Shown: piece by piece, positions 1 through 64,000 of the stretch
Position numbering within the stretch: the first letter of the stretch is position 1
How the letters are laid out: each line of letters starts with the position of its first letter
DNA from: a bacterium 336/3
GTDB lineage: Bacteria; Bacteroidota; Bacteroidia; Cytophagales; Thermonemataceae
Direction of reading: 5' to 3'
DNA length: 64,000 bases
Assembly: GCA_001281695.1 (NCBI GenBank)
Contig: LJIE01000004.1
Coordinates: forward strand, 1 to 64,000
Program-made: the position numbers and the translations under genes
The notes under the pieces: model-generated
What the model saw: the letters and a program-made list of their open reading frames with translations, nothing else
Databases searched by the model: none
Told to the model about the DNA's origin: nothing

Positions 1-234
1 TTGGCACAAGTAAGGGGTAAACAAACTGCAATTATAGAGGCAGAAAAATTAAATCTAACCGATAATCATTTTTACTTTTCCTTGCTTGGTTATTTACATA
101 CAGACATTGACAATGCAAAAGCTATTTCGTATTTTGAAATGGCACAACAAAAAGCAAAAACTGATAATGACAAATTACTATTAAACAAAAAATTGAACGA
201 CCTTAAAAAGAAAAACAACAGTTACCCCTGTTAA
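1..234 (+). CDS. C-terminal end of a probable ECF-type sigma factor (DUF6596-like), cut by window edge
   Basis: Only the last 77 residues are present because the gene enters from the left edge. The piece is helical and contains a TPR-like stretch (about residues 27-65) with the pattern LLGYLHTDIDNAKAISYFE, then KAKTDNDKLLLNKKL. This matches the tail of sigma-70-like proteins of the SigJ/DUF6596 group, which end in a TPR-like repeat running into a Lys/Leu-rich helix. No DNA-binding region is visible, so the call rests on the tail alone. An unrelated TPR protein is the main alternative. Translation ends at TAA 232-234, just before a dispersed repeat. Confidence 0.45.
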   Translation: MAQVRGKQTAIIEAEKLNLTDNHFYFSLLGYLHTDIDNAKAISYFEMAQQKAKTDNDKLLLNKKLNDLKKKNNSYPC

Positions 235-375
235 CTGTTGCACAACTCAGACTTAAGCATGTCAAATAGTAAAGCTTAGAAAAATTTCTTTTCTACACAG
301 CCCTTTTAAAAGGGCTTATTTTTTTCTATATGGAAAATGAGTCTAAAATTTACCTGTCTTGAAAAGGCTAAAAAA
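235..375 (+). repeat. Dispersed intergenic repeat A, copy 1, with terminator-like palindrome
   Basis: The segment begins with GCACAACTCAGACTTAAG (about 240-257). It contains the 18-bp perfect palindrome AGCCCTTTTAAAAGGGCT (299-316) followed by a T run, as expected of a rho-independent terminator. The stretch after the palindrome, to about 375, is also shared with the copy at 24.43 kb. Other copies lie at 21.75 and 30.66 kb. Each copy sits directly after a gene or operon end. Confidence 0.7.
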
Positions 376-715
376 AGCTTTATTACAAGATTTTGAGAGT
401 TTTTCAAGTGTATTCATCATTTGACATGAACTCACTACTTTGGGATGTATGTATTTTAAGTATTTCTTCAAATTGTAAGTCAAAGTGAATTTGCAAGGAA
501 AAAGTGGACAAAATTTTAAGCGACAGACGAATAAAAATTTGATTTATGATTGAACTCATTAATAGTCATATAACTAATAGCAAAATGTCTTCTTTTTTGA
601 TTATACCAAATTTCAATATACTAGCTTCGCTGAGCTCACTTTGTTCGGTTCAAAGATGTCTAATTTCATTTGTTCCTTTGTGACGAGCTTGTTGCCATTA
701 ATTACTCAGGTATGC
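376..715. other. Intergenic stretch without recognisable gene
   Basis: I see no convincing coding frame. The bases around 503-517 (AGTGGACAAAATTTT) are an inverted partial match to repeat B near 1620, so the hypothetical gene at 716-1306 is loosely bracketed by inverted copies. No transposase is present. Confidence 0.4.
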
Positions 716-1306
716 TTACTTGTCCATTTCTTCCAATTCTATCAAACGAATTGGATATTTGGTCATGTTAATTTCTTTCATGTTGCTATCAAAGTATTTT
801 ACTACTTTTTGTTTTTCTTTGTCTTGCAATACGAATCGGTGTCCTCCAAAAGATTTTTCTTGTTGCTTACCTGGAACAATTGTAAATCCTTCAAAGCTAA
901 TGAGCTTGTACTCTTTTAAGAGTTTATTAAACCTTTCATATACATCATTTTCTACCCCACCCGTTCCAAGATAAATTCGGAGGTCTTCATTGTTTGAGCC
1001 ATTGCCTCTATACTCTGACGAAGAGGTAAAATTACCTGCTTCATCATATCGGTCTCGATATGATAGGAGTTTACCCGAAGCATTGTTAAGTTTCTCATAA
1101 GCCACTACATATCTGACTTGCTTATTATTGACCACCATCTTAAACCAAGTAACGGGTTCCATACCGACATTATTCATAAAAGCCGTTCTGATGGCTTGAG
1201 GTACTTTGTTGGCATCAATTTTAGAACTCTTGGGACCTATTTGGGCTTGAATATTCATCAGCACAAGGCAAAAGCAAACGGAAAGGGAAATAATTTTTGA
1301 TTTCAT
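716..1306 (-). CDS. Secreted hypothetical protein, PepSY-like
   Basis: The 196-residue protein opens with a clear signal peptide (MKSKIISLSVCFCLVLMNIQ, cleaved near AQA/IG). Its mature part mixes beta strands and short helices and contains WFKMVVNNKQVRYVVAYEK and a KVVKYFDSNMK element. This resembles the small periplasmic PepSY-like/DUF2874 proteins of Bacteroidota, and it shares its general style with the protein at 58.96 kb. Such proteins are usually periplasmic and of unknown function. The gene stands alone, flanked by dispersed repeats. No partner gene is evident, and the family call is tentative. Confidence 0.6.
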   Translation of the reverse strand: MKSKIISLSVCFCLVLMNIQAQIGPKSSKIDANKVPQAIRTAFMNNVGMEPVTWFKMVVNNKQVRYVVAYEKLNNASGKLLSYRDRYDEAGNFTSSSEYRGNGSNNEDLRIYLGTGGVENDVYERFNKLLKEYKLISFEGFTIVPGKQQEKSFGGHRFVLQDKEKQKVVKYFDSNMKEINMTKYPIRLIELEEMDK

Positions 1307-1363
1307 AAAAGAGTGAATTAGGATTGATCAATAATTATAATTTTTGATTGTTTGATAATTTTT

Positions 1364-1599
1364 TTAATAACTATACTCAAAAGTAAATGGTTTTGAGAAA
1401 TATCCCCAAAAAGTATAATTTTCGCTTTTTTTGGTGTTCTTCACCATAGCTGTCAGGCTAAAGATATTTATTATCTTTGTAGATGAACTAAATATAAAAA
1501 GAATTAACGAAAACATTATTAGATTGAGTAATGGCGAAAAAATAGAATAATAAATTACAATCAAAAAAAGTTAATCAACATGTGTTCAACGTAATTTTA
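1364..1599. other. Intergenic stretch with an orphan promoter-like box
   Basis: The sequence TATCTTTG at 1472-1479 fits the Bacteroidota -7 consensus TAnnTTTG and points rightward, but no gene follows. Only a short open run (about 1490-1550) precedes repeat B. This may be the remnant of a gene whose body was lost. Confidence 0.3.
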
Positions 1600-1650
1600 A
1601 AGGTTTAAAAACTCTCTCAAATTTTTGTCCACTCTAAGATAGTAATTCCA
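1600..1650 (+). repeat. Dispersed repeat B, copy 1
   Basis: The core TTGTCCACTCTAAGATAG followed by T/C-AATTCCA recurs at 60.78 kb, and similarity extends leftward through AGGTTT-A-AAACTC. The two copies are in the same orientation and lie 59 kb apart. The second copy abuts a truncated regulator gene, so the repeat may be the end of a mobile element, but no transposase is seen. Confidence 0.6.
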
Positions 1651-1670
1651 TTCTTTGTAAAAGGTTTATG

Positions 1671-1699
1671 AGAAAAATGAGGCTTATTGAAAGCCTCAT
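1671..1699 (-). terminator. Rho-independent terminator of the DoxX operon
   Basis: ATGAGGCTT and AAGCCTCAT form a 9-bp perfect stem with a 5-nt loop. Read leftward, the stem is followed by TTTTTCT. It lies about 50 bp past the stop of the DoxX gene. Confidence 0.7.
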
Positions 1700-1752
1700 A
1701 GCATAATTTTCCCCTAATTTAATGGGTTTGTGCACTGTTTTTAGAAGTTATT

Positions 1753-2175
1753 TCAGCTTTTGAGCAAGTATTTTTCCAAAGAATATTTCCCAGAACCAAT
1801 AAAAATTATAGTCAGGCAAATAGTTGCATAAACAACCGTCATTTCTGCATGACCAAAAATATCACCTTTGCCAGCTGTGAAAGTAGCTACCAGCATTGTA
1901 AACATGATAAGAAATGCTCCAAGTCTTGTAAGCAAACCTAAAACCAACATGATACCCCCAAATAATTCAGCACCTGTTCGTAAATAAGCCATTAGCAGTG
2001 GTAAGGGGAAGTAGAGATTTTTTGATAAATAGTTGGCAAAACCTTCCATAGCTTTTGAATTGAATAATTGATGTCCATGTAAGATAAAATAAATTCCTAC
2101 TACTAGTCTTACGATTAGTATTCCACTATCAATTGAAAAGGGAGTTGAGCTGAGTAAAAAGTTTTTTAGTTTCAT
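1753..2175 (-). CDS. DoxX family membrane protein
   Basis: The 140-residue protein has four hydrophobic segments and the DoxX signatures RLVVGIYFILHGHQLF near the start and RTGAELFGGIMLVLGLLTR in the middle. DoxX proteins are small inner-membrane proteins linked to redox or thiosulfate chemistry, and most members have unknown roles. The start codon overlaps the stop of the upstream secreted-protein gene by 4 bp (2172-2175), so the two are translationally coupled. It is the last gene of a leftward group led by a thioredoxin-like gene and is followed by a terminator at 1671-1699. Confidence 0.85.
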   Translation of the reverse strand: MKLKNFLLSSTPFSIDSGILIVRLVVGIYFILHGHQLFNSKAMEGFANYLSKNLYFPLPLLMAYLRTGAELFGGIMLVLGLLTRLGAFLIMFTMLVATFTAGKGDIFGHAEMTVVYATICLTIIFIGSGKYSLEKYLLKS

Positions 2176-2669
2176 GTTTTTAATTTTTTAATACTTTTTA
2201 TAATCTGTATTAGTGGTTTCATTTCCTTTTTTGATTTAGCATTTAAATAAATCAAATAAAATTCATCAAAACCGTCTCTATCAATTATTAATCTGTTAGA
2301 AATTACTATTTGTTTTTTTTCATCTTTTTCTGTGCCTTCAAAAAAGTAAGCAGTCATTCCGTTTATATTTATTATTTTCATTTTAGATAACTTTACAAAT
2401 GCAGTATCTTTTTCTTGTATTACTATCAATTCCTGTAAGTTGTGAAATTTTTTATTATAGCTCCACAATGCCCCATTTGCATAAGATTTTGGATTTGTAA
2501 ATATAACTTCAGCATAAGCCTTCTTATCCACATAGCTGGCAACAAAACCCTTTTTTAGTTCTATTGAGAATTGTAACTTAGTCTGTTCAAACTTAGTTAT
2601 GGTTTTGCCGGTTTGTGAAAAACCAATTGTTGATACAAGCATTAAAATTGATATAAGCAATCTTTTCAT
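2172..2669 (-). CDS. Secreted hypothetical protein
   Basis: The 165-residue protein starts with a signal peptide (MKRLLISILMLVSTIGFSQ). The mature domain is alpha/beta, with YAEVIFTNPKSYANGALWSY and IINRLIIDRDGFDEFYLIYL-like strands, and ends in a Lys-rich helix. I do not recognise the family. It lies 11 bp downstream of the TlpA-like gene and overlaps the DoxX gene by 4 bp, so the three form one leftward operon. A periplasmic role connected to thiol or redox handling would fit the neighbours, but that is inference. Confidence 0.6.
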   Translation of the reverse strand: MKRLLISILMLVSTIGFSQTGKTITKFEQTKLQFSIELKKGFVASYVDKKAYAEVIFTNPKSYANGALWSYNKKFHNLQELIVIQEKDTAFVKLSKMKIININGMTAYFFEGTEKDEKKQIVISNRLIIDRDGFDEFYLIYLNAKSKKEMKPLIQIIKSIKKLKT

Positions 2670-2680
2670 ATCTATAATTC

Positions 2681-3319
2681 TTATTGAAGTAATTTATTGA
2701 ACGTTTCAGTTAATGCAGGATCAGAAGGTTTTGCAGAATTAGAATTTATGATTACACCATCAGGGTCTAATAATAGAAACCTTGGCAATTGATACATACC
2801 TAATGCCACAATAAAATCAGAGTTCCAGTTTTTATCTGCATACAATTGAAAACCTTTCATTTCTTTTGTTTTTACAACTGATTTCCACTTTTCAAAATCC
2901 TTCTCATAATCAACAGAAATACTAACAAAAGCGATATTTTTATCTTTATACTTTTCGATAAGATTTTTCATATATGGTATCTCCTCAATGCAGGGTCGAC
3001 ACCAAGTTGCCCAAATATCAATCAACACATATTTACCTTTTAAGTCTGAAAGGTTTGTTTTTCCTCCCTCATAATTTGTAAAGTTAAAAGTGGGGCAAGG
3101 AGTATTATTCAACTTAGTTATCATTAAATTTTGTTTATAAGATAATTCAAGTTCAAGTATTTCTCTTTTTAGATTGTCTTTCAATATTTTACTTAAATTT
3201 GGATTTAATTTTGCAGCGTTTATGCGATTTAAATCATTTTCTTTTTTTAATGGTAGTTTTTGCTTGAATTCAATTTCATTTAATTTCATTAATTTTTCAA
3301 TACTCAAACTATAACTCAA
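2681..3319 (-). CDS. TlpA/ResA-like thioredoxin-fold protein, probably N-terminally truncated
   Basis: The C-terminal 140 residues form a TlpA-type thioredoxin domain with the redox motif WCRPC, then DIWATWCRPCIEEIPYM and SVDYEKDFEKW. The preceding ~70 residues look like the end of the helical domain that precedes the thioredoxin fold in longer (about 350-450 residue) Bacteroidota homologues. No signal peptide or ATG is visible upstream. The frame opens with TTG after a stop near 3346, so the gene may be a 5'-truncated remnant. An internal ATG (residue 11) is another possible start. It heads an operon with a secreted protein and DoxX. Confidence 0.65.
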   Translation of the reverse strand: MSYSLSIEKLMKLNEIEFKQKLPLKKENDLNRINAAKLNPNLSKILKDNLKREILELELSYKQNLMITKLNNTPCPTFNFTNYEGGKTNLSDLKGKYVLIDIWATWCRPCIEEIPYMKNLIEKYKDKNIAFVSISVDYEKDFEKWKSVVKTKEMKGFQLYADKNWNSDFIVALGMYQLPRFLLLDPDGVIINSNSAKPSDPALTETFNKLLQ

Positions 3320-3364
3320 ACTGTACAGTAGTAAATGTTTATATTAACTTTTTTCAGGACGACA

Positions 3365-3727
3365 CTAACAATCATCTTTGATAACATCTTTTTTAAACTG
3401 ACTGATTATTTCTTTCATTTCTTTTAGCTGTTTTATTTTTTCATTAATAGATAAAAGTTTCTCATCTAAAACAGCTAATTTTTCAGAAATAGTCATTTTA
3501 TTATTGTACCAAGCATCCACCAATTGAGCAATTTCACTAATTGTAAAACCAATTGATTTGGCATCTCTAATTAATTCTAATTTTTCAACTGTTTCTTCAT
3601 CATAATGAAAATAGTTATTTGACTTTACATTTTCGTTTCTTTTACCTTTTATCAATCCTGATTTCTCATAAAACCGAATTGTATGGACAGTAATGCCTGT
3701 TCGCTTCGATAATTCATTTATTAACAT
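3365..3727 (-). CDS. MerR family transcriptional regulator
   Basis: The 120-residue protein has an N-terminal MerR winged helix (NELSKRTGITVHTIRFYEKSGL, residues 4-25), the FHYDEETVEKLELIRDAKSIGF helix, and a C-terminal dimerisation coiled coil (residues 80-112). The C-terminal tail is short with a single terminal Cys, so a metal or small-ligand sensor cannot be assigned. It is divergent from the SDR-aldehyde dehydrogenase operon, and a perfect dyad lies between them. A -7 box TATCTTTG on this strand (3739-3732) ends only 4 bases before the ATG, so the mRNA may be nearly leaderless. Confidence 0.85.
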   Translation of the reverse strand: MLINELSKRTGITVHTIRFYEKSGLIKGKRNENVKSNNYFHYDEETVEKLELIRDAKSIGFTISEIAQLVDAWYNNKMTISEKLAVLDEKLLSINEKIKQLKEMKEIISQFKKDVIKDDC

Positions 3728-3731
3728 TTTA

Positions 3732-3813
3732 CAAAGATAAGGTTTAGAAAAATAAATTACAAGTATAGACTATACTCTAATGTTGTATGTTTTATTTTTT
3801 GATAATACTTTTG
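3732..3813. promoter_or_regulatory. Divergent MerR/SDR promoter with perfect dyad operator
   Basis: The 15-bp perfect dyad AGTATAGACTATACT lies at 3762-3776. A -7 box for the MerR gene lies at 3739-3732 (TATCTTTG on the minus strand). A perfect -7 box TACTTTTG for the SDR operon lies at 3806-3813. The arrangement suggests that the MerR-type protein binds the dyad and controls both directions. Confidence 0.7.
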
Positions 3814-3834
3814 TACACATCAAATAAAAAAACC

Positions 3835-4650
3835 ATGAACAAAACTGTCTTTATTACTGGAGCATCAAGTGGAATAGGAAAAGCCACTGCACTATTTTTT
3901 GCCCAAAAAGGTTGGAATGTAGCAGCAACTATGCGTAATCCTGAGAAGGAAGTCGAACTAACAAAGCTAAACAGTGTAAAGCTATTCAAGTTAGATGTCA
4001 CCAATAACGAGAGCATAATAAATGCCATTGAAAGTGCTGTAAATCAATTTGGCAAAATAGATGTATTGGTTAATAATGCAGGGTATGGTGCTGATGGCGT
4101 TTTTGAAGCCATGACAGATGAAGTAATAGAAAATCAATTTAATACCAATGTATTTGGTTTAATGCGTGTAACCAGAGCTATTATTCCACATATGCGTGTA
4201 AAAAAGGCTGGTACCATTATACAGATTGCTTCTATGGGTGGTAGAATCACGTTTCCCCTATTTAGCATTTACCATGGAACCAAGTTTGCAGTGGAAGGCT
4301 TTACAGAATCATTACACTATGAACTAAAGCCGTTTAATATTAAACTTAAGCTTATTGAGCCTGGTACCATAAAAACTGAATTTTATGGAAAAGGTCGTGT
4401 AGCTATTACAGGTAGTAACCTTCCTGAATATAAAGCGTTTGTGGAAAAATGTGAAAAAGTATCGCAAGCACCAGCAAAAAATGGTGTTACACCTGATAAA
4501 GTGGCTGAAACAATTTATAAAGCGGCAACGGATAATTCCAGCAAATTGCGTTACCCAAGTGGCAACCCTGCTCCATTATTAATTTGGTTGCGTAAAAGAT
4601 TGCCTGAAAGTTGGTTTTACGCATTGGTTAGAAGTAGTTATAAAATTTAA
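3835..4650 (+). CDS. Short-chain dehydrogenase/reductase (SDR)
   Basis: The 271-residue classical SDR has the cofactor motif TGASSGIGKA (residues 8-17), NNAGYG near residue 80, and the catalytic Tyr-x-x-x-Lys pair at Y146/K150 with a Ser near 134. The ATG at 3835 is chosen because the glycine-rich motif then sits at its usual distance from the N terminus and the -7 box at 3806 lies just upstream. It is followed after 12 bp by an aldehyde dehydrogenase, so an alcohol-aldehyde-acid conversion is plausible. Control by the divergent MerR protein is likely. The substrate is unknown. Confidence 0.9.
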   Translation: MNKTVFITGASSGIGKATALFFAQKGWNVAATMRNPEKEVELTKLNSVKLFKLDVTNNESIINAIESAVNQFGKIDVLVNNAGYGADGVFEAMTDEVIENQFNTNVFGLMRVTRAIIPHMRVKKAGTIIQIASMGGRITFPLFSIYHGTKFAVEGFTESLHYELKPFNIKLKLIEPGTIKTEFYGKGRVAITGSNLPEYKAFVEKCEKVSQAPAKNGVTPDKVAETIYKAATDNSSKLRYPSGNPAPLLIWLRKRLPESWFYALVRSSYKI

Positions 4651-4662
4651 TTAAAACAAACG

Positions 4663-6051
4663 ATGCTTACACAAGAAGAAGTAAAAGAAATTTTTCATCA
4701 GAAAGAAATCTTTTTTGACGATGGTAATACCCAATCGTATGAGTTTAGGATGGAGCAATTAAAGAAATTTAAAGTAGCCATTGAAAAATATGAAGAGGAA
4801 ATTTTAGAAGCTCTTCATCAAGATATGCATAAACCTAAATTTGAAGCATACACCAGTGAAATAGGCATTATGCTTGAAGAAATTGAGCATACTATTAAAC
4901 ATTTAAGAAATTGGATGAAGCCCAAAAAGGTATCGACCCCAGTGGTTTTGCACCCTTCAAGTAGCTATATTTATAAACAGCCACTTGGTGTTGTGTTAAT
5001 TATTGGACCATGGAATTATCCTTTTCAATTATTAATGGCTCCGTTGGTGGGTGCTATTGCTGCGGGTAATTGTGCTATTATTAAGCCAAGCAATGAAACG
5101 CCACATACAGCTAAAATAGTAGAGAAATTGGTTGAAAATACCTTTGATAAAAATTACATCAGTGTGGTGCAAGGTTCAGGTTCTACGATGGGACCACTTC
5201 TGATTGAAAATAACCGTTTTGACCATATCTTTTTTACAGGAAGTCCCAAAGTGGGTAGCCAAATAGCGAGTATGGCAGCTAAACATTTAACACCTGTTAC
5301 TTTAGAGCTTGGAGGCAAAAGCCCAGCTATCGTTGATAAAAGTGTAAACATTGAAGTGGCAGCCAAACGTTTAACTTGGGCTAAGTTTTTTAATGCAGGT
5401 CAAACTTGTGTATGCCCAGATTATTTGTTGGTACATGAGGAGATTAAAGAAGTGTTTGTAGAAGAAATGAAAAAGAACATTCGTTTGTTTTATGGCGAAA
5501 ATCCACAAAAATCAAAAGATTTAGCCCGAATAGTAAATGCTAAAAGGTTCGAAACATTAAAACAATATTTAAACAACGGACGTATATTAATTGGTGGTGA
5601 ATTTGATGAAACAGAACGTTACATAGCCCCAACTTTAATTGACCAAGTTGGAATGGATGATGTCATCATGCAAGAAGAGATTTTTGGACCAATTATGCCC
5701 ATTCTTACTTATAAAACAAACGATGATGTTGTACGACAAGTAAGAAAACATCGACATCCTTTAGCATGTTATATTTTTTCGAACGATGATGACAATAAAA
5801 ACTACTTTATTCAGAATATTGAGTTTGGTGGTGGTTGTGTAAACAACTGCATGGTACATTTGGTAAATCCAGAGTTGCCATTTGGTGGTGTTGGTAATAG
5901 TGGCATGGGCAAATATCATGGCAAAGATAGTTTTGATACCATGAGTCATACTAAATCGGTGATAAAAACAGCAACATGGCTCGATCCATCGCTAAGATAT
6001 GCACCATATACTGATAGTAAGTTGAAATGGGCAGAATGTTTTATGGGGTAA
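4663..6051 (+). CDS. NAD(P)-dependent aldehyde dehydrogenase, class 3-like
   Basis: The 462-residue protein has the family motifs in order: GPWNYPFQLLMAPLVGAIAAGN, FTGSPKVG, the general-base motif ELGGKSP (E215), the nucleophile motif NAGQTCVCPDY (C249), QEEIFGP and PFGGVGNSGMG. The length and lack of an N-terminal extension fit the class 3/fatty-aldehyde subgroup, which oxidises medium- or long-chain and aromatic aldehydes. It is the second gene of a two-gene operon with the SDR. The operon ends at a strong terminator at 6263-6305. Confidence 0.92.
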   Translation: MLTQEEVKEIFHQKEIFFDDGNTQSYEFRMEQLKKFKVAIEKYEEEILEALHQDMHKPKFEAYTSEIGIMLEEIEHTIKHLRNWMKPKKVSTPVVLHPSSSYIYKQPLGVVLIIGPWNYPFQLLMAPLVGAIAAGNCAIIKPSNETPHTAKIVEKLVENTFDKNYISVVQGSGSTMGPLLIENNRFDHIFFTGSPKVGSQIASMAAKHLTPVTLELGGKSPAIVDKSVNIEVAAKRLTWAKFFNAGQTCVCPDYLLVHEEIKEVFVEEMKKNIRLFYGENPQKSKDLARIVNAKRFETLKQYLNNGRILIGGEFDETERYIAPTLIDQVGMDDVIMQEEIFGPIMPILTYKTNDDVVRQVRKHRHPLACYIFSNDDDNKNYFIQNIEFGGGCVNNCMVHLVNPELPFGGVGNSGMGKYHGKDSFDTMSHTKSVIKTATWLDPSLRYAPYTDSKLKWAECFMG

Positions 6052-6262
6052 ATCCTATAATGAATTTATGCATATACCCTTAATTTTATGATTGCTTATA
6101 AGTTTTTTACATAAATCAACATGGAATATTAAAAAGTCAAATATCTTGATTCTTACGAATTATAAGAATTACACAATGGATTGATAGAACTTATTAGACT
6201 CAAAATATCATATGATTTTTAAATAAATTTGTATTGTTTTACATATAAAACACTGATAAATA

Positions 6263-6305
6263 AAAATCTATATCAAAGTTTAAATTTTGATATAGATTTT
6301 TTTTA
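6263..6305 (+). terminator. Rho-independent terminator after the aldehyde dehydrogenase gene
   Basis: AAAATCTATATCAAA (6263-6277) and TTTGATATAGATTTT (6286-6300) form a 15-bp perfect stem with an 8-nt loop, followed by a run of T. Confidence 0.85.
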
Positions 6306-6358
6306 AAAATATGTACATTTAGGAGTTGCTGGTAATTTTAAATACCCATTTCAAACAT

Positions 6359-7447
6359 ATGAAATTCATTATAATTTTATTCCTTTTAATTCTTTCTAAT
6401 TATTTGAGTGCTCAGAATTTAAATACTGAAAGTGCAACTAAATTTTGGAAAATCATTGATGTTGTAAAAAAAGACATTCCAATTTCAAACGAATTATGGA
6501 GCGAATTTAGAAATGCAAAAGCAGACAGTTTGTGGTTTGGAATGGCAAGACAACTGGATAAAAATTATGAACTATATTATAGAAATGCTATTGAAATAGT
6601 ATTCAGACCATCTAATAAATCTAAACTTGACAGTATTATAAACTTACCAAAAGACAATTCAAGAAATTTACAAAATATTTTTGTAATAGGTATGTATCAA
6701 AACTATTTTTTGAACGAACAAGGTATTAGAGAATTTTACAAACGAGTTTCTGAAACGGCTTATTTAGACACTATTTACAATATTGCTATTACTATGTTGC
6801 CAAAAAAATTCAAAAAACCTACTGAAAGACTAAATGCATTAAATATTTATATACATGGAATTGAAAGTGGGGCAAATGCAACAAGGCATGGAATAATGTT
6901 TTCTATGGCAGGGCTTTACAATTTTGAAAAAGAGCATTTTGGGATTTTGGGAGCTCACGAACTTCATCATCTTTTGAGAGTTAGCAAGTTAAAAGGCTCT
7001 ATTCAAAGTAATCATAAGTTTGCTGTTGATATAATGGAAAGTTGTTTAAATGAAGGTTCGGCTGATATTCTTAACAATTTACCAGTATTTGAAAAACCAG
7101 AGTTTACAGACTTAAAAACAATGACCCTGATAAATAGTGAAGAAAAGTTAAGAACCATTGATAAGTGGTTTTCAGAAAGATTTGCGGACACATCTAAAAC
7201 AAGGTCAGAAGAAGAAATCGCAACTTTATTTAATTACTTAGGTGGACACAATCCAGGTTATTTTATGGCCCGAACAATTGTAGTAAATGGCTTTAAAAAT
7301 GAATTAAGGGAAACCATTGACAATCCTTTTCACTTTTTTTTACTTTATCAAAAAGCTGCAAAAAAAGACAAGTCAAAACCACCCACATTTAGTATTAAAA
7401 CAATCAATTTTATCAAACAACTTGAAAAATTATATTACAACAAATGA
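6359..7447 (+). CDS. Secreted DUF5700-type putative zinc metallopeptidase
   Basis: The 362-residue protein has a signal peptide (MKFIIILFLLILSNYLSAQ) when started at ATG 6359. The earlier TTG at 6326 would bury that peptide, so I prefer the ATG. A HExxH zinc motif is present as HELHH (H200-H204), with a probable third ligand in LNEGSAD (E232). The C-terminal half includes YLGGHNPGYFMARTI. This arrangement fits the DUF5700 family of predicted secreted or periplasmic zinc-dependent proteases. It stands alone between the aldehyde dehydrogenase terminator and an AraC module. The substrate is unknown. Confidence 0.75.
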   Translation: MKFIIILFLLILSNYLSAQNLNTESATKFWKIIDVVKKDIPISNELWSEFRNAKADSLWFGMARQLDKNYELYYRNAIEIVFRPSNKSKLDSIINLPKDNSRNLQNIFVIGMYQNYFLNEQGIREFYKRVSETAYLDTIYNIAITMLPKKFKKPTERLNALNIYIHGIESGANATRHGIMFSMAGLYNFEKEHFGILGAHELHHLLRVSKLKGSIQSNHKFAVDIMESCLNEGSADILNNLPVFEKPEFTDLKTMTLINSEEKLRTIDKWFSERFADTSKTRSEEEIATLFNYLGGHNPGYFMARTIVVNGFKNELRETIDNPFHFFLLYQKAAKKDKSKPPTFSIKTINFIKQLEKLYYNK

Positions 7448-7929
7448 AAAACTACCTGACAAAGTATTGTCAAAAACGGTTGGAGGAATTCTATTTATAT
7501 TTAAACTTTGGTATTTCTATTGAAGTTTAGTGCTAAAAATACCCACCATTGCCAATACGTGAACCGTACCCTTCACCGAACCATATAGAATATGTTTCAC
7601 TTTGACAAATATTTCGGACTATTTATGAACAATAAATTTCACAAATACTATCCTTTACAAATAAGCGTTTCAACAAAATCAAACTTGGCACTATCTGTTA
7701 AAAACGAATCTGACATTTTTAGGAAAGTATTTTTCTTAAATTCAAAAATTGAACATAAGTAAATACGTGAAACTAATCAATTAACCATTCTCATAACTCC
7801 ACATCAATATTTATGGTAAAAATTGCCATTATTGCCAATCCCGAAACAATTGGAGCGAAATACTTACAGAATTTCAGAATCTAATGCAATTTTAATAACT
7901 TAAAGTTGTATTATAAAAACAATTAATTT
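7448..7929. other. Intergenic stretch without recognisable gene
   Basis: About 480 bp of AT-rich sequence. Short open runs exist, but none has a ribosome site, a family motif or a good length. The leftmost part may be the 3' untranslated region of the peptidase gene, and the rightmost part must contain the promoter of the AraC-type gene at 7930. Confidence 0.4.
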
Positions 7930-8811
7930 ATGAACATCCCTATCTATAAAAATATAAATAGTCTGGTGCAAACAAACGAAAATGGCTTTAAGTCAGAAAA
8001 TGAGGAATTTAGTATTTATCAAATTAGGCGAATGAAAGGCTCAGGACTGAAAAGAAAAGCACATAGAACAGATTTTTATGGACTCACCTTTATAGAAAGC
8101 GGGGAGGGGAAAATTTGCATCAACAATAATTGTTATGAATTTGAAAACAATATGCTTATTGCAACAAGCCCAGGGCAGATTATTACGTTGGACGTAGATA
8201 ACATCTCAAATGGCTACACCATTTTCTTTATGTCAGAATTTTTAAATATACATTATCCTGAAACGATTGAAAAGAATTTTCCTTTTTTCAAACTTAATGC
8301 TGAGGGTCTTCCAGAAATAAAAAAGATTAGCAATCATATTAAAATCTTGTTCAGAATAATAAATATAGAGTACTCCAAAAAAGAGACGGAGTATATGAAT
8401 ATTATCAGAAGTTATTTGTTGGTACTTTTAAATTTAGCGAACAGACATTATCTTAAAAGGACAAATACTTTAACCCAACTGAGTAAAAAACAGGAGTTAA
8501 CTATGGAATTAGAAAACCTTGTTATTAAATTTATGCCTGAGCGAAAATCTATTGCATACCTAGCCAAAAAACTTTCTATCAGTTCTAAACATTTGAATGA
8601 AATTATTAAAGTAGCCACAGGCAAAACACCTTCTGCATTTATTACTTCTATTTTTATGTTGGAAGCAAAAAAACTCTTGATGCATACTAATTTTTCTATT
8701 ACTGAAGTAGCCTATCAGCTTAACTATAGTGACGCCTCTTATTTCAATAAAGTTTTTAAAAAGCACTTTAATATGACCCCACTTGACTTTAAAAAGCAAT
8801 CGGTAAAATAA
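7930..8811 (+). CDS. AraC family transcriptional regulator
   Basis: The 293-residue protein has an N-terminal cupin-like sensing domain (YGLTFIESGEGKICINNNCYEF, residues 55-75) and a C-terminal AraC double helix-turn-helix (about residues 190-290). The latter includes IAYLAKKLSISSKHLNEIIK and ITEVAYQLNYSDASYFNKVFKK. AraC proteins of this layout bind direct-repeat half-sites and respond to small molecules. The ene-reductase and pirin genes follow immediately on the same strand, and the reductase has its own -7 box at 8860-8867. It is the likely regulator of that pair. Confidence 0.88.
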   Translation: MNIPIYKNINSLVQTNENGFKSENEEFSIYQIRRMKGSGLKRKAHRTDFYGLTFIESGEGKICINNNCYEFENNMLIATSPGQIITLDVDNISNGYTIFFMSEFLNIHYPETIEKNFPFFKLNAEGLPEIKKISNHIKILFRIINIEYSKKETEYMNIIRSYLLVLLNLANRHYLKRTNTLTQLSKKQELTMELENLVIKFMPERKSIAYLAKKLSISSKHLNEIIKVATGKTPSAFITSIFMLEAKKLLMHTNFSITEVAYQLNYSDASYFNKVFKKHFNMTPLDFKKQSVK

Positions 8812-8859
8812 TTACCCTCTAATACGACTTTTGTACAATACTTATAGCTTTGGTATAAC

Positions 8860-8867
8860 TACCTTTG
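8860..8867 (+). promoter_or_regulatory. Promoter -7 box of the ene-reductase gene
   Basis: TACCTTTG matches TAnnTTTG exactly and lies 42 bp before the ATG at 8909. This shows that the longer reading frame beginning at 8831 is unlikely to be the true start. Confidence 0.65.
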
Positions 8868-8908
8868 CTACTGATAAGAATATAGCAAAAAAAGAAAATG
8901 TACAAAAA

Positions 8909-9988
8909 ATGAAACTTTTACAAGAAATAAAAATCGGCAATTTAACCCTGCAAAACAGCATGGCTATGGCACCCATGACAAGAAGCAGGGCAAATGTAGA
9001 AGGTATTGTATCACAAAGTACAGTTGTATATTATGAGCAGAGATCCTCTGCTGGGCTTATAATTACAGAAGCTATCAATATCTCAGCTCAGGCATTGGGC
9101 AGTCCTTTTACTCCAGGCATTTATACACAAGAGCAAATAGATGTTTGGAAAAAAGTGACAAAAGCTGTTCATGAAAAAGGCGGAAAGATATTTGCCCAAC
9201 TTTGGCATACAGGTCGTGTGGGGCACTCCATTGATAAAGGAGGGGTTTTGCCTGTTGCTCCTTCTGCTATTGCCATTCAAGGGCAAGAACATTTTACTTC
9301 TCAAGGCTCAAAAGAATATGAAACACCAAGAGCATTAGAAAATGCTGAAATCAAACAAATTGTACAAGACTATAAGCAAGCGGCAATCAATGCTATTGAA
9401 GCAGGTTTTGATGGTGTTGAATTACATGCCGCTTTCGGTTATTTGCCTAATCAATTCTTGGTAGAAAGTGCCAACCAACGAACAGATGAATATGGCGGAA
9501 ACATTGAAAACAGAAGTCGCTTTGTTTTGGAAGTTATGGAAGCAATGGTGGATGCAATAGGTGAAGGCAAAGTAGCCATTAAACTTTCACCAAGCATTCC
9601 GTTTAACAGTATTATTGATAGCAACCCAACAGCACTTTATCAATACCTGATTACCTCCTTAGATAAAATGCCTTTGGCATATATTCATTTGATGAATCCT
9701 ATGTTCCCTACAGATAATCTGCCACAATACCCCAGAGATGTGATAGGTACATTTGGCACATTGACCAAACATGTGCTGATTGCCAACGGAGGTTATAACC
9801 GTGCGACTGGTGAACAAGAATTACAAAAAGGTATAGCAAAAATGATTTCTTATGGAGCATTATTTTTGGCAAATCCAGATTTGCCAAAACGCTTTGAATT
9901 AAATGCCCAACTCAATCACCCTGACCGTGCCACTATGTATGGTGGTGGAGAAAAAGGCTATACAGATTATCCATTTCTTCAAGAGTAA
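8909..9988 (+). CDS. Old Yellow Enzyme family ene-reductase with substituted active-site Asn
   Basis: The 359-residue FMN-dependent TIM-barrel protein begins MKLLQEIKIGNLTLQN, with AMAPMTRSRA, LWHTGRVGH and ENRSRFVLEV. These enzymes reduce activated C=C bonds, nitro groups and quinones with NAD(P)H. The usual substrate-binding motif is H-x-x-N-G-Y. Here it reads H173-A-A-F-G-Y, so the His is kept but Asn is replaced by Phe. The homologue at 55.6 kb keeps H-G-A-N-G-Y. The altered residue suggests changed substrate choice. It is followed after 16 bp by a pirin gene and preceded by an AraC-type regulator. Confidence 0.88.
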   Translation: MKLLQEIKIGNLTLQNSMAMAPMTRSRANVEGIVSQSTVVYYEQRSSAGLIITEAINISAQALGSPFTPGIYTQEQIDVWKKVTKAVHEKGGKIFAQLWHTGRVGHSIDKGGVLPVAPSAIAIQGQEHFTSQGSKEYETPRALENAEIKQIVQDYKQAAINAIEAGFDGVELHAAFGYLPNQFLVESANQRTDEYGGNIENRSRFVLEVMEAMVDAIGEGKVAIKLSPSIPFNSIIDSNPTALYQYLITSLDKMPLAYIHLMNPMFPTDNLPQYPRDVIGTFGTLTKHVLIANGGYNRATGEQELQKGIAKMISYGALFLANPDLPKRFELNAQLNHPDRATMYGGGEKGYTDYPFLQE

Positions 9989-10004
9989 CATTTTAAAAAG
10001 AATT

Positions 10005-10865
10005 ATGTACAAGAAGGTTATAGAAAAAACACATGGTCAATTGGCACCCTTGGGGCCAGATATGAAAGTAAGGAGAGTTATTCCATCGCATGAAGTGAAC
10101 GATGTAAACCCTTTTGTTTTTTTAGATCACATGGGACCAATCGTTCATAAGCCAGGTTCTAAAAGTGGAGGAACGGGAGCACACCCTCATAAGGGCTTTT
10201 GCACATTCACTTATTTGTTAAGCGGTGAGGTGGAACATAAAGACAGCAGGAAACATCATGGAATAGTTGGTGCTGGTGGAGTACAATGGATGATGGCTGC
10301 ATCTGGCATTGTGCATGATGAAAAGCCAACACTTGCTTATTTAGAAAAAGGAGGTCTCTTACATGGTTTTCAATTATGGATAAACCTTCCTGCAAAATTT
10401 AAAAAGGAAGAACCACAATACTTTCCACTACAAAGCAAAGACATACAGGAAGTAAAAATGGGTGAGAGTAAAGTAAGGGTTTTAATTGGCTCATTTAAAG
10501 AAGCCACTTCACCCATACCCGTATTTTCTCCTATGTTTGTGTATCACATTCAGTTGGCTGGCAACAGTGAAATTTCAATACCAATAGATGAGGCATTTAA
10601 TGTGTTTGCTTACATACCTGTTGGCGAAACAGTAAGTAATACTGAAAAGTTGGCTGATGCTGAGTTGGCTTTATTTGGGAAAGAAGGTGATACTATTCAT
10701 TTCAAAAATGAAACTGAAAGTAATATAGATATTATGCTTTTTGGTGGAGAACCCATACCAGAGCCGATTATAGCTCATGGTCCATTTGTAATGAATAGTG
10801 AAGTTGAAATAAAACTTGCTTACCATGAATACAATAGCGGAAAATATGGGATAATAGATTTTTAA
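10005..10865 (+). CDS. Pirin family protein
   Basis: The 286-residue bicupin has the pirin N-terminal core with the metal-binding cluster GAHPHKGFCTFTYLLSGEVEHKDS (His, His, His and Glu ligands) and a C-terminal PF05726-type domain. Bacterial pirins bind iron and some have quercetin dioxygenase activity, but most functions are unknown. The ATG at 10005 is preferred because the protein then starts at the conserved region and lies 16 bp after the reductase stop. A longer frame would overlap that gene by 86 bp. The reductase-pirin pairing suggests a shared role in detoxifying electrophiles or phenolics. Confidence 0.88.
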   Translation: MYKKVIEKTHGQLAPLGPDMKVRRVIPSHEVNDVNPFVFLDHMGPIVHKPGSKSGGTGAHPHKGFCTFTYLLSGEVEHKDSRKHHGIVGAGGVQWMMAASGIVHDEKPTLAYLEKGGLLHGFQLWINLPAKFKKEEPQYFPLQSKDIQEVKMGESKVRVLIGSFKEATSPIPVFSPMFVYHIQLAGNSEISIPIDEAFNVFAYIPVGETVSNTEKLADAELALFGKEGDTIHFKNETESNIDIMLFGGEPIPEPIIAHGPFVMNSEVEIKLAYHEYNSGKYGIIDF

Positions 10866-10975
10866 AACAAAAAAATGCGTGATATAGGTTCAAATCAACT
10901 ATTAAGAAGTGATTTTAAAAAAATTACAGCTTTGGCAGTGCAGGGGTTTTGGTGGGAATCAAGACTAGCAAAAAC

Positions 10976-11182
10976 TTAATGTTGGTAAATACCAGTGGCG
11001 AATATCTTATTTCTAGAATGAAAGAGCAGACAGGTAGTAAACTGAATAGTTTCACTCATACTATCTTCATTGATTTCAGAGAACATTTCAAGAATTTCAG
11101 CATAAATAGGGGTAACTCTTTGAGCTTTTACATTTTGACTTACCAAACAAAAAGCAAGCAAACAATAAATAATTGATTTCAT
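10976..11182 (-). CDS. Short secreted hypothetical protein, possibly truncated
   Basis: The 68-residue product starts with a good signal peptide (MKSIIYCLLAFCLVSQNVKA) followed by only ~48 residues without a recognised motif. It lies 12 bp downstream of the SMR gene in the same orientation, so it is likely the last gene of that operon. The short mature part and the debris-like region to its left suggest that it could be the 5' end of a formerly longer periplasmic protein gene. I cannot assign a function. Confidence 0.45.
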   Translation of the reverse strand: MKSIIYCLLAFCLVSQNVKAQRVTPIYAEILEMFSEINEDSMSETIQFTTCLLFHSRNKIFATGIYQH

Positions 11183-11194
11183 AAATAAAGTATT

Positions 11195-11518
11195 TTAATG
11201 AGTTAAAGTTAATTTAAGTCCAATAACACCTAAAATGATTAGCAGAATGAAGCCTATCCGAATAAGGGTTGCAGGTTCTTTAAAAAATATCATTCCAATA
11301 ATAACCGTTCCTACTACTCCAATACTCGTATAAATAGCATAAGCTGTTCCAATTGGAATAACTTTTAATGCTAATTGCAAAAAATAAAAACTTGTAATTA
11401 TACTTACATAGAAGATAGCAGTCCATCCTATATTTTTATGGTCGTTCATTTGTTTAAGACCAATTGTCCAGCCAATTTCAAAAATACCAGCTAAGAGAAG
11501 ATAAATCCAATTCATCAT
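11195..11518 (-). CDS. Small multidrug resistance (SMR) family transporter
   Basis: The 107-residue protein has four transmembrane segments and typical SMR sequence. It starts MNWIYLLLAGIFEIGWTIGLK with the essential membrane-embedded Glu in the first helix, followed by AYAIYTSIGVVGTVIIGMIFFKEP. SMR proteins are proton-coupled exporters of cations, guanidinium compounds or other small organics and act as dimers in the inner membrane. It lies 10 bp after the hydroxylase-reductase fusion gene, so both are co-transcribed. The pump may export a product or substrate of that enzyme, which is inference. Confidence 0.88.
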   Translation of the reverse strand: MMNWIYLLLAGIFEIGWTIGLKQMNDHKNIGWTAIFYVSIITSFYFLQLALKVIPIGTAYAIYTSIGVVGTVIIGMIFFKEPATLIRIGFILLIILGVIGLKLTLTH

Positions 11519-11528
11519 TTTACTATTT

Positions 11529-13340
11529 TTAAGTGTTTTGAATAGAAATTTTTTCGGTTTGGGGCAAAGATTGACAAGTCAAAATATAACCTGCTTTCAA
11601 ATCTTGTTCAGAAAGCACTTGGTTGTTTTGCATTTTTACCTTGCCTTCAGTGCGTTTCATTTTGCACATTCCACAAAGCCCGCTTTGGCAAGAAAAAGGC
11701 AATGGAATGTCTTGGTCTAAACCACTTTGCAAAATGGTTTTGCCTTCTTGGGTTTCAAAATGGTACATTTTACCAAAGACTTTTGCGAAAACTTGTGCCT
11801 TTTGAGAAGTATTTATTTGATTTTGGGCTGTGATTAAAAACAATTCACGATGAATATTCTCTTTACTAATGCCCAAATATTGCAAATCTTCTATCAATTT
11901 GTTGGTCATTATTTCAGGTCCGCAGAGATAAAAATCCAATTTGTTTTTATCATAATGATTTACCAATTCTTCCAATGAAACTCTTGTGATATAGCCTTTG
12001 ATGGCATTTTGAGGATTTTCTTCTTCACTCAAAAAGTGTTTGATTTCTAATTGGGTAGAAAAGTCATTTGCCCATTTTTCAAATTTTTCTTTGAAAATGA
12101 TGCTATTTGAAGTTCTGTTGGCATACAGCAAAGTGATTTTACTTTTGGGTTCAAACTTCAAAATTGTGCCTATCATACTGTAGATAGGAGTAATTCCACT
12201 TCCGCCTGCTATCATCACATAATGCTTTTGATTTGCTGGTTCAGGATTGAGATAAAATTGACCTGATGGGGCTGTAACTTCTAAACTATCACCCACTTTC
12301 AAGTTTTCGGCTAGATGATTTGTAACTTTGCCACCTTTGATTTTTTTGATTGTCAAAGTCAAAAAATTATCTTTATTTGGAATGGAAGAAATTGAAAATG
12401 TACGATACAAGGTTTCACCTTTGATATTAACCTTGATGGTAAGGTGTTGCCCTGACGAAAAATCCCTGAAAGTCGAAGGTACATTGTTAAACTGAATCGT
12501 AAAAGCTTCATTTGCCTCTTGGCGAATTTCAGCAATCGTTAGCGAATACAAACCTTCATAGCTTTTCTTGATGTTTTTGCGTTCAAAAATTTGTTCGTGT
12601 CGGGTTTCGTAGTCTTTAAATTCAGTCCCCATCCATTTGTCCCACCAAGTAAAATATAGGGCATAATTACCATTGAATAATTGGTGGTGCATATTGTGGT
12701 GGGTTGAGGCAGTTTTGTACTTTAAAATAGGTAGTTTTACCCAACCTTTTGGATACGCCTCATAACCCAAATGTCCTAAAACATTATTCAACATATCAAA
12801 AATTTGCCAAGCCAATAATACCCCAAAATTCAATGGCATTAGAAAAGGCAATAGAAACGGCATCGCATTTTCAACGATTGCTTCAGAAGGGTGAAAAGCA
12901 AAGGCAGTCAAAGGAGAAGGGTCTGTACTTTCGTGGTGTATTCGGTGAAAAAATTTGTAGAGTTTGGGATGATGCATAGCCCTATGCGACCAATAAAAAA
13001 AAGCATCATTGATAAAGAGCAACAAAGCAAAACTTATCAATGCCCAAGCCCAACCATATTGGTTGATATCAAGATATAAGAGTGTATAGCCTTGCGATTG
13101 CAAGTAAAGCAATACGATGTCCATAATGGCAAATACAAAAAATGTACTTGCTGAATGGAATACATCATGTTTGAAATGGTGTGTGTTTGCCCTTTCTACT
13201 TCCTGAATACGAATTCCTTTGAAATACTTTTTCCAAAATATCCAAAAAACAACAAAAAAAGGAATGACGAACATTGAGTAGGTGATGGCGTGTTCGATAA
13301 AAGCCTCTAAAAAATGACCGAAAATCTCTTGAATATTCAT
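11529..13340 (-). CDS. Fatty-acid/sterol hydroxylase fused to ferredoxin reductase and 2Fe-2S ferredoxin
   Basis: The 603-residue protein joins two modules. Residues 1-250 are a membrane di-iron hydroxylase with three His boxes: SHRAMHH (118-124), HRIHH (132-136) and HNMHH (215-219). Residues 265-500 are an FAD/NAD(P)H reductase with RTFS (313-316), GGSGITP (379-385) and CGPEIM (473-478). Residues 515-603 are a plant-type 2Fe-2S domain with C551, C556, C559 and C589. The enzyme could therefore take electrons from NAD(P)H to its own di-iron centre for hydroxylation of a lipid or hydrophobic substrate. It is followed by an SMR pump and preceded by a Crp/Fnr-type regulator on the same strand. 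The substrate is unknown. Confidence 0.9.
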   Translation of the reverse strand: MNIQEIFGHFLEAFIEHAITYSMFVIPFFVVFWIFWKKYFKGIRIQEVERANTHHFKHDVFHSASTFFVFAIMDIVLLYLQSQGYTLLYLDINQYGWAWALISFALLLFINDAFFYWSHRAMHHPKLYKFFHRIHHESTDPSPLTAFAFHPSEAIVENAMPFLLPFLMPLNFGVLLAWQIFDMLNNVLGHLGYEAYPKGWVKLPILKYKTASTHHNMHHQLFNGNYALYFTWWDKWMGTEFKDYETRHEQIFERKNIKKSYEGLYSLTIAEIRQEANEAFTIQFNNVPSTFRDFSSGQHLTIKVNIKGETLYRTFSISSIPNKDNFLTLTIKKIKGGKVTNHLAENLKVGDSLEVTAPSGQFYLNPEPANQKHYVMIAGGSGITPIYSMIGTILKFEPKSKITLLYANRTSNSIIFKEKFEKWANDFSTQLEIKHFLSEEENPQNAIKGYITRVSLEELVNHYDKNKLDFYLCGPEIMTNKLIEDLQYLGISKENIHRELFLITAQNQINTSQKAQVFAKVFGKMYHFETQEGKTILQSGLDQDIPLPFSCQSGLCGMCKMKRTEGKVKMQNNQVLSEQDLKAGYILTCQSLPQTEKISIQNT

Positions 13341-13373
13341 ATTTTTCGCAGTTAAATGATTGATTATTTACTG

Positions 13374-13381
13374 CAAAGTTC
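13374..13381 (-). promoter_or_regulatory. Probable -7 box of the hydroxylase fusion gene
   Basis: The minus strand reads GAACTTTG, close to TAnnTTTG, about 35 bp before the ATG at 13340. It lies in the 108-bp gap after the Crp/Fnr-type gene, so the fusion gene probably has its own promoter controlled by that regulator. Confidence 0.4.
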
Positions 13382-13448
13382 TGAATGATGGCTTAGAATT
13401 CTTTTGAGACAAATCAAAAAGAGATTTGATGTAGGTCAAAAAATAGTA

Positions 13449-14024
13449 TTACAATTTTCCTGACCTGATACGACTCAATGTTTCTTGGGTGATATTGAGA
13501 TAGGATGCAATATGTCCTAAACTTATCCGATTGCTGATATCTGAAAATTGGGTTAAAAGCTTTTCGTAGCGTTGTTTGGCAGAAAGAAATTGGAGATCTG
13601 CAATTCTATCTTCAATTTGCAAAACATAGTATTTTTCAACTAAATTGATATACCAAAGAGCAAAGGAGTGATGTTTTTGCAATAAGTTTTGAAAATTATT
13701 GTAATCAACCGCATAGAGTTCACTGTCTTCTAAAAGTTGTATGCTTTCGCGTGATGGTATTTGATTGACAAAACTGGGTCCATCAGCCACAATATCATTA
13801 TCAAGCGAAAACCAAACATTGCTCTCTTTCCCATCTTCATCTGTATAAAAATAACGAACAGCACCGTTCAACAAAAACCAAAGGTATTTACACGGGCGAC
13901 CTTGTTTGAGTAGAAAATAGTTTTTTGGATACTCAAGATGTTGAAAATGTGAAATTACCTCTTCCAAAATATCGTCAGGAAGTGGATAAATCGTATTTAT
14001 GAATTCTAATATTTTCATACTCAT
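13449..14024 (-). CDS. Crp/Fnr family transcriptional regulator
   Basis: The 191-residue protein has an N-terminal cyclic-nucleotide-binding beta-roll (YFLLKQGRPCKYLWFLLNGAVRYFY, residues 36-60). Its short C-terminal helix-turn-helix contains ISLGHIASYLNITQETLSRIR (residues 167-187). Regulators of this short Bacteroidota type lack the four-cysteine Fnr cluster and their ligands are unknown. It sits directly upstream of the hydroxylase-fusion operon and is the likely controller. Four proteins of this class occur in the window, each next to a different set of genes. Confidence 0.88.
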   Translation of the reverse strand: MSMKILEFINTIYPLPDDILEEVISHFQHLEYPKNYFLLKQGRPCKYLWFLLNGAVRYFYTDEDGKESNVWFSLDNDIVADGPSFVNQIPSRESIQLLEDSELYAVDYNNFQNLLQKHHSFALWYINLVEKYYVLQIEDRIADLQFLSAKQRYEKLLTQFSDISNRISLGHIASYLNITQETLSRIRSGKL

Positions 14025-14450
14025 GTCTATAAATATATGTAATTTATCTGTTTTTTATAAAACTTATCATTATTTTTTTGATTTGAACAATAATACTAGT
14101 TGAAGGTAGTCTTTATGAATGGATTATACAGACTACTATTGCGTTTATAGTTTTTTTATATTGTAAGTAAAATTTTGAACTAAAAAATAACGTTCTAATA
14201 TATTCCTCTAGTCTGGAACTGCAAACAAAAACAAGTCTTTTTTAAGCTATTACTTTTTTGGTTCTCAAATATTTTTTTCAGGGAAAGCTATAAGTTGTAT
14301 AAACCTATTTTATAATAATAAAGACATAAATCTTTGAAAATTTTAGTACTCATAATCATTTTTTGAGTAATTTTAAGTATGAAAATCTTTTTAGTAGTGG
14401 ATTTTCCTGATTTTAGCAAAGGTAATTTGTTGTTTTTAATGGTAATCTAA
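14025..14450. other. Divergent intergenic region between Crp/Fnr-type and AraC-type genes
   Basis: This 426-bp stretch holds the divergent promoters of the two regulators. I see no coding frame, RNA gene or clear dyad in it. The sequence is AT-rich with several T tracts. Confidence 0.5.
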
Positions 14451-15389
14451 ATGAAAAAAAATAAAACAATTCAAATAGTAGATCCACAACTTTTCATAAA
14501 AGATTATTTCGACCATACCTTAATTCAAAAAGATGGCTTTAATTTAAATGCAATTATGCCAATGAAGCAAAGCTGTTTTTTTGTAATATCTCCTATAGAA
14601 GCTGGTAGTAAATACATAAAATTTCCGAAAGAAGGCATAAAAACTAATTACTATGAGTTCATATTTATTACAGAGGGTAAATGTATTTCAACAGATAATT
14701 TGAACGAGTTAACGCAAAAAAAATCACAAATACGTTTTGTGGCTCCAGGTAAAATAACCTCAGTCAAAGAAGTATCTGCTGATGTTAAGGGTTATTATTG
14801 TTTGTTTGACAAGCCCTTTATTGATACCCATACAGGAACAACTAATTTTTTAAATAGTCTGCCTTTTTTTGATTTAGATGCTATTCCTTTAATTAATTTA
14901 ACTGAAAGTCAATCGCAGTTTTTCTCAATAGTATTGCATAAAGTTCACCAAGACTTTGAAGTAAATTTTATTGTTCAACAGGCAAGTATTTGTAATTATT
15001 TGGTAGCCATTTTAAAAGAATGTAGCTTGTTATATGAAAAAGTGTTACAGGATAATAGTAAATTAAGCTCTGCTGACCGTATTGCACAAGAGTATTTACG
15101 TTTGGTAAATAAGTATTATTTAACTAAACGCAAATTAGCAGAATATGCCGAATTATTGAATGTAACACCCAAGCATTTAACTAAGAGCGTAAAAACTGCT
15201 ACGGGAACCCCTCCTATGAGTTTTATTTACAAAATGCTAATTTTGGAAGCCCAAGTTTTACTAAGAGATACCAAACAGTCTGTTGCCGAAATTGCTTTCC
15301 AGCTAAGTTTTGAAGATGCCGCTTACTTTAATCGTTTTTTTAAGCAACATACAGGCACTACCCCAGTCAGCTTTAGAAATAATAAATAA
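14451..15389 (+). CDS. AraC family transcriptional regulator
   Basis: The 312-residue protein has an N-terminal cupin-like domain with YEFIFITEGKCIS (residues 63-76). Its C-terminal double helix-turn-helix includes LAEYAELLNVTPKHLTKSVK and VAEIAFQLSFEDAAYFNRFFKQH. It lies 282 bp upstream of a TolC-adaptor-RND operon on the same strand and is the likely regulator of that efflux system, sensing a small organic compound. The gap contains a separate -7 box (15639-15646), so the efflux genes have their own promoter. Confidence 0.88.
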   Translation: MKKNKTIQIVDPQLFIKDYFDHTLIQKDGFNLNAIMPMKQSCFFVISPIEAGSKYIKFPKEGIKTNYYEFIFITEGKCISTDNLNELTQKKSQIRFVAPGKITSVKEVSADVKGYYCLFDKPFIDTHTGTTNFLNSLPFFDLDAIPLINLTESQSQFFSIVLHKVHQDFEVNFIVQQASICNYLVAILKECSLLYEKVLQDNSKLSSADRIAQEYLRLVNKYYLTKRKLAEYAELLNVTPKHLTKSVKTATGTPPMSFIYKMLILEAQVLLRDTKQSVAEIAFQLSFEDAAYFNRFFKQHTGTTPVSFRNNK

Positions 15390-15638
15390 GTAAATATTGA
15401 AACCATAAAAATGTATGGTATACGTTATTTACCCCTAAAAATCACGAAGTAACAGAAAGTTTATGCAGGCTGATTTTATCTATGAATACAAACTAAAGCA
15501 TGAAAAATATAGCATTTAACCAATATATAGATGTTTTTTAATTAGAAATGAGATTAACAAAAATAAGATTCAAAACAAATTGCGTGTTTTGTCCAACTTA
15601 ATGCACTTTTAAGTCAATTCTAGCCATCTTTTTATTTT

Positions 15639-15646
15639 CATATTTG
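15639..15646 (+). promoter_or_regulatory. Probable -7 box of the RND efflux operon
   Basis: CATATTTG fits TAnnTTTG at seven of eight positions and lies 26 bp before the TolC-type gene start. The rest of the 282-bp gap holds no gene. Confidence 0.45.
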
Positions 15647-15671
15647 TGTTACCAAATAATGTAATAAAAAG

Positions 15672-17036
15672 ATGGACAAAAAAATAGGGCTTAAAAAAGC
15701 ACAGCTACTACTCTTATTCTTAATTCTACTGGCAAGTAATGTTTTCTCTCAAACAGCAGATACAAGTTCGCTAAATCAATGTATAGATATTGCGATTAAG
15801 AATAATCAAAACATTCAAAACAAACGTTTAGATGAGCTAATAAATCAGGCAAAAATTGCTGAAACAAAATCCGATTTATATCCACAATTAAAGCTAAAAA
15901 GCAATTATCAATACTATCCTACAGTTCCCACTTCATTAATTGAGTCTAGTGCTTTTGGTGGTCCACCTGGGCAATATTCAGCTACACAGTTGCTAGTTCC
16001 TCAAAGTATGAATGGCTCTGCTGAATTTTCTTGGCAGGTGTATAATCCAGCCATTCTATCAGCACTCAAAATAAGTAAACTAAGTAAGAGTATGAGTGAA
16101 ACTGCCACTAAAGATAAATTAGAGGGTGTGGTGTATGATGTCTCAGCTACCTACCTAAACATTCAAATAAACGAGTTGCAGGCTGATTTAACACGCTCTA
16201 ACATCAGTAATTTAAAAAGAAACTTAGACTTAACCACCCAATTGTACAACCAAGGGCTGGCATTAAAATCAGACATAGACAACCTTATTTTAAGTGTTGC
16301 TAATTTAGAAACCGTATTAAATAACCAGTTAAACGAAATTAACCAACTGTATTATTTACTTAAAATCTATATGGGATTGGCACCTGATTATGCTTTAGTT
16401 ATAGAAAAGTATAAAGAAAATCAATCTAACAATTATACTTATTTAACAAGTATAGATACTACAAACTATAAAAAAAGAAGAGGTTATAAGTCTTTACAAC
16501 AGACAGGCGATTTGTTTGTACTTCAAGCAAAAAGTATTAAGGCTGGTTACCTGCCCAATCTAAATCTTATAGGTTCTTTTGGTTACAGTGGTTTCAATCC
16601 AGAATTTCAGTTGTTTAAAACCTATAATAATAAATGGTATGCAACCAATCTTATCCAGTTAAATCTTGAAATACCCATTTTTGATGGTCTTAAAAAACGC
16701 AATCAGTTGATACAAAATAAATATCAGCAACAACAAAATAACAATAGTTTGCAAAATTTAAAAAACACCTTTCAAATGGAGCAAATGAACGCTTTAAACA
16801 GCTACAACCTATACATTAAAGATGTAGAGTATCAAACAAAAAATGTTGCCTTAGCCAATAAACTATATAATCAAAAATTACTAGAATATAAAAATGCAAG
16901 TGCTTCATTGAATGACATGATTACAGTAGAAAACACATTAAAAGCAGCACAGTCGAACTATTTGAATGCTCTCATTAAATTAAAGTTAGCAGAGTTAGAT
17001 ATTAAAAAAGCAAACGGAGAACTTATTAAAAATTAA
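15672..17036 (+). CDS. TolC family outer membrane efflux protein
   Basis: The 454-residue protein has a signal peptide ending at NVFSQ, then two internally similar halves rich in long helices. Examples are LDELINQAKIAETKSDLYPQL and the second-half LQAKSIKAGYLPNLNLIGSF with LEIPIFDG. This is the layout of the outer-membrane channel of tripartite efflux pumps. It is the first gene of a tight operon with an HlyD-type adaptor (11-bp gap) and an RND pump, so the three form one complete export complex spanning both membranes. Confidence 0.92.
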   Translation: MDKKIGLKKAQLLLLFLILLASNVFSQTADTSSLNQCIDIAIKNNQNIQNKRLDELINQAKIAETKSDLYPQLKLKSNYQYYPTVPTSLIESSAFGGPPGQYSATQLLVPQSMNGSAEFSWQVYNPAILSALKISKLSKSMSETATKDKLEGVVYDVSATYLNIQINELQADLTRSNISNLKRNLDLTTQLYNQGLALKSDIDNLILSVANLETVLNNQLNEINQLYYLLKIYMGLAPDYALVIEKYKENQSNNYTYLTSIDTTNYKKRRGYKSLQQTGDLFVLQAKSIKAGYLPNLNLIGSFGYSGFNPEFQLFKTYNNKWYATNLIQLNLEIPIFDGLKKRNQLIQNKYQQQQNNNSLQNLKNTFQMEQMNALNSYNLYIKDVEYQTKNVALANKLYNQKLLEYKNASASLNDMITVENTLKAAQSNYLNALIKLKLAELDIKKANGELIKN

Positions 17037-17047
17037 TCCTCAATAGT

Positions 17048-18115
17048 ATGAAGAAGAAAATAACAACAATCATCATTATATTGGTAGTATGTGCATTTGG
17101 CATATTCACCTTTTTAAAACTACGTACCAACAAGCAGGAATTAAATAATCAGGTGTATAAAGCAGATACTACAAGAGCTGTATTGATTACTTGGGAAAAA
17201 GCAGAACAAAAGATGATAAACCCATCTTTTGTTTTTGCTGGCTCTTTTGAACCCAATAAAGAAGTACAAGTATTACCTGAAAGAAGTGGAAAAGTAACCA
17301 ACATAGGTATTGAACTGGGCGACTTTGTGAGTAAAGGGGAATTAATAGCAAATTTAGACAATGAAGAATTGACTTTGAATTTGGCAAATAATCAGACTTT
17401 ATATGAGGATGCATTGCGTACTTATGAAAGAAATAAAATTTTAGCATCAAATGAAGCCTTGACAAAAAACGCTTTAGAAAAAGCAGAGCTATCTGTAAAA
17501 ACTTTTAAAAATAGTATAGATGTACTTAAAAAGCAAATGACTTACATGCATATCTATGCTCCTATGAGTGGTTACATTACATCTAAAAGCTTTGAATTAG
17601 GCTCTATTGTTTCACCAGGTATGCCTATTGCTATAATTACAGATATTGCTTCTGTGAAACTCAATATTCTTGTGCCTGAAAATGCTGTAACGCAATTTAA
17701 ACTGGGTAGTTCTATGGATGTTTCTTGTGATGCTTATGCTGGCACTAAACTATCTGGCACAGTAGATTATATTTCAGTAAAGGCTGATGATTCTAAAAAT
17801 TTCTTGGTTAAAATTAAGGTTAATAATGATGTTGCTAATATCATACGTGCGGGAATGTTTGGCAAAGCATATTTTAAGAGTAAGCAACCCATAAATGCTT
17901 TAGTAGTAAGCAGAAATTCTATTGTTGGTTCTACAAAAAATCCACAGGTATATGTAATAAAAAATGGCGTAGCTGTTTTACGCAGTGTTACATTGGGTCT
18001 AATTTTAGAAAACGAAATTGAAGTAGTTGGAGGCTTAACAAAGGGAGAGTTGGTTGCCAATAGTGGGCTTGTAAATCTTGCTAATGGAATTAAAGTGGCA
18101 CAAGCAGTTAAATAA
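17048..18115 (+). CDS. RND efflux periplasmic adaptor (HlyD/MFP family)
   Basis: The 355-residue protein has a membrane anchor at residues 5-23. A biotinyl-lipoyl-like domain follows (VTNIGIELGDFVSKGELIANLDNEEL), then a helical hairpin, a beta-barrel domain with YAPMSGYITSKSFELGSIV, and a C-terminal membrane-proximal domain. Adaptors of this family connect the inner-membrane pump to the TolC channel. It lies between those two genes in the operon, with gaps of 11 and 25 bp. The pump is probably induced through the AraC-type gene upstream. Confidence 0.92.
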   Translation: MKKKITTIIIILVVCAFGIFTFLKLRTNKQELNNQVYKADTTRAVLITWEKAEQKMINPSFVFAGSFEPNKEVQVLPERSGKVTNIGIELGDFVSKGELIANLDNEELTLNLANNQTLYEDALRTYERNKILASNEALTKNALEKAELSVKTFKNSIDVLKKQMTYMHIYAPMSGYITSKSFELGSIVSPGMPIAIITDIASVKLNILVPENAVTQFKLGSSMDVSCDAYAGTKLSGTVDYISVKADDSKNFLVKIKVNNDVANIIRAGMFGKAYFKSKQPINALVVSRNSIVGSTKNPQVYVIKNGVAVLRSVTLGLILENEIEVVGGLTKGELVANSGLVNLANGIKVAQAVK

Positions 18116-18140
18116 TTAATGATTATTAAAAGAAAAGCAA

Positions 18141-21100
18141 ATGACCCTAACAGAGCTAGCTATCAAAAGACCATCGCTTATTATTGTACTATTTTTAGTG
18201 CTATTACTTGGTGGCGTATTAACATATAGTCGTATTGGCTATGAAATTTTACCCCGATTTACACCCCAGTTGCTATCCATAACAACTGTCTATCCAGGTG
18301 CTGCACCTAATGAAATTGAAAGTCAGGTAACTAAAAAAATTGAAGACCAATTGTCCAACCAAAATGGTATCGTGTCTATCAATTCATCTTCCTATGAAGG
18401 GCTTTCGCTTGTTTCATTAGAGCTATCAAACGATGTTTCGTTAAAAGCAGTAAAGCAAGATGTAATTGCAAAAATAAACAGTATACAAGGAATATTGCCA
18501 ACCGATGCTGAAACACCTTCAGTTTCGGAACTATCATTCAATGATTTACCTGTATTGCGTATCAGTACTACATCTAATTTGACCTCCACACAATTTTTTT
18601 CAGAATTAAAAAATAGAATTATTCCCCAGCTATCGCAGTTAGAGGGGGTTGGTAGTGTTGAATTATTAGGCGGAGAAGAGAGAGAAATCAGGGTAAATAT
18701 TAATCAAGAAAAATTAACGGTTTATGGTTTGTCCATATTGCAAGTTAACCAAGCTATTAATAATGCCAACCTCGATTTTCCAACTGGTAGAATTGAGCAG
18801 GGAAATTCACAAACTGTGGTTCGTTTGACAGGTAAGTTTACACAATTGGAGCAATTGAAAAATTTGATTGTTTCTACTTCAAGAACAGGTAGCACAGTTA
18901 AGTTACAAGACATTGCTGAAGTGATTGATAGTAAAAGAGACATCAATAATATAAATCGCCTAGATGGTAAAGAAGCAGTAGGTGTACAAGTAAGAAAGAG
19001 AACTGATGCCAATTCTGTTGCAGTAAGTAAAGCAGTAAGAGATAAAATAGTTGAATTAGAAAGTAAGTACAGCAACATTAATTTAAAATTTGTTGTAGCC
19101 ATAGATACCAGTTCATTTGCATTAGAAGCAGCAGAAGCAGTACAACACGATTTGCTGATTGCAATTTTATTAGTAGCAGCAGTAATGCTCATTTTCCTGC
19201 ACAGTTTACGAAACTCATTTATAGTAATGGTGGCTGTGCCTTGCTCTTTAGTTACTGCCATTATTACCATGTATCTGGCAGGTTATACATTTAACTTAAT
19301 GACTTTGCTTGCCATGTCTTTAGTAATTGGTATTCTGGTAGATGATTCTATTGTAGTATTGGAAAACATTTACCGCCATTTGGAAATGGGTAAAGACAAA
19401 CGTACTGCCGCTATTGATGGTAGAAATGAAATTGGCTTTACAGCCCTATCCATTACTATGGTGGATATAGTTGTGTTTGTGCCATTTTTATTATTAACCA
19501 ATACCACAGGTAAATTATTAGCTCCATTTGCTGCAGTAGTAGTGGTATCTACCTTAATGAGTTTGTTTGTATCGTTCACTGTTACACCTTGGTTGGCTTC
19601 TCGTTTTGCAAGGGTAGAAGATGTAAAAACTAAGAAAGGTATTTGGGGGTGGTTTTTACGTGGTTTAGAAAATGGTATTGATAACATTATTCACTTTTAT
19701 GCAGGTGCATTAAAGTGGTGTTTAAGTCATAAAATTATAACAGCATTAGCTGTTGTAGCAATGATTATAGCTTCTGGTCAGTTGGCAAGATTTGGATTTA
19801 TTGGAAGTGAATTTGTAAGACAGGGTGATCAGAGGGAATTTATCATTAAACTGGAATATGATAAAAGTGTAACCTTTCAACAAAATAATGTTACTACAAA
19901 ACAGGTAGAAGATTTTTTAAGGGCAAAGCCTTATGTAAAATCTGTATTTGCCAATGTGGGTGGTTCAAGCGATTTAATTAGTTTAGGTAACAATAATAAC
20001 CAATCAGAAATAAATGTAAAAATTTATCCCAAAGAGGAAAACGCTAAAATAACGGATGAGGCTTCTGCTGAATGCTTAAATGAACTGCAAAATAAATTTC
20101 CTGAAATAAAAATCACTTCTGCCAAACCATCTTTTTTGGGTGGTAATGAAGACGATCCTATTGAACTCATATTTTCAGGAGAAAACCCTGATACCGTTTT
20201 AGCATTGGTGAAGCGAGTGGAGAAGGTAGTGCAAAAAATACCTGGTGCTATTGATACAAAAATTTCTATCAAGGAAGGTTTTCCAGAAGTAAAAGTAGCA
20301 TTAGATAGAGATAAAATGGCTAAGTTGGGATTAGACATTAATTTGGTAGGAGCTACTATGCAAAGTGCCTTTGCAGGCAATGATAAAGCCAAATTTAGAG
20401 ATGGTATAGATGAATACACCATTAAAGTTCAGTTAGACAAATTTGATAGAAGAAACGAAGCAGATGTGGCAGCATTGAGTTTCATAAATAATAAAGGACA
20501 AATCATTCGCCTTGACCAATTTGCTAATTTCTCTTATGGTGTTGGTTCTTCAAAATTAGAACGAAGAAATAGAAGAAGTTCTGTAACCCTCAGAAGTCAG
20601 GTATTGGGTACACCAAGTGGTAATGTTGCAGATGCAATACAAGTAGAGTTAGATAACATGCAAATTCCAAAAACAATAGAATACAATTGGTCAGGTGAAA
20701 TAAAAAGAGCAAAAGACTCTACAGACACTTTATTAGGTGTTATTGGTATAGCGATATTATTAATTTACCTAATTATGGTTGCCTTGTATGATTCCTTTGT
20801 ATATCCTTTTGTAGTGTTGTTCTCTATTCCTGTGGCTATGATAGGAGCCTTGCTAGCATTGGCAATGGCAAAGTCAAGCTTTAGCTTATTTACTGGTTTG
20901 GGTATTATTATGATGCTCGGTTTGGTAGCCAAGAATGGGATTTTAATTGTTGATTTTACCAATCACTTAAAAGAAAGAGGACATTCTACAGTTGATGCAT
21001 TAATGGAAGCAGGTAAAACAAGATTAAGACCTATTTTAATGACAACCCTTGCTTTGGTTTTTGGTATGATACCCATTGCCATTGCCCAAGGTGCAGGAGC

Positions 21101-21272
21101 AGAATGGAAAAATGGTTTAGGGTGGGTATTGATTGGTGGTTTGACTTCTTCTATGTTACTAACATTAATTTTTGTACCAATCGTTTACCTAGCTGTCGAT
21201 AATGTGAAGGTTTGGTTTGAAAGATTTGGCAAGAAGAAAGCTGAAGTTAAAAATATGAATCCAATACTTTAA
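18141..21272 (+). CDS. RND family efflux pump, HAE1-like permease
   Basis: The 1043-residue protein has full RND length and layout: one N-terminal transmembrane helix, a large periplasmic domain, six helices, a second periplasmic domain and five more helices. Helix 4 contains VIGILVDDSIVVLENIYRH with the paired Asp residues of the proton relay. GLVAKNGILIVDF marks the second half. Such pumps export hydrophobic drugs, solvents or other organics using the proton gradient. It completes the TolC-adaptor-pump operon. Confidence 0.94.
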   Translation: MTLTELAIKRPSLIIVLFLVLLLGGVLTYSRIGYEILPRFTPQLLSITTVYPGAAPNEIESQVTKKIEDQLSNQNGIVSINSSSYEGLSLVSLELSNDVSLKAVKQDVIAKINSIQGILPTDAETPSVSELSFNDLPVLRISTTSNLTSTQFFSELKNRIIPQLSQLEGVGSVELLGGEEREIRVNINQEKLTVYGLSILQVNQAINNANLDFPTGRIEQGNSQTVVRLTGKFTQLEQLKNLIVSTSRTGSTVKLQDIAEVIDSKRDINNINRLDGKEAVGVQVRKRTDANSVAVSKAVRDKIVELESKYSNINLKFVVAIDTSSFALEAAEAVQHDLLIAILLVAAVMLIFLHSLRNSFIVMVAVPCSLVTAIITMYLAGYTFNLMTLLAMSLVIGILVDDSIVVLENIYRHLEMGKDKRTAAIDGRNEIGFTALSITMVDIVVFVPFLLLTNTTGKLLAPFAAVVVVSTLMSLFVSFTVTPWLASRFARVEDVKTKKGIWGWFLRGLENGIDNIIHFYAGALKWCLSHKIITALAVVAMIIASGQLARFGFIGSEFVRQGDQREFIIKLEYDKSVTFQQNNVTTKQVEDFLRAKPYVKSVFANVGGSSDLISLGNNNNQSEINVKIYPKEENAKITDEASAECLNELQNKFPEIKITSAKPSFLGGNEDDPIELIFSGENPDTVLALVKRVEKVVQKIPGAIDTKISIKEGFPEVKVALDRDKMAKLGLDINLVGATMQSAFAGNDKAKFRDGIDEYTIKVQLDKFDRRNEADVAALSFINNKGQIIRLDQFANFSYGVGSSKLERRNRRSSVTLRSQVLGTPSGNVADAIQVELDNMQIPKTIEYNWSGEIKRAKDSTDTLLGVIGIAILLIYLIMVALYDSFVYPFVVLFSIPVAMIGALLALAMAKSSFSLFTGLGIIMMLGLVAKNGILIVDFTNHLKERGHSTVDALMEAGKTRLRPILMTTLALVFGMIPIAIAQGAGAEWKNGLGWVLIGGLTSSMLLTLIFVPIVYLAVDNVKVWFERFGKKKAEVKNMNPIL

Positions 21273-21284
21273 TACATAAATATA

Positions 21285-21596
21285 ATGGAAGTCCTTTTGC
21301 ATTATCGGTTTCGATTTATTGATAAAGTTAAATTAATAAAAGAATGTTTTGATGAAAATGGAGTAGAGTACAGAGAAATGGATAATCTCATATTCATTAG
21401 TTCGACTCATTTAAGATTTACAGAAATGGCAGTTCTCATTTATCAAAAATTGATTAAGGCATCTTCATCAAAAACAGACTACTTGTACTTGTATACAGTA
21501 AACAATGAAAAATACTGGTTTTGTATAATTATAAAAAAAATAGGGAATTCAAGAATGTACAATATTATATCACGATTAAAAAGCACAATGAAATGA
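21285..21596 (+). CDS. Hypothetical protein at the end of the RND operon
   Basis: The 103-residue protein has no signal peptide or membrane segment. It is a small alpha/beta protein with HYRFRFIDKVKLIKECFDENG near the start and TDYLYLYTVNNEKYWFCIIIKK near the end. I do not recognise the family. It begins 12 bp after the pump gene, so it is co-transcribed with the efflux system. A small cytoplasmic accessory role is possible but unsupported by motifs. Confidence 0.6.
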   Translation: MEVLLHYRFRFIDKVKLIKECFDENGVEYREMDNLIFISSTHLRFTEMAVLIYQKLIKASSSKTDYLYLYTVNNEKYWFCIIIKKIGNSRMYNIISRLKSTMK

Positions 21597-21747
21597 AAAT
21601 ACTAAACATTGTAATTGTCTAATTTTTCGTTTTAGCAAGTACTTATAAATGATGCTACATATTTTAATTATAGTCTGTTTCCAGAAATTAAATTTGAAGA
21701 GAAAATATGAATGGAAAAGGGCTTCAACCGAACCAAAGTAATGGTAA
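21597..21747 (+). other. Intergenic stretch with a possible decayed small gene
   Basis: An ATG at 21593 leads into a signal-peptide-like run (MKILNIVIV) that meets a stop at once and then continues hydrophobic. This may be the remnant of a small secreted protein. Nothing else is visible before repeat A copy 2. Confidence 0.25.
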
Positions 21748-21845
21748 CTCTTGCACAACTCAGACTTAAGATTGGAAAACAGTAAAATTGAGAAGAAATG
21801 AATTTTATATAGCCCTTTCCATCAAAGGGCTGTGCTTTTTATACA
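21748..21845 (+). repeat. Dispersed intergenic repeat A, copy 2, with terminator hairpin
   Basis: TTGCACAACTCAGACTTAAG is followed by ATTGGAAAACAGTAAAATTG. A hairpin AGCCCTTT-ccatc-AAAGGGCT (21811-21831) and a T-rich tail come next. It closes the RND operon region. The stem bases match those in copies 1 and 3, while the loop differs. Confidence 0.75.
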
Positions 21846-22048
21846 TTAACAAATAAACTTAAAATCTGCTTACTTAAAAATTCTTATTAAAATAGTCTAA
21901 AAAAGGTGTTATTTAGACCTAGATTTATTTTTTTGTACTTTTACATTCAGGGATTTAGTGAAAGATAATCAAATTTACAACTTCTGTAAACCACGATACT
22001 TTATCTTTAGGCTTAGAAGTGACACAAAGTATTAATTAGCATAAAAAA

Positions 22049-22636
22049 ATGGATAAATCAGCTTTAATAAATTTCATAAAAACAAATATCCCGAATGTTG
22101 CTATTGATGAACAATCGTTACAGATTATTGTAGACCAGTTTGAAGAAAAGATATTTCAGAAAGATGACTATTTACTAAAAGAAGGAAAAACAAGTCGTTA
22201 CTTTTTTCTTTCAGAAGGTTTTTTAAGAGTATTTACATTTGATACAGAAGGCAATGAAGTAACTACCTATTTTTATTCGCAAAACAGAGTAGTTTTTGAT
22301 GCAGCCTCATTTTTCTTGAAACTGCCTTCATCCGAGAATATTCAAGCAATGACAGAATGCAAAGTTTATATAACCAACTTTGAAAAACTAAACCAACTTT
22401 TTCATTCAGTTGCTGCATTCAGAGAGTTTGGAAGACAAATGATAGTTCAGGAATTTGTTGCCTATAAGCAACGTACATTGGCTATGATCAATCAAAGTGC
22501 GGAAAAACGCTACCTAAAACTTATTGAAACAAACAAAGATGTTTTTCAATTTGCCCATCTCAATCATATTGCTTCTTATCTGGGCATTAGTGAGAGAACG
22601 CTCAACAGAATTCGTCAGAATTTTACAAAAAAATAG
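22049..22636 (+). CDS. Crp/Fnr family transcriptional regulator
   Basis: The 195-residue protein has the cNMP-binding beta-roll (YLLKEGKTSRYFFLSEGFLRVF, residues 40-61) and a C-terminal helix-turn-helix (LNHIASYLGISERTLNRIRQ, residues 171-190). It lacks Fnr-type cysteines. It is followed by a membrane protein and an NmrA-like oxidoreductase on the same strand, and a -7 box sits between, so it probably controls them. The ligand is unknown. Confidence 0.88.
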   Translation: MDKSALINFIKTNIPNVAIDEQSLQIIVDQFEEKIFQKDDYLLKEGKTSRYFFLSEGFLRVFTFDTEGNEVTTYFYSQNRVVFDAASFFLKLPSSENIQAMTECKVYITNFEKLNQLFHSVAAFREFGRQMIVQEFVAYKQRTLAMINQSAEKRYLKLIETNKDVFQFAHLNHIASYLGISERTLNRIRQNFTKK

Positions 22637-22686
22637 CTCTCAATTATTTTACGCCATTTGTCGTATGCAATAAAATTTAGTCACTG

Positions 22687-22694
22687 TTTCTTTG
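22687..22694 (+). promoter_or_regulatory. Probable -7 box for the membrane protein-NmrA operon
   Basis: TTTCTTTG matches TAnnTTTG at seven of eight positions and lies 20 bp before the preferred ATG at 22715. This argues against the longer frame that would begin at 22658. Confidence 0.45.
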
Positions 22695-22714
22695 CAGTAA
22701 CAAATTTTATTGCA

Positions 22715-23407
22715 ATGGAAAAAATCCCTTTTTATGTGTATGTCACTTTTGGGCTAACACTCATTACAACGCTTTACTTGTTTTACAAAGCAACACCAAA
22801 GTCAAAAGGTTTTATCATTCTACTATCTGTTTGGCTGTTGGCACAATCCATCGTTGGTATTTTAGGTTTTTATACCATTACCAATACAATGCCTCCACGG
22901 TTTCAACTATTGTTATTGCCACCTTTGGTATTTACGACTATTCAGTTTAGTACCAAAAAAGGCAGAGCATTTGTTGATTGCTTGGATTTAAAAGTTCTTA
23001 CTATAATTCATGTTGTAAGAGTTCTAGTCGAAATAGTTTTGTATTGGCTTTTTATTGGTAAAGCAGTTCCTGAATTGATGACTTTTGAAGGAAGGAATTT
23101 TGATATTATTGCTGGTATAACGGCACCCATAGTTTACTACTTCTCTTTTATAAAGCAAAAAATCAGTAGGACACTTCTACTCGTTTGGAATTTTTTATGC
23201 CTTGGATTGCTACTAAATATTGTTATCAACGGAATATTATCAGCACCTACGCCTTTTCAACAATTTGGTTTTGAGCAACCCAACATTGCAGTGCTTCATT
23301 TCCCATTTATGTTTTTGCCTGCTTGCATTGTACCAATAATGCTATTTTCCCATTTATCAAGCATCAGGCAATTAATTATCAATAAATCAGTCATAAATAA
23401 ATTTTAG
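22715..23407 (+). CDS. Multi-pass membrane protein, unknown function
   Basis: The 230-residue protein has about seven hydrophobic segments (from FYVYVTFGLTLITTLYLFY onward) and short loops. I do not recognise a named family. It resembles the uncharacterised integral membrane proteins often found next to short Crp/Fnr regulators in Bacteroidota. The ATG at 22715 places the first helix at the N terminus and fits the -7 box at 22687. It is separated by 5 bp from the NmrA-like gene, so the two form an operon. Confidence 0.6.
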   Translation: MEKIPFYVYVTFGLTLITTLYLFYKATPKSKGFIILLSVWLLAQSIVGILGFYTITNTMPPRFQLLLLPPLVFTTIQFSTKKGRAFVDCLDLKVLTIIHVVRVLVEIVLYWLFIGKAVPELMTFEGRNFDIIAGITAPIVYYFSFIKQKISRTLLLVWNFLCLGLLLNIVINGILSAPTPFQQFGFEQPNIAVLHFPFMFLPACIVPIMLFSHLSSIRQLIINKSVINKF

Positions 23408-23412
23408 AAAAA

Positions 23413-24405
23413 ATGAAATCAAAAGTATTGATCATGTTAGCCACAGGTAAAACAGGCTATGCTAGTACTGTGCAACTTTTACAAGAGGGTTATTCTGTAA
23501 GGATTTATGTGCGTTCAAAAAATGAAAAGGCATTAGCATTAGAAAAGTTAGGTGCAGAAATTGCTTTAGGCGACTTTGATAATAAACAGCAATTGCAAAA
23601 GGCATTGAAAGGAATACAGAATGTTTATTATTGTTACCCTTACAAATCAGGAATGGCAAAAGATGTAAACTTATTCATTGAAACTGCCAAAGAAGCAAAC
23701 ATACATTCAGTAGTTTTTATGGGGCAACGCATTGCTGAATTTGCTGATACAGGTAGTGCTATGACTGCTGATGTGCGAAAGTCTTACGAATTATTGAAAA
23801 ATTCAGGATTGAATGTGGTGTATTTTGCCCCTGGCTATTTTGCTGACAATGTGTTTGTAATAACAGAATTTGTTTTGCAGTTAGGTTTGATGCCTAATCC
23901 ATTCGCTAATGGCAAAAACCCTTGGATTTCAATTGAAGATATGGCTCGTTGCATTGTAGCATTATTAAAAAATCCAGAACCTTACTTTGGACAAAAGCTT
24001 TTTCCGACAGGCAGCAAATCAATCTCACCAAAGGAGATGGTCAATATTTTCTCAAAAGTTAGTGGTAGAAAAGTTACCAAAGTGAATATCCCAGATTGGT
24101 TGTTTTTCAAAGCTGGTATTATGAGTGGAATGAATTTCGGGTTTGACAAATTTGCAATTATACAATCTACTTTTTACAATAAACAAATGCAAATCAACCG
24201 TTTTGATATAGAACCAACTGATATTGTTAAAAAATTGACAGGTCGTGAACCAGAAGACTTTGAAACAATTACAAGGCAGTATTTTGATAACTCACCATTC
24301 AAATATAGGACATTTTCCACTTGGCTGACAACTTTCATAAAATTCAATAAAATGCCATTTACAAAAGTACCTTCTGAAAAAGAAAGGGTAGAAATAAACA
24401 GATAG
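23413..24405 (+). CDS. NmrA-like NAD(P)-binding oxidoreductase
   Basis: The 330-residue protein is an atypical SDR with a Rossmann motif near the N terminus (LATGKTGYASTVQLLQEGYSV, a variant of TGxTGxxG) and a C-terminal substrate lobe with GRKVTKVNIPDWLF. Proteins of the NmrA/HSCARG group bind NAD(P) and act as redox sensors or reductases. No Tyr-x-x-x-Lys catalytic pair stands out. It is co-transcribed with the membrane protein upstream and is followed directly by repeat A copy 3. Confidence 0.82.
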   Translation: MKSKVLIMLATGKTGYASTVQLLQEGYSVRIYVRSKNEKALALEKLGAEIALGDFDNKQQLQKALKGIQNVYYCYPYKSGMAKDVNLFIETAKEANIHSVVFMGQRIAEFADTGSAMTADVRKSYELLKNSGLNVVYFAPGYFADNVFVITEFVLQLGLMPNPFANGKNPWISIEDMARCIVALLKNPEPYFGQKLFPTGSKSISPKEMVNIFSKVSGRKVTKVNIPDWLFFKAGIMSGMNFGFDKFAIIQSTFYNKQMQINRFDIEPTDIVKKLTGREPEDFETITRQYFDNSPFKYRTFSTWLTTFIKFNKMPFTKVPSEKERVEINR

Positions 24406-24430
24406 AGAATGTCAACAAGTAATAAGGAAG

Positions 24431-24536
24431 AGCAACTGCTACACAATCAAGACTCAAAATTGGAAAATAGCCCTTTTAAAAGGGCTTATTTTTTAATGAG
24501 TTTAAAATTTACCTGCCTCAAAAAGACTAAAAAAAG
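24431..24536 (+). repeat. Dispersed intergenic repeat A, copy 3, with terminator palindrome
   Basis: A diverged 5' part (CTACACAATCAAGACTCAAAATTGG) leads to the perfect palindrome AGCCCTTTTAAAAGGGCT at 24469-24486 and a T run. It continues into a stretch also present in copy 1 (ATGAGT-TAAAATTTACCTG). A short inverted match, GAGTTGTGCAAC, lies at 24695-24706. Confidence 0.7.
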
Positions 24537-24791
24537 TCCAATAAAACGTGGAGTACTAAAGACTCTCATGACTTGATAGAATATCTTGGACTGTATTTCT
24601 TAATATCCTTGCATAGGTAAATATATTGAATATTTATACAATAGCTAACCGTTTTTTATAAGATTTGATTTTTATGCTCTTTTCTCCTATATTTGAGTTG
24701 TGCAACAAAAACCTATACTAGATCAACTATAAAAGACGTGGATTGACTTTTGATATAAAAACAGTGTTAGATTAACAAAATATATAAACTT
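24537..24791 (+). other. Upstream region of the DUF7873-like gene
   Basis: No gene is visible. It contains the inverted short match to repeat A (24695-24706) and must hold the promoter of the gene at 24792. TTGACTTTTGATATAAAA near 24744 is a weak candidate. Confidence 0.35.
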
Positions 24792-25562
24792 ATGAAACCG
24801 CAAAAATTAAGCGTATTACTGGGCATTCGTGAAAGAGTAGAAACTGTATTTAAAAATGCCATTGATGATTTATTTCAAAAATTTAAAAATAAGCAAACAC
24901 TCTTTAGAGGAGAGCGTAAAACTTATATCCCTTTTGATGGATATGCTGATGAGCCCACTAAACGTAGTTTTACGAATGTAGCATCCACAGTACAAGAGCA
25001 GTTAGACTGGTTATCGGAAAGTTCTAAAGACTTTTTGAATGTGGTATTTAGCATTGAAGCAACCAATGCTTCAGGTACTCCCAGAGCTGAACTTATTTTA
25101 GATGGAACACCAGTTGGAGTATTTAGCTCTTTAGAATTATTACGATTAAAATCTATTTTAGAAGGGAAATTACGTGATTTATACAAAGAGTTGCCAGTAA
25201 GATCAGAGCAAGTAATATGGGTTTTGGCAGAAGAAATAGCTTTTAAAGAACGAGGAATTCAGCAAAGTCCTTTGGAAAAAGGAAATAGTAAGACAACTAT
25301 CAAAGAATCATATATTTTGCAAGATCCACATCCTGACAAAAACCGTCAACCAGTAGTGGGTGAAAAATCAACTCAAGTAAATATTGGTGAATATACTGCT
25401 CAATATTTTTCAGGAGAATTTACCATTTATCAAAGAGCACATATGTTAGTTAAATATGAAAAATTACTTCAGGCTGTTATTACTGCGTTAGAACATGCTA
25501 ATAATGTGGAAGTAGTGGAGAGTCAGCTTGGACAGGTGATTTTTGATTATTTACATAAATAA
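24792..25562 (+). CDS. DUF7873-like protein associated with tRNA-like genes
   Basis: The 256-residue protein has no signal peptide or membrane segment. It has an N-terminal helical part (LSVLLGIRERVETVFKNAIDDL), a central KTYIPFDG segment, an AELILDGTPVGVFSSLELLRLKSILEGKL helix and a C-terminal helical pair (YQRAHMLVKYEKLLQAVITALEHAN). From memory, this order resembles an uncharacterised family (DUF7873) that I associate with RNA-repair type loci in other bacteria. That recollection needs a search. No catalytic motif is obvious. Immediately downstream lie a promoter and two tRNA-like structures, so a role in binding or handling these RNAs is likely but inferred. Confidence 0.5.
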   Translation: MKPQKLSVLLGIRERVETVFKNAIDDLFQKFKNKQTLFRGERKTYIPFDGYADEPTKRSFTNVASTVQEQLDWLSESSKDFLNVVFSIEATNASGTPRAELILDGTPVGVFSSLELLRLKSILEGKLRDLYKELPVRSEQVIWVLAEEIAFKERGIQQSPLEKGNSKTTIKESYILQDPHPDKNRQPVVGEKSTQVNIGEYTAQYFSGEFTIYQRAHMLVKYEKLLQAVITALEHANNVEVVESQLGQVIFDYLHK

Positions 25563-25571
25563 CTTATAATG

Positions 25572-25591
25572 TGATGTTTATCATTACATCA
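25572..25591 (+). other. Hairpin after the DUF7873-like gene
   Basis: TGATGT and ACATCA form a 6-bp stem with an 8-nt loop just after the stop codon. There is no T run, so it is a weak terminator at best. It could instead be a protein-binding dyad. Confidence 0.35.
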
Positions 25592-25651
25592 TAAAGAAAC
25601 AACTCTAACTTTAGCTTTAGCGTAAGATTGATGATGCTAGATAATCAGATT

Positions 25652-25659
25652 TATCTTTG
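25652..25659 (+). promoter_or_regulatory. Promoter -7 box for the tRNA-like genes
   Basis: TATCTTTG fits TAnnTTTG exactly. A start site about 5-7 nt downstream would place the 5' end of the transcript near 25665, ahead of the permuted tRNA-like gene and independent of the protein gene. Confidence 0.55.
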
Positions 25660-25695
25660 TGAGTTGAGCTTTAAGTTGAGTTTAATCGGTGAAAG

Positions 25696-25811
25696 TCAAA
25701 TTTTCCTTTTTCTTGGCATCGGTTCGAATCCGATTCAGTCCTCTAGATTTTTTTACATAAGGACTGATAGCTTAGGGGTAGAGCAAGAAACTTCAGCCTA
25801 AAAAAATTTGA
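25696..25811 (+). ncRNA. Circularly permuted tRNA-like gene (3' half precedes 5' half)
   Basis: The 3' half comes first: anticodon-stem strand TTTCT (25709-25713), variable TGGC, T stem ATCGG/CCGAT (25718-25722/25730-25734) around the canonical loop TTCGAAT, and acceptor strand TCAGTCC (25735-25741). After an 18-nt spacer with a T7 tract comes the 5' half: acceptor strand GGACTGA (25761-25767, perfect 7-bp match), T8 A9, a canonical D arm GCTTAGGGGTAGAGC (25770-25784) with G18-G19 and A14/A21, and anticodon-stem strand AGAAA (25786-25790), which pairs perfectly with TTTCT. The ends are held together by TCAAATTTT (25696-25704) pairing with AAAATTTGA (25803-25811). C-TTCA after the stem would give a UCA anticodon if joined. 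Confidence 0.75.
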
Positions 25812-25871
25812 ACATGAGTAGCCACAAGAGCCCTGCTTATCATAGGATATTTTGAAAGTGGGGCTATTTCT

Positions 25872-25944
25872 AAGGAGGTACGCAAAATGGTAAAGCGGCT
25901 TTTTCTAGCGGAGTGTATTGAAGGTTCGAATCCCTCTCTCCTTA
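25872..25944 (+). tRNA. tRNA-like gene in normal order, possible CUA anticodon
   Basis: The acceptor strands AAGGAGG (25872-25878) and TCTCCTT (25937-25943) pair over 7 bp with one G-U. T8 A9 are present. The D stem is CGC/GCG with a loop holding TGGTA. The T loop is TTCGAAT (25925-25931) on a 5-bp stem with one A-C mismatch. The anticodon arm is weak: GCTTT/GGAGT with three G-U pairs around TTCTAGC, giving CUA, which would read UAG. No CCA is encoded. The weak stems suggest a decoy or degraded tRNA rather than an efficient translator. It lies 60 nt after the permuted gene. Confidence 0.55.
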
Positions 25945-26154
25945 CTAATTTTCTTACAGAATACTAGTCTGAAACTATTCTCTACATGGTAAATTATCTT
26001 AAAATCCTTCAGGCGTTATTATCAAATACTATGGCAAAATTATAATAGTGTATTAGGTATCTGTATTAAGAGAAAATACTACTAAAAGTGAAAAGTGAAA
26101 AAGCTATATTTTTCTAAATGCCCTAACAACCTCGCAATTAATAATTTTGGAGAT

Positions 26155-26733
26155 ATGGATAAATTTAAATATTTTTTGAGAGAACTTGCTCCTATTACAG
26201 ATAAGGAATTTGAGGAGACTATTTCTTATTTTACCAACCAAAATTTGAAAAAAGGCGATTTCTTTGCGAAGCAAAATAAGATATGCCAACATGTTGCTTT
26301 TATCCTAAAAGGTACATTGAGAACCTACTATATCAACGATAAAGGTGAAGACATAACTTCATGTTTTTGCACAGAAAATCGCTTGACTACTTCCTACAAA
26401 AGCTTTACTACCCAGCAACCTTCGCATCTTAGTTTGCAAGCTATTGAAGAAACAGAGCTGTTGGTTATTGATTACGATAATTTACAAAAACTATATGCCA
26501 AGAGTATTATTTGGCAAACCATTGGTAGGGCTATAGCGGAAAAAGAATACATGGAGATGGAACAATATGCCTCCGTTCTGAACAACGAAACTGCTAAAGA
26601 AAAATATTTACGACTGTTAAAAGAACAGCCTCAAGTGGTACAAAAAGCAACGGTGGAGGATATCGCTTCCTATTTGGGCATCACCCGCAGAACCTTATCA
26701 AGGATACGTCAAGAAATTACCAAATCTATTTGA
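26155..26733 (+). CDS. Crp/Fnr family transcriptional regulator
   Basis: The 193-residue protein starts MDKFKYFLRELAPITDKEFEE, with a cNMP-like beta-roll (FFAKQNKICQHVAFILKGTLRTYY) and a C-terminal helix-turn-helix (VEDIASYLGITRRTLSRIRQ). The ATG at 26155 is preferred over a GTG at 26095 because it has a GGAG site just upstream and gives the standard family length. It is followed by a membrane protein, a tautomerase-like protein and two esterases on the same strand and probably controls them. Confidence 0.88.
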   Translation: MDKFKYFLRELAPITDKEFEETISYFTNQNLKKGDFFAKQNKICQHVAFILKGTLRTYYINDKGEDITSCFCTENRLTTSYKSFTTQQPSHLSLQAIEETELLVIDYDNLQKLYAKSIIWQTIGRAIAEKEYMEMEQYASVLNNETAKEKYLRLLKEQPQVVQKATVEDIASYLGITRRTLSRIRQEITKSI

Positions 26734-26768
26734 GGACAAATGACCTTGTTTACTCGCAAATCTCAGTT

Positions 26769-26776
26769 TAATTTTG
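26769..26776 (+). promoter_or_regulatory. Promoter -7 box of the membrane protein-tautomerase-esterase genes
   Basis: TAATTTTG fits TAnnTTTG exactly and lies 27 bp before the ATG at 26803, just after the Crp/Fnr-type gene. Confidence 0.6.
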
Positions 26777-26802
26777 CAAACAAATCTTAAACATCATAAA
26801 AA

Positions 26803-27375
26803 ATGGAAATTGTTTTGCTGATTACCTCGATTTTGCTTGTTGCTTTTGCCTCCTTGGCTGTTGTAGACGGCTTCTACCTGCATATTTTTAGGTATCAGTT
26901 GCATAATCAGAAAGAAAGTAGGTCTGAACACTTGACGCATACAATAAGGGCTATTTTATTTCCTGCGATTGTATATTTTCTTTTTCTAAAACAAAACTCG
27001 GCTATGAGTTTTTACATAGGAATATCATTGGTATTCATAGATATGATAGTCCTTACTATAGACGCCTATATCGAGAAAGATAGTCGTGCCTTTATGGGAG
27101 GTTTACCAAGATGGGAATACATCTTACACCTATTTGTGAATGGCTTTCATTTTTCGTCTATCGCTGTTTTTCTAGTAGCAAAGCTCAATTTTTCGGATAA
27201 TGGAATTGAAATAGTTGCTGACTTAAGTTATTTAAAAAACTTTTTATTTTTCGAGTTTATCGTTTTTAATCTGATTCCTGGTGCTATTTTATTAGCTTTT
27301 ATTCATGTTTTTATATCCTTTAAATCAACAGCTATTTATTGGAATGTTTGGAGAGCAAAAATAACTTGTTGCTAA
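26803..27375 (+). CDS. Multi-pass membrane protein, unknown function
   Basis: The 190-residue protein has about five hydrophobic segments, starting with EIVLLITSILLVAFASLAVVDG and ending with LLAFIHVFISF. A conserved-looking polar cluster (DGFYLHIFRY) lies after the first helix and HLFVNGFHFSS lies in the middle. I do not recognise a named family. It lies just downstream of a Crp/Fnr-type regulator and a -7 box, and 22 bp before a tautomerase-like gene, which suggests an operon. Confidence 0.6.
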   Translation: MEIVLLITSILLVAFASLAVVDGFYLHIFRYQLHNQKESRSEHLTHTIRAILFPAIVYFLFLKQNSAMSFYIGISLVFIDMIVLTIDAYIEKDSRAFMGGLPRWEYILHLFVNGFHFSSIAVFLVAKLNFSDNGIEIVADLSYLKNFLFFEFIVFNLIPGAILLAFIHVFISFKSTAIYWNVWRAKITCC

Positions 27376-27396
27376 AAATATATTTGCTTTTAAAAT

Positions 27397-27741
27397 ATGC
27401 CCCATTTTGTTATTGACTGTTCTGAGAATGTCATAAAACTAAAATCTCCCAAAGACATTATGCAAGTTGTTTATGATACAGCAGAAGCTGCCTCACTTTT
27501 TGATAAAGGAGATATCAAAGTGCGAATCAACCCATACCAATACTACAATATTGGTAATACAAAAAATGACTTCATTCATATCTTTGCTAATATTATGGAA
27601 GGCCGTAATACAGCACAGAAAGCAGAGCTTTCCCAAAAAATAATAAGTTGTTTGAAGTTACTATTTCCCAATGTACCCATTATATCGATGAACATAAGAG
27701 ATTTCGAAAAATCTACTTATTGTAATAAATCGATGGTGTAA
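27397..27741 (+). CDS. 5-carboxymethyl-2-hydroxymuconate isomerase family protein (tautomerase)
   Basis: The 114-residue protein begins MPHFVIDCSENV, with the catalytic Pro exposed after Met removal as in the CHMI/HpaF tautomerases. It continues with the family pattern (IKVRINPYQYYNIG and DFIHIFANIMEGRNTAQKAEL). The classical enzyme acts in homoprotocatechuate degradation, but no other genes of that pathway are present. The role here is more likely isomerisation of another enolisable carbonyl compound. It lies between a membrane protein and a secreted esterase. Confidence 0.85.
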   Translation: MPHFVIDCSENVIKLKSPKDIMQVVYDTAEAASLFDKGDIKVRINPYQYYNIGNTKNDFIHIFANIMEGRNTAQKAELSQKIISCLKLLFPNVPIISMNIRDFEKSTYCNKSMV

Positions 27742-27777
27742 TTATATTAAAAAACCACATTTTAATTTCCAATAAAA

Positions 27778-28992
27778 ATGAAACAAATACCTTTTATTTT
27801 TACTTGTCTTGCAATCTTTATTTTCTTTGCAAGACCATTGAAGGCACAAACAGACACACGCAACATAACCATAGGTGTTGTGGATAGTGTCGACTCTAAA
27901 GTTTTGAACGAAAAACGTAGAATTTTAATTCATGTCCCCAAAGGAGAGGGTAAAAAGTTTCCCGTACTCTATGTTTTAGATGGTGATGACCATTTTGAAG
28001 CATTAGTAGGTATGATAAAACGTCTGAACTCGACTGATAATTGTTCAGAAATGATCATTGTAGGAATTTCTAATGCGAATAGAAATAGATCGAGAGACTT
28101 GACACATACCAAGGCAGATGACCCTCGATTTAGGCTAAGAAATACAGGTGGGGGAGAAAAATTTATGGAGTTTATTGAAAAGGAATTAATGCCTAAAATA
28201 GAAACAAGTTATTCGACGGCTCCATATCGTATATTTGTCGGACATTCTGCTGGTGGTTTGTTGGTTATGAATACTTTATTGAAACAAAAGCAGCTTTTTA
28301 ATGCATACATTGCCATAGACCCTGCAATGCTGCATGATAACAAAAAACTGTTGAAGGAGTCAAAAAAAATATTGACTGAAAATACTTTTGCTAATAAATT
28401 CTTGTTTTTAGCCATCGCTAATTCAATGGATGAAGGTATGGACACCATTTCAGTTCGGAAAGATGAAAGTTTTAATGCAATGATTATCCGCCCTATTTTA
28501 GAAACCAAAGATATACTAGTGGCTACTCAATCAAATCAATTAAAATTTGACTATAAATATTATGCTCATGATGACCACAGGTCAGTTGCTTTTTTAGCAG
28601 AATATGATGCTATTCGTTTTTTCTTCAAAGATTACAAATTTATCATGAAAGATGCTTATTTAACAGATGCAAATGCAAAGTTGAGTGTAATTTTAGAAAC
28701 CCATTATAAAAAAGTATCTACCCAATTAGGCTATACCGTCCTTCCTGATGAGAATTTGGTAAATGATGCTGGATATACTGCATTAGGGAAAAAGCAATTT
28801 GACAAAGCAGGCAATTTATTTAAATTGAATGTCTTAAATTATCCTAAAAGCTCAAATGCTTTTGATTCACTTGGTGATTTTTTTTTAGAAATAGAGGATA
28901 ATGCAAACGCTATTATTAGTTTTAAAAAAGCATTAGAAATCAAAGAAACTCCACATACACGCAAAAAAATGGAAAAATTGCTAAAAAAATAA
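27778..28992 (+). CDS. Secreted alpha/beta-hydrolase (esterase D-like) with C-terminal TPR
   Basis: The 404-residue protein has a signal peptide ending at LKAQT. An esterase domain follows with FPVLYVLDGDDHFEALVGMI, the nucleophile elbow GHSAGG and a late His in AHDDHRSVAF. The C-terminal ~80 residues form a TPR-like hairpin (YTALGKKQFDKAGNLFKLNV, AIISFKKALEI). Homologues are annotated as putative esterases related to the siderophore esterase IroE/BesA. It forms a group with the tautomerase upstream (36-bp gap) and another esterase 101 bp downstream. The substrate is unknown. Confidence 0.85.
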   Translation: MKQIPFIFTCLAIFIFFARPLKAQTDTRNITIGVVDSVDSKVLNEKRRILIHVPKGEGKKFPVLYVLDGDDHFEALVGMIKRLNSTDNCSEMIIVGISNANRNRSRDLTHTKADDPRFRLRNTGGGEKFMEFIEKELMPKIETSYSTAPYRIFVGHSAGGLLVMNTLLKQKQLFNAYIAIDPAMLHDNKKLLKESKKILTENTFANKFLFLAIANSMDEGMDTISVRKDESFNAMIIRPILETKDILVATQSNQLKFDYKYYAHDDHRSVAFLAEYDAIRFFFKDYKFIMKDAYLTDANAKLSVILETHYKKVSTQLGYTVLPDENLVNDAGYTALGKKQFDKAGNLFKLNVLNYPKSSNAFDSLGDFFLEIEDNANAIISFKKALEIKETPHTRKKMEKLLKK

Positions 28993-29093
28993 TTTAATAA
29001 AAATATTCATTCATGTTTTGATAGAATTCTTTGGAAAAGGCTTCAAATAAGTAAATGTAAATATCATTTAAATAAAATTAATAAAAAATCTTT

Positions 29094-29975
29094 ATGAATA
29101 AAAAAGTAATAAATAGCATTTATCAAAGAAATCAAGTTTCAATAACGAACTCTTATTTCAATAATAATATTTTATGGCATAAGCTAAAAGCGTTTTTCAT
29201 TTGTATTTTCTTGATATCACTGCTTGGTTGCAGTAAAAATGAACCTGAAATAATAGGTAAGACATCAGAATTTACAATCTCCTCATCAATAGTAAAAGAT
29301 GATTACCCAATTTCTGTCTATCAATCACCACTATATACAGGAAGTCTGAGTAATGAACTAATAGTTGTTCTCGATGGTGAATTGCGTTTTAAAGATATTG
29401 TCAGTATAATATCTGAAAAAACAGCAAATGGGAGTATTGCACCATGTTTAGTTGTTGGGATTGGAAATCTAAAAGAGAGAAATCGGGATTACACACCCAC
29501 AAAATATGAATATGGCAAGGGAGGTGCAGAAACCTTCTACAAATTTCTAAAAGATGAGTTGATTCCAGAACTTAAATCAAGATACAACATTCAATCCAAT
29601 CAAAAAGCTACTTTAATTGGCTATTCATTTGGAGGTCTTTTTGTTCATTATGTTATGTTTCAAAATAGAAATGATAATCCTTTCAATAAATTCATTTCTG
29701 GTGGTTGCTCATTTTGGTATGATTCAGGTGTAATTTTCGAGTACGAAAAAAAATATGCTTCAAACAATACTGATTTAGATGTAAAATTTTACTCAGGTAT
29801 GGGTTCTCTGGAGGGCGGAGTTAGTTTAGGCTCTTTCACTGAAATGACGAACAGACTAAAAAGTAGAAACTATCCTCGGTTTCAAATGAAAACAGAAACT
29901 ATAAAAAAGCACGGACATAGTGATGCTGCTAATAACACCTTTAAAAATGGATTAAATTATTTATATGAAAACTAA
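29094..29975 (+). CDS. Esterase-family lipoprotein
   Basis: The 293-residue protein has a late hydrophobic segment (residues 34-46) ending in the lipobox SLLGC, so it is probably a lipoprotein despite a long N-terminal region. The rest is an esterase D-like hydrolase with LIVVLDGELRFKDIVSII, the nucleophile elbow GYSFGG and a C-terminal HGHSDA. It is a second, diverged member of the family next door at 27.8 kb. It overlaps the outer-membrane protein gene downstream by 11 bp, so the two are coupled. Confidence 0.8.
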   Translation: MNKKVINSIYQRNQVSITNSYFNNNILWHKLKAFFICIFLISLLGCSKNEPEIIGKTSEFTISSSIVKDDYPISVYQSPLYTGSLSNELIVVLDGELRFKDIVSIISEKTANGSIAPCLVVGIGNLKERNRDYTPTKYEYGKGGAETFYKFLKDELIPELKSRYNIQSNQKATLIGYSFGGLFVHYVMFQNRNDNPFNKFISGGCSFWYDSGVIFEYEKKYASNNTDLDVKFYSGMGSLEGGVSLGSFTEMTNRLKSRNYPRFQMKTETIKKHGHSDAANNTFKNGLNYLYEN

Positions 29976-30540
29976 AATTCTAATAACAATCTTATATGTG
30001 CTTTTTCTAACAAAAATTCAAGCACAACAAAAATTGCTTAATCATAAATCGTTTGAAATAGGTATTGCCGTTGCAGGCAGTGAAACACTTTTTTATGGAG
30101 CTTTTGTAAAATACAATGTGCCATTAACCTCTAAAAAACACTTTTTTTATATGGCACCCACTCTTACAACTTACTTTGATTTCAAAGGTGAATCTACTGC
30201 TCAAGCTTATTTAAAAAATGACGTAGATATGAGAATCCTTCCTACAATTAACCTTGGATATTCTTTAAATTTGGGAAAATTTCAGTTAAATCTTGAGATG
30301 CCTTTAGGAACGAGTATTGCAATAACCAAAGGAACTTTAGTGAATGAAAGAATAGGCTTTCAACAAAATTATTCAAATACAGAAGTCTTTTTTAACTACG
30401 GTTTTCTGTTTGCTCCAAAATTTCGACTTAACCAAAACAATCAGATTGGTTTATCAGCATTTCTGCCTTTGATTAAAGATAAAGCCCAATCGGGTTATCA
30501 ATTTGGATTGGGTTGGACTAAAAGTTTTGCTAATAGATAG
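29965..30540 (+). CDS. Outer-membrane beta-barrel-like protein
   Basis: The 191-residue protein has a signal peptide (MKTKILITILYVLFLTKIQA). Alternating amphipathic strands with glycine turns follow (SFEIGIAVAGSETLFYGAFVKY, LNLGYSLNLGKFQLNLEMPL), ending in the strand GYQFGLGWTKSF. This is the pattern of a small eight-stranded outer-membrane barrel. It overlaps the esterase lipoprotein gene and ends the operon, followed by repeat A copy 4. The function is unknown. Confidence 0.65.
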   Translation: MKTKILITILYVLFLTKIQAQQKLLNHKSFEIGIAVAGSETLFYGAFVKYNVPLTSKKHFFYMAPTLTTYFDFKGESTAQAYLKNDVDMRILPTINLGYSLNLGKFQLNLEMPLGTSIAITKGTLVNERIGFQQNYSNTEVFFNYGFLFAPKFRLNQNNQIGLSAFLPLIKDKAQSGYQFGLGWTKSFANR

Positions 30541-30659
30541 AGCTAAAACTCTTAAAATTGATATTGAGTTGTGTTAATATTCGCTGAGGAGAATCCTTAT
30601 ATGGTTTTAATATTCTAGTAATTTTCAAACAAAAAGATTCAAAGAACAGCTCCTTACAT

Positions 30660-30735
30660 CAGTAATTGTTGTACAACTCAGACTTAAGATTGGAAAATAG
30701 TAAAATTGAGAAAAAATGAATTTTATATAATCTTT
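30660..30735 (+). repeat. Dispersed intergenic repeat A, copy 4
   Basis: GTACAACTCAGACTTAAG is followed by ATTGGAAAATAGTAAAATTG and ATGAATTTTATAT, nearly identical to copy 2 over about 65 bp. The GC hairpin present in other copies has decayed here. It follows the esterase/outer-membrane protein operon. Confidence 0.75.
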
Positions 30736-30850
30736 TTATGGACTTTTAGTTATAAATTTAGCAACAGTTACGGGCTGACGATTTTCAAATACCATCATAT
30801 TGCTAAGCTATGTCCGTATGCCATTTTAAAAAGACAGTCTACAAAATAAG

Positions 30851-31414
30851 ATGAATGAGATACTGAGACAGCAAATAGAGAAAATCACTCCATTGACAGA
30901 TAAAGAGTTTCAATATATTTTGTCTCACTTTACAACTAAAAAATTAAAGAAACACCAATATCTGATACAGGAAGGTGATTTTGTTCAGAATGACCATTTT
31001 GTAACAAAGGGGCTTTTGAAAGCATACTATATAAATCAGGATGGTAAAGAACACATCATGCAGTTTGCGATGGAAGACTGGTGGATTACGGATTATCAAG
31101 CCTACTTCAAAGAGACTAAATCAACACTGGTGATTGATTGTATTGAAACTACAGAGGTACTTTGTTTATCTCTACATAATCGAGAAAAACTTTGTGCTGA
31201 TATGCATAAAATAGAACATTTCTTTAGAAAAAAATCTAATGGAGGATATGTGGCTTTACAACAAAGAATACTTTCTTTATTAAATAGTAATGCAAAAGAA
31301 AGATATGAGCAGTTTTTCCAACAATATCCAACATTGTTTCAAAGAGTTCCAAAAACTCTAATAGCCTCTTATTTAGGTGTATCAAGAGAAACACTTAGCC
31401 GACTTTCTTCTTAG
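30851..31414 (+). CDS. Crp/Fnr family transcriptional regulator
   Basis: The 187-residue protein has a cNMP-like beta-roll (QYLIQEGDFVQNDHFVTKGLLKAYY) and a C-terminal helix-turn-helix (PKTLIASYLGVSRETLSRLSS). The HTH is shorter at its end than in the other three copies of this class here. A perfect Crp/Fnr-type dyad begins one base after the stop codon and precedes the DJ-1/PfpI gene, so this protein probably regulates that gene. Confidence 0.88.
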   Translation: MNEILRQQIEKITPLTDKEFQYILSHFTTKKLKKHQYLIQEGDFVQNDHFVTKGLLKAYYINQDGKEHIMQFAMEDWWITDYQAYFKETKSTLVIDCIETTEVLCLSLHNREKLCADMHKIEHFFRKKSNGGYVALQQRILSLLNSNAKERYEQFFQQYPTLFQRVPKTLIASYLGVSRETLSRLSS

Positions 31415-31482
31415 TGTGATTTACATCACATCAAAATTGTGATTTACCTCCTGTGACAAGATGGAAAATGTTCTGAAATTTG
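31415..31482 (+). promoter_or_regulatory. Crp/Fnr-type operator and promoter of the DJ-1/PfpI gene
   Basis: TGTGATTTACATCACA (31415-31430) is a perfect dyad TGTGAT-N4-ATCACA, the classic Crp/Fnr-type site. A second half-site TGTGAT lies at 31439-31444. A near-consensus -7 box GAAATTTG lies at about 31475-31482. The dyad centre is about 65 bp before the inferred start site, an activator-like distance. Confidence 0.65.
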
Positions 31483-31617
31483 CATCATTATATTAAAACA
31501 GTGATGGCAACGAACAACGTATAAAAAAATATCTTGTCAGGAATTATGGTAATTGCAGGTTGCACCATTTTACTTGAATTAAATCAAGCAACAGTACAAA
31601 CATTAAATTCAAAAAAA

Positions 31618-32298
31618 ATGAGTAAGAAAATTTTATTTGTGGTTACAAGCCACGACAAATTGGGAGAAACAGGCGAATCTACTGGTTATTACTTAGGTGA
31701 AGTAACTCATCCTTGGGCTGTCTTGAGTGATGCAGGATATGAAATTGATTTTGTAAGTCCCGAAGGTGGTAATCCACCCTATTATGGAGCGAATACTGAA
31801 GACCCAATCAATCAAAAGTTTTTAGCAGATCAAAAGTATCAAGCTAAAATTCAAAATACCATGAAACCTTCTGAAGTAAATCCATCTGACTACATAGCCA
31901 TTTTATATGCAGGTGGACATGGTACTATGTGGGATTTTGCAGACAATATAGAACTTGCTACAATTGCACAGAAGATTTATGAAAATAATGGAATTGTAAG
32001 TGCAGTTTGTCATGGACCCGCAGGTTTGGTAAACATCAAATTAAATAATGGAAAGTATTTGGTTGATGGAAAGAAAATTAATGCCTTTACAAATGAAGAA
32101 GAAGTAGCCGTGAAATTAGAAAATGTTGTTCCTTTTAGCTTGGAAACAAAACTAATTGAACGTGGAGCAAAGTTTGAAAAATCAGGACTATGGCAATCAC
32201 ATGTAACGGTTGATCAAAGGGTGGTAACAGGTCAAAATCCTCAATCAGCACATGGGGTTGGAGAGGCAGTTCTAAAAGAACTTCAAAGCTTTAATTAA
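31618..32298 (+). CDS. DJ-1/PfpI family protein, glyoxalase III/Hsp31-like
   Basis: The 226-residue protein begins MSKKILFVVTSHDKLGETGE and has YAGGHGTMWDFADN and the nucleophile elbow SAVCHGPAGL, with the reactive Cys between Val and His. This matches the class I glutamine-amidotransferase-like DJ-1/PfpI family, closest to proteins that detoxify methylglyoxal or act as chaperones. The ATG at 31618 gives the standard N terminus. The longer frame from 31534 adds a non-conserved leader. It is likely under the Crp/Fnr dyad at 31415 and ends at a strong terminator. Confidence 0.88.
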   Translation: MSKKILFVVTSHDKLGETGESTGYYLGEVTHPWAVLSDAGYEIDFVSPEGGNPPYYGANTEDPINQKFLADQKYQAKIQNTMKPSEVNPSDYIAILYAGGHGTMWDFADNIELATIAQKIYENNGIVSAVCHGPAGLVNIKLNNGKYLVDGKKINAFTNEEEVAVKLENVVPFSLETKLIERGAKFEKSGLWQSHVTVDQRVVTGQNPQSAHGVGEAVLKELQSFN

Positions 32299-32308
32299 TT
32301 TAAAAAAC

Positions 32309-32342
32309 AAGAATGAGGTAGCAAAAATGCTACCTCATTCTT
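32309..32342 (+). terminator. Rho-independent terminator after the DJ-1/PfpI gene
   Basis: AAGAATGAGGTAGC and GCTACCTCATTCTT form a 14-bp perfect stem with a 6-nt loop. The T run downstream is short and interrupted. Confidence 0.8.
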
Positions 32343-32813
32343 ACTTTTTAGAAATACTAGGACTGGAAATTATCAGAGAAATATAAATAACTAAGCGAGT
32401 CTTACAAACTATATTTAGCTTTTAAGATACTTTAAAATACACATTTTTGATTTTCTATTCTTATCTTTTTTAATAGTATAGATTTATTTGTTAAAATGGT
32501 ATTTCTTTTACAGGCTGATGATATGTGACAAAGACAGCTATTTCGTAAAAGAAGGCAAAAGTCTTTACAAATGGGTTTCATTGAAGTTAGACAATTTCAA
32601 CACTGCTCAATTACAAAAACTGGAAAAGAACGAACCACATATTTCATTGACAAAAAAGATGTAGTAATTTTACAACATGTATTATTACCAATAAATTTTA
32701 TATTTTGGGATGATGTTTATACACTTAATTTGTAAGTTGTCTTAAAAAGATTAAGTTCTGCTATGTATTTTGGCAGAATCTTCTGAGTTTATATGAAGAA
32801 TACTATAAGAAAT
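32343..32813. other. Intergenic stretch with overlapping short coding-like frames
   Basis: Two short open frames overlap here: one of 48 codons from 32518 and one of about 54 codons from an ATG near 32571 to about 32735. Both have coding-like composition but no motif or ribosome site I trust. They may be the frameshifted remains of one small gene. Confidence 0.3.
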
Positions 32814-32842
32814 AAAAAACAGTATCATCAATACTGTTTTTT
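32814..32842. terminator. Bidirectional terminator-like hairpin
   Basis: AAAAAACAGTAT and ATACTGTTTTTT form a 12-bp perfect stem with a CATCA loop. A-rich and T-rich arms allow termination from either side. It separates the rightward genes from the leftward gene at 32902. Confidence 0.75.
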
Positions 32843-32901
32843 TAGACACACAAAGAGTATGATGAGTACTCTATAAGTTAGATTATAATTCTCTATTATA
32901 T

Positions 32902-33459
32902 TTATATTGAAATAGGTGTATTTTTTAAGTCATCTATATTTTCCATTACAGGAGTATAGAGCAGTATATTAATTCCAAGAATGATGAAAATGACACCATG
33001 ACCTATATAAATCATTTCTTGGTTTGTATTCGCATAAGATGTAACAACTACTGTGCCTATACCTGTAAATAATGCAATTAAGATCCTTACAAGTACTATT
33101 TTATAAATAATATTTTGACCTAAGTTAAATAACCAATTACAAAATAGTATTTCTGAAAAAGCATAAAAAATGAATAAAAATGTAGTATAATAGTTTAATG
33201 TTTCAAAAGTTTGACAAAAAAACAAGATAGCAATTGAATAACTTATCATTGCTATGGCATGCATTTCATGATATGCAAATTGAACGAGCTTTTTTCTACG
33301 TGAGAGAGCTGTAACAAAAGCAAAAACAGCCCCAATGGTTAGAATAATCCCTAATATTAATTTTAGAGATGAGAATAAACTATTTCTTAAAAATATCATC
33401 AGTAATCCCGCAGAAATAATCGTGAAACCATATATGAATAATGGAGTGTGTTTTTTCAT
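32902..33459 (-). CDS. HdeD/DUF308-like membrane protein
   Basis: The 185-residue protein has six hydrophobic segments in three hairpins (FIYGFTIISAGLLMIFL, LILGIILTIGAVFAFVTA and so on), ending YIGHGVIFIILGINILLY. This layout is typical of the HdeD/DUF308 family of small stress-linked membrane proteins. Its upstream region carries the island-wide promoter design (33501-33556), with CATAA and TATAA in place of TGTAA. It is probably a single-gene unit ending at the hairpin at 32814. Confidence 0.6.
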   Translation of the reverse strand: MKKHTPLFIYGFTIISAGLLMIFLRNSLFSSLKLILGIILTIGAVFAFVTALSRRKKLVQFAYHEMHAIAMISYSIAILFFCQTFETLNYYTTFLFIFYAFSEILFCNWLFNLGQNIIYKIVLVRILIALFTGIGTVVVTSYANTNQEMIYIGHGVIFIILGINILLYTPVMENIDDLKNTPISI

Positions 33460-33500
33460 AGTAGTATGATATTAGATTGTAAATAAATGTTTACAACATG

Positions 33501-33556
33501 TAAAGTTACATTTTATAGTTATATTGCGTCTTATGTAACTTTTGAAAAAAATTATA
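33501..33556 (-). promoter_or_regulatory. Stress-island type promoter, HdeD-like gene
   Basis: On the minus strand TATAA (33556-33552) and CATAA (33535-33531) lie 21 bp apart, then 23 nt precede AACTTTA (33507-33501), part of TAACTTTA. The pentamers deviate from TGTAA, so this is a weaker member of the set. Confidence 0.5.
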
Positions 33557-33571
33557 TAATTCATTGATTAT

Positions 33572-34045
33572 TTAGGTAAGATGTGAACGTAATATCCAAG
33601 CCATTTTTTCGTGCTCCTCTATTAAGCTTGTTATAAAATCACTTGTTCCTAAATCATGAAACTCTTCTGTAAAACGTTTAATGTTCTTACGTAAATAAAT
33701 AATGATGCTTTCATGATCTGTTAGCAATGCTTTTATAAAGCCTTCACTACTATTAATTTGTTTGCTTTGTTCTGTCAAATGTGTTAAAGCCAAATATGAT
33801 TTTAAAGTTGCTGGAGCATAATGTCCTATTGAACGAATACGTTCAGCAACTTTATCAATAAAGCCATCTAACTCTTGAAATTGTATTTCAAAAAGTTTGT
33901 GTTTATCGTAGAAATCGGTTCCTTCAATATTCCAATGAGCATTTTTAGTTTTCATATACAGAATATTTTCATCTGCTAAGATTTTTGATAACTCTTGGGC
34001 AACAGTTTGGCGATTTGTGTCAGTTATACCTATTTCAGTTTTCAT
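33572..34045 (-). CDS. dps: Dps family ferritin-like DNA-protection protein
   Basis: The 157-residue protein has the Dps ferroxidase signature in AKNAHWNIEGTDFYDKHKLFEIQFQELDGFIDKVAERIRS, with His, Asp and Glu ligands, and the conserved SIGHYAPATLKSY. The C terminus reads LIEEHEKMAWILRSHLT. Dps forms a 12-mer that oxidises Fe(II) with peroxide and can shield DNA in stress. It lies 4 bp after a small basic protein gene (34050-34220) in the same orientation. A broken second copy is found at 59.57 kb, also downstream of a BON-domain gene. Confidence 0.92.
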   Translation of the reverse strand: MKTEIGITDTNRQTVAQELSKILADENILYMKTKNAHWNIEGTDFYDKHKLFEIQFQELDGFIDKVAERIRSIGHYAPATLKSYLALTHLTEQSKQINSSEGFIKALLTDHESIIIYLRKNIKRFTEEFHDLGTSDFITSLIEEHEKMAWILRSHLT

Positions 34046-34049
34046 GATT

Positions 34050-34220
34050 TTATGTTGGTTTGATATCTTTTTTGAATGGTTTATTTATTTTTTGAGTAAT
34101 CTTCTTCATTGCTTTTTTAACAATCTTCTCAACTTTCTCTGTTAATTCGAATTTATTATTTTTCAATACTCTAGTTATAGCTACCAGCATTTTATCTTTC
34201 AATACGTTATTTTCCATCAT
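34050..34220 (-). CDS. Small basic protein, paralogue of the one at 53.3 kb
   Basis: The 56-residue frame begins MMENNVLKDKMLVAITRVLK and continues with a lysine-rich helix. It aligns along most of its length with the 67-residue protein at 53271-53474: LKDKMLVAITRVLKNN against LKEKMIVVVHKVLKDN, then a KxExTxKxxKIVKKxxKKI pattern in both. That conservation supports it as a real gene despite its size. It ends 4 bp before dps and is likely co-transcribed with it. Basic, helical and cytoplasmic, it might bind nucleic acid, which is a guess. Confidence 0.65.
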   Translation of the reverse strand: MMENNVLKDKMLVAITRVLKNNKFELTEKVEKIVKKAMKKITQKINKPFKKDIKPT

Positions 34221-34294
34221 ACTTATTTTAAAACGTTAAATTTCACAATCTATAATTGTATTTTATAAGAGTTTATAAACTCCTCACTTTATCT

Positions 34295-34813
34295 TTAAAT
34301 TTGTTTAGTTTTCTTTAATTTATTTATATCAAAACCTTTTTCTTTTAGTTGAGAAAGGATTTCCTGATAAGTTTCTGCATTGATTGCAGAAGTTCTTGAA
34401 AGTATCCACAAGCTTTTTTTGTTGGGGTGACTGACTACTGAATAACTATAGTCTTGAGCTAAATCAATAATCCAATATTTTGCTCTAAAGGGCCAAAAAA
34501 ATTGAATTTTCAATTTTGCATTACCTGAGTTCTTCTTGCTAAAAGCTTTTCCTTTGATATAGAATAATTTTTTATTTTTTGTACACCTATTTTCTACTAG
34601 CATATATCCTTTGCTAGTAATTGTATAGTTTGCTGTTGTATATTCACAACCTTTTTGAAAATTGTTTGGAAAAGATGCTATTTCGTACCAAGTTCCTGCA
34701 TATAGATTTAAGTTTACACTATATACTGGTTGTAGTTCCTGGGCATTGACATTTGTTGTAATAAATAACAATAGAATGAATATTTTAACTGATATTATAA
34801 TTTTATTTTTCAT
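34295..34813 (-). CDS. Lipocalin (Blc-like)
   Basis: The 172-residue protein has a signal peptide ending at NVNAQ. The lipocalin signature GTWYEIASFPNNFQKGCEY follows, then ANYT, FWPFRAKYWIIDLA and the late WILSRTSAINAETYQEILSQLKEKG helix. There is no lipobox Cys at the cleavage site, so it may be a soluble periplasmic form of the bacterial lipocalin Blc, which binds lipids and is induced in envelope stress. A truncated copy of its C-terminal helix survives at 57.63 kb. It lies downstream of the BON gene. Confidence 0.88.
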   Translation of the reverse strand: MKNKIIISVKIFILLLFITTNVNAQELQPVYSVNLNLYAGTWYEIASFPNNFQKGCEYTTANYTITSKGYMLVENRCTKNKKLFYIKGKAFSKKNSGNAKLKIQFFWPFRAKYWIIDLAQDYSYSVVSHPNKKSLWILSRTSAINAETYQEILSQLKEKGFDINKLKKTKQI

Positions 34814-34906
34814 AATTTAAATAGGTTAAATAGTTTTGAGTTTTTTAAAAAAATAAGAGGTTTTAACTTACATATAATCAAATAGATAAAATTAGCGGAT
34901 ACTTGA

Positions 34907-35581
34907 TTATTCATCTGCTATTAAGCAAATAGAATCAATAGATAGGTCATTATTTATATGTCGTATGCCAGGTGTATTCCAAGCAATGCGTTCCGCTTCT
35001 TCTTTTTGATACCATGAATTCACAGTTCCTGTAAGTACTACTGTTGTACCTGATACCTTTACATGAATATTACTATCGTCAATAGACCAACTTAGATTTA
35101 GAGCGTTCTCAACATCTTTTTGTTCAATATTATCATGGGTTTCAGGTTTGATTTGGATGTTGTTGAATACCCCCCTAATACCTTTAAGATAGTTAAGAGC
35201 ATTTTTAGCAGCTTCTTTTTGGTAGTTCCAAGGCAATTCTCCCTCTAATGTAATCCAGCCATCTTCAACTTTAATAACTATTTTTTCATCAGGTACAGAC
35301 CAATTAGCTTTTAAAGCATTCAGAACTTGACCTTCTATTTCAAGATTAGTTTTAATCCAAGAATCAGGTAATTTTACTTGGATTTTCTCTACCACAGCCC
35401 TTACCCCATTAACTCTCTTTGCAGCATTCTCTGCTTCTATTTTTTTAGCGTAACTATCAACCACTCCTAATAATGATACAATGCCATCTTCAACTGTAAC
35501 TTCAATCTCTGATGAACTTAAGAGAGGCTCCCATTTAATAGCATTGGTTACTTTTCTTTGTAATTCCTCGTTATTTTTCAT
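34907..35581 (-). CDS. BON-domain protein with three BON repeats
   Basis: The 224-residue protein has no signal peptide and three consecutive BON domains (about residues 5-72, 78-145 and 150-218). Each has the DxWITLEG/ATVVLTGTV-type strand and the AExxAxxxxGVxxVxNxI helix-strand. BON domains bind phospholipid or polysaccharide surfaces in OsmY-like stress proteins. Without a leader this one would be cytoplasmic. It heads a leftward group with lipocalin, the small basic protein and Dps. Its promoter has the clearest form of the island design (35624-35679). A full-length paralogue lies at 58.23 kb. Confidence 0.88.
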   Translation of the reverse strand: MKNNEELQRKVTNAIKWEPLLSSSEIEVTVEDGIVSLLGVVDSYAKKIEAENAAKRVNGVRAVVEKIQVKLPDSWIKTNLEIEGQVLNALKANWSVPDEKIVIKVEDGWITLEGELPWNYQKEAAKNALNYLKGIRGVFNNIQIKPETHDNIEQKDVENALNLSWSIDDSNIHVKVSGTTVVLTGTVNSWYQKEEAERIAWNTPGIRHINNDLSIDSICLIADE

Positions 35582-35623
35582 GGTTGATACATTAAATATT
35601 GTAAATAGATTTCTACAATATCA

Positions 35624-35679
35624 CAAAGGTAGATTGTTTGACTGTGATAAGTATTACACCATTCTCAAAAACAATTACA
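35624..35679 (-). promoter_or_regulatory. Stress-island type promoter, BON gene
   Basis: On the minus strand TGTAA (35679-35675) and TGTAA (35658-35654) lie 21 bp apart, then exactly 23 nt precede ACCTTTG (35630-35624), which is part of the perfect -7 box TACCTTTG. The proximal site reads TGTAATACTTAT, as also seen at 58.15 kb (TGTAACACTTAT). Confidence 0.75.
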
Positions 35680-35731
35680 TAATTCATTTATTTTCAGCAA
35701 TTTCTAAAGAGCATTTTAGAAGTATGATATG

Positions 35732-35787
35732 TGTAAGCTTTTGCTGGAGTTTTGTAATGCTTTATGTATAGAATACGTCTAAATTTG
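35732..35787 (+). promoter_or_regulatory. Stress-island type promoter, gene at 35828
   Basis: TGTAA at 35732 and 35753 lie 21 bp apart, then 23 nt precede AAATTTG (35781-35787), part of TAAATTTG. The distal site is embedded in AAGTATGATATGTGTAAG, a longer block repeated at 42018-42043 (minus strand) and, more diverged, at 37833-37854 (minus strand). Confidence 0.72.
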
Positions 35788-35827
35788 TATCATTCAATTG
35801 TCAAATCATACTTTTAATCAAACGACC

Positions 35828-36043
35828 ATGAACCATAGACTTAATACTCCTTTCACAAAAAATGGTTTTCAACAAGAATTAGAAGAGCGTAAGATTTTCA
35901 GAAAGATTAAACAACTGATTTCTTTTTTACTTAATTCAGCAAATCGTCTCCGTTTAACTGTAATGGGCTCTAATTTTAATCAAAAACCAAAAAATATAAA
36001 TGGACATGTAGTTATGATGAAGAAACCTTCTGAGAGTAAATAA
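35828..36043 (+). CDS. Small hypothetical protein of the stress island
   Basis: The 71-residue protein is basic, without signal peptide or membrane segment. It has a central amphipathic helix (RKIFRKIKQLISFLLNSANRL) and a short C-terminal tail ending KKPSESK. I do not recognise the family. The ATG at 35828 is chosen because the promoter at 35732-35787 would put the RNA start near 35792, after the alternative start. It is followed by a lipoprotein gene. Confidence 0.55.
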   Translation: MNHRLNTPFTKNGFQQELEERKIFRKIKQLISFLLNSANRLRLTVMGSNFNQKPKNINGHVVMMKKPSESK

Positions 36044-36090
36044 AAGTTATAATCATTTTATACTAAACATTCTATAATTATGAAAACTAA

Positions 36091-36378
36091 ATGGATAAGA
36101 CCTTTCTTATGGTATCTTTGAGTATCCTACTTATAGGAATGATAAGTTGTGAATTTTTTTCTACTCAAGAGAACAAGAAGGAAAATAGTTCAACCTCTTC
36201 TTTATTGAAACCCATTTTAGATTCCATTCATAACTATCATAACAAACAAGTTTTGGATAGTTCTAAAAAAGAGCCAACACTCAATATCATACAAGAGGTT
36301 CGAACTATATTTATTAAAAACATGAAAAAAACATCACAAATATATAACGAAAAAATAAAACCACAACAGATAGTTTAG
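36091..36378 (+). CDS. Small lipoprotein, unknown function
   Basis: The 95-residue product begins with a lipoprotein signal (MDKTFLMVSLSILLIGMISC) with Cys at residue 20. A short Ser/Lys-rich linker and a helix ending in IKPQQIV follow. No family is recognised. It lies 47 bp after the small basic protein gene and 55 bp before the cupin gene on the same strand, so the three may share the promoter at 35732-35787. Confidence 0.55.
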   Translation: MDKTFLMVSLSILLIGMISCEFFSTQENKKENSSTSSLLKPILDSIHNYHNKQVLDSSKKEPTLNIIQEVRTIFIKNMKKTSQIYNEKIKPQQIV

Positions 36379-36433
36379 AAAGTATGAATTGAGATATTCA
36401 CACTTTTTGGGATTCAGACAAACCTATACCATT

Positions 36434-36787
36434 ATGACAAAAATCAATAATAATAATGAAATCGAAAAATCTAAAGCACATATTATTATTGAGCTAATTG
36501 AGTACTTACCCAAAGCTGTGGTGAGTAGAACAATTATTAAAAAAACTACAGGGAATATTGCCCTCGTTTCTTTTGATGTGGGTGAGGAAATGGAAGAAAA
36601 AATATCTCCTTTTGACACCTATATTCAAATTATTGATGGAGTAGCTTCTATTACCATTCAGGACAAAAATTATACGCTTACTTTAGGTGAAGGAATTATC
36701 ATTCCAGCCCATGCAAAACATCATTTCAATGCTGATGAGCAGTTCAAAATGATTTCTACAACTATTAAAAGTGGGTATGAAGATTAA
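36434..36787 (+). CDS. Cupin-domain protein
   Basis: The 117-residue protein is a single cupin barrel: GNIALVSFDVGEEMEEKISPFDTYIQIIDG is a degenerate motif 1 and GEGIIIPAHAKHHFNA is motif 2. Motif 1 lacks the usual H-x-H pair, so metal binding may be lost or altered. Short cupins of this type, with GEEISEHxSPxD in motif 1, are common in Bacteroidota stress clusters. The ATG at 36434 removes a non-conserved leader. The function is unknown. Confidence 0.8.
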   Translation: MTKINNNNEIEKSKAHIIIELIEYLPKAVVSRTIIKKTTGNIALVSFDVGEEMEEKISPFDTYIQIIDGVASITIQDKNYTLTLGEGIIIPAHAKHHFNADEQFKMISTTIKSGYED

Positions 36788-36920
36788 AATATATTAATTG
36801 AATTTATTTATAAATAGGGTGCTATTTCGTAATACTTATCCTATTATTCTTGTTGTTTAATAATAAAGCTGTTTCTGTGAAAAAATTAAGTATGATTCAA
36901 GTATTTTATTTTTTAGCTTT

Positions 36921-37481
36921 ATGAAATTATATGTAAAATACATGGTAAGCCTTCGTTGCAAGATGGTTGTAAAATCTGAACTTGAAAAATTAGGTTTTCA
37001 CCTAATTTCAGTTGATTTGGGAGTAGCAGAAATATTTGAAGATATATCATCTGATCAGAGAGAACAACTCAAAGTAAATTTACTGAAGTACGGTTTAGAA
37101 TTATTAGAGGATAAAAAAAGCATTTTGATTGAAAAGATCAAAAATGTAATTATCGAAATGATTCATTATTTAGATGAAATTCCTAAGGTCAATTACTCTC
37201 AATATATTAGTGAAAAACTAGATGATGATTATGTATATCTTGCCAACATTTTTTCAGAAGTGAAAGGTATTACCATCCAACATTACATCATCATGCACAA
37301 AATAGAGAAAGTCAAGGAACTTCTTTTATATGATGAACTTAACCTTACAGAGATTTCCTACAAAATGCACTATAGTAGTGTAGCTCATTTATCTAATCAA
37401 TTTAAGAAAATAACAGGATTATCTCCCTCATTCTACAAAAAGCTTAAAAAGAAAAGAAAAAAAAATCTTGAAAATATTTAA
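36921..37481 (+). CDS. Short AraC-type regulator within the stress island
   Basis: The 186-residue protein has an N-terminal ~70-residue ferredoxin-like segment (MVSLRCKMVVKSELEKLGFHLISVDLGVAEI) reminiscent of an HMA fold with a single Cys. Its C-terminal AraC double HTH contains FSEVKGITIQHYIIMHKIEKVKELL and LTEISYKMHYSSVAHLSNQFKK. No cupin domain is present. It is the only DNA-binding regulator inside the 33-48 kb stress island and is closed by a strong terminator. It is a reasonable candidate for binding the 21-bp-spaced direct repeats found upstream of the island genes. Confidence 0.82.
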   Translation: MKLYVKYMVSLRCKMVVKSELEKLGFHLISVDLGVAEIFEDISSDQREQLKVNLLKYGLELLEDKKSILIEKIKNVIIEMIHYLDEIPKVNYSQYISEKLDDDYVYLANIFSEVKGITIQHYIIMHKIEKVKELLLYDELNLTEISYKMHYSSVAHLSNQFKKITGLSPSFYKKLKKKRKKNLENI

Positions 37482-37521
37482 TAGACTATAAGACAGTATT
37501 TTGGCTGTCTTATAGTCTATT
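37480..37521. terminator. Bidirectional terminator between AraC-type and CsbD-like genes
   Basis: AATAGACTATAAGACAG and CTGTCTTATAGTCTATT form a 17-bp perfect stem with an 8-nt loop. It separates convergent genes at 37481 (+) and 37530 (-). Confidence 0.85.
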
Positions 37522-37529
37522 CATTACTT

Positions 37530-37751
37530 TTATTTTGCTTCTGCTTGCATCTTAGTAAGCACGCTTACTACATCTTCTCTTTTTTTACCAAGTCTTGTTT
37601 CTATTCGTTTTAATAAATCTTCTTGTTTGTTTTCCTCAAACTTTAAGTCAGTTTCTGTCAGTTGTGGAAACTTTTTGTGAAGTTCTTTTGACAATACATC
37701 CCAGTTTCCTGTGATTTTGAAATCTTCGTTTACTTTAGTTGGTACATGCAT
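37530..37751 (-). CDS. CsbD-like small stress protein
   Basis: The 73-residue protein has the CsbD pattern: ITGNWDVLSKELHKKFPQLTETDLKFEENKQEDLLKRIETRLGKKREDV, with the WxxLxxxLxxxxPxLTxxDL core and a C-terminal helix. CsbD-like proteins are small, soluble, stress-induced and of unknown mechanism. Two more members lie at 41.7 kb and 42.2 kb, making a local family of three. Its promoter at 37784-37839 has the island design. Confidence 0.8.
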   Translation of the reverse strand: MHVPTKVNEDFKITGNWDVLSKELHKKFPQLTETDLKFEENKQEDLLKRIETRLGKKREDVVSVLTKMQAEAK

Positions 37752-37783
37752 GATTTCTAAGATTTAAAATGTGAACTGTTATG

Positions 37784-37839
37784 CAAACCTACATACCTTT
37801 TCTTGATAAGTTCTTACATCTATTCTTTGTAAAGTTATG
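37784..37839 (-). promoter_or_regulatory. Stress-island type promoter, CsbD-like gene
   Basis: On the minus strand CATAA (37839-37835) and TGTAA (37818-37814) lie 21 bp apart, then 23 nt precede AGGTTTG (37790-37784), part of the perfect box TAGGTTTG. The distal site belongs to the longer block AAGTATGATATACATAAC. Confidence 0.68.
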
Positions 37840-37872
37840 TATATCATACTTTTTACTGTATTCATTGAATAA

Positions 37873-37927
37873 TGTAAATCTGAAGTTGAATTGTGTAACT
37901 TTTAAAAAGCTAAAGAAGGTAGCTTTG
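37873..37927 (+). promoter_or_regulatory. Stress-island type promoter, small ORFs at 37940
   Basis: TGTAA at 37873 and 37894 lie 21 bp apart, then 22 nt precede AGCTTTG (37921-37927), part of TAGCTTTG. It lies 12 bp before a 23-codon ORF and is divergent from the CsbD promoter. Confidence 0.6.
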
Positions 37928-37939
37928 TATAAAAAAACT

Positions 37940-38011
37940 ATGAAAAAGAAATTAGAAACCCTTATTATAGAAATAGTCAATTCACTTAAAAAATATGGTG
38001 ATGAGTCTTAG
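37940..38011 (+). CDS. Very small ORF downstream of a stress-island promoter
   Basis: This 23-codon frame (MKKKLETLIIEIVNSLKKYG then DES) directly follows a promoter of the island type. Its stop overlaps the start of the next frame (ATGGTGATGAG around 37995). It could be a genuine micropeptide, a leader ORF, or the 5' part of a gene joined to the next frame by a frameshift. The promoter is the main evidence. No family is recognised. Confidence 0.4.
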   Translation: MKKKLETLIIEIVNSLKKYGDES

Positions 38012-38261
38012 CAAAATCAGTAATATCCCAATAAGAATTGGTGAAACTATCAAGGGTGATGATATTCTAGAAAAAGACGAATTACTTGATATTGATAGAA
38101 ATGTAACAAATACTATTAAAGGCAGTGCTATACTTTCTGAAAATGGAAGTGATGACATTGAAAATATCCTTACAATTGGGCGACTGATTGACGAAGCAAC
38201 AACGTTTAAAGGAACTGGGCATTTATTATTCTGTTTTTCACCTTTATTCTTACTTGGGTAA
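37995..38261 (+). CDS. Small hypothetical protein overlapping the micro-ORF
   Basis: The 88-residue frame has acidic, strand-rich composition (IRIGETIKGDDILEKDELLDIDRN) and ends in a short hydrophobic tail. No family is recognised. It overlaps the preceding 23-codon ORF by 17 bp, which suggests coupling or a frameshift. It shares the promoter at 37873-37927. The proximal element of the GH130 promoter begins at its stop codon (38257-38261). Confidence is low because there is no homology cue. Confidence 0.35.
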   Translation: MVMSLSKISNIPIRIGETIKGDDILEKDELLDIDRNVTNTIKGSAILSENGSDDIENILTIGRLIDEATTFKGTGHLLFCFSPLFLLG

Positions 38262-38291
38262 TGATTCATATCATTTCTAAACTTACCTTTT
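38257..38291 (+). promoter_or_regulatory. Partial stress-island type promoter, GH130 gene
   Basis: GGTAA (38257-38261) is followed after 23 nt by ACCTTTT (38285-38291), part of TACCTTTT. No TGTAA-like pentamer is seen 21 bp further upstream, so only the proximal half of the design is present. Confidence 0.45.
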
Positions 38292-38371
38292 TACTATTCT
38301 AAACTCCTTCTAAACTTTAAAAATAGAGTCTATATTGGAATTGCCCACTTGAAACATAAAATAAGACTATC

Positions 38372-39412
38372 ATGGTAAAAGTTAAACGAGAAGGTATTAT
38401 TCTTGAAAAAACTGAAAATGAATTTGAAAATAATGCAGTATTCAATCCAGCCGTCTGGCAAGATGGGGAAAATGTACATATTTTTTATCGAGCTGTTAGG
38501 AAAGGCAATTTTTCTACAATTGGATATTGTTTGCTAAAAGGTCCTTTAGAAATAGTAAAAAGAAATGATGAACCTCTTATTGTCCCTGAATTTGAGTATG
38601 AAAGCCATGGTATAGAAGACCCAAGAATTGTCAAAATTGATGACATCTTTTACCTTACCTATACTGCATATGATAAAGTAAATGCTTTAGGAGCATTAGC
38701 TCTCTCAAAAGATTTAGTAAATTTTAAAAAACAAGGTTTAATATCTCCTCAACTCACATACAATAAATTTAAGGAATTAGCCAAGGTTAAAGGAAATATT
38801 AGTGATAAATACTTTCGTTATTGTCTTTCTTATGAGAAACGAGATTCTTTAGACCAAAAACTTCTTTTATGGGATAAAAATGTTATGTTTTTTCCAAGAA
38901 GAATTAAAAACAAGTTATTGTTTTTACATCGAATTAGACCAGGTATTCAGTTGGTTGTTATTGATAAATTGGAAGATTTGACGGAGAGTTTTTGGATGAA
39001 TTACTTTATCAATATGGCAAATCATATTGTGATGAACCCTGTATATCGCCATGAAGCAAGTTATATTGGAGCAGGATGCCCTCCCATAGAAACAAAAGAA
39101 GGTTGGCTTTTAATTTATCATGGTGTTGAAGATACCCCAGAAGGCTATATTTATCATACTTGTGCAGCATTGTTAGATTTAGAAAATCCACTCAAGGAAA
39201 TATCAAGGTTAAAAATGCCTCTTTTTTCACCAAAAAATCTGTGGGAGCAAAAAGGAATTGTTGATAATGTAGTTTTCCCAACAGGTACAAGTATTTTTAA
39301 AGACAGGCTCTATATTTATTATGGAGCTGCTGATGAATTTATTGCTGTTGCCTCTATGAATATGAACGAATTATTAGATGCATTATTGAATAATAAACCT
39401 CTCTCGTCATGA
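38372..39412 (+). CDS. GH130-like glycoside phosphorylase/hydrolase
   Basis: The 346-residue protein is a five-bladed beta-propeller with GH130 landmarks: FNPAVWQDGENVHIFYRA near the start, HGIEDPRIVKIDDIFYLTYTAYD (with the conserved acid), GAGCPPIETKEGWLLIYHGVE and YYGAADEFIAVASM. GH130 enzymes phosphorolyse or hydrolyse beta-linked mannosides. The gene overlaps the following glycosyltransferase gene by 4 bp (ATGA at 39409-39412), so the two act together. A beta-mannan-type product or storage glycan is possible but unproven. Its upstream region carries half of the stress-island promoter design. Confidence 0.85.
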   Translation: MVKVKREGIILEKTENEFENNAVFNPAVWQDGENVHIFYRAVRKGNFSTIGYCLLKGPLEIVKRNDEPLIVPEFEYESHGIEDPRIVKIDDIFYLTYTAYDKVNALGALALSKDLVNFKKQGLISPQLTYNKFKELAKVKGNISDKYFRYCLSYEKRDSLDQKLLLWDKNVMFFPRRIKNKLLFLHRIRPGIQLVVIDKLEDLTESFWMNYFINMANHIVMNPVYRHEASYIGAGCPPIETKEGWLLIYHGVEDTPEGYIYHTCAALLDLENPLKEISRLKMPLFSPKNLWEQKGIVDNVVFPTGTSIFKDRLYIYYGAADEFIAVASMNMNELLDALLNNKPLSS

Positions 39413-41655
39413 AAAAAACTGAAATTTTAATACTGACTTCTTTTCCACCTCGTAAGTGTGGCATAGCTACCTATAGCGAAGATTTAATCAATACAATTGA
39501 AGAAAAATATACTGATGATATTGTTGTAAGTGTTTGTGCTCTCAATAAATCAGATGAATCTATAGAGTACTCTACCAAAGTAAAATGTTCTATAGATACT
39601 CGAGTACAAGACAAATATCTCAAATTAGCTCATTATGTCAATGATAGTGTAGATATAAGCCTTGTTATGATTCAACATGAATTTGGGCTATATGGTGGGG
39701 AATATGGAAAAGATTTATTAATATTTCTTCAAGCACTATCCAAACCTGCTATAACAACCTTTCATACAGTTTTATCAAAACCTAGTCCATTGTGTAAGGA
39801 AGTAGTTCAAGAAATTTGTAACCTTTCTGATAAGATAGTTGTAATGACGAACTTATCAGCAACTATTTTAAAAAATGAATACCAAACTTTAGAAGAAAAA
39901 ATTGTGGTTATTCCACATGGAACACATTTAATTGAGCCTTTATCACACAAAAAGCAAATAACGTATTTTAAAAATAAATATGTTCTTTCCACATTTGGCT
40001 TTATCAGTCAAGATAAAAGTATTGAAACAGCTCTTGAGGCATTGCCTCAAATCATTTCCAAATTTTCAAATGTAATTTATCTCATTATAGGGAAAACTCA
40101 TCCTGAAGTATTAGCACAAGAGGGTGAAAAGTATCGAGATTTTTTATATGAAAAAGCAACTCAATTAGGAATACAGAAACATATCATATTTATGAATGAG
40201 TATCTTCCTCTTCAAGACTTACTAAATTATTTACAACAAACAGATATTTATTTATTTACTTCCAAAAATCCACAACAAGCAGTTAGTGGTACGCTTGCTT
40301 ATGCGATGTCTGCTGGGTGTCCTATTGTATCCACACCTATTCCTCATGCCTTAGAACTCTTAGATGGAGCAGGGATTAATTTTGATTTCCAAAACTCGCA
40401 GCAATTGGCAGATGCTACTATTTCTCTTTTATCGCAGCCTTTATTGACAAAAGAGATGAGATTAAATGCTCTTCACCGTATCAACCCTACCAATTGGCAA
40501 AATGTAGCTATTGGTTATATTCAGTTAGCAAAGAAAGTAATGAAACAGGAAAATATAGCTATAGACTATAAATACCCTCCTATATCATTATCACATGTAA
40601 AAAGAATGACTACAAGTATGGGGATTTTACAATTTTCCAAAATTGATATACCAGATAAATTGTCAGGATATACATTGGATGATAATTCTAGAGCATTGAT
40701 AGTTTTATTAAAGCATTTAAGTTACACAAAAGATACTAAAGAATCATTTTTGATAAATATTTATCTTAATTTTATTGCTTTTTGCCAAAAAAGTAATGGC
40801 TCATTTTTAAATTATGTAGATTTTGACAAGACAATTTCACCAAAAAATAAGCAAGAAAACTTAGAAGACTCAAATGGAAGAGCTATTTGGGCTTTGGGAG
40901 AACTCTTATCATCAAAACATCTGATAAATACTGAATTATTATTAAAAGCAGAGGAAATTCTTGAAAAAGCCATTCCAATGATTAAAAATATGACATCCCC
41001 AAGAGCTATGGCTTTTGCTCTAAAAGGTTTGTATCATTATTCCAAATTTAGAAACGATTTCAAAATTACTGAACTTATCAAAGAACTAGCAAATAATCTT
41101 GTTGCAAAATACTATGATGTATCCAGTGAAAAATGGCTTTGGTTTGAAAATTATCTTACTTATGCCAATAGTGTATTGCCAGAAGCCATGTTACTTGCAT
41201 TTAAAGCAACAGGCGATACCTTGTATCAAAATATTGCTAAAAAGTCTTTTGATTTTTTGTTATCTATTATTTTTAAAGGAAAACAAATAAAAGTAATCTC
41301 TAATCAAGGTTGGTATTATAAAGGAGAAGAAAACCATTCATTTGGAGAGCAACCCATTGAAATAGCCTATACTATTTTAGCATTAGATACATTTTATCAG
41401 GAATTTATGGATGAAGAGTATGTTGATAAAATGAAGATAGCTTTTAATTGGTTTTTAGGTGAAAATCATCTTCATCAAATCGTTTATAATCCTATTACAG
41501 GAGGTTGTTATGATGGTTTAGAGAAATATTATGTAAATCTAAATCAAGGGGCAGAATCAAGTTTGAGTTATCTATTAGCCAGATTAACAATGGAAAAGCA
41601 AATGTATGCAACTACATTTCACTTTTACCCTAAAAATGCTTTTATAGAGGATTAA
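39409..41655 (+). CDS. GT4 glycosyltransferase fused to a C-terminal alpha-helical barrel-like domain
   Basis: Residues 1-375 of this 748-residue protein are a GT-B glycosyltransferase with LTSFPPRKCGIATYSEDL at the N terminus and the GT4 sugar-nucleotide region around NPQQAVSGTLAYAMSAGCPIVSTP. Residues 390-748 are helical with repeated pairs (DDNSRALIVLLKHL, NGRAIWALGELLSSKH, SPRAMAFALKGLYHY), like an alpha/alpha toroid of glycan-active enzymes. No signal peptide is present. Coupled translation with GH130 suggests a small module that builds and remodels a mannose-type glycan under stress. The gene ends at the terminator at 41668. Confidence 0.85.
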   Translation: MKKTEILILTSFPPRKCGIATYSEDLINTIEEKYTDDIVVSVCALNKSDESIEYSTKVKCSIDTRVQDKYLKLAHYVNDSVDISLVMIQHEFGLYGGEYGKDLLIFLQALSKPAITTFHTVLSKPSPLCKEVVQEICNLSDKIVVMTNLSATILKNEYQTLEEKIVVIPHGTHLIEPLSHKKQITYFKNKYVLSTFGFISQDKSIETALEALPQIISKFSNVIYLIIGKTHPEVLAQEGEKYRDFLYEKATQLGIQKHIIFMNEYLPLQDLLNYLQQTDIYLFTSKNPQQAVSGTLAYAMSAGCPIVSTPIPHALELLDGAGINFDFQNSQQLADATISLLSQPLLTKEMRLNALHRINPTNWQNVAIGYIQLAKKVMKQENIAIDYKYPPISLSHVKRMTTSMGILQFSKIDIPDKLSGYTLDDNSRALIVLLKHLSYTKDTKESFLINIYLNFIAFCQKSNGSFLNYVDFDKTISPKNKQENLEDSNGRAIWALGELLSSKHLINTELLLKAEEILEKAIPMIKNMTSPRAMAFALKGLYHYSKFRNDFKITELIKELANNLVAKYYDVSSEKWLWFENYLTYANSVLPEAMLLAFKATGDTLYQNIAKKSFDFLLSIIFKGKQIKVISNQGWYYKGEENHSFGEQPIEIAYTILALDTFYQEFMDEEYVDKMKIAFNWFLGENHLHQIVYNPITGGCYDGLEKYYVNLNQGAESSLSYLLARLTMEKQMYATTFHFYPKNAFIED

Positions 41656-41667
41656 ATTAGAAATACA

Positions 41668-41696
41668 AAAAACAGTATTTTTTTAATACTGTTTTT
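41668..41696 (+). terminator. Rho-independent terminator of the GH130-GT4 operon
   Basis: AAAAACAGTATT and AATACTGTTTTT form a 12-bp perfect stem, followed by more T. The stem closely resembles the hairpin at 32814-32842. Confidence 0.8.
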
Positions 41697-41731
41697 ACTC
41701 TAATATGAATAGAGCATGAGACTACTCTATG

Positions 41732-41947
41732 TTATTGAGGATTTTTAGTTTCTATTTGATAGTTCTTGAGTATATTGGTTGCTTCTGCTTGTTTCTCATC
41801 AAGCCTTGCTTTAATCCCTTTTAGCAATTCTATATATTTTCCTTCTTCAAATTTTAAATTCATGCCTGTATTTTGCAGGTTTTTTGATAATACACCTTTA
41901 TTTCCTTGTATTTTCAAACCCTTGTTTATTTTAATGATTATATGCAT
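41732..41947 (-). CDS. Degenerate CsbD-like small protein
   Basis: The 71-residue protein keeps the CsbD outline (IKINKGLKIQGNKGVLSKNLQNTGMNLKFEEGKYIELLKGIKARLDEKQAEA) and aligns with the protein at 37.53 kb. The W in the core is replaced by K, and the P-x-LT segment is shortened. It may be diverging or non-functional, yet it keeps a stress-island type promoter at 41973-42027. It is divergent from the regular CsbD gene at 42.2 kb. Confidence 0.6.
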   Translation of the reverse strand: MHIIIKINKGLKIQGNKGVLSKNLQNTGMNLKFEEGKYIELLKGIKARLDEKQAEATNILKNYQIETKNPQ

Positions 41948-41972
41948 AATTACTAAAGTTTAAACGACTACA

Positions 41973-42027
41973 CAAAAGTGTTAAAGTTTTTTGAATATAC
42001 ATTACAGATATGAATCATAAACTTACA
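41973..42027 (-). promoter_or_regulatory. Stress-island type promoter, degenerate CsbD-like gene
   Basis: On the minus strand TGTAA (42027-42023) and TGTAA (42006-42002) lie 21 bp apart, then 22 nt precede ACTTTTG (41979-41973). The distal site is embedded in AAAAGTATGATATGTGTAAG, almost identical to the block at 35.72 kb. Confidence 0.65.
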
Positions 42028-42083
42028 CATATCATACTTTTCTAAATAATCCAAGTATTTAAAATATAGCAATCTGGTATATA

Positions 42084-42139
42084 TGCAAGATATAGCAAGG
42101 ATTGTGTAAGGCTTACCCTTTAAATTAGACCTACCTTTG
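42084..42139 (+). promoter_or_regulatory. Stress-island type promoter, CsbD gene at 42201
   Basis: TGCAA (42084-42088) and TGTAA (42105-42109) lie 21 bp apart, then 23 nt precede ACCTTTG (42133-42139), part of the perfect -7 box TACCTTTG. Confidence 0.72.
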
Positions 42140-42200
42140 TATGGCTATCAAAACCATTATTCTTACGTTGATAGCGATAAACCCTTAAACTAAAAATTTT

Positions 42201-42386
42201 ATGAGCTTCACAGATGAAAAAGGTACTTGGAATAAATTGAAAGGTAAATTGAAACAACAATATGCCATCCTTACTGATGATGATTTACTTTTTGAAGAAG
42301 GTAAACAAGATGAGTTGGTAGGAAGACTACAAACCAAACTCAAAAAAACAAAAGAAGAAATTCTTAAACTAATTAGTGGAGTGTAA
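42201..42386 (+). CDS. CsbD family stress protein
   Basis: The 61-residue protein is a standard CsbD-like protein: GTWNKLKGKLKQQYAILTDDDLLFEEGKQDELVGRLQTKLKKTKEEI. All core positions (the W, L-K-G-K and the LTDDDL turn) are present. Such proteins rise in general stress and stationary phase but have no assigned activity. It follows a well-formed stress-island promoter. A 16-bp palindrome lies between it and the lipoprotein gene downstream, and the three genes to 43556 may form one operon. Confidence 0.88.
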   Translation: MSFTDEKGTWNKLKGKLKQQYAILTDDDLLFEEGKQDELVGRLQTKLKKTKEEILKLISGV

Positions 42387-42406
42387 TACATCTCTTCACT
42401 TTACGA

Positions 42407-42422
42407 ACCATTATATAATGGT
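42407..42422. other. Perfect 16-bp palindrome after the CsbD gene
   Basis: ACCATTATATAATGGT is a perfect dyad lying 20 bp after the CsbD stop and 33 bp before the lipoprotein start. It could be a weak attenuator or a protein-binding site. There is no T run. Confidence 0.4.
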
Positions 42423-42455
42423 CTTCAATAATATATTACCTCTAAACTCAACATC

Positions 42456-42893
42456 ATGAAAAATATGAGAATATTAACTATCATCAGTCTATTTTTAGTC
42501 ATAGCTCTTACGAGCTGTACTACACCTTCTGAAAAAGTTGAAGATGCAGAAAATAAAGTAAAGAATGCAGATAAAGAACTCGAAAAGGCTAAAGAAGCAT
42601 ACTTAGAAGATGTTAAAAAAAGTAAAGCAGAAGCCTTAGATAGATTGGTGAAACATCAACAAGAAGTAATTGCATTCAAGGAAAAAATAGCTGTTGAAAA
42701 GCAGGAAATAAAGGATAAATATACTCAGAAGATAACTGAACTAGAAGAAAAAAATCAAAAAATCAAAGAAAGACTAGAAAATTATCAAACTGATGATGAA
42801 AATCAATGGAAGAATTTCAAAAAGGAACTTAACCATGACATTGAAGAAATTGGAAAGGCTATCAAGAATTTAACTGTTACAAGTGCTCAATAA
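42456..42893 (+). CDS. Coiled-coil lipoprotein
   Basis: The 145-residue protein has a lipoprotein signal ending LFLVIALTSC (lipobox LTSC, Cys at residue 22). A long, highly charged coiled coil follows (KVEDAENKVKNADKELEKAKEAYLED and onward to the C terminus). It would sit in the periplasm anchored to a membrane, possibly as a spacer or structural element. It is located between a CsbD gene and an outer-membrane barrel gene. No enzymatic motif is visible. Confidence 0.7.
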   Translation: MKNMRILTIISLFLVIALTSCTTPSEKVEDAENKVKNADKELEKAKEAYLEDVKKSKAEALDRLVKHQQEVIAFKEKIAVEKQEIKDKYTQKITELEEKNQKIKERLENYQTDDENQWKNFKKELNHDIEEIGKAIKNLTVTSAQ

Positions 42894-42920
42894 ATAATAT
42901 AAAACTCAAACTATAAAAAA

Positions 42921-43556
42921 ATGAAAAAACTATTTTATATAATCGTGTTAGTTATTCTTTCAACACACATTAGTGTTGCACAGGATGATGATAGTAGAGA
43001 AAAATTCCATTTGGGACTAAAAGCTGGTGCAAATTATGCCAATATTTATGATTCTAAAGGTGAAGAATTTACAGCTGATGGCAGATTTGGGTTTGCTGGA
43101 GGTGTTTTCTTTTCTATCCCTATAGGCAAATACTTAGGTGTTCAGCCAGAAGCTTTAATTTCTCAAAAAGGTTTTCAAGGAAAAGGTGTTCTTTTAGGTA
43201 GTAATTACGAATTTACTCGTACAACAACCTATTTAGATGTACCCTTATTGATTGCCATAAAACCTGCTCAGTTCATTACCATACTGGCTGGTCCTCAATA
43301 TTCTTACCTCTTGCGAAGAAAAGAGAAATTTACAAACAATGGAGCAACCATTCTTCAACAACAAGAATTTGAAAATGACGATATCCGTAAAAATACACTT
43401 TGTTTTACAGGTGGTGTAGATGTGAATGTTCAACAACATATGGTTGTAAGTTTGAGAACTGGTTGGGACTTACGAAACAATAGTGGTGATGGGAACTCTA
43501 CAACTCCTCGTTATAAAAATGCTTGGTATCAGGCCACCATTGGATATAGATTTTAG
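42921..43556 (+). CDS. Outer-membrane beta-barrel protein (PorT-like)
   Basis: The 211-residue protein has a signal peptide ending at VAQDD. The OMP_b-brl_2 pattern follows: FHLGLKAGANYANIYDSKG near the start, GFAGGVFFSIPIG, YLDVPLLIAIKP and a terminal aromatic strand ending GYRF. Members of this Bacteroidota family are small outer-membrane barrels of unknown cargo. It is 27 bp after the coiled-coil lipoprotein gene, so the two likely form an envelope operon together with the tiny membrane protein downstream. Confidence 0.82.
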   Translation: MKKLFYIIVLVILSTHISVAQDDDSREKFHLGLKAGANYANIYDSKGEEFTADGRFGFAGGVFFSIPIGKYLGVQPEALISQKGFQGKGVLLGSNYEFTRTTTYLDVPLLIAIKPAQFITILAGPQYSYLLRRKEKFTNNGATILQQQEFENDDIRKNTLCFTGGVDVNVQQHMVVSLRTGWDLRNNSGDGNSTTPRYKNAWYQATIGYRF

Positions 43557-43594
43557 TAAATTTTAGTAAAAACATACCATAACTCTTTAAAAAC

Positions 43595-43750
43595 ATGGAA
43601 AATCTCTTATATCTTGTAGCCGTTATCTTCATTATTTTATGGTTAATAGGCTTTTTAGGATACAATATGGGTGGAATCATACATATACTTTTAGTAATAG
43701 CCGTTATTTCTATATTGATTAGAGTAATAAGAGGTAGAAAAGTATTGTAA
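43595..43750 (+). CDS. Lmo0937-family small membrane protein
   Basis: The 51-residue protein (MENLLYLVAVIFIILWLIGF onward) has two membrane segments around GYNMGGIIHILLVIAVISILI and ends RVIRGRKVL. This is the exact outline of the lmo0937 family of small membrane proteins, found widely in stress-related gene groups. It lies 38 bp after the barrel protein gene and before a bidirectional terminator. Confidence 0.82.
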   Translation: MENLLYLVAVIFIILWLIGFLGYNMGGIIHILLVIAVISILIRVIRGRKVL

Positions 43751-43780
43751 TACAATGATGATTAAATCAGAGTAATATTT

Positions 43781-43810
43781 AAGAAGTGCTTGCTAGTTCA
43801 GGCACTTCTT
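43781..43810. terminator. Bidirectional terminator between convergent genes
   Basis: AAGAAGTGC and GCACTTCTT form a 9-bp stem with a 12-nt loop, followed by ATTTTTTATT on the plus strand. The right arm touches the stop codon of the leftward AI-2E family gene. Confidence 0.7.
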
Positions 43811-44912
43811 ATTTTTTATTCTTAGTAGGTATTATTTTTTTAACTAATTTTTCTAGCAGATTCGTATGTAAAAAAGGAATTGTAGTAGGTTTTTGTACTT
43901 GTAGGCTAATATGATTGTATTCGGTATAAAATAATTTGAGAAGTAAAATAAAATAAGAAATGAGTAATGGACCAAACACTAAACCAGGTAAACTAAAAAA
44001 CTTAAGCCCTACAATCACCCCTAACACAGTAATTACAGGGTGTACATCACCTATTTTCTTTGAAATCACCATTCGGATTAAATTATCAATATTACTTAAT
44101 GCAACTACTCCAAAAATCACCACCAGACCTGCTTGCCATGTATTGCCATTCATCCAAGCATATGCTGCAATTGGTAACCAAATCAAAGCTGTTCCAATTA
44201 GTGGAACGATAGAAGCGAAACCTGTTAATATTGCCCACAAACCTGCATCTGGAATATCAATGATTGCAAAACACAAATATGCACAAAAGCCTTGTCCTAC
44301 AGCAATAGCAGGTACTCCAATAGCATTGCCATATGTTTGGCTTACTAACTCTTGCCCAAAAAGTACTATTTTTGTTTTCTTAAATGGCAAAAAATGAATC
44401 AATCCAACCTCCAACTTACGTGTATAAATCAACAGAAAATATAAAAAAAAGTACATCATCAAGATGCTACCAAGTGTATCAACCGTTAATATCAATGCCT
44501 CTCCAAAATAATCTGTTAAAAAAGAAACAGACCTTTCAGTAATATTTTTAGTTGAAATTTTGATGGGTAAATTATTGATTTTATCAGTAATACTACTGAT
44601 TGTCTTACTGATAATCTTTGGATTATTGATCAAAATGGCTAGTTTATTATAAATTAATCCTATTAACACAGAAATAGGCAATACCACAATGAGAAATGAT
44701 AGCGTAATTACAAGTAAAACGGCTAAATTTTTATTCCATTTCCTCCTTTTTACGAGATAATGTACAATATTTTTAAATAAAACATAAAGGACAACGGCTC
44801 CAAGAAATGCTGTAAAAAACTCCCGAACACCATAAAACAAGAAAACACCCAGCAAAAGAATAAAAAATGCATAAATATACTTATTGATGAGTAATTCGGA
44901 TGTATTTAACAT
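43809..44912 (-). CDS. AI-2E family transporter
   Basis: The 367-residue protein has about eight membrane segments and the AI-2E (PF01594) landmarks. These include a helical pair near the N terminus, a central extramembrane region, GVPAIAVGQGFCAYLCFAIIDIPDAGLWAILTGFASIVPLIGTALIWLPIAAY, and VLGVIVGLKFFSLPGLVFGPLL at the end. The family exports quorum signals in a few cases and moves Na+/H+ or unknown solutes in others. It faces divergently from the YtxH-holin-like operon. I see no good stress-island promoter on its own strand. Confidence 0.9.
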   Translation of the reverse strand: MLNTSELLINKYIYAFFILLLGVFLFYGVREFFTAFLGAVVLYVLFKNIVHYLVKRRKWNKNLAVLLVITLSFLIVVLPISVLIGLIYNKLAILINNPKIISKTISSITDKINNLPIKISTKNITERSVSFLTDYFGEALILTVDTLGSILMMYFFLYFLLIYTRKLEVGLIHFLPFKKTKIVLFGQELVSQTYGNAIGVPAIAVGQGFCAYLCFAIIDIPDAGLWAILTGFASIVPLIGTALIWLPIAAYAWMNGNTWQAGLVVIFGVVALSNIDNLIRMVISKKIGDVHPVITVLGVIVGLKFFSLPGLVFGPLLISYFILLLKLFYTEYNHISLQVQKPTTIPFLHTNLLEKLVKKIIPTKNKK

Positions 44913-44976
44913 ATAGTCATTGCCCTTTCTTGTTTTAATTTTTAGAGTTGAATTATATTGTTCAATCTGAGAATTT

Positions 44977-45032
44977 TATAACTTTTTTATATTATTCTGT
45001 AAGATATAGTTGAAGACATCTCACTACCTTTA
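44977..45032 (+). promoter_or_regulatory. Stress-island type promoter, YtxH operon
   Basis: TATAA (44977-44981) and TGTAA (44998-45002) lie 21 bp apart, then 23 nt precede ACCTTTA (45026-45032), part of TACCTTTA. Confidence 0.65.
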
Positions 45033-45102
45033 CATAGCCAAAAGATACAATAAGTTGTTCTTATAAGCTAATTTTTAATCTTAACCTTCAAAATAAAATT
45101 GT

Positions 45103-45363
45103 ATGAACTCAGGAAAAGTAGTATTAGGTGTATTGTTTGGTGTTGCTGCTGGCACACTGATGGGGATATTATTTGCTCCCGAAAAAGGTTCTGTTACTCG
45201 CAAAAACATCTTAAATAAAGGTGGAGATTATGCAGATGCTTGGAAAGAAAAACTAAATGAGGTTGTAAATAATGTGGTAAGTAAATTTGAAAGTACTTGG
45301 AAAGAAGCCGAAAACATGGCTATGAAGGCAAAGGGCAAATCTGAAGATACAAAAAGTGAATAA
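45103..45363 (+). CDS. YtxH-domain protein
   Basis: The 86-residue protein has one N-terminal glycine-rich membrane segment (VVLGVLFGVAAGTLMGILFAPEKGSVTRKNI), the YtxH hallmark, then an amphipathic helical tail. YtxH-like proteins are general-stress proteins attached to the membrane. It heads an operon with a holin-like protein, a hypothetical protein and a DUF2383-type protein, all closely spaced. The promoter upstream has the island design. Confidence 0.88.
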   Translation: MNSGKVVLGVLFGVAAGTLMGILFAPEKGSVTRKNILNKGGDYADAWKEKLNEVVNNVVSKFESTWKEAENMAMKAKGKSEDTKSE

Positions 45364-45398
45364 TTAATATTTTACAAAACTAAAATTAAACTAAAAAT

Positions 45399-45749
45399 AT
45401 GATGCCTGAAAATAGCCCCAAAAGTGATACAGAAGTATTCTTAAGTAAAGTTGAAGAGTATGTCAACACAACTGCAGAGCTTTTCAAGTTACGTTTAGTA
45501 GCTAAATGTGCTGATATAATATCTTCTTCTATTACCAAATTAGCCTTGGGACTTATTTTCGGCATTTTTATACTGATGTTCAACATCTCCATAGCTCTGT
45601 GGATAGGTGATTATATAGGAAAATCTTATAGTGGATTTCTGATTATAGCAGGTTTTTATGGATTTTTAGGCTGTATAGGCTATATTTTCAGGAATCAATG
45701 GATACAAAAACCTAGTAGTAATGCTATTATTAAAAAAATGCTTAAATAA
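45399..45749 (+). CDS. Phage_holin_3_6-like (holin-X type) membrane protein
   Basis: The 116-residue protein has an N-terminal amphipathic helix (LSKVEEYVNTTAELFKLRLVAKCADI) and two membrane segments (ALGLIFGIFILMFNISIALWIG and FLIIAGFYGFLGCIGYIF). This layout matches the putative actinobacterial holin-X/phage-holin 3_6 superfamily, whose chromosomal members accompany YtxH genes and are not lysis proteins. It lies 35 bp after ytxH-like and 8 bp before the next gene. Confidence 0.8.
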   Translation: MMPENSPKSDTEVFLSKVEEYVNTTAELFKLRLVAKCADIISSSITKLALGLIFGIFILMFNISIALWIGDYIGKSYSGFLIIAGFYGFLGCIGYIFRNQWIQKPSSNAIIKKMLK

Positions 45750-45757
45750 TACACAAA

Positions 45758-46150
45758 ATGCAAAAAACTAGTCAAACAGATGATTTACACCAAAAGATTG
45801 CTACATTAGAAAGTAAGCAATCAGCAGCCTTGAGTTGTGTTAGCTTGCAAACACATCAAATATATGAAGATTTAAAACCTATCAATTTAATAAAAAATAC
45901 GCTACAAGAAGTAAGTGCTTCAGCAGAACTCAAAAACCTATTGTTACAAAAAATAATACAAAATATTTCAGCATACTTATCTGAACATATGATTGAAGGT
46001 AAAGAAGGAAATCCTATTAGAAAAGTTATGGGAGCAATTTTTCAGCTTGAAATTACCACTGTAACCAACAAACATGCTGATACACTTGTGGTACTTACTG
46101 AAAATTTTTTAAAAAAAATTTTCAGACTGAATAAAAAAACAAATCATTAG
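45758..46150 (+). CDS. Hypothetical helical protein in the YtxH operon
   Basis: The 130-residue protein has no signal peptide or true membrane helix. It is helical, with KIATLESKQSAALSCVSLQTHQIYEDLKPINLIKNTLQEV and a basic C-terminal helix ending RLNKKTNH. Its position after the YtxH and holin-like genes (8-bp gap) is where Bacteroidota often carry a small accessory protein of the same operon. I cannot assign a function. Confidence 0.65.
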   Translation: MQKTSQTDDLHQKIATLESKQSAALSCVSLQTHQIYEDLKPINLIKNTLQEVSASAELKNLLLQKIIQNISAYLSEHMIEGKEGNPIRKVMGAIFQLEITTVTNKHADTLVVLTENFLKKIFRLNKKTNH

Positions 46151-46182
46151 AATTATAAATGCTCATTTTAAATACTAAAGCA

Positions 46183-46644
46183 ATGGATAATGATAAAATT
46201 ATTGAAATCCTTAATAGACTTGTTGAAATCAATAATGATAGAACACAAGGCTATCAAACAGCATTGAAAGAAATAGCAAAAATAGAAAATACTGAACTTA
46301 GAAGCCTGCTAAACACTTTCCTAAAAACCAGTGAAAAATATATTGGCGAACTTTCTAAAACCATTACCCATTTGGGAGGAACACCTACTCAAACTACCAA
46401 TTCACTTGGTAAAATTCATAGGACTTGGATGGATTTGAAGGCATCTGTTACAGATATAAAATATGCCAGCATTCTTGCTTCCTGTCAATATGGAGACCAT
46501 GCAGCCATGGAAATTTATGAAGATGTACTAAAAAACAATCTCCAAGATATTGCCATACCTATTCAGGAAATGCTCAATACACAATACATACACATCAAGA
46601 CAGAACATGACCGAGTAAAAAACTTAGTTGAAACATTAAGCTAA
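46183..46644 (+). CDS. PA2169-family four-helix-bundle protein (DUF2383)
   Basis: The 153-residue protein matches the DUF2383 pattern: IIEILNRLVEINNDRTQGYQTALKEI, a central LGGTPTQTTNSLGKIHRTWMDLKASV, and HAAMEIYEDVLKNNLQDIAIPIQEMLNTQ. These are ferritin-like four-helix bundles that may bind di-iron. The ATG at 46183 fits the family start. A 24-bp longer frame has no conserved residues. It closes the YtxH operon. Stress-related iron or redox handling would fit, by family only. Confidence 0.85.
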   Translation: MDNDKIIEILNRLVEINNDRTQGYQTALKEIAKIENTELRSLLNTFLKTSEKYIGELSKTITHLGGTPTQTTNSLGKIHRTWMDLKASVTDIKYASILASCQYGDHAAMEIYEDVLKNNLQDIAIPIQEMLNTQYIHIKTEHDRVKNLVETLS

Positions 46645-46730
46645 AAAACTTATTCCAGAGAAATATTTAATTAAAGATTTAAGATAAGTTAGAATATCTT
46701 ATTTTTTGTATTACAAGTAAATATAAAATT

Positions 46731-47018
46731 ATGCAATATGATAGTCATGTATTCTTTATAAGTGGCTTAAAAGCTAATGAGATGTTAGGAAAAACTATTT
46801 CTATCAAATATACTCAGAAGGAATTTCAGGAAGTAGATACTCTCGAGGAAGAAGTATTAAAAGAATTTCAGGGTAAATTCATAAATTTTGAACTGTTCTC
46901 TAATCACGATTCAGTTTGTTCATTAACACTATCTGTAAAAGCAGGTATAAATTCAGAGTTTTGGATGCCTCATCTAACACTCTCTATTGATCAAGTAAAA
47001 AGTATTTCTATTCTTTAA
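46731..47018 (+). CDS. Hypothetical protein
   Basis: The 95-residue product has no signal peptide or membrane segment and seems beta-rich (SHVFFISGLKANEMLGKTISIKY, CSLTLSVKAGINSEF, LTLSIDQVKSISIL). I do not recognise the family. It lies 86 bp after the DUF2383 gene, with an AT-rich gap that may hold its own promoter, and is followed by an NmrA-like gene. It may be a real small stress-island gene, but the only support is its length and composition. Confidence 0.5.
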   Translation: MQYDSHVFFISGLKANEMLGKTISIKYTQKEFQEVDTLEEEVLKEFQGKFINFELFSNHDSVCSLTLSVKAGINSEFWMPHLTLSIDQVKSISIL

Positions 47019-47178
47019 ATTCTCCTAGTTTGAAAATAACTTTGTAGTAGATTCACATAAGCACCAAGTATCAAAAATTTACTTGATGCTTTGTATTGTT
47101 TTTGATAATTTTTCTAAAAACAATGGATTTTACAGATATTTTATGAAATATAATATTCAATATATAACACAAAATAAT

Positions 47179-48051
47179 ATGACAAAAGTTTTAATTACAG
47201 GTGCAACAGGAAATATAGGAAGAACAGTATTGAACTCTTTACAAATGCTTAACCATCAGTTTGACATTTATGCAGGAGTAAGAGATCTTGAAAAGGATAA
47301 AATAGAATTAGCCAACTACAAAATCAAATTTTCACAATTTGATTTTACAGATATTAAAACATACCAAAATGCATTAGATAGTTGTGAAATTTTATTTTTA
47401 TTACGACCACCACAAATATCAGAAGTAGAAAAGTATTTTAAACCTATCATTAACATCTGTAAGAATAATGGTGTAAAACATATTGTTTTCTTATCAGTTC
47501 AAGGAGTTGAAAAAAGCAAAATGATTCCACATTATAAAATTGAAAAACTCATTGTGGATAGCAAAATAAATTATACGTTTTTACGTCCAGCATATTTTAT
47601 GCAAAATTTCACTACAACTCTACATAACGACTTAGTAAATAATAAACGAATTTATCTACCTGCTGGCAATACAAAATTTACACTTATAGATGTTCGTGAT
47701 ATTGGTGCTGTTTCTGCACAAATTTTGACCAACATTTCACAACATATAAATAAATCATACGAACTTACTTGTAAAGAAAAGCTGACATTTTCGGAAATGG
47801 CAAGAATTTTAACCAATCATTTAGGAATAGATATTCGATTTCAATCTCCAACCCTTCTTAGTTTCTTTTTGACAAAAAGAAAAGAAAAAATGCCCATGAT
47901 GTTAATTTTTGTGATGATTATGCTTCACTATTTTCCAAGATTTCAGAAAGAGCCTGAAATAACTAATTGGGTTGAGAAAATCACTAGCAAACAGCCCATA
48001 ACATTTGAACAATTTATAAAGGACAATAAAAAAGTCCTCACTGAATCATAA
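47179..48051 (+). CDS. NmrA-like NAD(P)H-binding protein
   Basis: The 290-residue protein starts with the Rossmann motif MTKVLITGATGNIGRTVLNSL and continues with LRPAYFMQNFTTTLHNDLV and FTLIDVRDIGAVSAQIL. These are standard for the NmrA/TMR SDR group related to quinone reductase 2 (QOR2). Such proteins reduce quinones or act as redox sensors. The ATG at 47179 is chosen because the motif then begins the protein. The longer frame has no conserved residues. No operon partner is evident. Confidence 0.85.
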   Translation: MTKVLITGATGNIGRTVLNSLQMLNHQFDIYAGVRDLEKDKIELANYKIKFSQFDFTDIKTYQNALDSCEILFLLRPPQISEVEKYFKPIINICKNNGVKHIVFLSVQGVEKSKMIPHYKIEKLIVDSKINYTFLRPAYFMQNFTTTLHNDLVNNKRIYLPAGNTKFTLIDVRDIGAVSAQILTNISQHINKSYELTCKEKLTFSEMARILTNHLGIDIRFQSPTLLSFFLTKRKEKMPMMLIFVMIMLHYFPRFQKEPEITNWVEKITSKQPITFEQFIKDNKKVLTES

Positions 48052-48129
48052 GCTATGGCACTGTATCAAAAAGTGTGTCTGTAGAAAAAATCCAACATGT
48101 ACACTTAATAGAACAGTGCCAATAAAAAA

Positions 48130-48450
48130 TTATGCTGTAGCAAGTTCGGAACAGATTTCACTACATTTTTTGCAGGCATCAGCACACTCTTTGCAACTTA
48201 TATGATGAGATGCGTGCTTAGCACACTCTTCTGAACATGCTTTACAAATTTCAGCACATAGGGCATGAAGTTCTTGTCCATAAGCAGAATCTCTTGCATC
48301 AAATCTTGCACATAATGCACAGATATCAGCACAATCACGGCACAAGATGATACATCCTTGATTGCCATCTTTAATACAGTCAGTAATACACTTTTCGCAT
48401 GTTACCAAACACGCCAAGCAAGCGTCAATACAACTTTTTAAATTTTTCAT
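48130..48450 (-). CDS. Four-helix bundle copper-binding protein (DUF326 type)
   Basis: The 106-residue protein is very Cys-rich: CIDACLACLVTCEKCITDC, CRDCADICALCARF, CAEICKACSEECAKHASHH and CKECADACKKCSEIC. This matches the DUF326/Csp copper-storage-like family, which binds many Cu(I) ions in the core of a four-helix bundle. No signal peptide is present, so it would be cytosolic, as in Csp3-type proteins. The ATG at 48450 (MKNLKSC) is the family start, and the promoter at 48492-48547 lies just upstream. Confidence 0.88.
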   Translation of the reverse strand: MKNLKSCIDACLACLVTCEKCITDCIKDGNQGCIILCRDCADICALCARFDARDSAYGQELHALCAEICKACSEECAKHASHHISCKECADACKKCSEICSELATA

Positions 48451-48491
48451 ATTACTTTGATTTGCATTATGAATAAATTTCCACAATGTCG

Positions 48492-48547
48492 CAAAGGTCA
48501 ATATATAAGTAAAGAATAGTATTACGCAACTTTAGAAATAAGTTGTA
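48492..48547 (-). promoter_or_regulatory. Stress-island type promoter, DUF326 gene
   Basis: On the minus strand TACAA (48547-48543) and CGTAA (48526-48522) lie 21 bp apart, then 23 nt precede ACCTTTG (48498-48492). The proximal site reads CGTAATACTATT. Confidence 0.65.
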
Positions 48548-48681
48548 TCATTCACACATTTATTCTGCATAAAAGTCAAGCAGTGGAAGTGCAAACAAAA
48601 TTAGGAGATATTATTGCTCAAAGAAAGATGGTAAAGGAAATTGATTATATTTGTATCAGCCATTTTCAGAACTATACAGTT

Positions 48682-50076
48682 TCATTTCCACAAATAAGTT
48701 AATTGTCCAGTTTTTTTTAGGTTATCTAACCAATACACCCACAATTGTTTTTTATTCATTTCATAATCAGCTTCTAACAATTGTATACTCACTTCTTCTA
48801 AATTTAGGTTTGATGCTGACTCTTGCCCTTCCTTTACTCTTGCTTGAAAAATATTAATAGATTCTTTGCTTAGCATGATATTTTCTTTTTGTGTTTGTAA
48901 TTGCAATTTTTTATTTTCTATCTTAAGCTTTACTGTAAATACATCATTTTTATATTGATTTTTTTTATCTTCTTTTTGCAAATTGTATTGATCAGACTGC
49001 AATTTAAGTTGCTGAATTTTATTATGTGTATTCTCTCCAAAAAGTATAGGTGTTTTTACATACAATCCAATATAGCTTAATCCAAACCAAGAATTTGCTG
49101 CTATTGGATTAAATAAATTTGAAAATTGATTGGCTCCTAAATAGCCTTTAAATCCTACAGTTGGTAGATGCTTTGTTCTTTCTATCTTTGCCTGCAAATC
49201 GGATAATTGACTTTGTAGTGTTAATTGTTGCAAATCGGATAATTGATCAGTAAAGATTGTATTGTCTATTATTTCAATTGAATATTTCATAGCGAATGTT
49301 GTATCAATTTCAAAATTCCATTGTTTTAATTCAGTTGCTCCAATTAAAAAAATTAAATACACTTTATCTTCTATTAAAAGAGCCGTCCAATCTTTAAATA
49401 ATTGTACCATGTTATTATGATTTATCTTGGCTTTATTCAAATCAGATTTTAATAGACGCTTTTCATCAAATCTGTTTTTGAGTAGCATGTAACTGATGTA
49501 TGTCCTATTAGTATCTACTATAAGTGATTTAAGTTTTGCTTCTCCTAGGTAAATATCAATGTATGTTTGGGCAATGGTATAAGCCAATTCGTACTCAGTT
49601 TGTTGTTGGGATAAGTTGGCTATTTGCTCTTTCAGTGTAGCTTCATTGATATACCTTTGTATAGATAAATCAAGCAGTGGCTGAGTAACAGTAAGCCCAA
49701 GAGATTGGCTCCAGTTTGTACCAAATTGTACACTCTTAGTTGCATCAATGGGAAAGCTTGGATTAAATACACCAATTGGCAAAATAGATGTGGGTAATAT
49801 AGGATTGTATAGGTACTGATATTCAGCTGATACTTGTGGCAAATACTTGTGTTGTAATGCTTTTGTTTGTAACTTGCTTAAACTTACATTTAGTTTTCCT
49901 GCAATAATGTTTTTCCTGTTTGCCAACCCATCGTTTATGGCTTGTGATAGGGTTATAGTTGATTGAGCTTGAACGTATGGTTGCATCAATGCAATTGTTA
50001 CAATTATACATAAATAAATGTGCTTTTCCAGCAGATTCTTTTTAAATTCAGATAATAGTAAAACAATATTTTTCAC
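48682..50076 (-). CDS. TolC family outer membrane protein
   Basis: The 464-residue protein has an N-terminal hydrophobic segment ending near VQAQS. Two helical halves follow, with LSQAINDGLANRKNIIAGKLNVSLSK and PQVSAEYQYLYNPILP in the first and LKTPILFGE and VKEGQESASNLNLEEVSIQLLEADY-type helices in the second. This is the TolC fold. It ends a leftward group of ATPase, adaptor, permease and channel genes (52.3 to 48.7 kb), so it probably completes the ABC-type exporter. The start lies within a 150-bp gap after the permease gene, so a separate promoter is possible. Confidence 0.88.
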   Translation of the reverse strand: MKNIVLLLSEFKKNLLEKHIYLCIIVTIALMQPYVQAQSTITLSQAINDGLANRKNIIAGKLNVSLSKLQTKALQHKYLPQVSAEYQYLYNPILPTSILPIGVFNPSFPIDATKSVQFGTNWSQSLGLTVTQPLLDLSIQRYINEATLKEQIANLSQQQTEYELAYTIAQTYIDIYLGEAKLKSLIVDTNRTYISYMLLKNRFDEKRLLKSDLNKAKINHNNMVQLFKDWTALLIEDKVYLIFLIGATELKQWNFEIDTTFAMKYSIEIIDNTIFTDQLSDLQQLTLQSQLSDLQAKIERTKHLPTVGFKGYLGANQFSNLFNPIAANSWFGLSYIGLYVKTPILFGENTHNKIQQLKLQSDQYNLQKEDKKNQYKNDVFTVKLKIENKKLQLQTQKENIMLSKESINIFQARVKEGQESASNLNLEEVSIQLLEADYEMNKKQLWVYWLDNLKKTGQLTYLWK

Positions 50077-50228
50077 GGTTTAATTAGTTTACTTCAGTTA
50101 GATTATATTGGTCATTTTGAATATACCATAGATAAATTATCAATCAGGATAATGGTCTTTGCCTATCCATTAAATTATTTCCATTTAATTCCTGATAGTT
50201 TTTCAATTATGATTATTCCTTTTTCATG

Positions 50229-51356
50229 TTAACTAAACACCGCTGCAGGTTCAACACTTCTAATTCTGCTCAAAGCAAATGATGCTCCACTTAGCGAAAT
50301 CAAACTGATAATGACAAACATAATAAACAATACTAAAGGAGAAAAGGAAAATATCAACCCTGATTTTGCTACTCCAATTCTAAAACCTTCTAATAAAGCC
50401 AAGCCTATCAAAAATCCAACTATAGTAAATAACATAGCCTGAGTTAAAATTAATTTGCTGATGTATTTATTACTCGCTCCAATGGCTTTTAAAGTACCAT
50501 AATCTTTTAATCGATCAAGTGCAGAAGAATACATTGTTAAACCTATGATAAAAAAACCAGCAATCAATGCAAATATGATGAGTGTACCTGTACTTAATGC
50601 AATACCACTAGTAGCTAATATTTTTATTTTTGAAGAAGTGGCTAATGTTCTAGATGGCCAGGCCCGAATACCATTTATATTTTTATTAATATCTAGTACA
50701 ACTTTATCAATATTGGAAAGGTTTTTTACATTCACCAGCACTGCATTAATAGTATTGACAGATTGATTTGAAAAAAATCTTGCTCTTTCAATAGTGGTAA
50801 CACAAAAACTACTACCAAAGCCTCTAAAGCCTTTTGTTTGTAGAACAAAAAAAGCTCGCTTACCATTGATTTCTAAATTAGTTCTCAAATCAATGTTTCC
50901 ACCTAAGTTTTTCTTTTGGTAAAATTCAGCACTTATAGCTCCATCTAATTGTAAATCAGACACATTGCCAGCCATAATTTTATCTTTACTAATCAAAGCC
51001 TTGACATGTTTGTCATCAACACCTAATAAAGTAATTACACCACTTGTTCCATTTTCAAAATTGCAAGAAGCACCTGTAATAATTAATGGAAATGCTTCTT
51101 TAACACCATTGATACCTTGTACTGCTCTCAGGTTTCTGATGTCCAATCTTCCCAATTGATTTACATCATCTGTTTTGCTATCAACCACCCAAATATCTGC
51201 TTTCACGTCAGTCGCCAATGCTCCCATAAGACCTGATAAAAAAAAGAAAACGCCTAACTGTTGCCCAATTAGGAATGTGCTGATGAGAATGCCAACAATA
51301 ACCCCAATGCTTTTAGCTTTATCAAACTTGATGAATTTCCACGCAATTTTTAACAT
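50229..51356 (-). CDS. ABC exporter permease, DevC/FtsX-like
   Basis: The 375-residue protein has one N-terminal membrane helix (SIGVIVGILISTFLIGQQLGVFF), a large extracytoplasmic domain (DIWVVDSKTDDVNQLGRLDIRNL) and three C-terminal helices with SSALDRLKDYGTLKAIGASNKYI. This is the FtsX/MacB-type layout, closest to DevC permeases. It is 3 bp downstream of the adaptor gene and works with the ATPase gene two positions upstream. The substrate is unknown. In cyanobacteria DevBCA exports glycolipids. Confidence 0.88.
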   Translation of the reverse strand: MLKIAWKFIKFDKAKSIGVIVGILISTFLIGQQLGVFFFLSGLMGALATDVKADIWVVDSKTDDVNQLGRLDIRNLRAVQGINGVKEAFPLIITGASCNFENGTSGVITLLGVDDKHVKALISKDKIMAGNVSDLQLDGAISAEFYQKKNLGGNIDLRTNLEINGKRAFFVLQTKGFRGFGSSFCVTTIERARFFSNQSVNTINAVLVNVKNLSNIDKVVLDINKNINGIRAWPSRTLATSSKIKILATSGIALSTGTLIIFALIAGFFIIGLTMYSSALDRLKDYGTLKAIGASNKYISKLILTQAMLFTIVGFLIGLALLEGFRIGVAKSGLIFSFSPLVLFIMFVIISLISLSGASFALSRIRSVEPAAVFS

Positions 51357-51359
51357 ACT

Positions 51360-52316
51360 TTATTTTTTAGACTTGTTAGAAATATCAATTACACATTCTA
51401 CCCTTGCATTTAATAGTAAATTTTCAGGATTATCAAGTAACATTTTTATTGTTCTCACACGTCTATCTTCTTTTTCACCTGACTGATCAGTAAACAATGA
51501 TTTCTTTTTTAGAAAGGATGATGCAAAATAAATTGTACCCGTTGACAAAGTATCGGATGAGCCAACGCTTCTAATCCATCCTTTTTGACCAACATCTATT
51601 TTTTCTGCATTTAATTCATCTATTTCGCAGATTGCAATTGTTTTGCCCCCAGGATTAATTTGAGCAAATGATTGCAGTGTAGATACTGAGCCACCAATTA
51701 AAACAGTTAGTTCTAAAATCCTACCATTTATAGGTGACTTTATTATTTTTTGGTCTCTTTCCAGTTGTGCTGTTTTTAAATTTGCTTCTCCCTCTTTCCA
51801 TCTGCTTTTTGATACATTAATAGTAGCTTTCAATTTATTTATATTAGCATTTAATGTGTTTAAGGTAGTTGTTGCATCATCAACTGTTTGTTGCGTTTCA
51901 GCACCTTTTAACAATAAATTATTTAACCGCTCGACTTGCAAATTTGCATTGCTAATCTTTGCTTCTAATTCGCCAATACCTGCAACATCAACATTTATTT
52001 GTGCTATCTGTGTATTTGTTTGATTGCTTAACTGAATTATTTTTTCATCTTCTAATTGATGCTCTAGTTCCAAAATAATAGTTCCAACACTCACACTATC
52101 ATTTTCTTTTTTATAAATTTTCTGCACAATACCATTTGTAGGAGAAGCCAATTGAATAATATCGTCCTCAGACGTTATTCTACCAACACCTACAATTTCA
52201 TTACTTGTGATGGACTGTTTCAATTGCTCATTTCTCCCTTTCTCATTCATTGTATCTTTGTTATTACAAGCGTTGAGAACAATCATGAATAGTGGTAAAA
52301 GGATATAATTTTTCAT
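51360..52316 (-). CDS. HlyD/DevB-like membrane fusion lipoprotein
   Basis: The 318-residue protein has a lipoprotein signal (PLFMIVLNAC, Cys at about residue 16). A lipoyl-like segment follows (ASPTNGIVQKIYKKENDSVSVGTIILELEHQ), then a coiled-coil hairpin and INGRILELTVLIGGSVSTLQ. It is the adaptor of an ABC-type tripartite exporter. It lies 9 bp after the ATPase gene and 3 bp before the permease gene, so the three are an operon. Its lipid anchor in place of a membrane helix is a common variant. Confidence 0.88.
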   Translation of the reverse strand: MKNYILLPLFMIVLNACNNKDTMNEKGRNEQLKQSITSNEIVGVGRITSEDDIIQLASPTNGIVQKIYKKENDSVSVGTIILELEHQLEDEKIIQLSNQTNTQIAQINVDVAGIGELEAKISNANLQVERLNNLLLKGAETQQTVDDATTTLNTLNANINKLKATINVSKSRWKEGEANLKTAQLERDQKIIKSPINGRILELTVLIGGSVSTLQSFAQINPGGKTIAICEIDELNAEKIDVGQKGWIRSVGSSDTLSTGTIYFASSFLKKKSLFTDQSGEKEDRRVRTIKMLLDNPENLLLNARVECVIDISNKSKK

Positions 52317-52325
52317 TGTTGCATT

Positions 52326-53063
52326 TTATATTAAGGTTATTTCTTCTTCTACTGGCTTGTCAGATATTGATCCATCTAAAACATACACTATTCTATCAGC
52401 AAAAGGTCGCAGTCTTGTATCGTGAGTAACTACTGCTACTGCTTTTCCTTGTTTCGCTAATTCTTTTAATTCTTTCATCACAATGCCAGCACTAGCAAGG
52501 TCAAGAGATGCAGTTGGTTCATCACACAACATCATTTTTGGATTTGTAACAAGAGCTCTTGCTATAGCAACACGTTGTTGTTGACCACCACTTAAATCAT
52601 TGGATAGGTTTTTCAATCTATCTCCCATTTCTACTTTAACTAAAGCTGTTGTAGCTTTTACTTTTGCATCTTTCTCAATCATACCTTGTAGTAATAAAGG
52701 CATCATTACATTTTCTAAAGCAGTAAGTGGAGCAATAAGGTTAAACCTTTGAAAGATGAATCCAATTTTCAATAGTCGTAATTCTGCTAATTTATTTTCA
52801 CTTAAAGTATTCACTTGCACATTCTCAATCCACACTTGCCCAAAACTTGGATATAATACACATCCAAATAAAGAAAGTAAGGTAGTTTTACCAGAACCTG
52901 ATGGACCAATAATGAGTAAAAGTTCTCCCGATTTTAACTCAACAGAGCTTGCCTTTAAGGCTGTAATTATGGTATCACCAGCTTTGTATTCTTTACCTGC
53001 ATTTATCACCTTGGCTACAACTGTATGCTTTTCTTCCATTTTTAATACAGGTTTAGTTTCCAT
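52326..53063 (-). CDS. ABC transporter ATP-binding protein, DevA/LolD-like
   Basis: The 245-residue ATPase has Walker A GPSGSGKT, a Q-loop in FIFQRFNLIAPLTALENVMMPLLLQG, the signature LSGGQQQRVAIARAL, Walker B MMLCDEPTASLD and the H-loop VVTHD. This subfamily (MacB/LolD/DevA) powers exporters that act with a periplasmic adaptor. It is the first gene of the leftward exporter operon, with adaptor, DevC-like permease and TolC following. The regulation is not visible. Confidence 0.92.
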   Translation of the reverse strand: METKPVLKMEEKHTVVAKVINAGKEYKAGDTIITALKASSVELKSGELLLIIGPSGSGKTTLLSLFGCVLYPSFGQVWIENVQVNTLSENKLAELRLLKIGFIFQRFNLIAPLTALENVMMPLLLQGMIEKDAKVKATTALVKVEMGDRLKNLSNDLSGGQQQRVAIARALVTNPKMMLCDEPTASLDLASAGIVMKELKELAKQGKAVAVVTHDTRLRPFADRIVYVLDGSISDKPVEEEITLI

Positions 53064-53137
53064 ATTTTTTTATAAAATTGAATGAATGAACTATTAATTA
53101 CTTTAAGTTTATTCATCTGAAACAATTACTCTTAATT

Positions 53138-53266
53138 TTATTGTGAACCATAATAGGATATAATGGTAGTTATAAGCATTCCAGCCATCCAAATAAATAC
53201 TTTATTGAGAAAAGTATTAAAAGAATAAATTGTTGCATTATTACCTATTGTGTTAGAAAAGCTCAT
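53138..53266 (-). pseudogene. N-terminal fragment resembling Bax inhibitor-1/YccA
   Basis: The 42-residue frame MSFSNTIGNNATIYSFNTFL then NKVFIWMAGMLITTIISYYG matches the start of Bax-inhibitor-1 family membrane proteins, which have a short polar leader and a first helix of the type FLxKVYxWMxxGLxITxxxAYY. The remaining six helices are missing, because a stop follows and unrelated sequence runs to the ABC ATPase gene. It therefore looks like a truncated remnant. A genuine micro-membrane protein is the alternative. Confidence 0.45.
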
Positions 53267-53270
53267 CTAT

Positions 53271-53474
53271 TTAGTTTGTAAGTGCTTTCTTGATTTGCTT
53301 ATCTGTTTTCTTTACAATTTTTTTAATTGATTTATTCACCACTTTTTGAATTTTATCAGTCAATTCGGCTTTGTTGTCTTTTAAAACCTTATGGACTACT
53401 ACAATCATTTTTTCTTTTAATGTTTTTACTACTGAAGGTTTTACTGTTGCGGATTTTAAAAATTTCTTTTCCAT
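53271..53474 (-). CDS. Small lysine-rich protein, paralogue of the one at 34.1 kb
   Basis: The 67-residue protein is very basic and helical (LKEKMIVVVHKVLKDNKAEL, then TDKIQKVVNKSIKKIVKKTD). It aligns with the 56-residue protein at 34050-34220 over about 45 residues, which supports both as real genes. It lies 6 bp after the OsmC-like gene on the same strand, while the other copy lies 4 bp before dps. Both neighbours are oxidative-stress genes. The function is unknown. Confidence 0.65.
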   Translation of the reverse strand: MEKKFLKSATVKPSVVKTLKEKMIVVVHKVLKDNKAELTDKIQKVVNKSIKKIVKKTDKQIKKALTN

Positions 53475-53480
53475 ATATTT

Positions 53481-53918
53481 TTATTTAATTTTTATTATCG
53501 GTTGTAAATTAATTTTTGTTTTTATTGAGTTGGCAATAGCACAAGCATTTTCACTCATTTCAAGCACCCGCTTTGCTTTGGTTTCGTTTTGTGTTGATGG
53601 GATGATAAGTGTAGGTGTTAAGACTATTTCAGTTACAGCAAACTTTCCATCCACCTTTTCAATTTTCCCAACTGCTTTGCTTTCAAAACTGATGAATTGA
53701 AACTTTGAATTATCGGCAACCAATAAAAAAGTGGACATCAAACAAGAGTTTATCGCAGCAACAAATAAATGCTCAGGTGTCCATTTCTCTTTCATACCTT
53801 TTGGAAATTCAGGTGGTGTAACCACTTCAATTTTACTAGCGATAACTGGCGAACTTAAAGTCCCCTGTGTTGCAGTATTCCAAGTGAGATGGACTTCGTA
53901 AAAATGAGTATCTTTCAT
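53481..53918 (-). CDS. OsmC family protein
   Basis: The 145-residue protein has the OsmC/Ohr outline: THFYEVHLTWN, PEFPKGMKEKWTPEHLFVAAINSCLMSTFLLVADN with the first reactive Cys, and a C-terminal VLEMSENACAIANSIKTKI with the second Cys. OsmC-type enzymes reduce organic hydroperoxides using this Cys pair. It lies 11 bp after the dehydrogenase gene and 6 bp before the small basic protein gene, so the three form a leftward operon. Confidence 0.88.
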   Translation of the reverse strand: MKDTHFYEVHLTWNTATQGTLSSPVIASKIEVVTPPEFPKGMKEKWTPEHLFVAAINSCLMSTFLLVADNSKFQFISFESKAVGKIEKVDGKFAVTEIVLTPTLIIPSTQNETKAKRVLEMSENACAIANSIKTKINLQPIIKIK

Positions 53919-53929
53919 TTAAATAGTTT

Positions 53930-55312
53930 TTAAAAGGGGTCGCTTAATTCACTAATTCTGATGAGTTTTTTATTTACAAATTCATCCAAGCCTAACTGTG
54001 CCATTTCTCTTCCGTAGCCTGAACCCTTAGTGCCACCAAAAGGCAGGTCAGCTTGTGTCCAAGTAGGGTGATTGATAAACACCATTCCTGTGTCAATTTG
54101 ATTGGCAACACGTTTACCTCTTTCAATATCTTGTGTAAAGACCGAACCGCCTAAACCAAAAGGAGAATTATTAGCTAATGCAATTGCTTCTTCTTCATTT
54201 TTTACTTTAAAGAAAAGAGCAACAGGACCAAAAAACTCTTCATAAAAAACAGGATTTTCAGGTTTTACATCTGTTAGAATAGTGGCTTCCATATATGCCC
54301 CCTCTCTGTCAACTCTTTTTCCACCTAATAAAATTTTTGCACCACTATCAACTGCTCTTTTCACTTGGTCTGCAATTTTTACTGCAGCTGCTTCTGTGCA
54401 AAGAGGACCTAAATTTGTTGTATCTTCCATTGGATCGCCAACTACCAATGCTGCCATTTTATTTTTGAATTTTTCAAGAAAAACATCTGCAATACTATCT
54501 ACGGCGATGAACCTTTTGGATGCCACACAACACTGACCGTTGTTGTTTATTCTGCCTACAACAGCCCATTCCACGGCTTTATCTATGTCAGCATCTTCAA
54601 GAATTATAAATGCATCACTACCACCTAATTCTAAAACCGATTTTTTAATATGTTTACCAGCTTCGGCAGCAACAATAGCCCCTGCTACTTCACTACCAGT
54701 TAGTGATAATCCTCTAATTCTTTTATCTCCAATTAATTTTTCAGTTTGTTGATGAGATATCAATAAATTAGTGTAAAGACCTAGTGGTGCTCCTGCTTCA
54801 GCGAATATTTCTTCAATCGCAATAGCACATTGAGGCACATTCATAGCATGTTTAATTAATACAGTATTTCCAATCATGATATTGGGAGCAGCAAAACGGG
54901 CTACCTGATAAAACGGAAAATTCCAAGGTTGAATGCCAAGTAATACGCCTAAAGAATTGTATCGTATCAATGCTTTTCCGTGAACGGGATTCAATATTTT
55001 GTCGCTTAAAAATCCCTCAGCGTTTTTTGCATAGTAGTCAAAGATTTCAGCACTTAGTTTTATTTCGCCTTCAGCATGCGAGACGAGTTTACCCATTTCA
55101 AGGGTAATCATTTTGGCAAGGTCTTTTCTTTTTGCACGAAGTAAGCCAGCCACTGTATATAATAACTGTGCTCTTGTTTGGTAACTGGTTAGCTTCCATT
55201 CATCAAATGCAAGGGCAGCTCTTGAAATAGCTTTTTCAACAATAGCATCATTCATTTCATCAAATGATTTTACTACTTTATTAGTTGTTGGATTAGTCGT
55301 CTGAAATGCCAT
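53930..55312 (-). CDS. Succinate-semialdehyde-type aldehyde dehydrogenase
   Basis: The 460-residue protein begins MAFQTTNPTTNKVVKSFDEM and has GIQPWNFPFYQVARF, LTGSEVAG, the general-base motif LELGGSDAF, the nucleophile region NNGQCCVASKR and FGGTKGSGYG. This fits the GabD/SSADH-like group of NAD(P)-dependent aldehyde dehydrogenases. The ATG at 55312 is preferred to one 48 bp earlier because the extra residues are not conserved. It heads an operon with OsmC and the small basic protein. The precise aldehyde is not determined. Confidence 0.9.
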   Translation of the reverse strand: MAFQTTNPTTNKVVKSFDEMNDAIVEKAISRAALAFDEWKLTSYQTRAQLLYTVAGLLRAKRKDLAKMITLEMGKLVSHAEGEIKLSAEIFDYYAKNAEGFLSDKILNPVHGKALIRYNSLGVLLGIQPWNFPFYQVARFAAPNIMIGNTVLIKHAMNVPQCAIAIEEIFAEAGAPLGLYTNLLISHQQTEKLIGDKRIRGLSLTGSEVAGAIVAAEAGKHIKKSVLELGGSDAFIILEDADIDKAVEWAVVGRINNNGQCCVASKRFIAVDSIADVFLEKFKNKMAALVVGDPMEDTTNLGPLCTEAAAVKIADQVKRAVDSGAKILLGGKRVDREGAYMEATILTDVKPENPVFYEEFFGPVALFFKVKNEEEAIALANNSPFGLGGSVFTQDIERGKRVANQIDTGMVFINHPTWTQADLPFGGTKGSGYGREMAQLGLDEFVNKKLIRISELSDPF

Positions 55313-55360
55313 AATTTTATTTTTGATTGGTGAAGTTTGTTTTTGAAAGGTCAAATCCAT

Positions 55361-55594
55361 TTTTGCTGTTAACTAACTGCGTGACTTTAACCGTCGGCCA
55401 AATCAATTATCCAGCCAGTATTTTCCGTTGCTAATGTCTTTTTTGCATCTATTTTTCAACTATTACATAATCTTTCCTATTAAAGTGTATTTTTTGATAA
55501 TAAGCAACTGATTATAAATCACTATGAAAGATTTGCCCTATACTGTTTAGAGATACCAATAAATATGGTTATTGAACAGTCAATGCTATTATTT
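55361..55594 (-). other. Promoter-bearing gap upstream of the dehydrogenase operon
   Basis: This ~230-bp gap holds no gene. It must contain the promoter of the dehydrogenase operon and the 3' end of the ene-reductase transcript. I see no strong hairpin and no stress-island type promoter in it. Confidence 0.4.
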
Positions 55595-56704
55595 TTATTG
55601 AATTTGAAGTATCACAGACTCCTTGAAAACGGGATAATCTGTATATCCCTTCTCATCAGCTGAATAAAATAAATCTGTTTTAAGACTTTGTGATAACTCT
55701 TGATTCAACTGCAATCGTGCTACTAAATCAGGATTATTGATAAATGGACGACCAAATCCAATTAAATCACACAAACCACTTTCAATATCTTTTTCTGCAT
55801 TTTCTTTATCATATCCACCACAAATAATAAGGGTGTTTTTAAAATTTTTACGAATTAACTTTTTGATTTCAATTGGCACATTTGGTGCCCCCATTGAAGA
55901 GTGATCAACAAGGTGAATATAAGCTATATCCAATTTATTAAGTTCTTTGGAGAGGTAGTCATAAGTACTATCAATTTCTTCGTAGTTGGGCATATCTCCT
56001 GCTACACCATAAGGCGAAAGACGTATGCCCGTTCTCTCTTTACCAATAGCCATAGCCACTGCTTTTGCTACTTCTAAAACAAATCGACAGCGATTTTCAA
56101 TGCTTGAACTGTATTTATCTAAACGCACATTGCTAATAGGTGATAAAAATTCTTCGAGTAAATAGCCATTCGCTCCATGAAGTTCAACACCATCAAAACC
56201 AGCAGCTATCGCATTTTTAGCAGCTGTTACATACTCCATTTGTGTGGAAATAATATCTTCCATCGTCATTGCTTTTGGTGTTGGATAGTCTTGCAGTTGC
56301 TTGGCATCAGTCCACATTTGCCCTGAAGCTTTTATGGCAGAAGGTGCTAAAATCTCAGTACCTTGTTGCATATTTAAAATATGGCTTATTCTACCTGTAT
56401 GCATCAATTGAACAATTATTTTACCTCCACTTTGATGCACTGCAAATGTTGTTTTTTTCCAACCTGCTACTTGGGCTTCTGTAAATATGCCAGGAATACG
56501 GGCATAACCCAAGCCATTTGGCGATGGAGAAGTTCCTTCAGTAATAATTAAACCTGCTGTGGCACGCTGCTGATAATAGGTAGCCATTAAGTCGTTGGGT
56601 AAATTATTTATTGCTCTACATCTTGTCAATGGAGCCATTACAATTCTATTTTTCAATTCTAACAAACCTAGTTTTGCTGGGCTAAATAATTTATAGTTTT
56701 TCAT
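55595..56704 (-). CDS. Old Yellow Enzyme family ene-reductase, canonical active site
   Basis: The 369-residue FMN-dependent protein has KNRIVMAPLTRCRA, LMHTGRISH, the complete substrate-binding motif H-G-A-N-G-Y (in FDGVELHGANGYLLEEFL), ENRCRFVLEV and CGGYDKENAEKDIESG. It is an NemA-like reductase for activated alkenes, nitro compounds or quinones. It is a paralogue of the enzyme at 8.9 kb, which has Phe in place of Asn in that motif. It lies downstream of a broken SDR gene on the same strand. Confidence 0.9.
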   Translation of the reverse strand: MKNYKLFSPAKLGLLELKNRIVMAPLTRCRAINNLPNDLMATYYQQRATAGLIITEGTSPSPNGLGYARIPGIFTEAQVAGWKKTTFAVHQSGGKIIVQLMHTGRISHILNMQQGTEILAPSAIKASGQMWTDAKQLQDYPTPKAMTMEDIISTQMEYVTAAKNAIAAGFDGVELHGANGYLLEEFLSPISNVRLDKYSSSIENRCRFVLEVAKAVAMAIGKERTGIRLSPYGVAGDMPNYEEIDSTYDYLSKELNKLDIAYIHLVDHSSMGAPNVPIEIKKLIRKNFKNTLIICGGYDKENAEKDIESGLCDLIGFGRPFINNPDLVARLQLNQELSQSLKTDLFYSADEKGYTDYPVFKESVILQIQ

Positions 56705-56737
56705 CTTAAACTGTTTTAGAGGTAATAAATGATTATT

Positions 56738-57007
56738 TTACGCCAGCATGCCACCATCTAAAATAAGTTGTGTATCATTATCGAATTGCTGGATGCCAAA
56801 AAATAAATGCTTTTGCTACTTCTTCGGGAGTATACAGTCGTTTGGCAGGTGTGCCATCAATCCAAGATACACTTCTGGAGGAGCACTTAGTAATAGTGTT
56901 TCTATGTAATAAGAACGAATGGCATTGGCTCTAATATTTTGCGTTCCATATTGACCCGAATTACCCCTTGTGATAAATACAACCTTATCTTCAAGTCTTT
57001 TCATCAT
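56738..57007 (-). pseudogene. Broken short-chain dehydrogenase (internal deletion and frameshift)
   Basis: The minus strand starts MKRLEDKVVFITRGNSG, an SDR N terminus, then jumps directly to GTQNIRANAIRSYYIETLLL, which resembles the C-terminal NIRVNAICPGYIETPLL of SDRs. The cofactor and catalytic Ser-Tyr-Lys region between is missing. In another frame the sequence continues YTPEEVAKAFIFW and ends LILDGGMLA, the usual SDR ending. At least one large deletion and one frameshift have occurred. Confidence 0.8.
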
Positions 57008-57031
57008 CTTGTTTTGTTTAATTTTAGGTTG

Positions 57032-57631
57032 TTATTTACCATCCCAATTGAGTGATACAATAATTTCGTTTCTTCTTCCTAATAATTGGTATGGTGGATT
57101 GTATCCCAAATAACGAAAGGATCCATAGTATGAAAGTTTATTTTCTTTTAGTGAACGTTCAAGTATAATTTTATGCTTTTGTATGTCTTCCTCTGAAGCA
57201 AATCCTCCAAAGCGAATGGCTGCAACATATTCTTCAGGTGAGGTTTTAATAATGACCTCTGTATCATTGGGCAAGGGTAAATTGTCTTTATGATAATTTG
57301 ATGGCATCACAAAACTCATACTTGAAACAGAATCATTTATCTCCATATGAACAGGTGATGTCATTGAGATTTGCTTTGAATCTTTATTTCCTCCAAAAAT
57401 ATATCCTGCAAGTTTTCTAAAACCAGAGTTACCAAGTTCTTTATATGATTTTGTATTTGATGTAATCATAGCCATCGTTGCGGATGGATAATGCCTAATT
57501 TCAAATTTTTCCTCTTCTCTAATTACTTTGTAAGGTTGGGTTTCTGATTTTTGCGTTGACATTAAAATATAAATTTGAGAAATAATAATAAGTACAACGA
57601 TGATGCTTATGATGATGATTGCTGTTTTCAT
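57032..57631 (-). CDS. SOUL family heme-binding-like protein
   Basis: The 199-residue protein has an N-terminal membrane anchor (IIIISIIVVLIIISQIYIL). A SOUL domain follows: YKVIREEEKFEIRHYPSATMAMI, GFRKLAGYIFGGNKDSKQISMTSPVHME, and a C-terminal LGYNPPYQLLGRRNEIIVSL. SOUL proteins bind heme or tetrapyrroles, although the ligand role in bacteria is uncertain. Its start overlaps the end of a lipocalin remnant by 4 bp, so the two once formed an operon behind the promoter at 57765-57820. Confidence 0.88.
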   Translation of the reverse strand: MKTAIIIISIIVVLIIISQIYILMSTQKSETQPYKVIREEEKFEIRHYPSATMAMITSNTKSYKELGNSGFRKLAGYIFGGNKDSKQISMTSPVHMEINDSVSSMSFVMPSNYHKDNLPLPNDTEVIIKTSPEEYVAAIRFGGFASEEDIQKHKIILERSLKENKLSYYGSFRYLGYNPPYQLLGRRNEIIVSLNWDGK

Positions 57632-57755
57632 GGTTCATTTAAAATTTGTGTAGTTATTTGGAGATTACTTAAATCTAATCCCTTTTCTTTAAGTCTATTG
57701 ATAATTTCATTGTAAACTTTTTCATCATTTTGTGTATGATTGTGAGTGAATTTTC
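57628..57755 (-). pseudogene. C-terminal remnant of a lipocalin gene
   Basis: The frame reads NDEKVYNEIINRLKEKGLDLSNL, which aligns with NAETYQEILSQLKEKGFDINKL at the end of the lipocalin at 34.3 kb. The rest of the barrel is absent, and the promoter region lies directly upstream. The stop overlaps the SOUL start by 4 bp (ATGA). An internal deletion has joined the promoter to the gene end. Confidence 0.75.
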
Positions 57756-57764
57756 ACAACTACA

Positions 57765-57820
57765 CAAAGATGAGATATATTAATTTCTAAAACCTTACAC
57801 AACTAATAATAAGAGTTACA
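57765..57820 (-). promoter_or_regulatory. Stress-island type promoter, lipocalin remnant and SOUL gene
   Basis: On the minus strand TGTAA (57820-57816) and TGTAA (57799-57795) lie 21 bp apart, then 23 nt precede ATCTTTG (57771-57765). Both pentamers are perfect. The distal site reads TGTAACTCTTAT. Confidence 0.72.
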
Positions 57821-58127
57821 TCATTACTTGTTTTTTCACAGTGAGATTGTCTAATATTACTTTGATAGGTGAGAAATCAAATTAAAAATACTACTAAAAC
57901 AGTGGCTTATAAAGAAAAGATCTTTTCAATAATGAAACGATTTACAAAACTGTTTATATGACTTTAGAACTTAAGATTCTCATTGCAAAAGAAAAAATGA
58001 TAGGCGTGATGTAGTTGATTTTTAATTAATGACTTACGTAGATTTTTTTTAAACAACCCTTTTATAAACTACTAAAGCTAAAATTATTAAACCTGACTAG
58101 CTTGTACTTACAAGAGTAATTTAATTA
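57821..58127. other. Divergent intergenic region between SOUL and BON units
   Basis: No gene is seen in these ~300 bp. It lies between two stress-island type promoters that point away from each other (57765-57820 leftward and 58128-58183 rightward). Confidence 0.5.
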
Positions 58128-58183
58128 TACAAACCTTTACCAAATTTGTGTAACACTTATACGCATAAAAGCCCTCACCTTTG
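58128..58183 (+). promoter_or_regulatory. Stress-island type promoter, second BON gene
   Basis: TACAA (58128-58132) and TGTAA (58149-58153) lie 21 bp apart, then 23 nt precede ACCTTTG (58177-58183). The proximal site TGTAACACTTAT nearly equals that of the first BON gene at 35.65 kb. Confidence 0.72.
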
Positions 58184-58226
58184 TATTGTTATCATCATTA
58201 TATGATAATTCCGAATCTCTTCTTTT

Positions 58227-58898
58227 ATGAAAACAAATCAAGAATTACAGACAGACGTTCAAAATGCCATCAAATGGGAGCCTCTCATGAATTCCACAGA
58301 AATTGGTGTAACCGCCAAAGATGGCATTGTAACACTCTCTGGTATCGTAGACAGATATGCCAAGAAAATTGAAGCTGAAAAAGCTGCCAAAAAAGTAATC
58401 GGTGTAAAAGCCTTAGTAGAAAACATTGAAGTTAGATTTACCAACGAATGGAATAAAAGCAATACTGATATTGCAGCAGATGCTTTGAGTGCCATTAAAA
58501 ACACTTGGTCTGTCCCCCATGATAAAGTAAAGGTGGTGGTAGAAGATGGTTGGGTTACTTTGGAGGGCGAACTTCACTGGAATTATCAAAGAGAAGCTGC
58601 AAAAAACTCCGTCAGTTATCTGTTAGGCATAAAAGGCGTAATAGATAACATAAAGATTAAGTCTGAAAGCAAAAGTATCATACATCAAAAAGAAGTTCAG
58701 GAAGCGATTGCTCGCAGTTGGTCAGTTGATGACACTAATATTGAAGTGGCAGTAGAAGGTACAACCGTTACCCTCACTGGTACAGTAGATTCGTGGTATC
58801 AGAAAGACGAAGCAGAACGTATCGCTTGGAATACACCCGGAATCTGGCACGTAAAAAACGAACTTTCGGTAGATTATTATGCCAATCTGGTAGAATAA
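58227..58898 (+). CDS. BON-domain protein, paralogue of the one at 34.9 kb
   Basis: The 223-residue protein has three BON domains and the same length and layout as the protein at 34907-35581. The starts (MKTNQELQTDVQNAIKWEPL and MKNNEELQRKVTNAIKWEPL) and the third-domain segment VDSWYQKDEAERIAWNTPGI align closely. No signal peptide is present. It heads a rightward group with a PepSY-like protein, a broken dps and a SHOCT protein. The first copy likewise has dps downstream, so the two regions are likely duplicates. Confidence 0.9.
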   Translation: MKTNQELQTDVQNAIKWEPLMNSTEIGVTAKDGIVTLSGIVDRYAKKIEAEKAAKKVIGVKALVENIEVRFTNEWNKSNTDIAADALSAIKNTWSVPHDKVKVVVEDGWVTLEGELHWNYQREAAKNSVSYLLGIKGVIDNIKIKSESKSIIHQKEVQEAIARSWSVDDTNIEVAVEGTTVTLTGTVDSWYQKDEAERIAWNTPGIWHVKNELSVDYYANLVE

Positions 58899-58963
58899 TT
58901 TATTTATTTCTTCAAACAGCTATAAACTCTTCAAATATTCTAATTCTAAAAAATTAAAAAATC

Positions 58964-59539
58964 ATGAAAAATCTAATCCCCAAAATCAATGTTTTTTTGC
59001 TTTGCTTTGCTTTGGCAATGCCTGCATTCAGCCAAAATACCATCCAAATTACCGAAAAAACGGGTCAGAAACCACCAAAGACAGACCGAGGCAAGATACC
59101 AATGGTTGTCTTAGAGGCTTTCACCAAGGAGTTTTCAAATGTTGCCAACGAAACCTGGTATGGTTATCCAAAATTTGATGATGCCAACGATTGGTATGGC
59201 TACAATCCATACCTATTTGAATATGTTTCGCCAGATTTCTATGTAGTTGAGTTTGATAAAGACAACGCTTATCATCGTGTGATTTACTCTAAAGAAGGTA
59301 AAAAAGTAGCTGTTCATAAAAAAATGACCTCTGACTTACCCAAATCCATAACAGATGCCATCAGCAAAACTCGTTATCGCAACTGGGCTATTACCAAAGA
59401 GAAAGAAGAAATTTTTAGAGATTTGTCCATGGACAAAATAAAAGTTTATAAGGTAGAAGTAAAAAATAGTAGAGAAAGACATCAACTTTTTTATTCTGCT
59501 GAGGGTAATTTGCTCAAGGACAAAACCATTAAACTTTAA
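58964..59539 (+). CDS. Secreted PepSY-like protein
   Basis: The 191-residue protein has a signal peptide ending MPAFSQ. Two PepSY-like repeats follow, beginning IPMVVLEAFTKEFSNVANETWYG and LPKSITDAISKTRYRNWAITKEKE. Each has the pattern helix, WY/W strand, then YxVEFDKD or KVEVKNS strands. Such tandem BLIP-like/DUF2874 folds occur in periplasmic Bacteroidota proteins of unknown role. It lies 65 bp after the second BON gene and probably shares its promoter. Confidence 0.75.
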   Translation: MKNLIPKINVFLLCFALAMPAFSQNTIQITEKTGQKPPKTDRGKIPMVVLEAFTKEFSNVANETWYGYPKFDDANDWYGYNPYLFEYVSPDFYVVEFDKDNAYHRVIYSKEGKKVAVHKKMTSDLPKSITDAISKTRYRNWAITKEKEEIFRDLSMDKIKVYKVEVKNSRERHQLFYSAEGNLLKDKTIKL

Positions 59540-59565
59540 AAATATCTTTTTGTCAAAAAAATATT

Positions 59566-59911
59566 ATGAACATAGAACTTGACACCAACTTGCCAAATTG
59601 CTTGCCGATGAAAATGTACTGTATGTCAAAACAAAAAATACTCATTGGAATATAATAGGAGTAGATTTTTATGATAAACATAAATTTTTTGAAACACAGT
59701 TTGGAGTTGGATAAGATATAGATAGTTTTACTGGATATATGTGCCATTGGTCATTATGCTCCTGCTCAAAAATCACAAAGGTATTATTTTACATTTAAAG
59801 AATTATGCCAAAACATTTGCCGAAGATTTTCACGATTTAGGTATTACCGATTTTGTAGTAGGTCTTTCAGAAAACTACGAAAAAATGGCTTGGTTCTACC
59901 TTCACACTTAA
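59566..59911 (+). pseudogene. Frameshifted dps pseudogene
   Basis: Three reading frames together rebuild a Dps protein: ADENVLYVKTKNTHWNIIGV then DFYDKHKFFETQF in one frame (stop at GVG), AIGHYAPAQ in another, and NYAKTFAEDFHDLGITDFVV with ENYEKMAWFYLHT at the end. These align with the intact Dps at 33.57 kb along most of its length. The region between the second and third pieces is shortened, and stops break all frames. Confidence 0.88.
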
Positions 59912-59923
59912 TCAAATAAAATT

Positions 59924-60139
59924 ATGTATTATGATGGATATCATTACTGGGGAATGCACATGGTCTGGTGGATAGTTTGGCTCGTGTTTATTTTTTGGAT
60001 TTTTGTATTACCTTACGATATTCCTGGGCAACGTAGCAAAAAAGATGGCCCCTTGGAGCTACTCAAAAAGCGTTTTGCCACAGGGCAAATTAACAAAGAA
60101 GAATACCAAGAAAAAAAGAAAGTTCTAGAAACTGTTTAG
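59924..60139 (+). CDS. SHOCT-domain small membrane protein
   Basis: The 71-residue protein has one membrane helix (MHMVWWIVWLVFIFWIFVL) rich in Trp. The C-terminal SHOCT motif follows: GPLELLKKRFATGQINKEEYQEKKKVL, with L-KKRFAxGxIxxEEYxxKK. SHOCT domains are short oligomerisation helices found in many membrane and stress proteins. It follows the dps pseudogene by 12 bp and ends at a terminator at 60151. Confidence 0.85.
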   Translation: MYYDGYHYWGMHMVWWIVWLVFIFWIFVLPYDIPGQRSKKDGPLELLKKRFATGQINKEEYQEKKKVLETV

Positions 60140-60150
60140 AAATCACAAAG

Positions 60151-60187
60151 CAACCTAAGAGAAATTTTGGGTTGTTGTTTTTTTCGA
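60151..60187 (+). terminator. Rho-independent terminator of the second BON operon
   Basis: CAACCTAA and TTGGGTTG form an 8-bp stem (one G-T pair) with an 8-nt loop, followed closely by a run of T after GTTG. Confidence 0.7.
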
Positions 60188-60758
60188 ATGAGTTCTTATT
60201 CGCATAGTTTGGGAAATAAATGTTTTGCTTACTCGAACTTATTTCTCTTTGAGAGATATATAATGCATCTATATCTCTCACACCACCAAAATTTCTAAAT
60301 CGTGGGAGATGGTTTTATAATACTTTCAGGTCTTCCTGATTCATAAGATTCTGTGATTAAAGTAAATATAAAAAGAACTCATGTACCTCTTAGTTTTTTG
60401 AACACTCTGTATCATCCCAAAGGCATAAATCTCTACAATTTTTTTCCTAGTAACTCCATGTTCAAAAGCCTTTTGTAGAGATTCACAATAAAAATATAGG
60501 TTTGAGAATCTTCCACTCCAGTTCAACAAAACACAATACGCTGATAATAAACAATCTAAATTTTAAATATCAGTATATTGTGTCTGGTTTAGTGTCAAAA
60601 GAAGAGAATTGATAAAAATACCATAAAGACCTTTCCAACTCCCTTAATCTGAAGGCTATAGTAATAAAACACAGACTTGGCTCACGCTGACTTTCAGTTT
60701 CACTACTTGCTTTTTGGATTCTTTGCTACATTTTTTTCTTACTGTAGCCATATTTTTA
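60188..60758. other. Gene-poor debris region
   Basis: No credible gene in about 570 bp. One leftward open run (60341-60529, containing YCESLQKAFEHGVTRKKIVE) has coding-like composition but no start context or family that I recognise. The region sits between the stress operon terminator and repeat B copy 2 and may hold old insertion remnants. Confidence 0.4.
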
Positions 60759-60808
60759 TAGGTTTACAAACTCCTTAGTTTTTTGTCCACTCTAAGATAG
60801 CAATTCCA
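60759..60808 (+). repeat. Dispersed repeat B, copy 2
   Basis: TAGGTTTACAAACTCC followed by TTTTTTGTCCACTCTAAG and ATAGCAATTCCA matches 1600-1650 over about 50 bp in the same orientation. It abuts the truncated HxlR-type gene. A short inverted match (GTGGACAAAAGTA) lies at about 60989-61001. Confidence 0.65.
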
Positions 60809-60984
60809 CAAAAGAATTGCGTTATTTGGAAGACATAAAAATGGTTGAAAGAAAAGTAATTCAAGAAACGCCAATGGTAGTAGAATACAGACTTACAAAA
60901 CATGGTATGTCGATAAAAGACTTAATTAAACACATTGTTGAATGGGGACTTAAACACAGAGAAATTGTATTTAAAAAGGACTGA
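60808..60984 (+). pseudogene. Truncated HxlR-family regulator
   Basis: The frame reads TKELRYLEDIKMVERKVIQ and then VVEYRLTKHGMSIKDLIKHI and VEWGLKHREI. This is the second half of an HxlR winged-helix regulator (SKELRxLExxGLVxRxVyxexPxxVEYxLTxxGxSL). The first half is missing. Repeat B stands at the exact break point and an in-frame stop precedes it, so the gene was probably cut by a past insertion or deletion. Confidence 0.85.
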
Positions 60985-61012
60985 TATGTGGACAAAAGTA
61001 AAAACGCCTACT

Positions 61013-61085
61013 GCTAACAAGGGGTTTTGCAATATTGGGCGGACGTTTTTCAAATTCTCCAACATCGCAAAGCCTTGTTTGTTAG
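61013..61085. repeat. Imperfect inverted repeat, attC-like hairpin
   Basis: GCTAACAAGGGGTTTTGC (61013-61030) and GCAAAGCCTTGTTTGTTAGC (61066-61085) pair imperfectly with a GC-rich centre containing GGGCGG. The ends GCTAACA and TGTTAGC recall integron attC core sites, but the right end departs from GTTRRRY and no integrase or cassette array is present. It may equally be a REP-like intergenic repeat. Confidence 0.4.
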
Positions 61086-61167
61086 CTGAAATGATAACCA
61101 ATTAATCAAGCATTAAACTTTATAAGTTAAGGCACACCTATAACTTATATATAAACGAATAACATGA

Positions 61168-62352
61168 ATGCTCTTTTCTTTTAACTTAAAAAGCTCAATT
61201 TTACTTATTTTCTTTTTTCATGGGATAGTTTTTTCTATTTTGTTACTCATTAAAGGTAGGCAAACTAACAATAAATCAAGTCTCTGGCTAAGTCTATACA
61301 CTTTATTATCTTCTTTTTATATTACACCATTTATGCTTGGATATGCAGGATGGTATTCCAAACAGCCATATAGAGATTTCCTTTTTTATGTTCCCTTTCA
61401 ACAACTATTTTTATTACCACCTATCTTATATTTTTACTTTAAAACCTTGCTTGACAAGTCATTCAGGTTTTCTAAAAAAGATTATATTCATTTTATACCA
61501 GCTATAATTTATCTAATTTATTCATTCATTATTTTTGTTACTGATTATATAATTTTGAATAAATATTATTTTTATGAAGATGGTAAAGACAAAGATTTTT
61601 CATTCTGGTATCAAGTAACAGGCTTTTTCTTTTTAGTTTATTATCTAACTAAAAGTCTCAAAACTTACTTTAGATATAAAATCATCACATATAATACTGT
61701 TAGTTTTGCCGATTCGGTATTATTCAATTGGGCTAAACGATTTCTGATAGTATTTTTAATGCTTATTGCTATCCGATTAATATTTTTTATTATCAACCCT
61801 GAATGGGATGAGTTTGGAAAAAAGTTTTGGTATTATGTAAGTTTTTCCATTCTTTTCTATTATGTATCAATCATTGGCTATACAAATTCTATTATATCTG
61901 TAATCTCTTTTAAAGAATCTCCTACTAATTCTGATATAAATTTAACAAGTGAACCAGAGTCACATCTATATCCATTACCAAAAGAGGAAAATGTAACAGC
62001 AGACTTAGAAATTTGGAAAGAGAAAATAAAACAGTTAATGCTAACTCATAAAATGTATGAAAATCCTGAACTTACAATATTAGATATAAGCAACCATTTA
62101 AACACTCACTCGAAGAAAATCTCACAGGTTATTAATCAAGGCTTTAACATGAATTTTAATGACTATATAAACTATCATAGAATAGAAGCTTTATTACAAA
62201 AGATAGAAGAGGGTGAACACAATATTAAAACATTACTTGGTCTTGCATTTGAATGTGGATTTAACTCCAAATCTACATTTAATAGAGCTTTTAAAAGAGC
62301 TACGTCAATGAATCCAAAAGACTATATTGAAAAAAATTATCCAAAAAAATAG
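61168..62352 (+). CDS. AraC-type regulator with N-terminal membrane domain
   Basis: Residues 1-230 of this 394-residue protein hold about seven membrane helices (LLIFFFHGIVFSILLLIKG onward, including PFQQLFLLPPILYFYFKTLL). The C-terminal ~100 residues are an AraC double HTH (LTILDISNHLNTHSKKISQVINQGFNMNFNDYINYHRIEALL and LLGLAFECGFNSKSTFNRAFKRATSMNPKDY). Membrane-bound AraC-type proteins of this kind are common in Bacteroidota and often lie beside a secreted hydrolase. Here a serine hydrolase gene follows after 68 bp and is the probable target. Confidence 0.88.
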   Translation: MLFSFNLKSSILLIFFFHGIVFSILLLIKGRQTNNKSSLWLSLYTLLSSFYITPFMLGYAGWYSKQPYRDFLFYVPFQQLFLLPPILYFYFKTLLDKSFRFSKKDYIHFIPAIIYLIYSFIIFVTDYIILNKYYFYEDGKDKDFSFWYQVTGFFFLVYYLTKSLKTYFRYKIITYNTVSFADSVLFNWAKRFLIVFLMLIAIRLIFFIINPEWDEFGKKFWYYVSFSILFYYVSIIGYTNSIISVISFKESPTNSDINLTSEPESHLYPLPKEENVTADLEIWKEKIKQLMLTHKMYENPELTILDISNHLNTHSKKISQVINQGFNMNFNDYINYHRIEALLQKIEEGEHNIKTLLGLAFECGFNSKSTFNRAFKRATSMNPKDYIEKNYPKK

Positions 62353-62420
62353 GTGTCAAATCAGGATTTAAAGCGAATTATTGGCTACAAAAAATGAAGT
62401 TTGTCAAAAATCTAAAAAAA

Positions 62421-64000
62421 ATGAGAAAACTCTTTTTAAGCTTGATTCTCTTGACAAGCTCTACTCTACATGGACAAACTCACAACAGTTTAACTCCAAA
62501 ACAAATCCAACTTCTTGACAGTATTGCTACACAAGATGTACCCAAAGGTGCACCAGGTATTGCCACAGCTATCATTCAAGATGGAGAAGTGATTTATGAA
62601 AAATATGCAGGCTATGCAAATTTGAGTGATAGTACATTCATAAATAAAACTACTCGCTTCAATATAGCATCCAATGGCAAACAATTTACAGCTTTAGCTA
62701 TTTTGACTCTTATTGAAAAAAAGAAGCTTGAATTATCAGATGATATTAGAAAGTGGTTTCCTAATATTTATCCATCATTCAAAGAAAAAATAACAATCCA
62801 AAACTTATTAAACCATACAAGTGGAATAAGAGATTGTTATGACTTATGGTCTTTACAAGGTTATACATGGTGGAAAAAGTCATTTAACAACTATGATGTT
62901 TTAAAATTGATTGAAAAACAATCTGATTTGAATTTTAAGCCAGATACTAAATATTTATATAGCAATACAAACTATATTTTATTGGCACTTCTGATTGAGA
63001 AAGTTAGCAAGAAAACTTTTATTGAATATACAAATGAAATGTTTGTACAACTGAATATGCCCAATACTTCATTTGAGAGTGACTTTACAAAAATACGTGG
63101 ACAAATTGCAAGAGCATATTTCAATTTTGATACTTGGAAAACCTACAAATGGGTTTGGAATGTTTGTGGAGATGGCAATATTTTTTCCTCATTAGAAGAC
63201 CAAATACAGTGGGAAAAACTAGTTCAAGGCAAAGGAACTTCTACTTTCAGCAAAAGAATACTAATTCAAAGTCAACAAATTATTGAAGGTTCAATATTTA
63301 CTAATTATGGTTACGGGCTTGAATTTGGTACATATAAGGGTATGACTTATAGCTTTCACGAAGGTGCAACAGGTGCTTGGAAAGCAACTATAATCAGATT
63401 TCCTCAAAAAAATCTTTCAATTCTAACACTAACAAATACAGGTAAATCAACACCCAATACTCAAACAAGGCAAATGGCAGATATAATTTTAGAGCTAAAA
63501 CCTGTAGAAGCATATTTAGTTACAAAACCAGTAAGCATAGGTAAATATGTTAGTGAAGATGAAATTTTAGGAACATATTTAACTGAAAGTGATTTTGCAT
63601 TCACATTTGAAAAAAAAGATAACAAGGTTTTTTTAAAAAGAGTAGGAAGAAATAATGTTGAATTAGAACGAGAATCTGACAACATTTTCCACCAAAAGTT
63701 TGACCCAGCATTTAAGCAAGAGTTTACAACGAACTCAAAAGGCGAAAAGCAAATAACAGCTTATTATATAAATCATTCACCTTATACTTTAATAAAAGTA
63801 AAACAAATAGAAAAGGGATATGATTTCAAATCCATAAATGGTGACTATGTAAATTTAGAAACCAATACAATCCTGAGTCTAAAATATATTGATGGAATGA
63901 TATATAAAATTAAATTGGGTAAAAGTTATAAAACAAAAGGTATGTTGGTGTCAAATACTAAAATGCTTGTAGATTCCTATAACTTTATGTTTCAGAATGG
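62421..64000 (+). CDS. Serine hydrolase, beta-lactamase family (class C-like), cut at the right edge
   Basis: The 526 visible residues begin with a signal peptide (MRKLFLSLILLTSSTLHGQ). The beta-lactamase/penicillin-binding-like serine hydrolase fold follows, with S84-x-x-K87 (in NIASNGKQF), Y180-S-N (in LYSNTNY) and the HEG motif (SFHEGATGAW). A further domain of beta character starts near residue 380 (GTYLTESDFAFTFEKKD), as in many secreted esterase or peptidase-like members. The stop codon is beyond the window. The upstream AraC-type gene probably controls it. Substrate class (ester, D-amino peptide or lactam) cannot be told. Confidence 0.9.
   Translation, partial: MRKLFLSLILLTSSTLHGQTHNSLTPKQIQLLDSIATQDVPKGAPGIATAIIQDGEVIYEKYAGYANLSDSTFINKTTRFNIASNGKQFTALAILTLIEKKKLELSDDIRKWFPNIYPSFKEKITIQNLLNHTSGIRDCYDLWSLQGYTWWKKSFNNYDVLKLIEKQSDLNFKPDTKYLYSNTNYILLALLIEKVSKKTFIEYTNEMFVQLNMPNTSFESDFTKIRGQIARAYFNFDTWKTYKWVWNVCGDGNIFSSLEDQIQWEKLVQGKGTSTFSKRILIQSQQIIEGSIFTNYGYGLEFGTYKGMTYSFHEGATGAWKATIIRFPQKNLSILTLTNTGKSTPNTQTRQMADIILELKPVEAYLVTKPVSIGKYVSEDEILGTYLTESDFAFTFEKKDNKVFLKRVGRNNVELERESDNIFHQKFDPAFKQEFTTNSKGEKQITAYYINHSPYTLIKVKQIEKGYDFKSINGDYVNLETNTILSLKYIDGMIYKIKLGKSYKTKGMLVSNTKMLVDSYNFMFQN

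What the first reader, a model, noticed from the sequence alone, without database searches (positions are those of the whole stretch)
25696..25811. Circularly permuted tRNA-like gene with intact tRNA landmarks
The T arm and 3' acceptor strand come before the 5' acceptor strand and D arm. The acceptor strands TCAGTCC and GGACTGA pair over all 7 bp, the T stem over 5 bp, the D stem over 4 bp and the anticodon stem TTTCT/AGAAA over 5 bp. The loop consensus TTCGAAT, G18-G19, T8, A14, A21 and a G15-C48 pair are all present. The outer ends form a further 9-bp helix TCAAATTTT/AAAATTTGA, as if holding the precursor closed at the anticodon. I know permuted tRNA genes from some algae and archaea, and permuted tmRNA from bacteria, but I do not know a described bacterial permuted tRNA of this type.
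Basis: seen in the sequence. Interest (0 to 1): 0.93.

Follow-up and report, generated by a model that had tools for sequence, protein, structure and literature searches.

The report
Permuted tRNA-like RNA beside DUF7873
A small RNA gene whose tRNA-like halves are written in swapped order, resembling the known bacterial Y RNAs, sits next to an uncharacterised protein gene and recurs beside that protein in many bacteria and phages, which suggests an overlooked RNA-protein partnership.

Summary
In detail: the paired strands and landmarks are at the stated coordinates, and a covariance model built from 54 other units, without the window's, finds 25706-25798 at 56.8 bits. It is probably not a decoding tRNA. 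The same circularly permuted tRNA topology is known in bacterial Y RNAs (YrlA, PDB 6CU1; PMC11472068, passages read), and Rfam YrlA aligns end to end at 25695-25815, far below its cut-off. What looks new is the partner. The gene just upstream (24792-25562) is DUF7873 (PF25283). Of 149 DUF7873 loci, 118 carry a strictly defined permuted unit downstream (112 of 143 without the six where I first saw it); upstream and opposite-strand controls give 1, 0 and 1 hits. Acceptor stems occur in 78 fully paired versions. Ro60, the usual Y RNA protein, lies within the fetched flanks of 3 loci and was found in 17 of 40 DUF7873 genomes searched. In all 12 strict-hit Bacteroidota loci, window included, a normal-order tRNA call follows. 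Best reading: a Y-RNA-like tRNA mimic with DUF7873 as its genetically linked, possibly RNA-binding protein. Expression, binding and function are inferred.

The parts
24792..25562 (+). DUF7873 protein gene (256 aa), the proposed partner; it ends 133 bases before the RNA unit
   Evidence: PF25283 at 125.6 bits against a cut-off of 27; family members are followed by permuted tRNA-like units in 118 of 149 loci
25600..25690 (+). possible upstream hairpin (AACTCTAACTTTAGCT pairing with AGCTTTAAGTTGAGTT); tentative
   Evidence: minimum-energy fold of 25590-25700, but z only -0.57 against shuffles
25696..25811 (+). circularly permuted tRNA-like RNA unit (Y-RNA-like), whole
   Evidence: model R1 56.8 bits at 25706-25798; Rfam YrlA RF02553 end to end at 25695-25815, 26.7 bits, below its cut-off of 69
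25696..25704 (+). outer helix, 5' strand
   Evidence: in the minimum-energy fold; not significant on its own
25709..25713 (+). anticodon-stem-like helix, 3' strand
   Evidence: sequence; model alignment
25718..25734 (+). T arm with loop TTCGAAT
25735..25741 (+). acceptor 3' strand
   Evidence: 7/7 pairs with 25761-25767
25742..25760 (+). 19-base loop joining the acceptor strands
25761..25767 (+). acceptor 5' strand
25768..25784 (+). T8, A9 and D arm
25786..25790 (+). anticodon-stem-like helix, 5' strand
25803..25811 (+). outer helix, 3' strand
   Evidence: in the minimum-energy fold
25872..25945 (+). normal-order tRNA-like gene (ARAGORN tRNA-Pyl, anticodon CTA), second member of the pair
   Evidence: 37.6 bits, the lowest of 64 tRNA matches listed for this genome; a normal-order tRNA call follows the permuted unit in 12 of 12 strict-hit Bacteroidota loci, window included

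Best explanation
The locus encodes a small non-coding RNA of the bacterial Y RNA (YrlA-like) kind. Its upper part folds as a tRNA mimic whose acceptor stem is closed by a loop and whose chain ends leave where a tRNA has its anticodon; the ends pair into a basal stem. It is the RNA half of a two-part system whose protein half is DUF7873. Proposed working: the RNA is transcribed downstream of the DUF7873 gene together with a second tRNA-like gene; tRNA-processing enzymes cut at the normal-order tRNA-like gene and so set the RNA's 3' end; DUF7873 binds the basal stem; the tRNA-like head engages a tRNA-binding enzyme (YrlA tethers Ro60 to PNPase, per PMC8394870). Shown: the sequence, the permuted fold by covariation, the recurring DUF7873-RNA linkage, the frequent second tRNA-like unit. 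Inferred: expression, co-transcription, processing, binding by DUF7873, function of the head.
For: A model built without the window's unit finds it. 118 of 149 DUF7873 loci have a strict unit within 1.5 kb downstream (166 hits in 226 kb), against 1 hit in 211 kb upstream on the same strand, 0 on its opposite strand, 1 on the opposite strand downstream and 0 in 1.13 Mb of shuffles. With T and D arms chosen without looking at the acceptor, 145 of 184 candidates pair 7/7, against 3.0% when the strands come from different loci. Flanking strands (anticodon-like stem plus outer helix): mean z -2.42 over 150 units against -0.12 for mismatched loci. Rfam YrlA matches, below cut-off, at the window and at one unit each in 4 of 6 DUF7873 loci scanned (L067, L106, L129, L149). 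Model R1 matches in this genome's Ro60 locus and in 8 of 10 other Ro60 loci at E <= 1e-8, 6 of these 8 also by the strict scan, so the head is shared with Ro60-linked RNAs. T33 in 37 of 99 units and 36 triplets speak against decoding.
Against: 19 of 149 DUF7873 loci have no confident unit downstream and one more has units upstream only; 11 of the 19 bear Bacteroidota names and are close relatives of this genome's C2 copy. The window has neither of the two short elements that recur in the family. Its DUF7873 is divergent: 19-31% identical to the other 58 proteins of alignment A4, 43% to Lak phage, 51% to L178. RF02553 is far below its gathering score; weak RF02553 matches also occur in 13 of 14 control genomes at E up to 10, and the genome-wide search did not list the window's match; L041 and L139 gave no RF02553 row, and none of 14 loci reached its gathering score. 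The window's own flanks do not pair significantly. DUF7873 has no recognised fold or RNA-binding relative. No RNA-seq or binding data.
Confidence: 0.72

Rival explanations
1. A true circularly permuted tRNA gene: the precursor is circularised at the anticodon, opened in the acceptor loop and becomes a decoding tRNA (anticodon TCA, reading UGA), as in algae and archaea.
For: The core tRNA landmarks are kept, T33 included; a putative UAG-reading tRNA-like gene lies beside it.
Against: Across the family position 33 is T in only 37 of 99 non-identical units and the triplet takes 36 values. The junction as paired here is a 4 x 12 internal loop below a 9-bp helix, not an obvious bulge-helix-bulge. 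Ro60-linked bacterial RNAs share the head.
Confidence: 0.08
2. A classical Ro60-dependent Y RNA: this RNA binds the genome's Ro60, and DUF7873 is only a neighbour.
For: The genome encodes Ro60 (C1:3343459-3344190). Ro60 is commoner in Bacteroidota genomes with DUF7873 (7 of 17 among the 40) than in a sample of the phylum (28 of 390); Fisher p 2e-4, not corrected for kinship. In one Nocardia genome (L069) Ro60 appears to lie about 12 kb from DUF7873 on one contig (contig lengths and places).
Against: The Ro60 gene of this genome is on another contig, beside its own permuted tRNA-likes. Ro60 lies within the fetched flanks (up to 4 kb) of 3 of 151 DUF7873 loci (searched with a two-sequence profile). 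23 of 40 DUF7873 genomes show no Ro60 (completeness not told). GTTACTTC, present in 2 of this genome's 3 Ro60-linked units, occurs downstream of DUF7873 in 0 of 149 loci.
Confidence: 0.15
3. Remnants of two tRNA genes, or an insertion scar, whose halves face each other by chance or after recombination.
For: Tandem duplicate tRNAs in this genome give the same pattern with the same model.
Against: No tRNA call overlaps the unit, nor any of 145 family units; covariation across phyla.
Confidence: 0.03

Closest known systems
Bacterial Y RNA, YrlA type (Rfam RF02553; PDB 6CU1)
   Same: tRNA-like D, T and acceptor arms in circularly permuted order with a basal stem made by the RNA's two ends (PMC11472068 passages; PMC8394870 passages); the Rfam alignment covers the whole model; YrlA in phages is mentioned in print (PMC7765460 passage)
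   Different: 26.7 bits against a cut-off of 69; linked to DUF7873, not to Ro60; in the family often two units per locus, with recurring elements TTnTCGCTC-like and CTTAAACG-like, which the window's own unit lacks
Circularly permuted tRNA genes of algae and archaea
   Same: 3' half encoded before 5' half
   Different: [quoted passage not shown] here no conserved anticodon or T33 across the family
Permuted, two-piece tmRNA
   Same: Permuted tRNA-like domain in a bacterial RNA
   Different: Best tmRNA-family score at the unit is 13.4 bits (cyano_tmRNA, cut-off 70); a tag reading frame was not looked for

Membership tests
YrlA / bacterial Y RNA | Circularly permuted tRNA-like module (T arm, acceptor hairpin, D arm) | tested here: met
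YrlA / bacterial Y RNA | Rfam RF02553 gathering score of 69 bits | tested here: not met
   26.7 bits, E 0.0012 in 461 bases, model positions 1-114. This genome's Ro60-linked units in L008 gave no RF02553 row at E up to 1 either, so the cut-off is narrow; weak matches are common in control genomes
YrlA / bacterial Y RNA | Basal stem formed by the RNA's 5' and 3' ends | tested here: inconclusive
   Flanking strands, anticodon-like stem included: family mean z -2.42 against -0.12 (150 units); window alone z 0.04
YrlA / bacterial Y RNA | Gene near Ro60 (Rsr) | tested here: not met
   Ro60 on contig C1, window on C4; Ro60 in the flanks of 3 of 151 DUF7873 loci
YrlA / bacterial Y RNA | Binds Ro60 and PNPase | not testable with these tools
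   Needs biochemistry
Permuted tRNA gene | Halves in reversed order with complete cloverleaf stems | tested here: met
Permuted tRNA gene | Conserved anticodon loop with T33 across homologues | tested here: not met
   T33 in 37 of 99 units, 36 triplets; the window itself has T33 and triplet TCA
Permuted tRNA gene | Bulge-helix-bulge at the junction | tested here: inconclusive
   The apparent junction is a 4 x 12 internal loop; other pairings not enumerated
Permuted tRNA gene | Ligated, charged mature tRNA | not testable with these tools
   Needs RNA-seq or biochemistry
DUF7873 (PF25283) | Pfam gathering score | tested here: met
   125.6 bits against 27
tmRNA | Rfam tmRNA-family score over cut-off at this place | tested here: not met
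tmRNA | Tag reading frame | not tested
   Not looked for

The most novel reading that the evidence does not exclude
DUF7873 and its permuted tRNA-like RNAs form a ribonucleoprotein separate from Ro60, spread over Bacteroidota, Actinomycetota, Chloroflexota, Spirochaetes and phages. It often carries two tRNA-mimic heads at a fixed spacing: 30 of 37 loci with two or more units have the first two T loops 139-160 bases apart. Such a particle could present paired tRNA mimics to a nuclease, a repair enzyme or the ribosome.
Probability: 0.4. Interest if true: 0.8.

Novelty: new variant of a known kind. Interest (0 to 1): 0.66.

Why it matters
Bacterial Y RNAs are known as partners of Ro60. A second protein family that travels with permuted tRNA mimics, in many bacteria without a detected Ro60 and in phages, would widen the Y RNA field. 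It gives a concrete, testable role (RNA partner) to a family of unknown function, and gives annotators a rule for a class of RNAs that tRNA finders miss.

Tried and rejected
A decoding permuted tRNA was considered and set low because T33 and the anticodon are not kept across the family. A tandem-tRNA artefact was tested and rejected for this unit. DUF7873 function: Pfam gives only the DUF name; no PHROG, NCBIfam or PADLOC match for the members tried; no significant solved-structure relative by sequence (best E 0.28) or by fold of an AlphaFold2 model with mean pLDDT 86.5 (Foldseek best E 0.057 in PDB and 0.071 in viral models; VIA-align best Z 6.5 at rmsd 13.9 over 165 residues). The absence of a match does not show a new fold. 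Single-sequence folding gave no support. Promoter and terminator scans of the window locus were near background (7 promoter-like against 6.1 expected; 1 terminator-like against 0.7). The anticodon-stem pairs are only 51% formed in a fixed alignment and the D stem 71%, so I do not lean on them; the 100% acceptor pairing is by selection, and the unselected test is, whose looser T-plus-D-arm pattern also gives 28 candidates in the upstream control. The 40-bit line used for the model was chosen after seeing the scores. Papers naming DUF7873: none in the held library; none joins Y RNA, Ro60 and Streptomyces; the main Y RNA papers (Chen 2014, Wang 2018, Sim and Wolin 2018 and 2020) and Burroughs and Aravind 2016 are not held, so they are recalled or seen as references only. 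The loci counted are not independent: several viral loci are near-duplicates (for example L106/L158, L111/L112, L119/L120, L131/L132, L141/L143, L144/L146, L147/L148), and L017 appears to be the contig of L007.

Full report
What was checked. ARAGORN and Rfam at its gathering scores call only one tRNA in the window, a normal-order one at 25872-25945. Rfam's YrlA model (Y RNA-like, RF02553) aligns over its whole length to 25695-25815, but at 26.7 bits against a gathering score of 69. Such weak matches are not diagnostic alone: at E up to 10, 13 of 14 control genomes have one, and the genome-wide search listed the two C2 units (28.1 and 26.9 bits) but not the window's.

The neighbour. The gene ending 133 bases before the unit is DUF7873. 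This genome has a second DUF7873 gene on contig C2, followed by two permuted units, each with a normal-order tRNA call downstream. DUF7873 is rare among Bacteroidota: 3 of 8 genomes in the window's family and 1 of 395 in a phylum sample, the window's own. I collected relatives from genomes (the best 80 of 551), viral contigs (63 loci), and phage and plasmid records. Of 151 loci, 149 have enough downstream sequence, and 118 of these have a strictly defined permuted tRNA-like unit within 1.5 kb downstream (112 of 143 if the window and the five loci where I first saw the pattern are set aside). Controls upstream, on the two opposite strands and in shuffles give 1, 0, 1 and 0 hits. Of the 31 strict misses, the covariance model finds 11 with a downstream hit of at least 40 bits (L032, L033, L035, L049, L052, L098, L102, L111, L112, L127, L150). 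One locus (L133) has units upstream only, and 19 have none that I trust. Eleven of the 19 bear Bacteroidota names (one of them, L022, has only about 300 bases downstream).

Is it a structure? Candidates chosen by T and D arms alone, without looking at the acceptor, pair over all 7 acceptor positions in 145 of 184 cases; strands taken from different loci do so in 3.0%. There are 78 distinct fully paired acceptor strands, and each of the seven positions shows all four Watson-Crick types. On an alignment of 54 units (A6) the structure exceeds all 500 shuffles in cells paired, cells changed on both sides and covariation score, and exceeds the slid versions, with the caveat that the acceptor was selected to pair. 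A model from those 54 units, which exclude the window's but include one of this genome's C2 units, scores the window unit 56.8 bits. In the whole genome it ranks third, after the two C2 units; the next two matches, at 51.5 and 50.0 bits, are tandem tRNA pairs, so the score alone is not specific. Flanking strands, meaning the anticodon-like stem and outer helix together, pair better than chance in the family (mean z -2.42 against -0.12; 66% against 7% below -2), but not in the window on its own (z 0.04).

Nearest relative. A viral contig (L178) encodes a DUF7873 51% identical to the window's. Reading its downstream sequence by eye I see a permuted unit with acceptor CGAGCCC/GGGCTCG and stem CAGTA/TACTG, then a normal-order tRNA-like sequence: the window's layout with different, still complementary strands. 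My strict scan missed it (it has G at position 8), ARAGORN called nothing there, and R1 matched elsewhere in that locus at 18 bits. In Lak phage C1 the DUF7873 gene has no unit beside it, but the phage genome carries a permuted unit followed by a normal-order tRNA-Lys elsewhere.

Layouts. In 12 of 12 strict-hit Bacteroidota loci (L005, L006, L019, L025, L028, L031, L034, L036, L038-L040 and the window) a normal-order tRNA call follows the permuted unit. Elsewhere a second permuted unit is frequent: 37 loci have two or more (19 actinomycete, 15 viral, 2 spirochaete, and L005), and in 30 of the 37 the first two T loops are 139-160 bases apart. Short elements recur downstream of the gene: TTnTCGCTC-like in 37 of 149 loci (3 upstream) and CTTAAACG-like in 47 of 149 (1 upstream); the window has neither. 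GTTACTTC, seen in 2 of this genome's 3 Ro60-linked units, occurs in 0 of 149.

Ro60. The genome has Ro60 on contig C1 next to its own permuted tRNA-likes inside a tRNA cluster. Ro60 lies within the fetched flanks of DUF7873 in L016, L121 and L145 only, searched with a profile of two sequences; in the genome of L069 it appears to lie about 12 kb away on the same contig. It was found in 17 of 40 DUF7873 genomes (40 of the 80 genome loci were sent; completeness not told), against 28 of 390 in a Bacteroidota sample. Of the 17 Bacteroidota among the 40, 7 have Ro60: an association (p 2e-4), not corrected for relatedness, and not a requirement.

Is it a tRNA? In 99 non-identical units with a fully paired anticodon-stem-like helix, T33 is present in 37 and the following triplet takes 36 values. 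That is not what decoding tRNAs show. The known bacterial precedent is YrlA, whose solved structure superposes on tRNA by circular permutation (PMC11472068, passages read) and whose tRNA-like domain and basal stem are described in PMC8394870 (passages read).

Verdict. The most economical reading is a Y-RNA-like tRNA mimic in a DUF7873-linked system. The fold kind is known. The protein linkage, the pairing of units and the frequent absence of Ro60 did not turn up in the paper searches I could make, which were mostly seen as listings. Function, expression and binding remain to be shown.

Noticed in passing
own genome contig C1:2133150-2133950 (locus L191:4650-5450): A further cluster of alternating tRNA-like halves, with Rfam tRNA matches of 118 and 124 nt and repeated AAGGTCAA, CTTACTTC and CAATTACC elements, lies upstream of a 758-aa protein without a Pfam match over its cut-off.
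   Followed up: partly
own genome contig C1:3343459-3347300 (locus L008): Ro60 gene beside a tRNA cluster in which three permuted tRNA-like units lie between ordinary tRNA genes.
   Followed up: partly
Prevotella phage Lak-C1 MK250029.1:175187-175287 (minus): Permuted tRNA-like unit followed by a normal-order tRNA-Lys, far from the phage's DUF7873 gene.
   Followed up: partly
window 25872-25945: Normal-order tRNA-like gene with anticodon CTA, the lowest-scoring of the 64 tRNA matches listed for the genome.
   Followed up: partly
own genome contig C2:110726-111241 (locus L009): Six tRNA genes in a row all called Leu by ARAGORN, with anticodons AAG, TAA, TAG, TAA, TAG and CAA.
   Followed up: no
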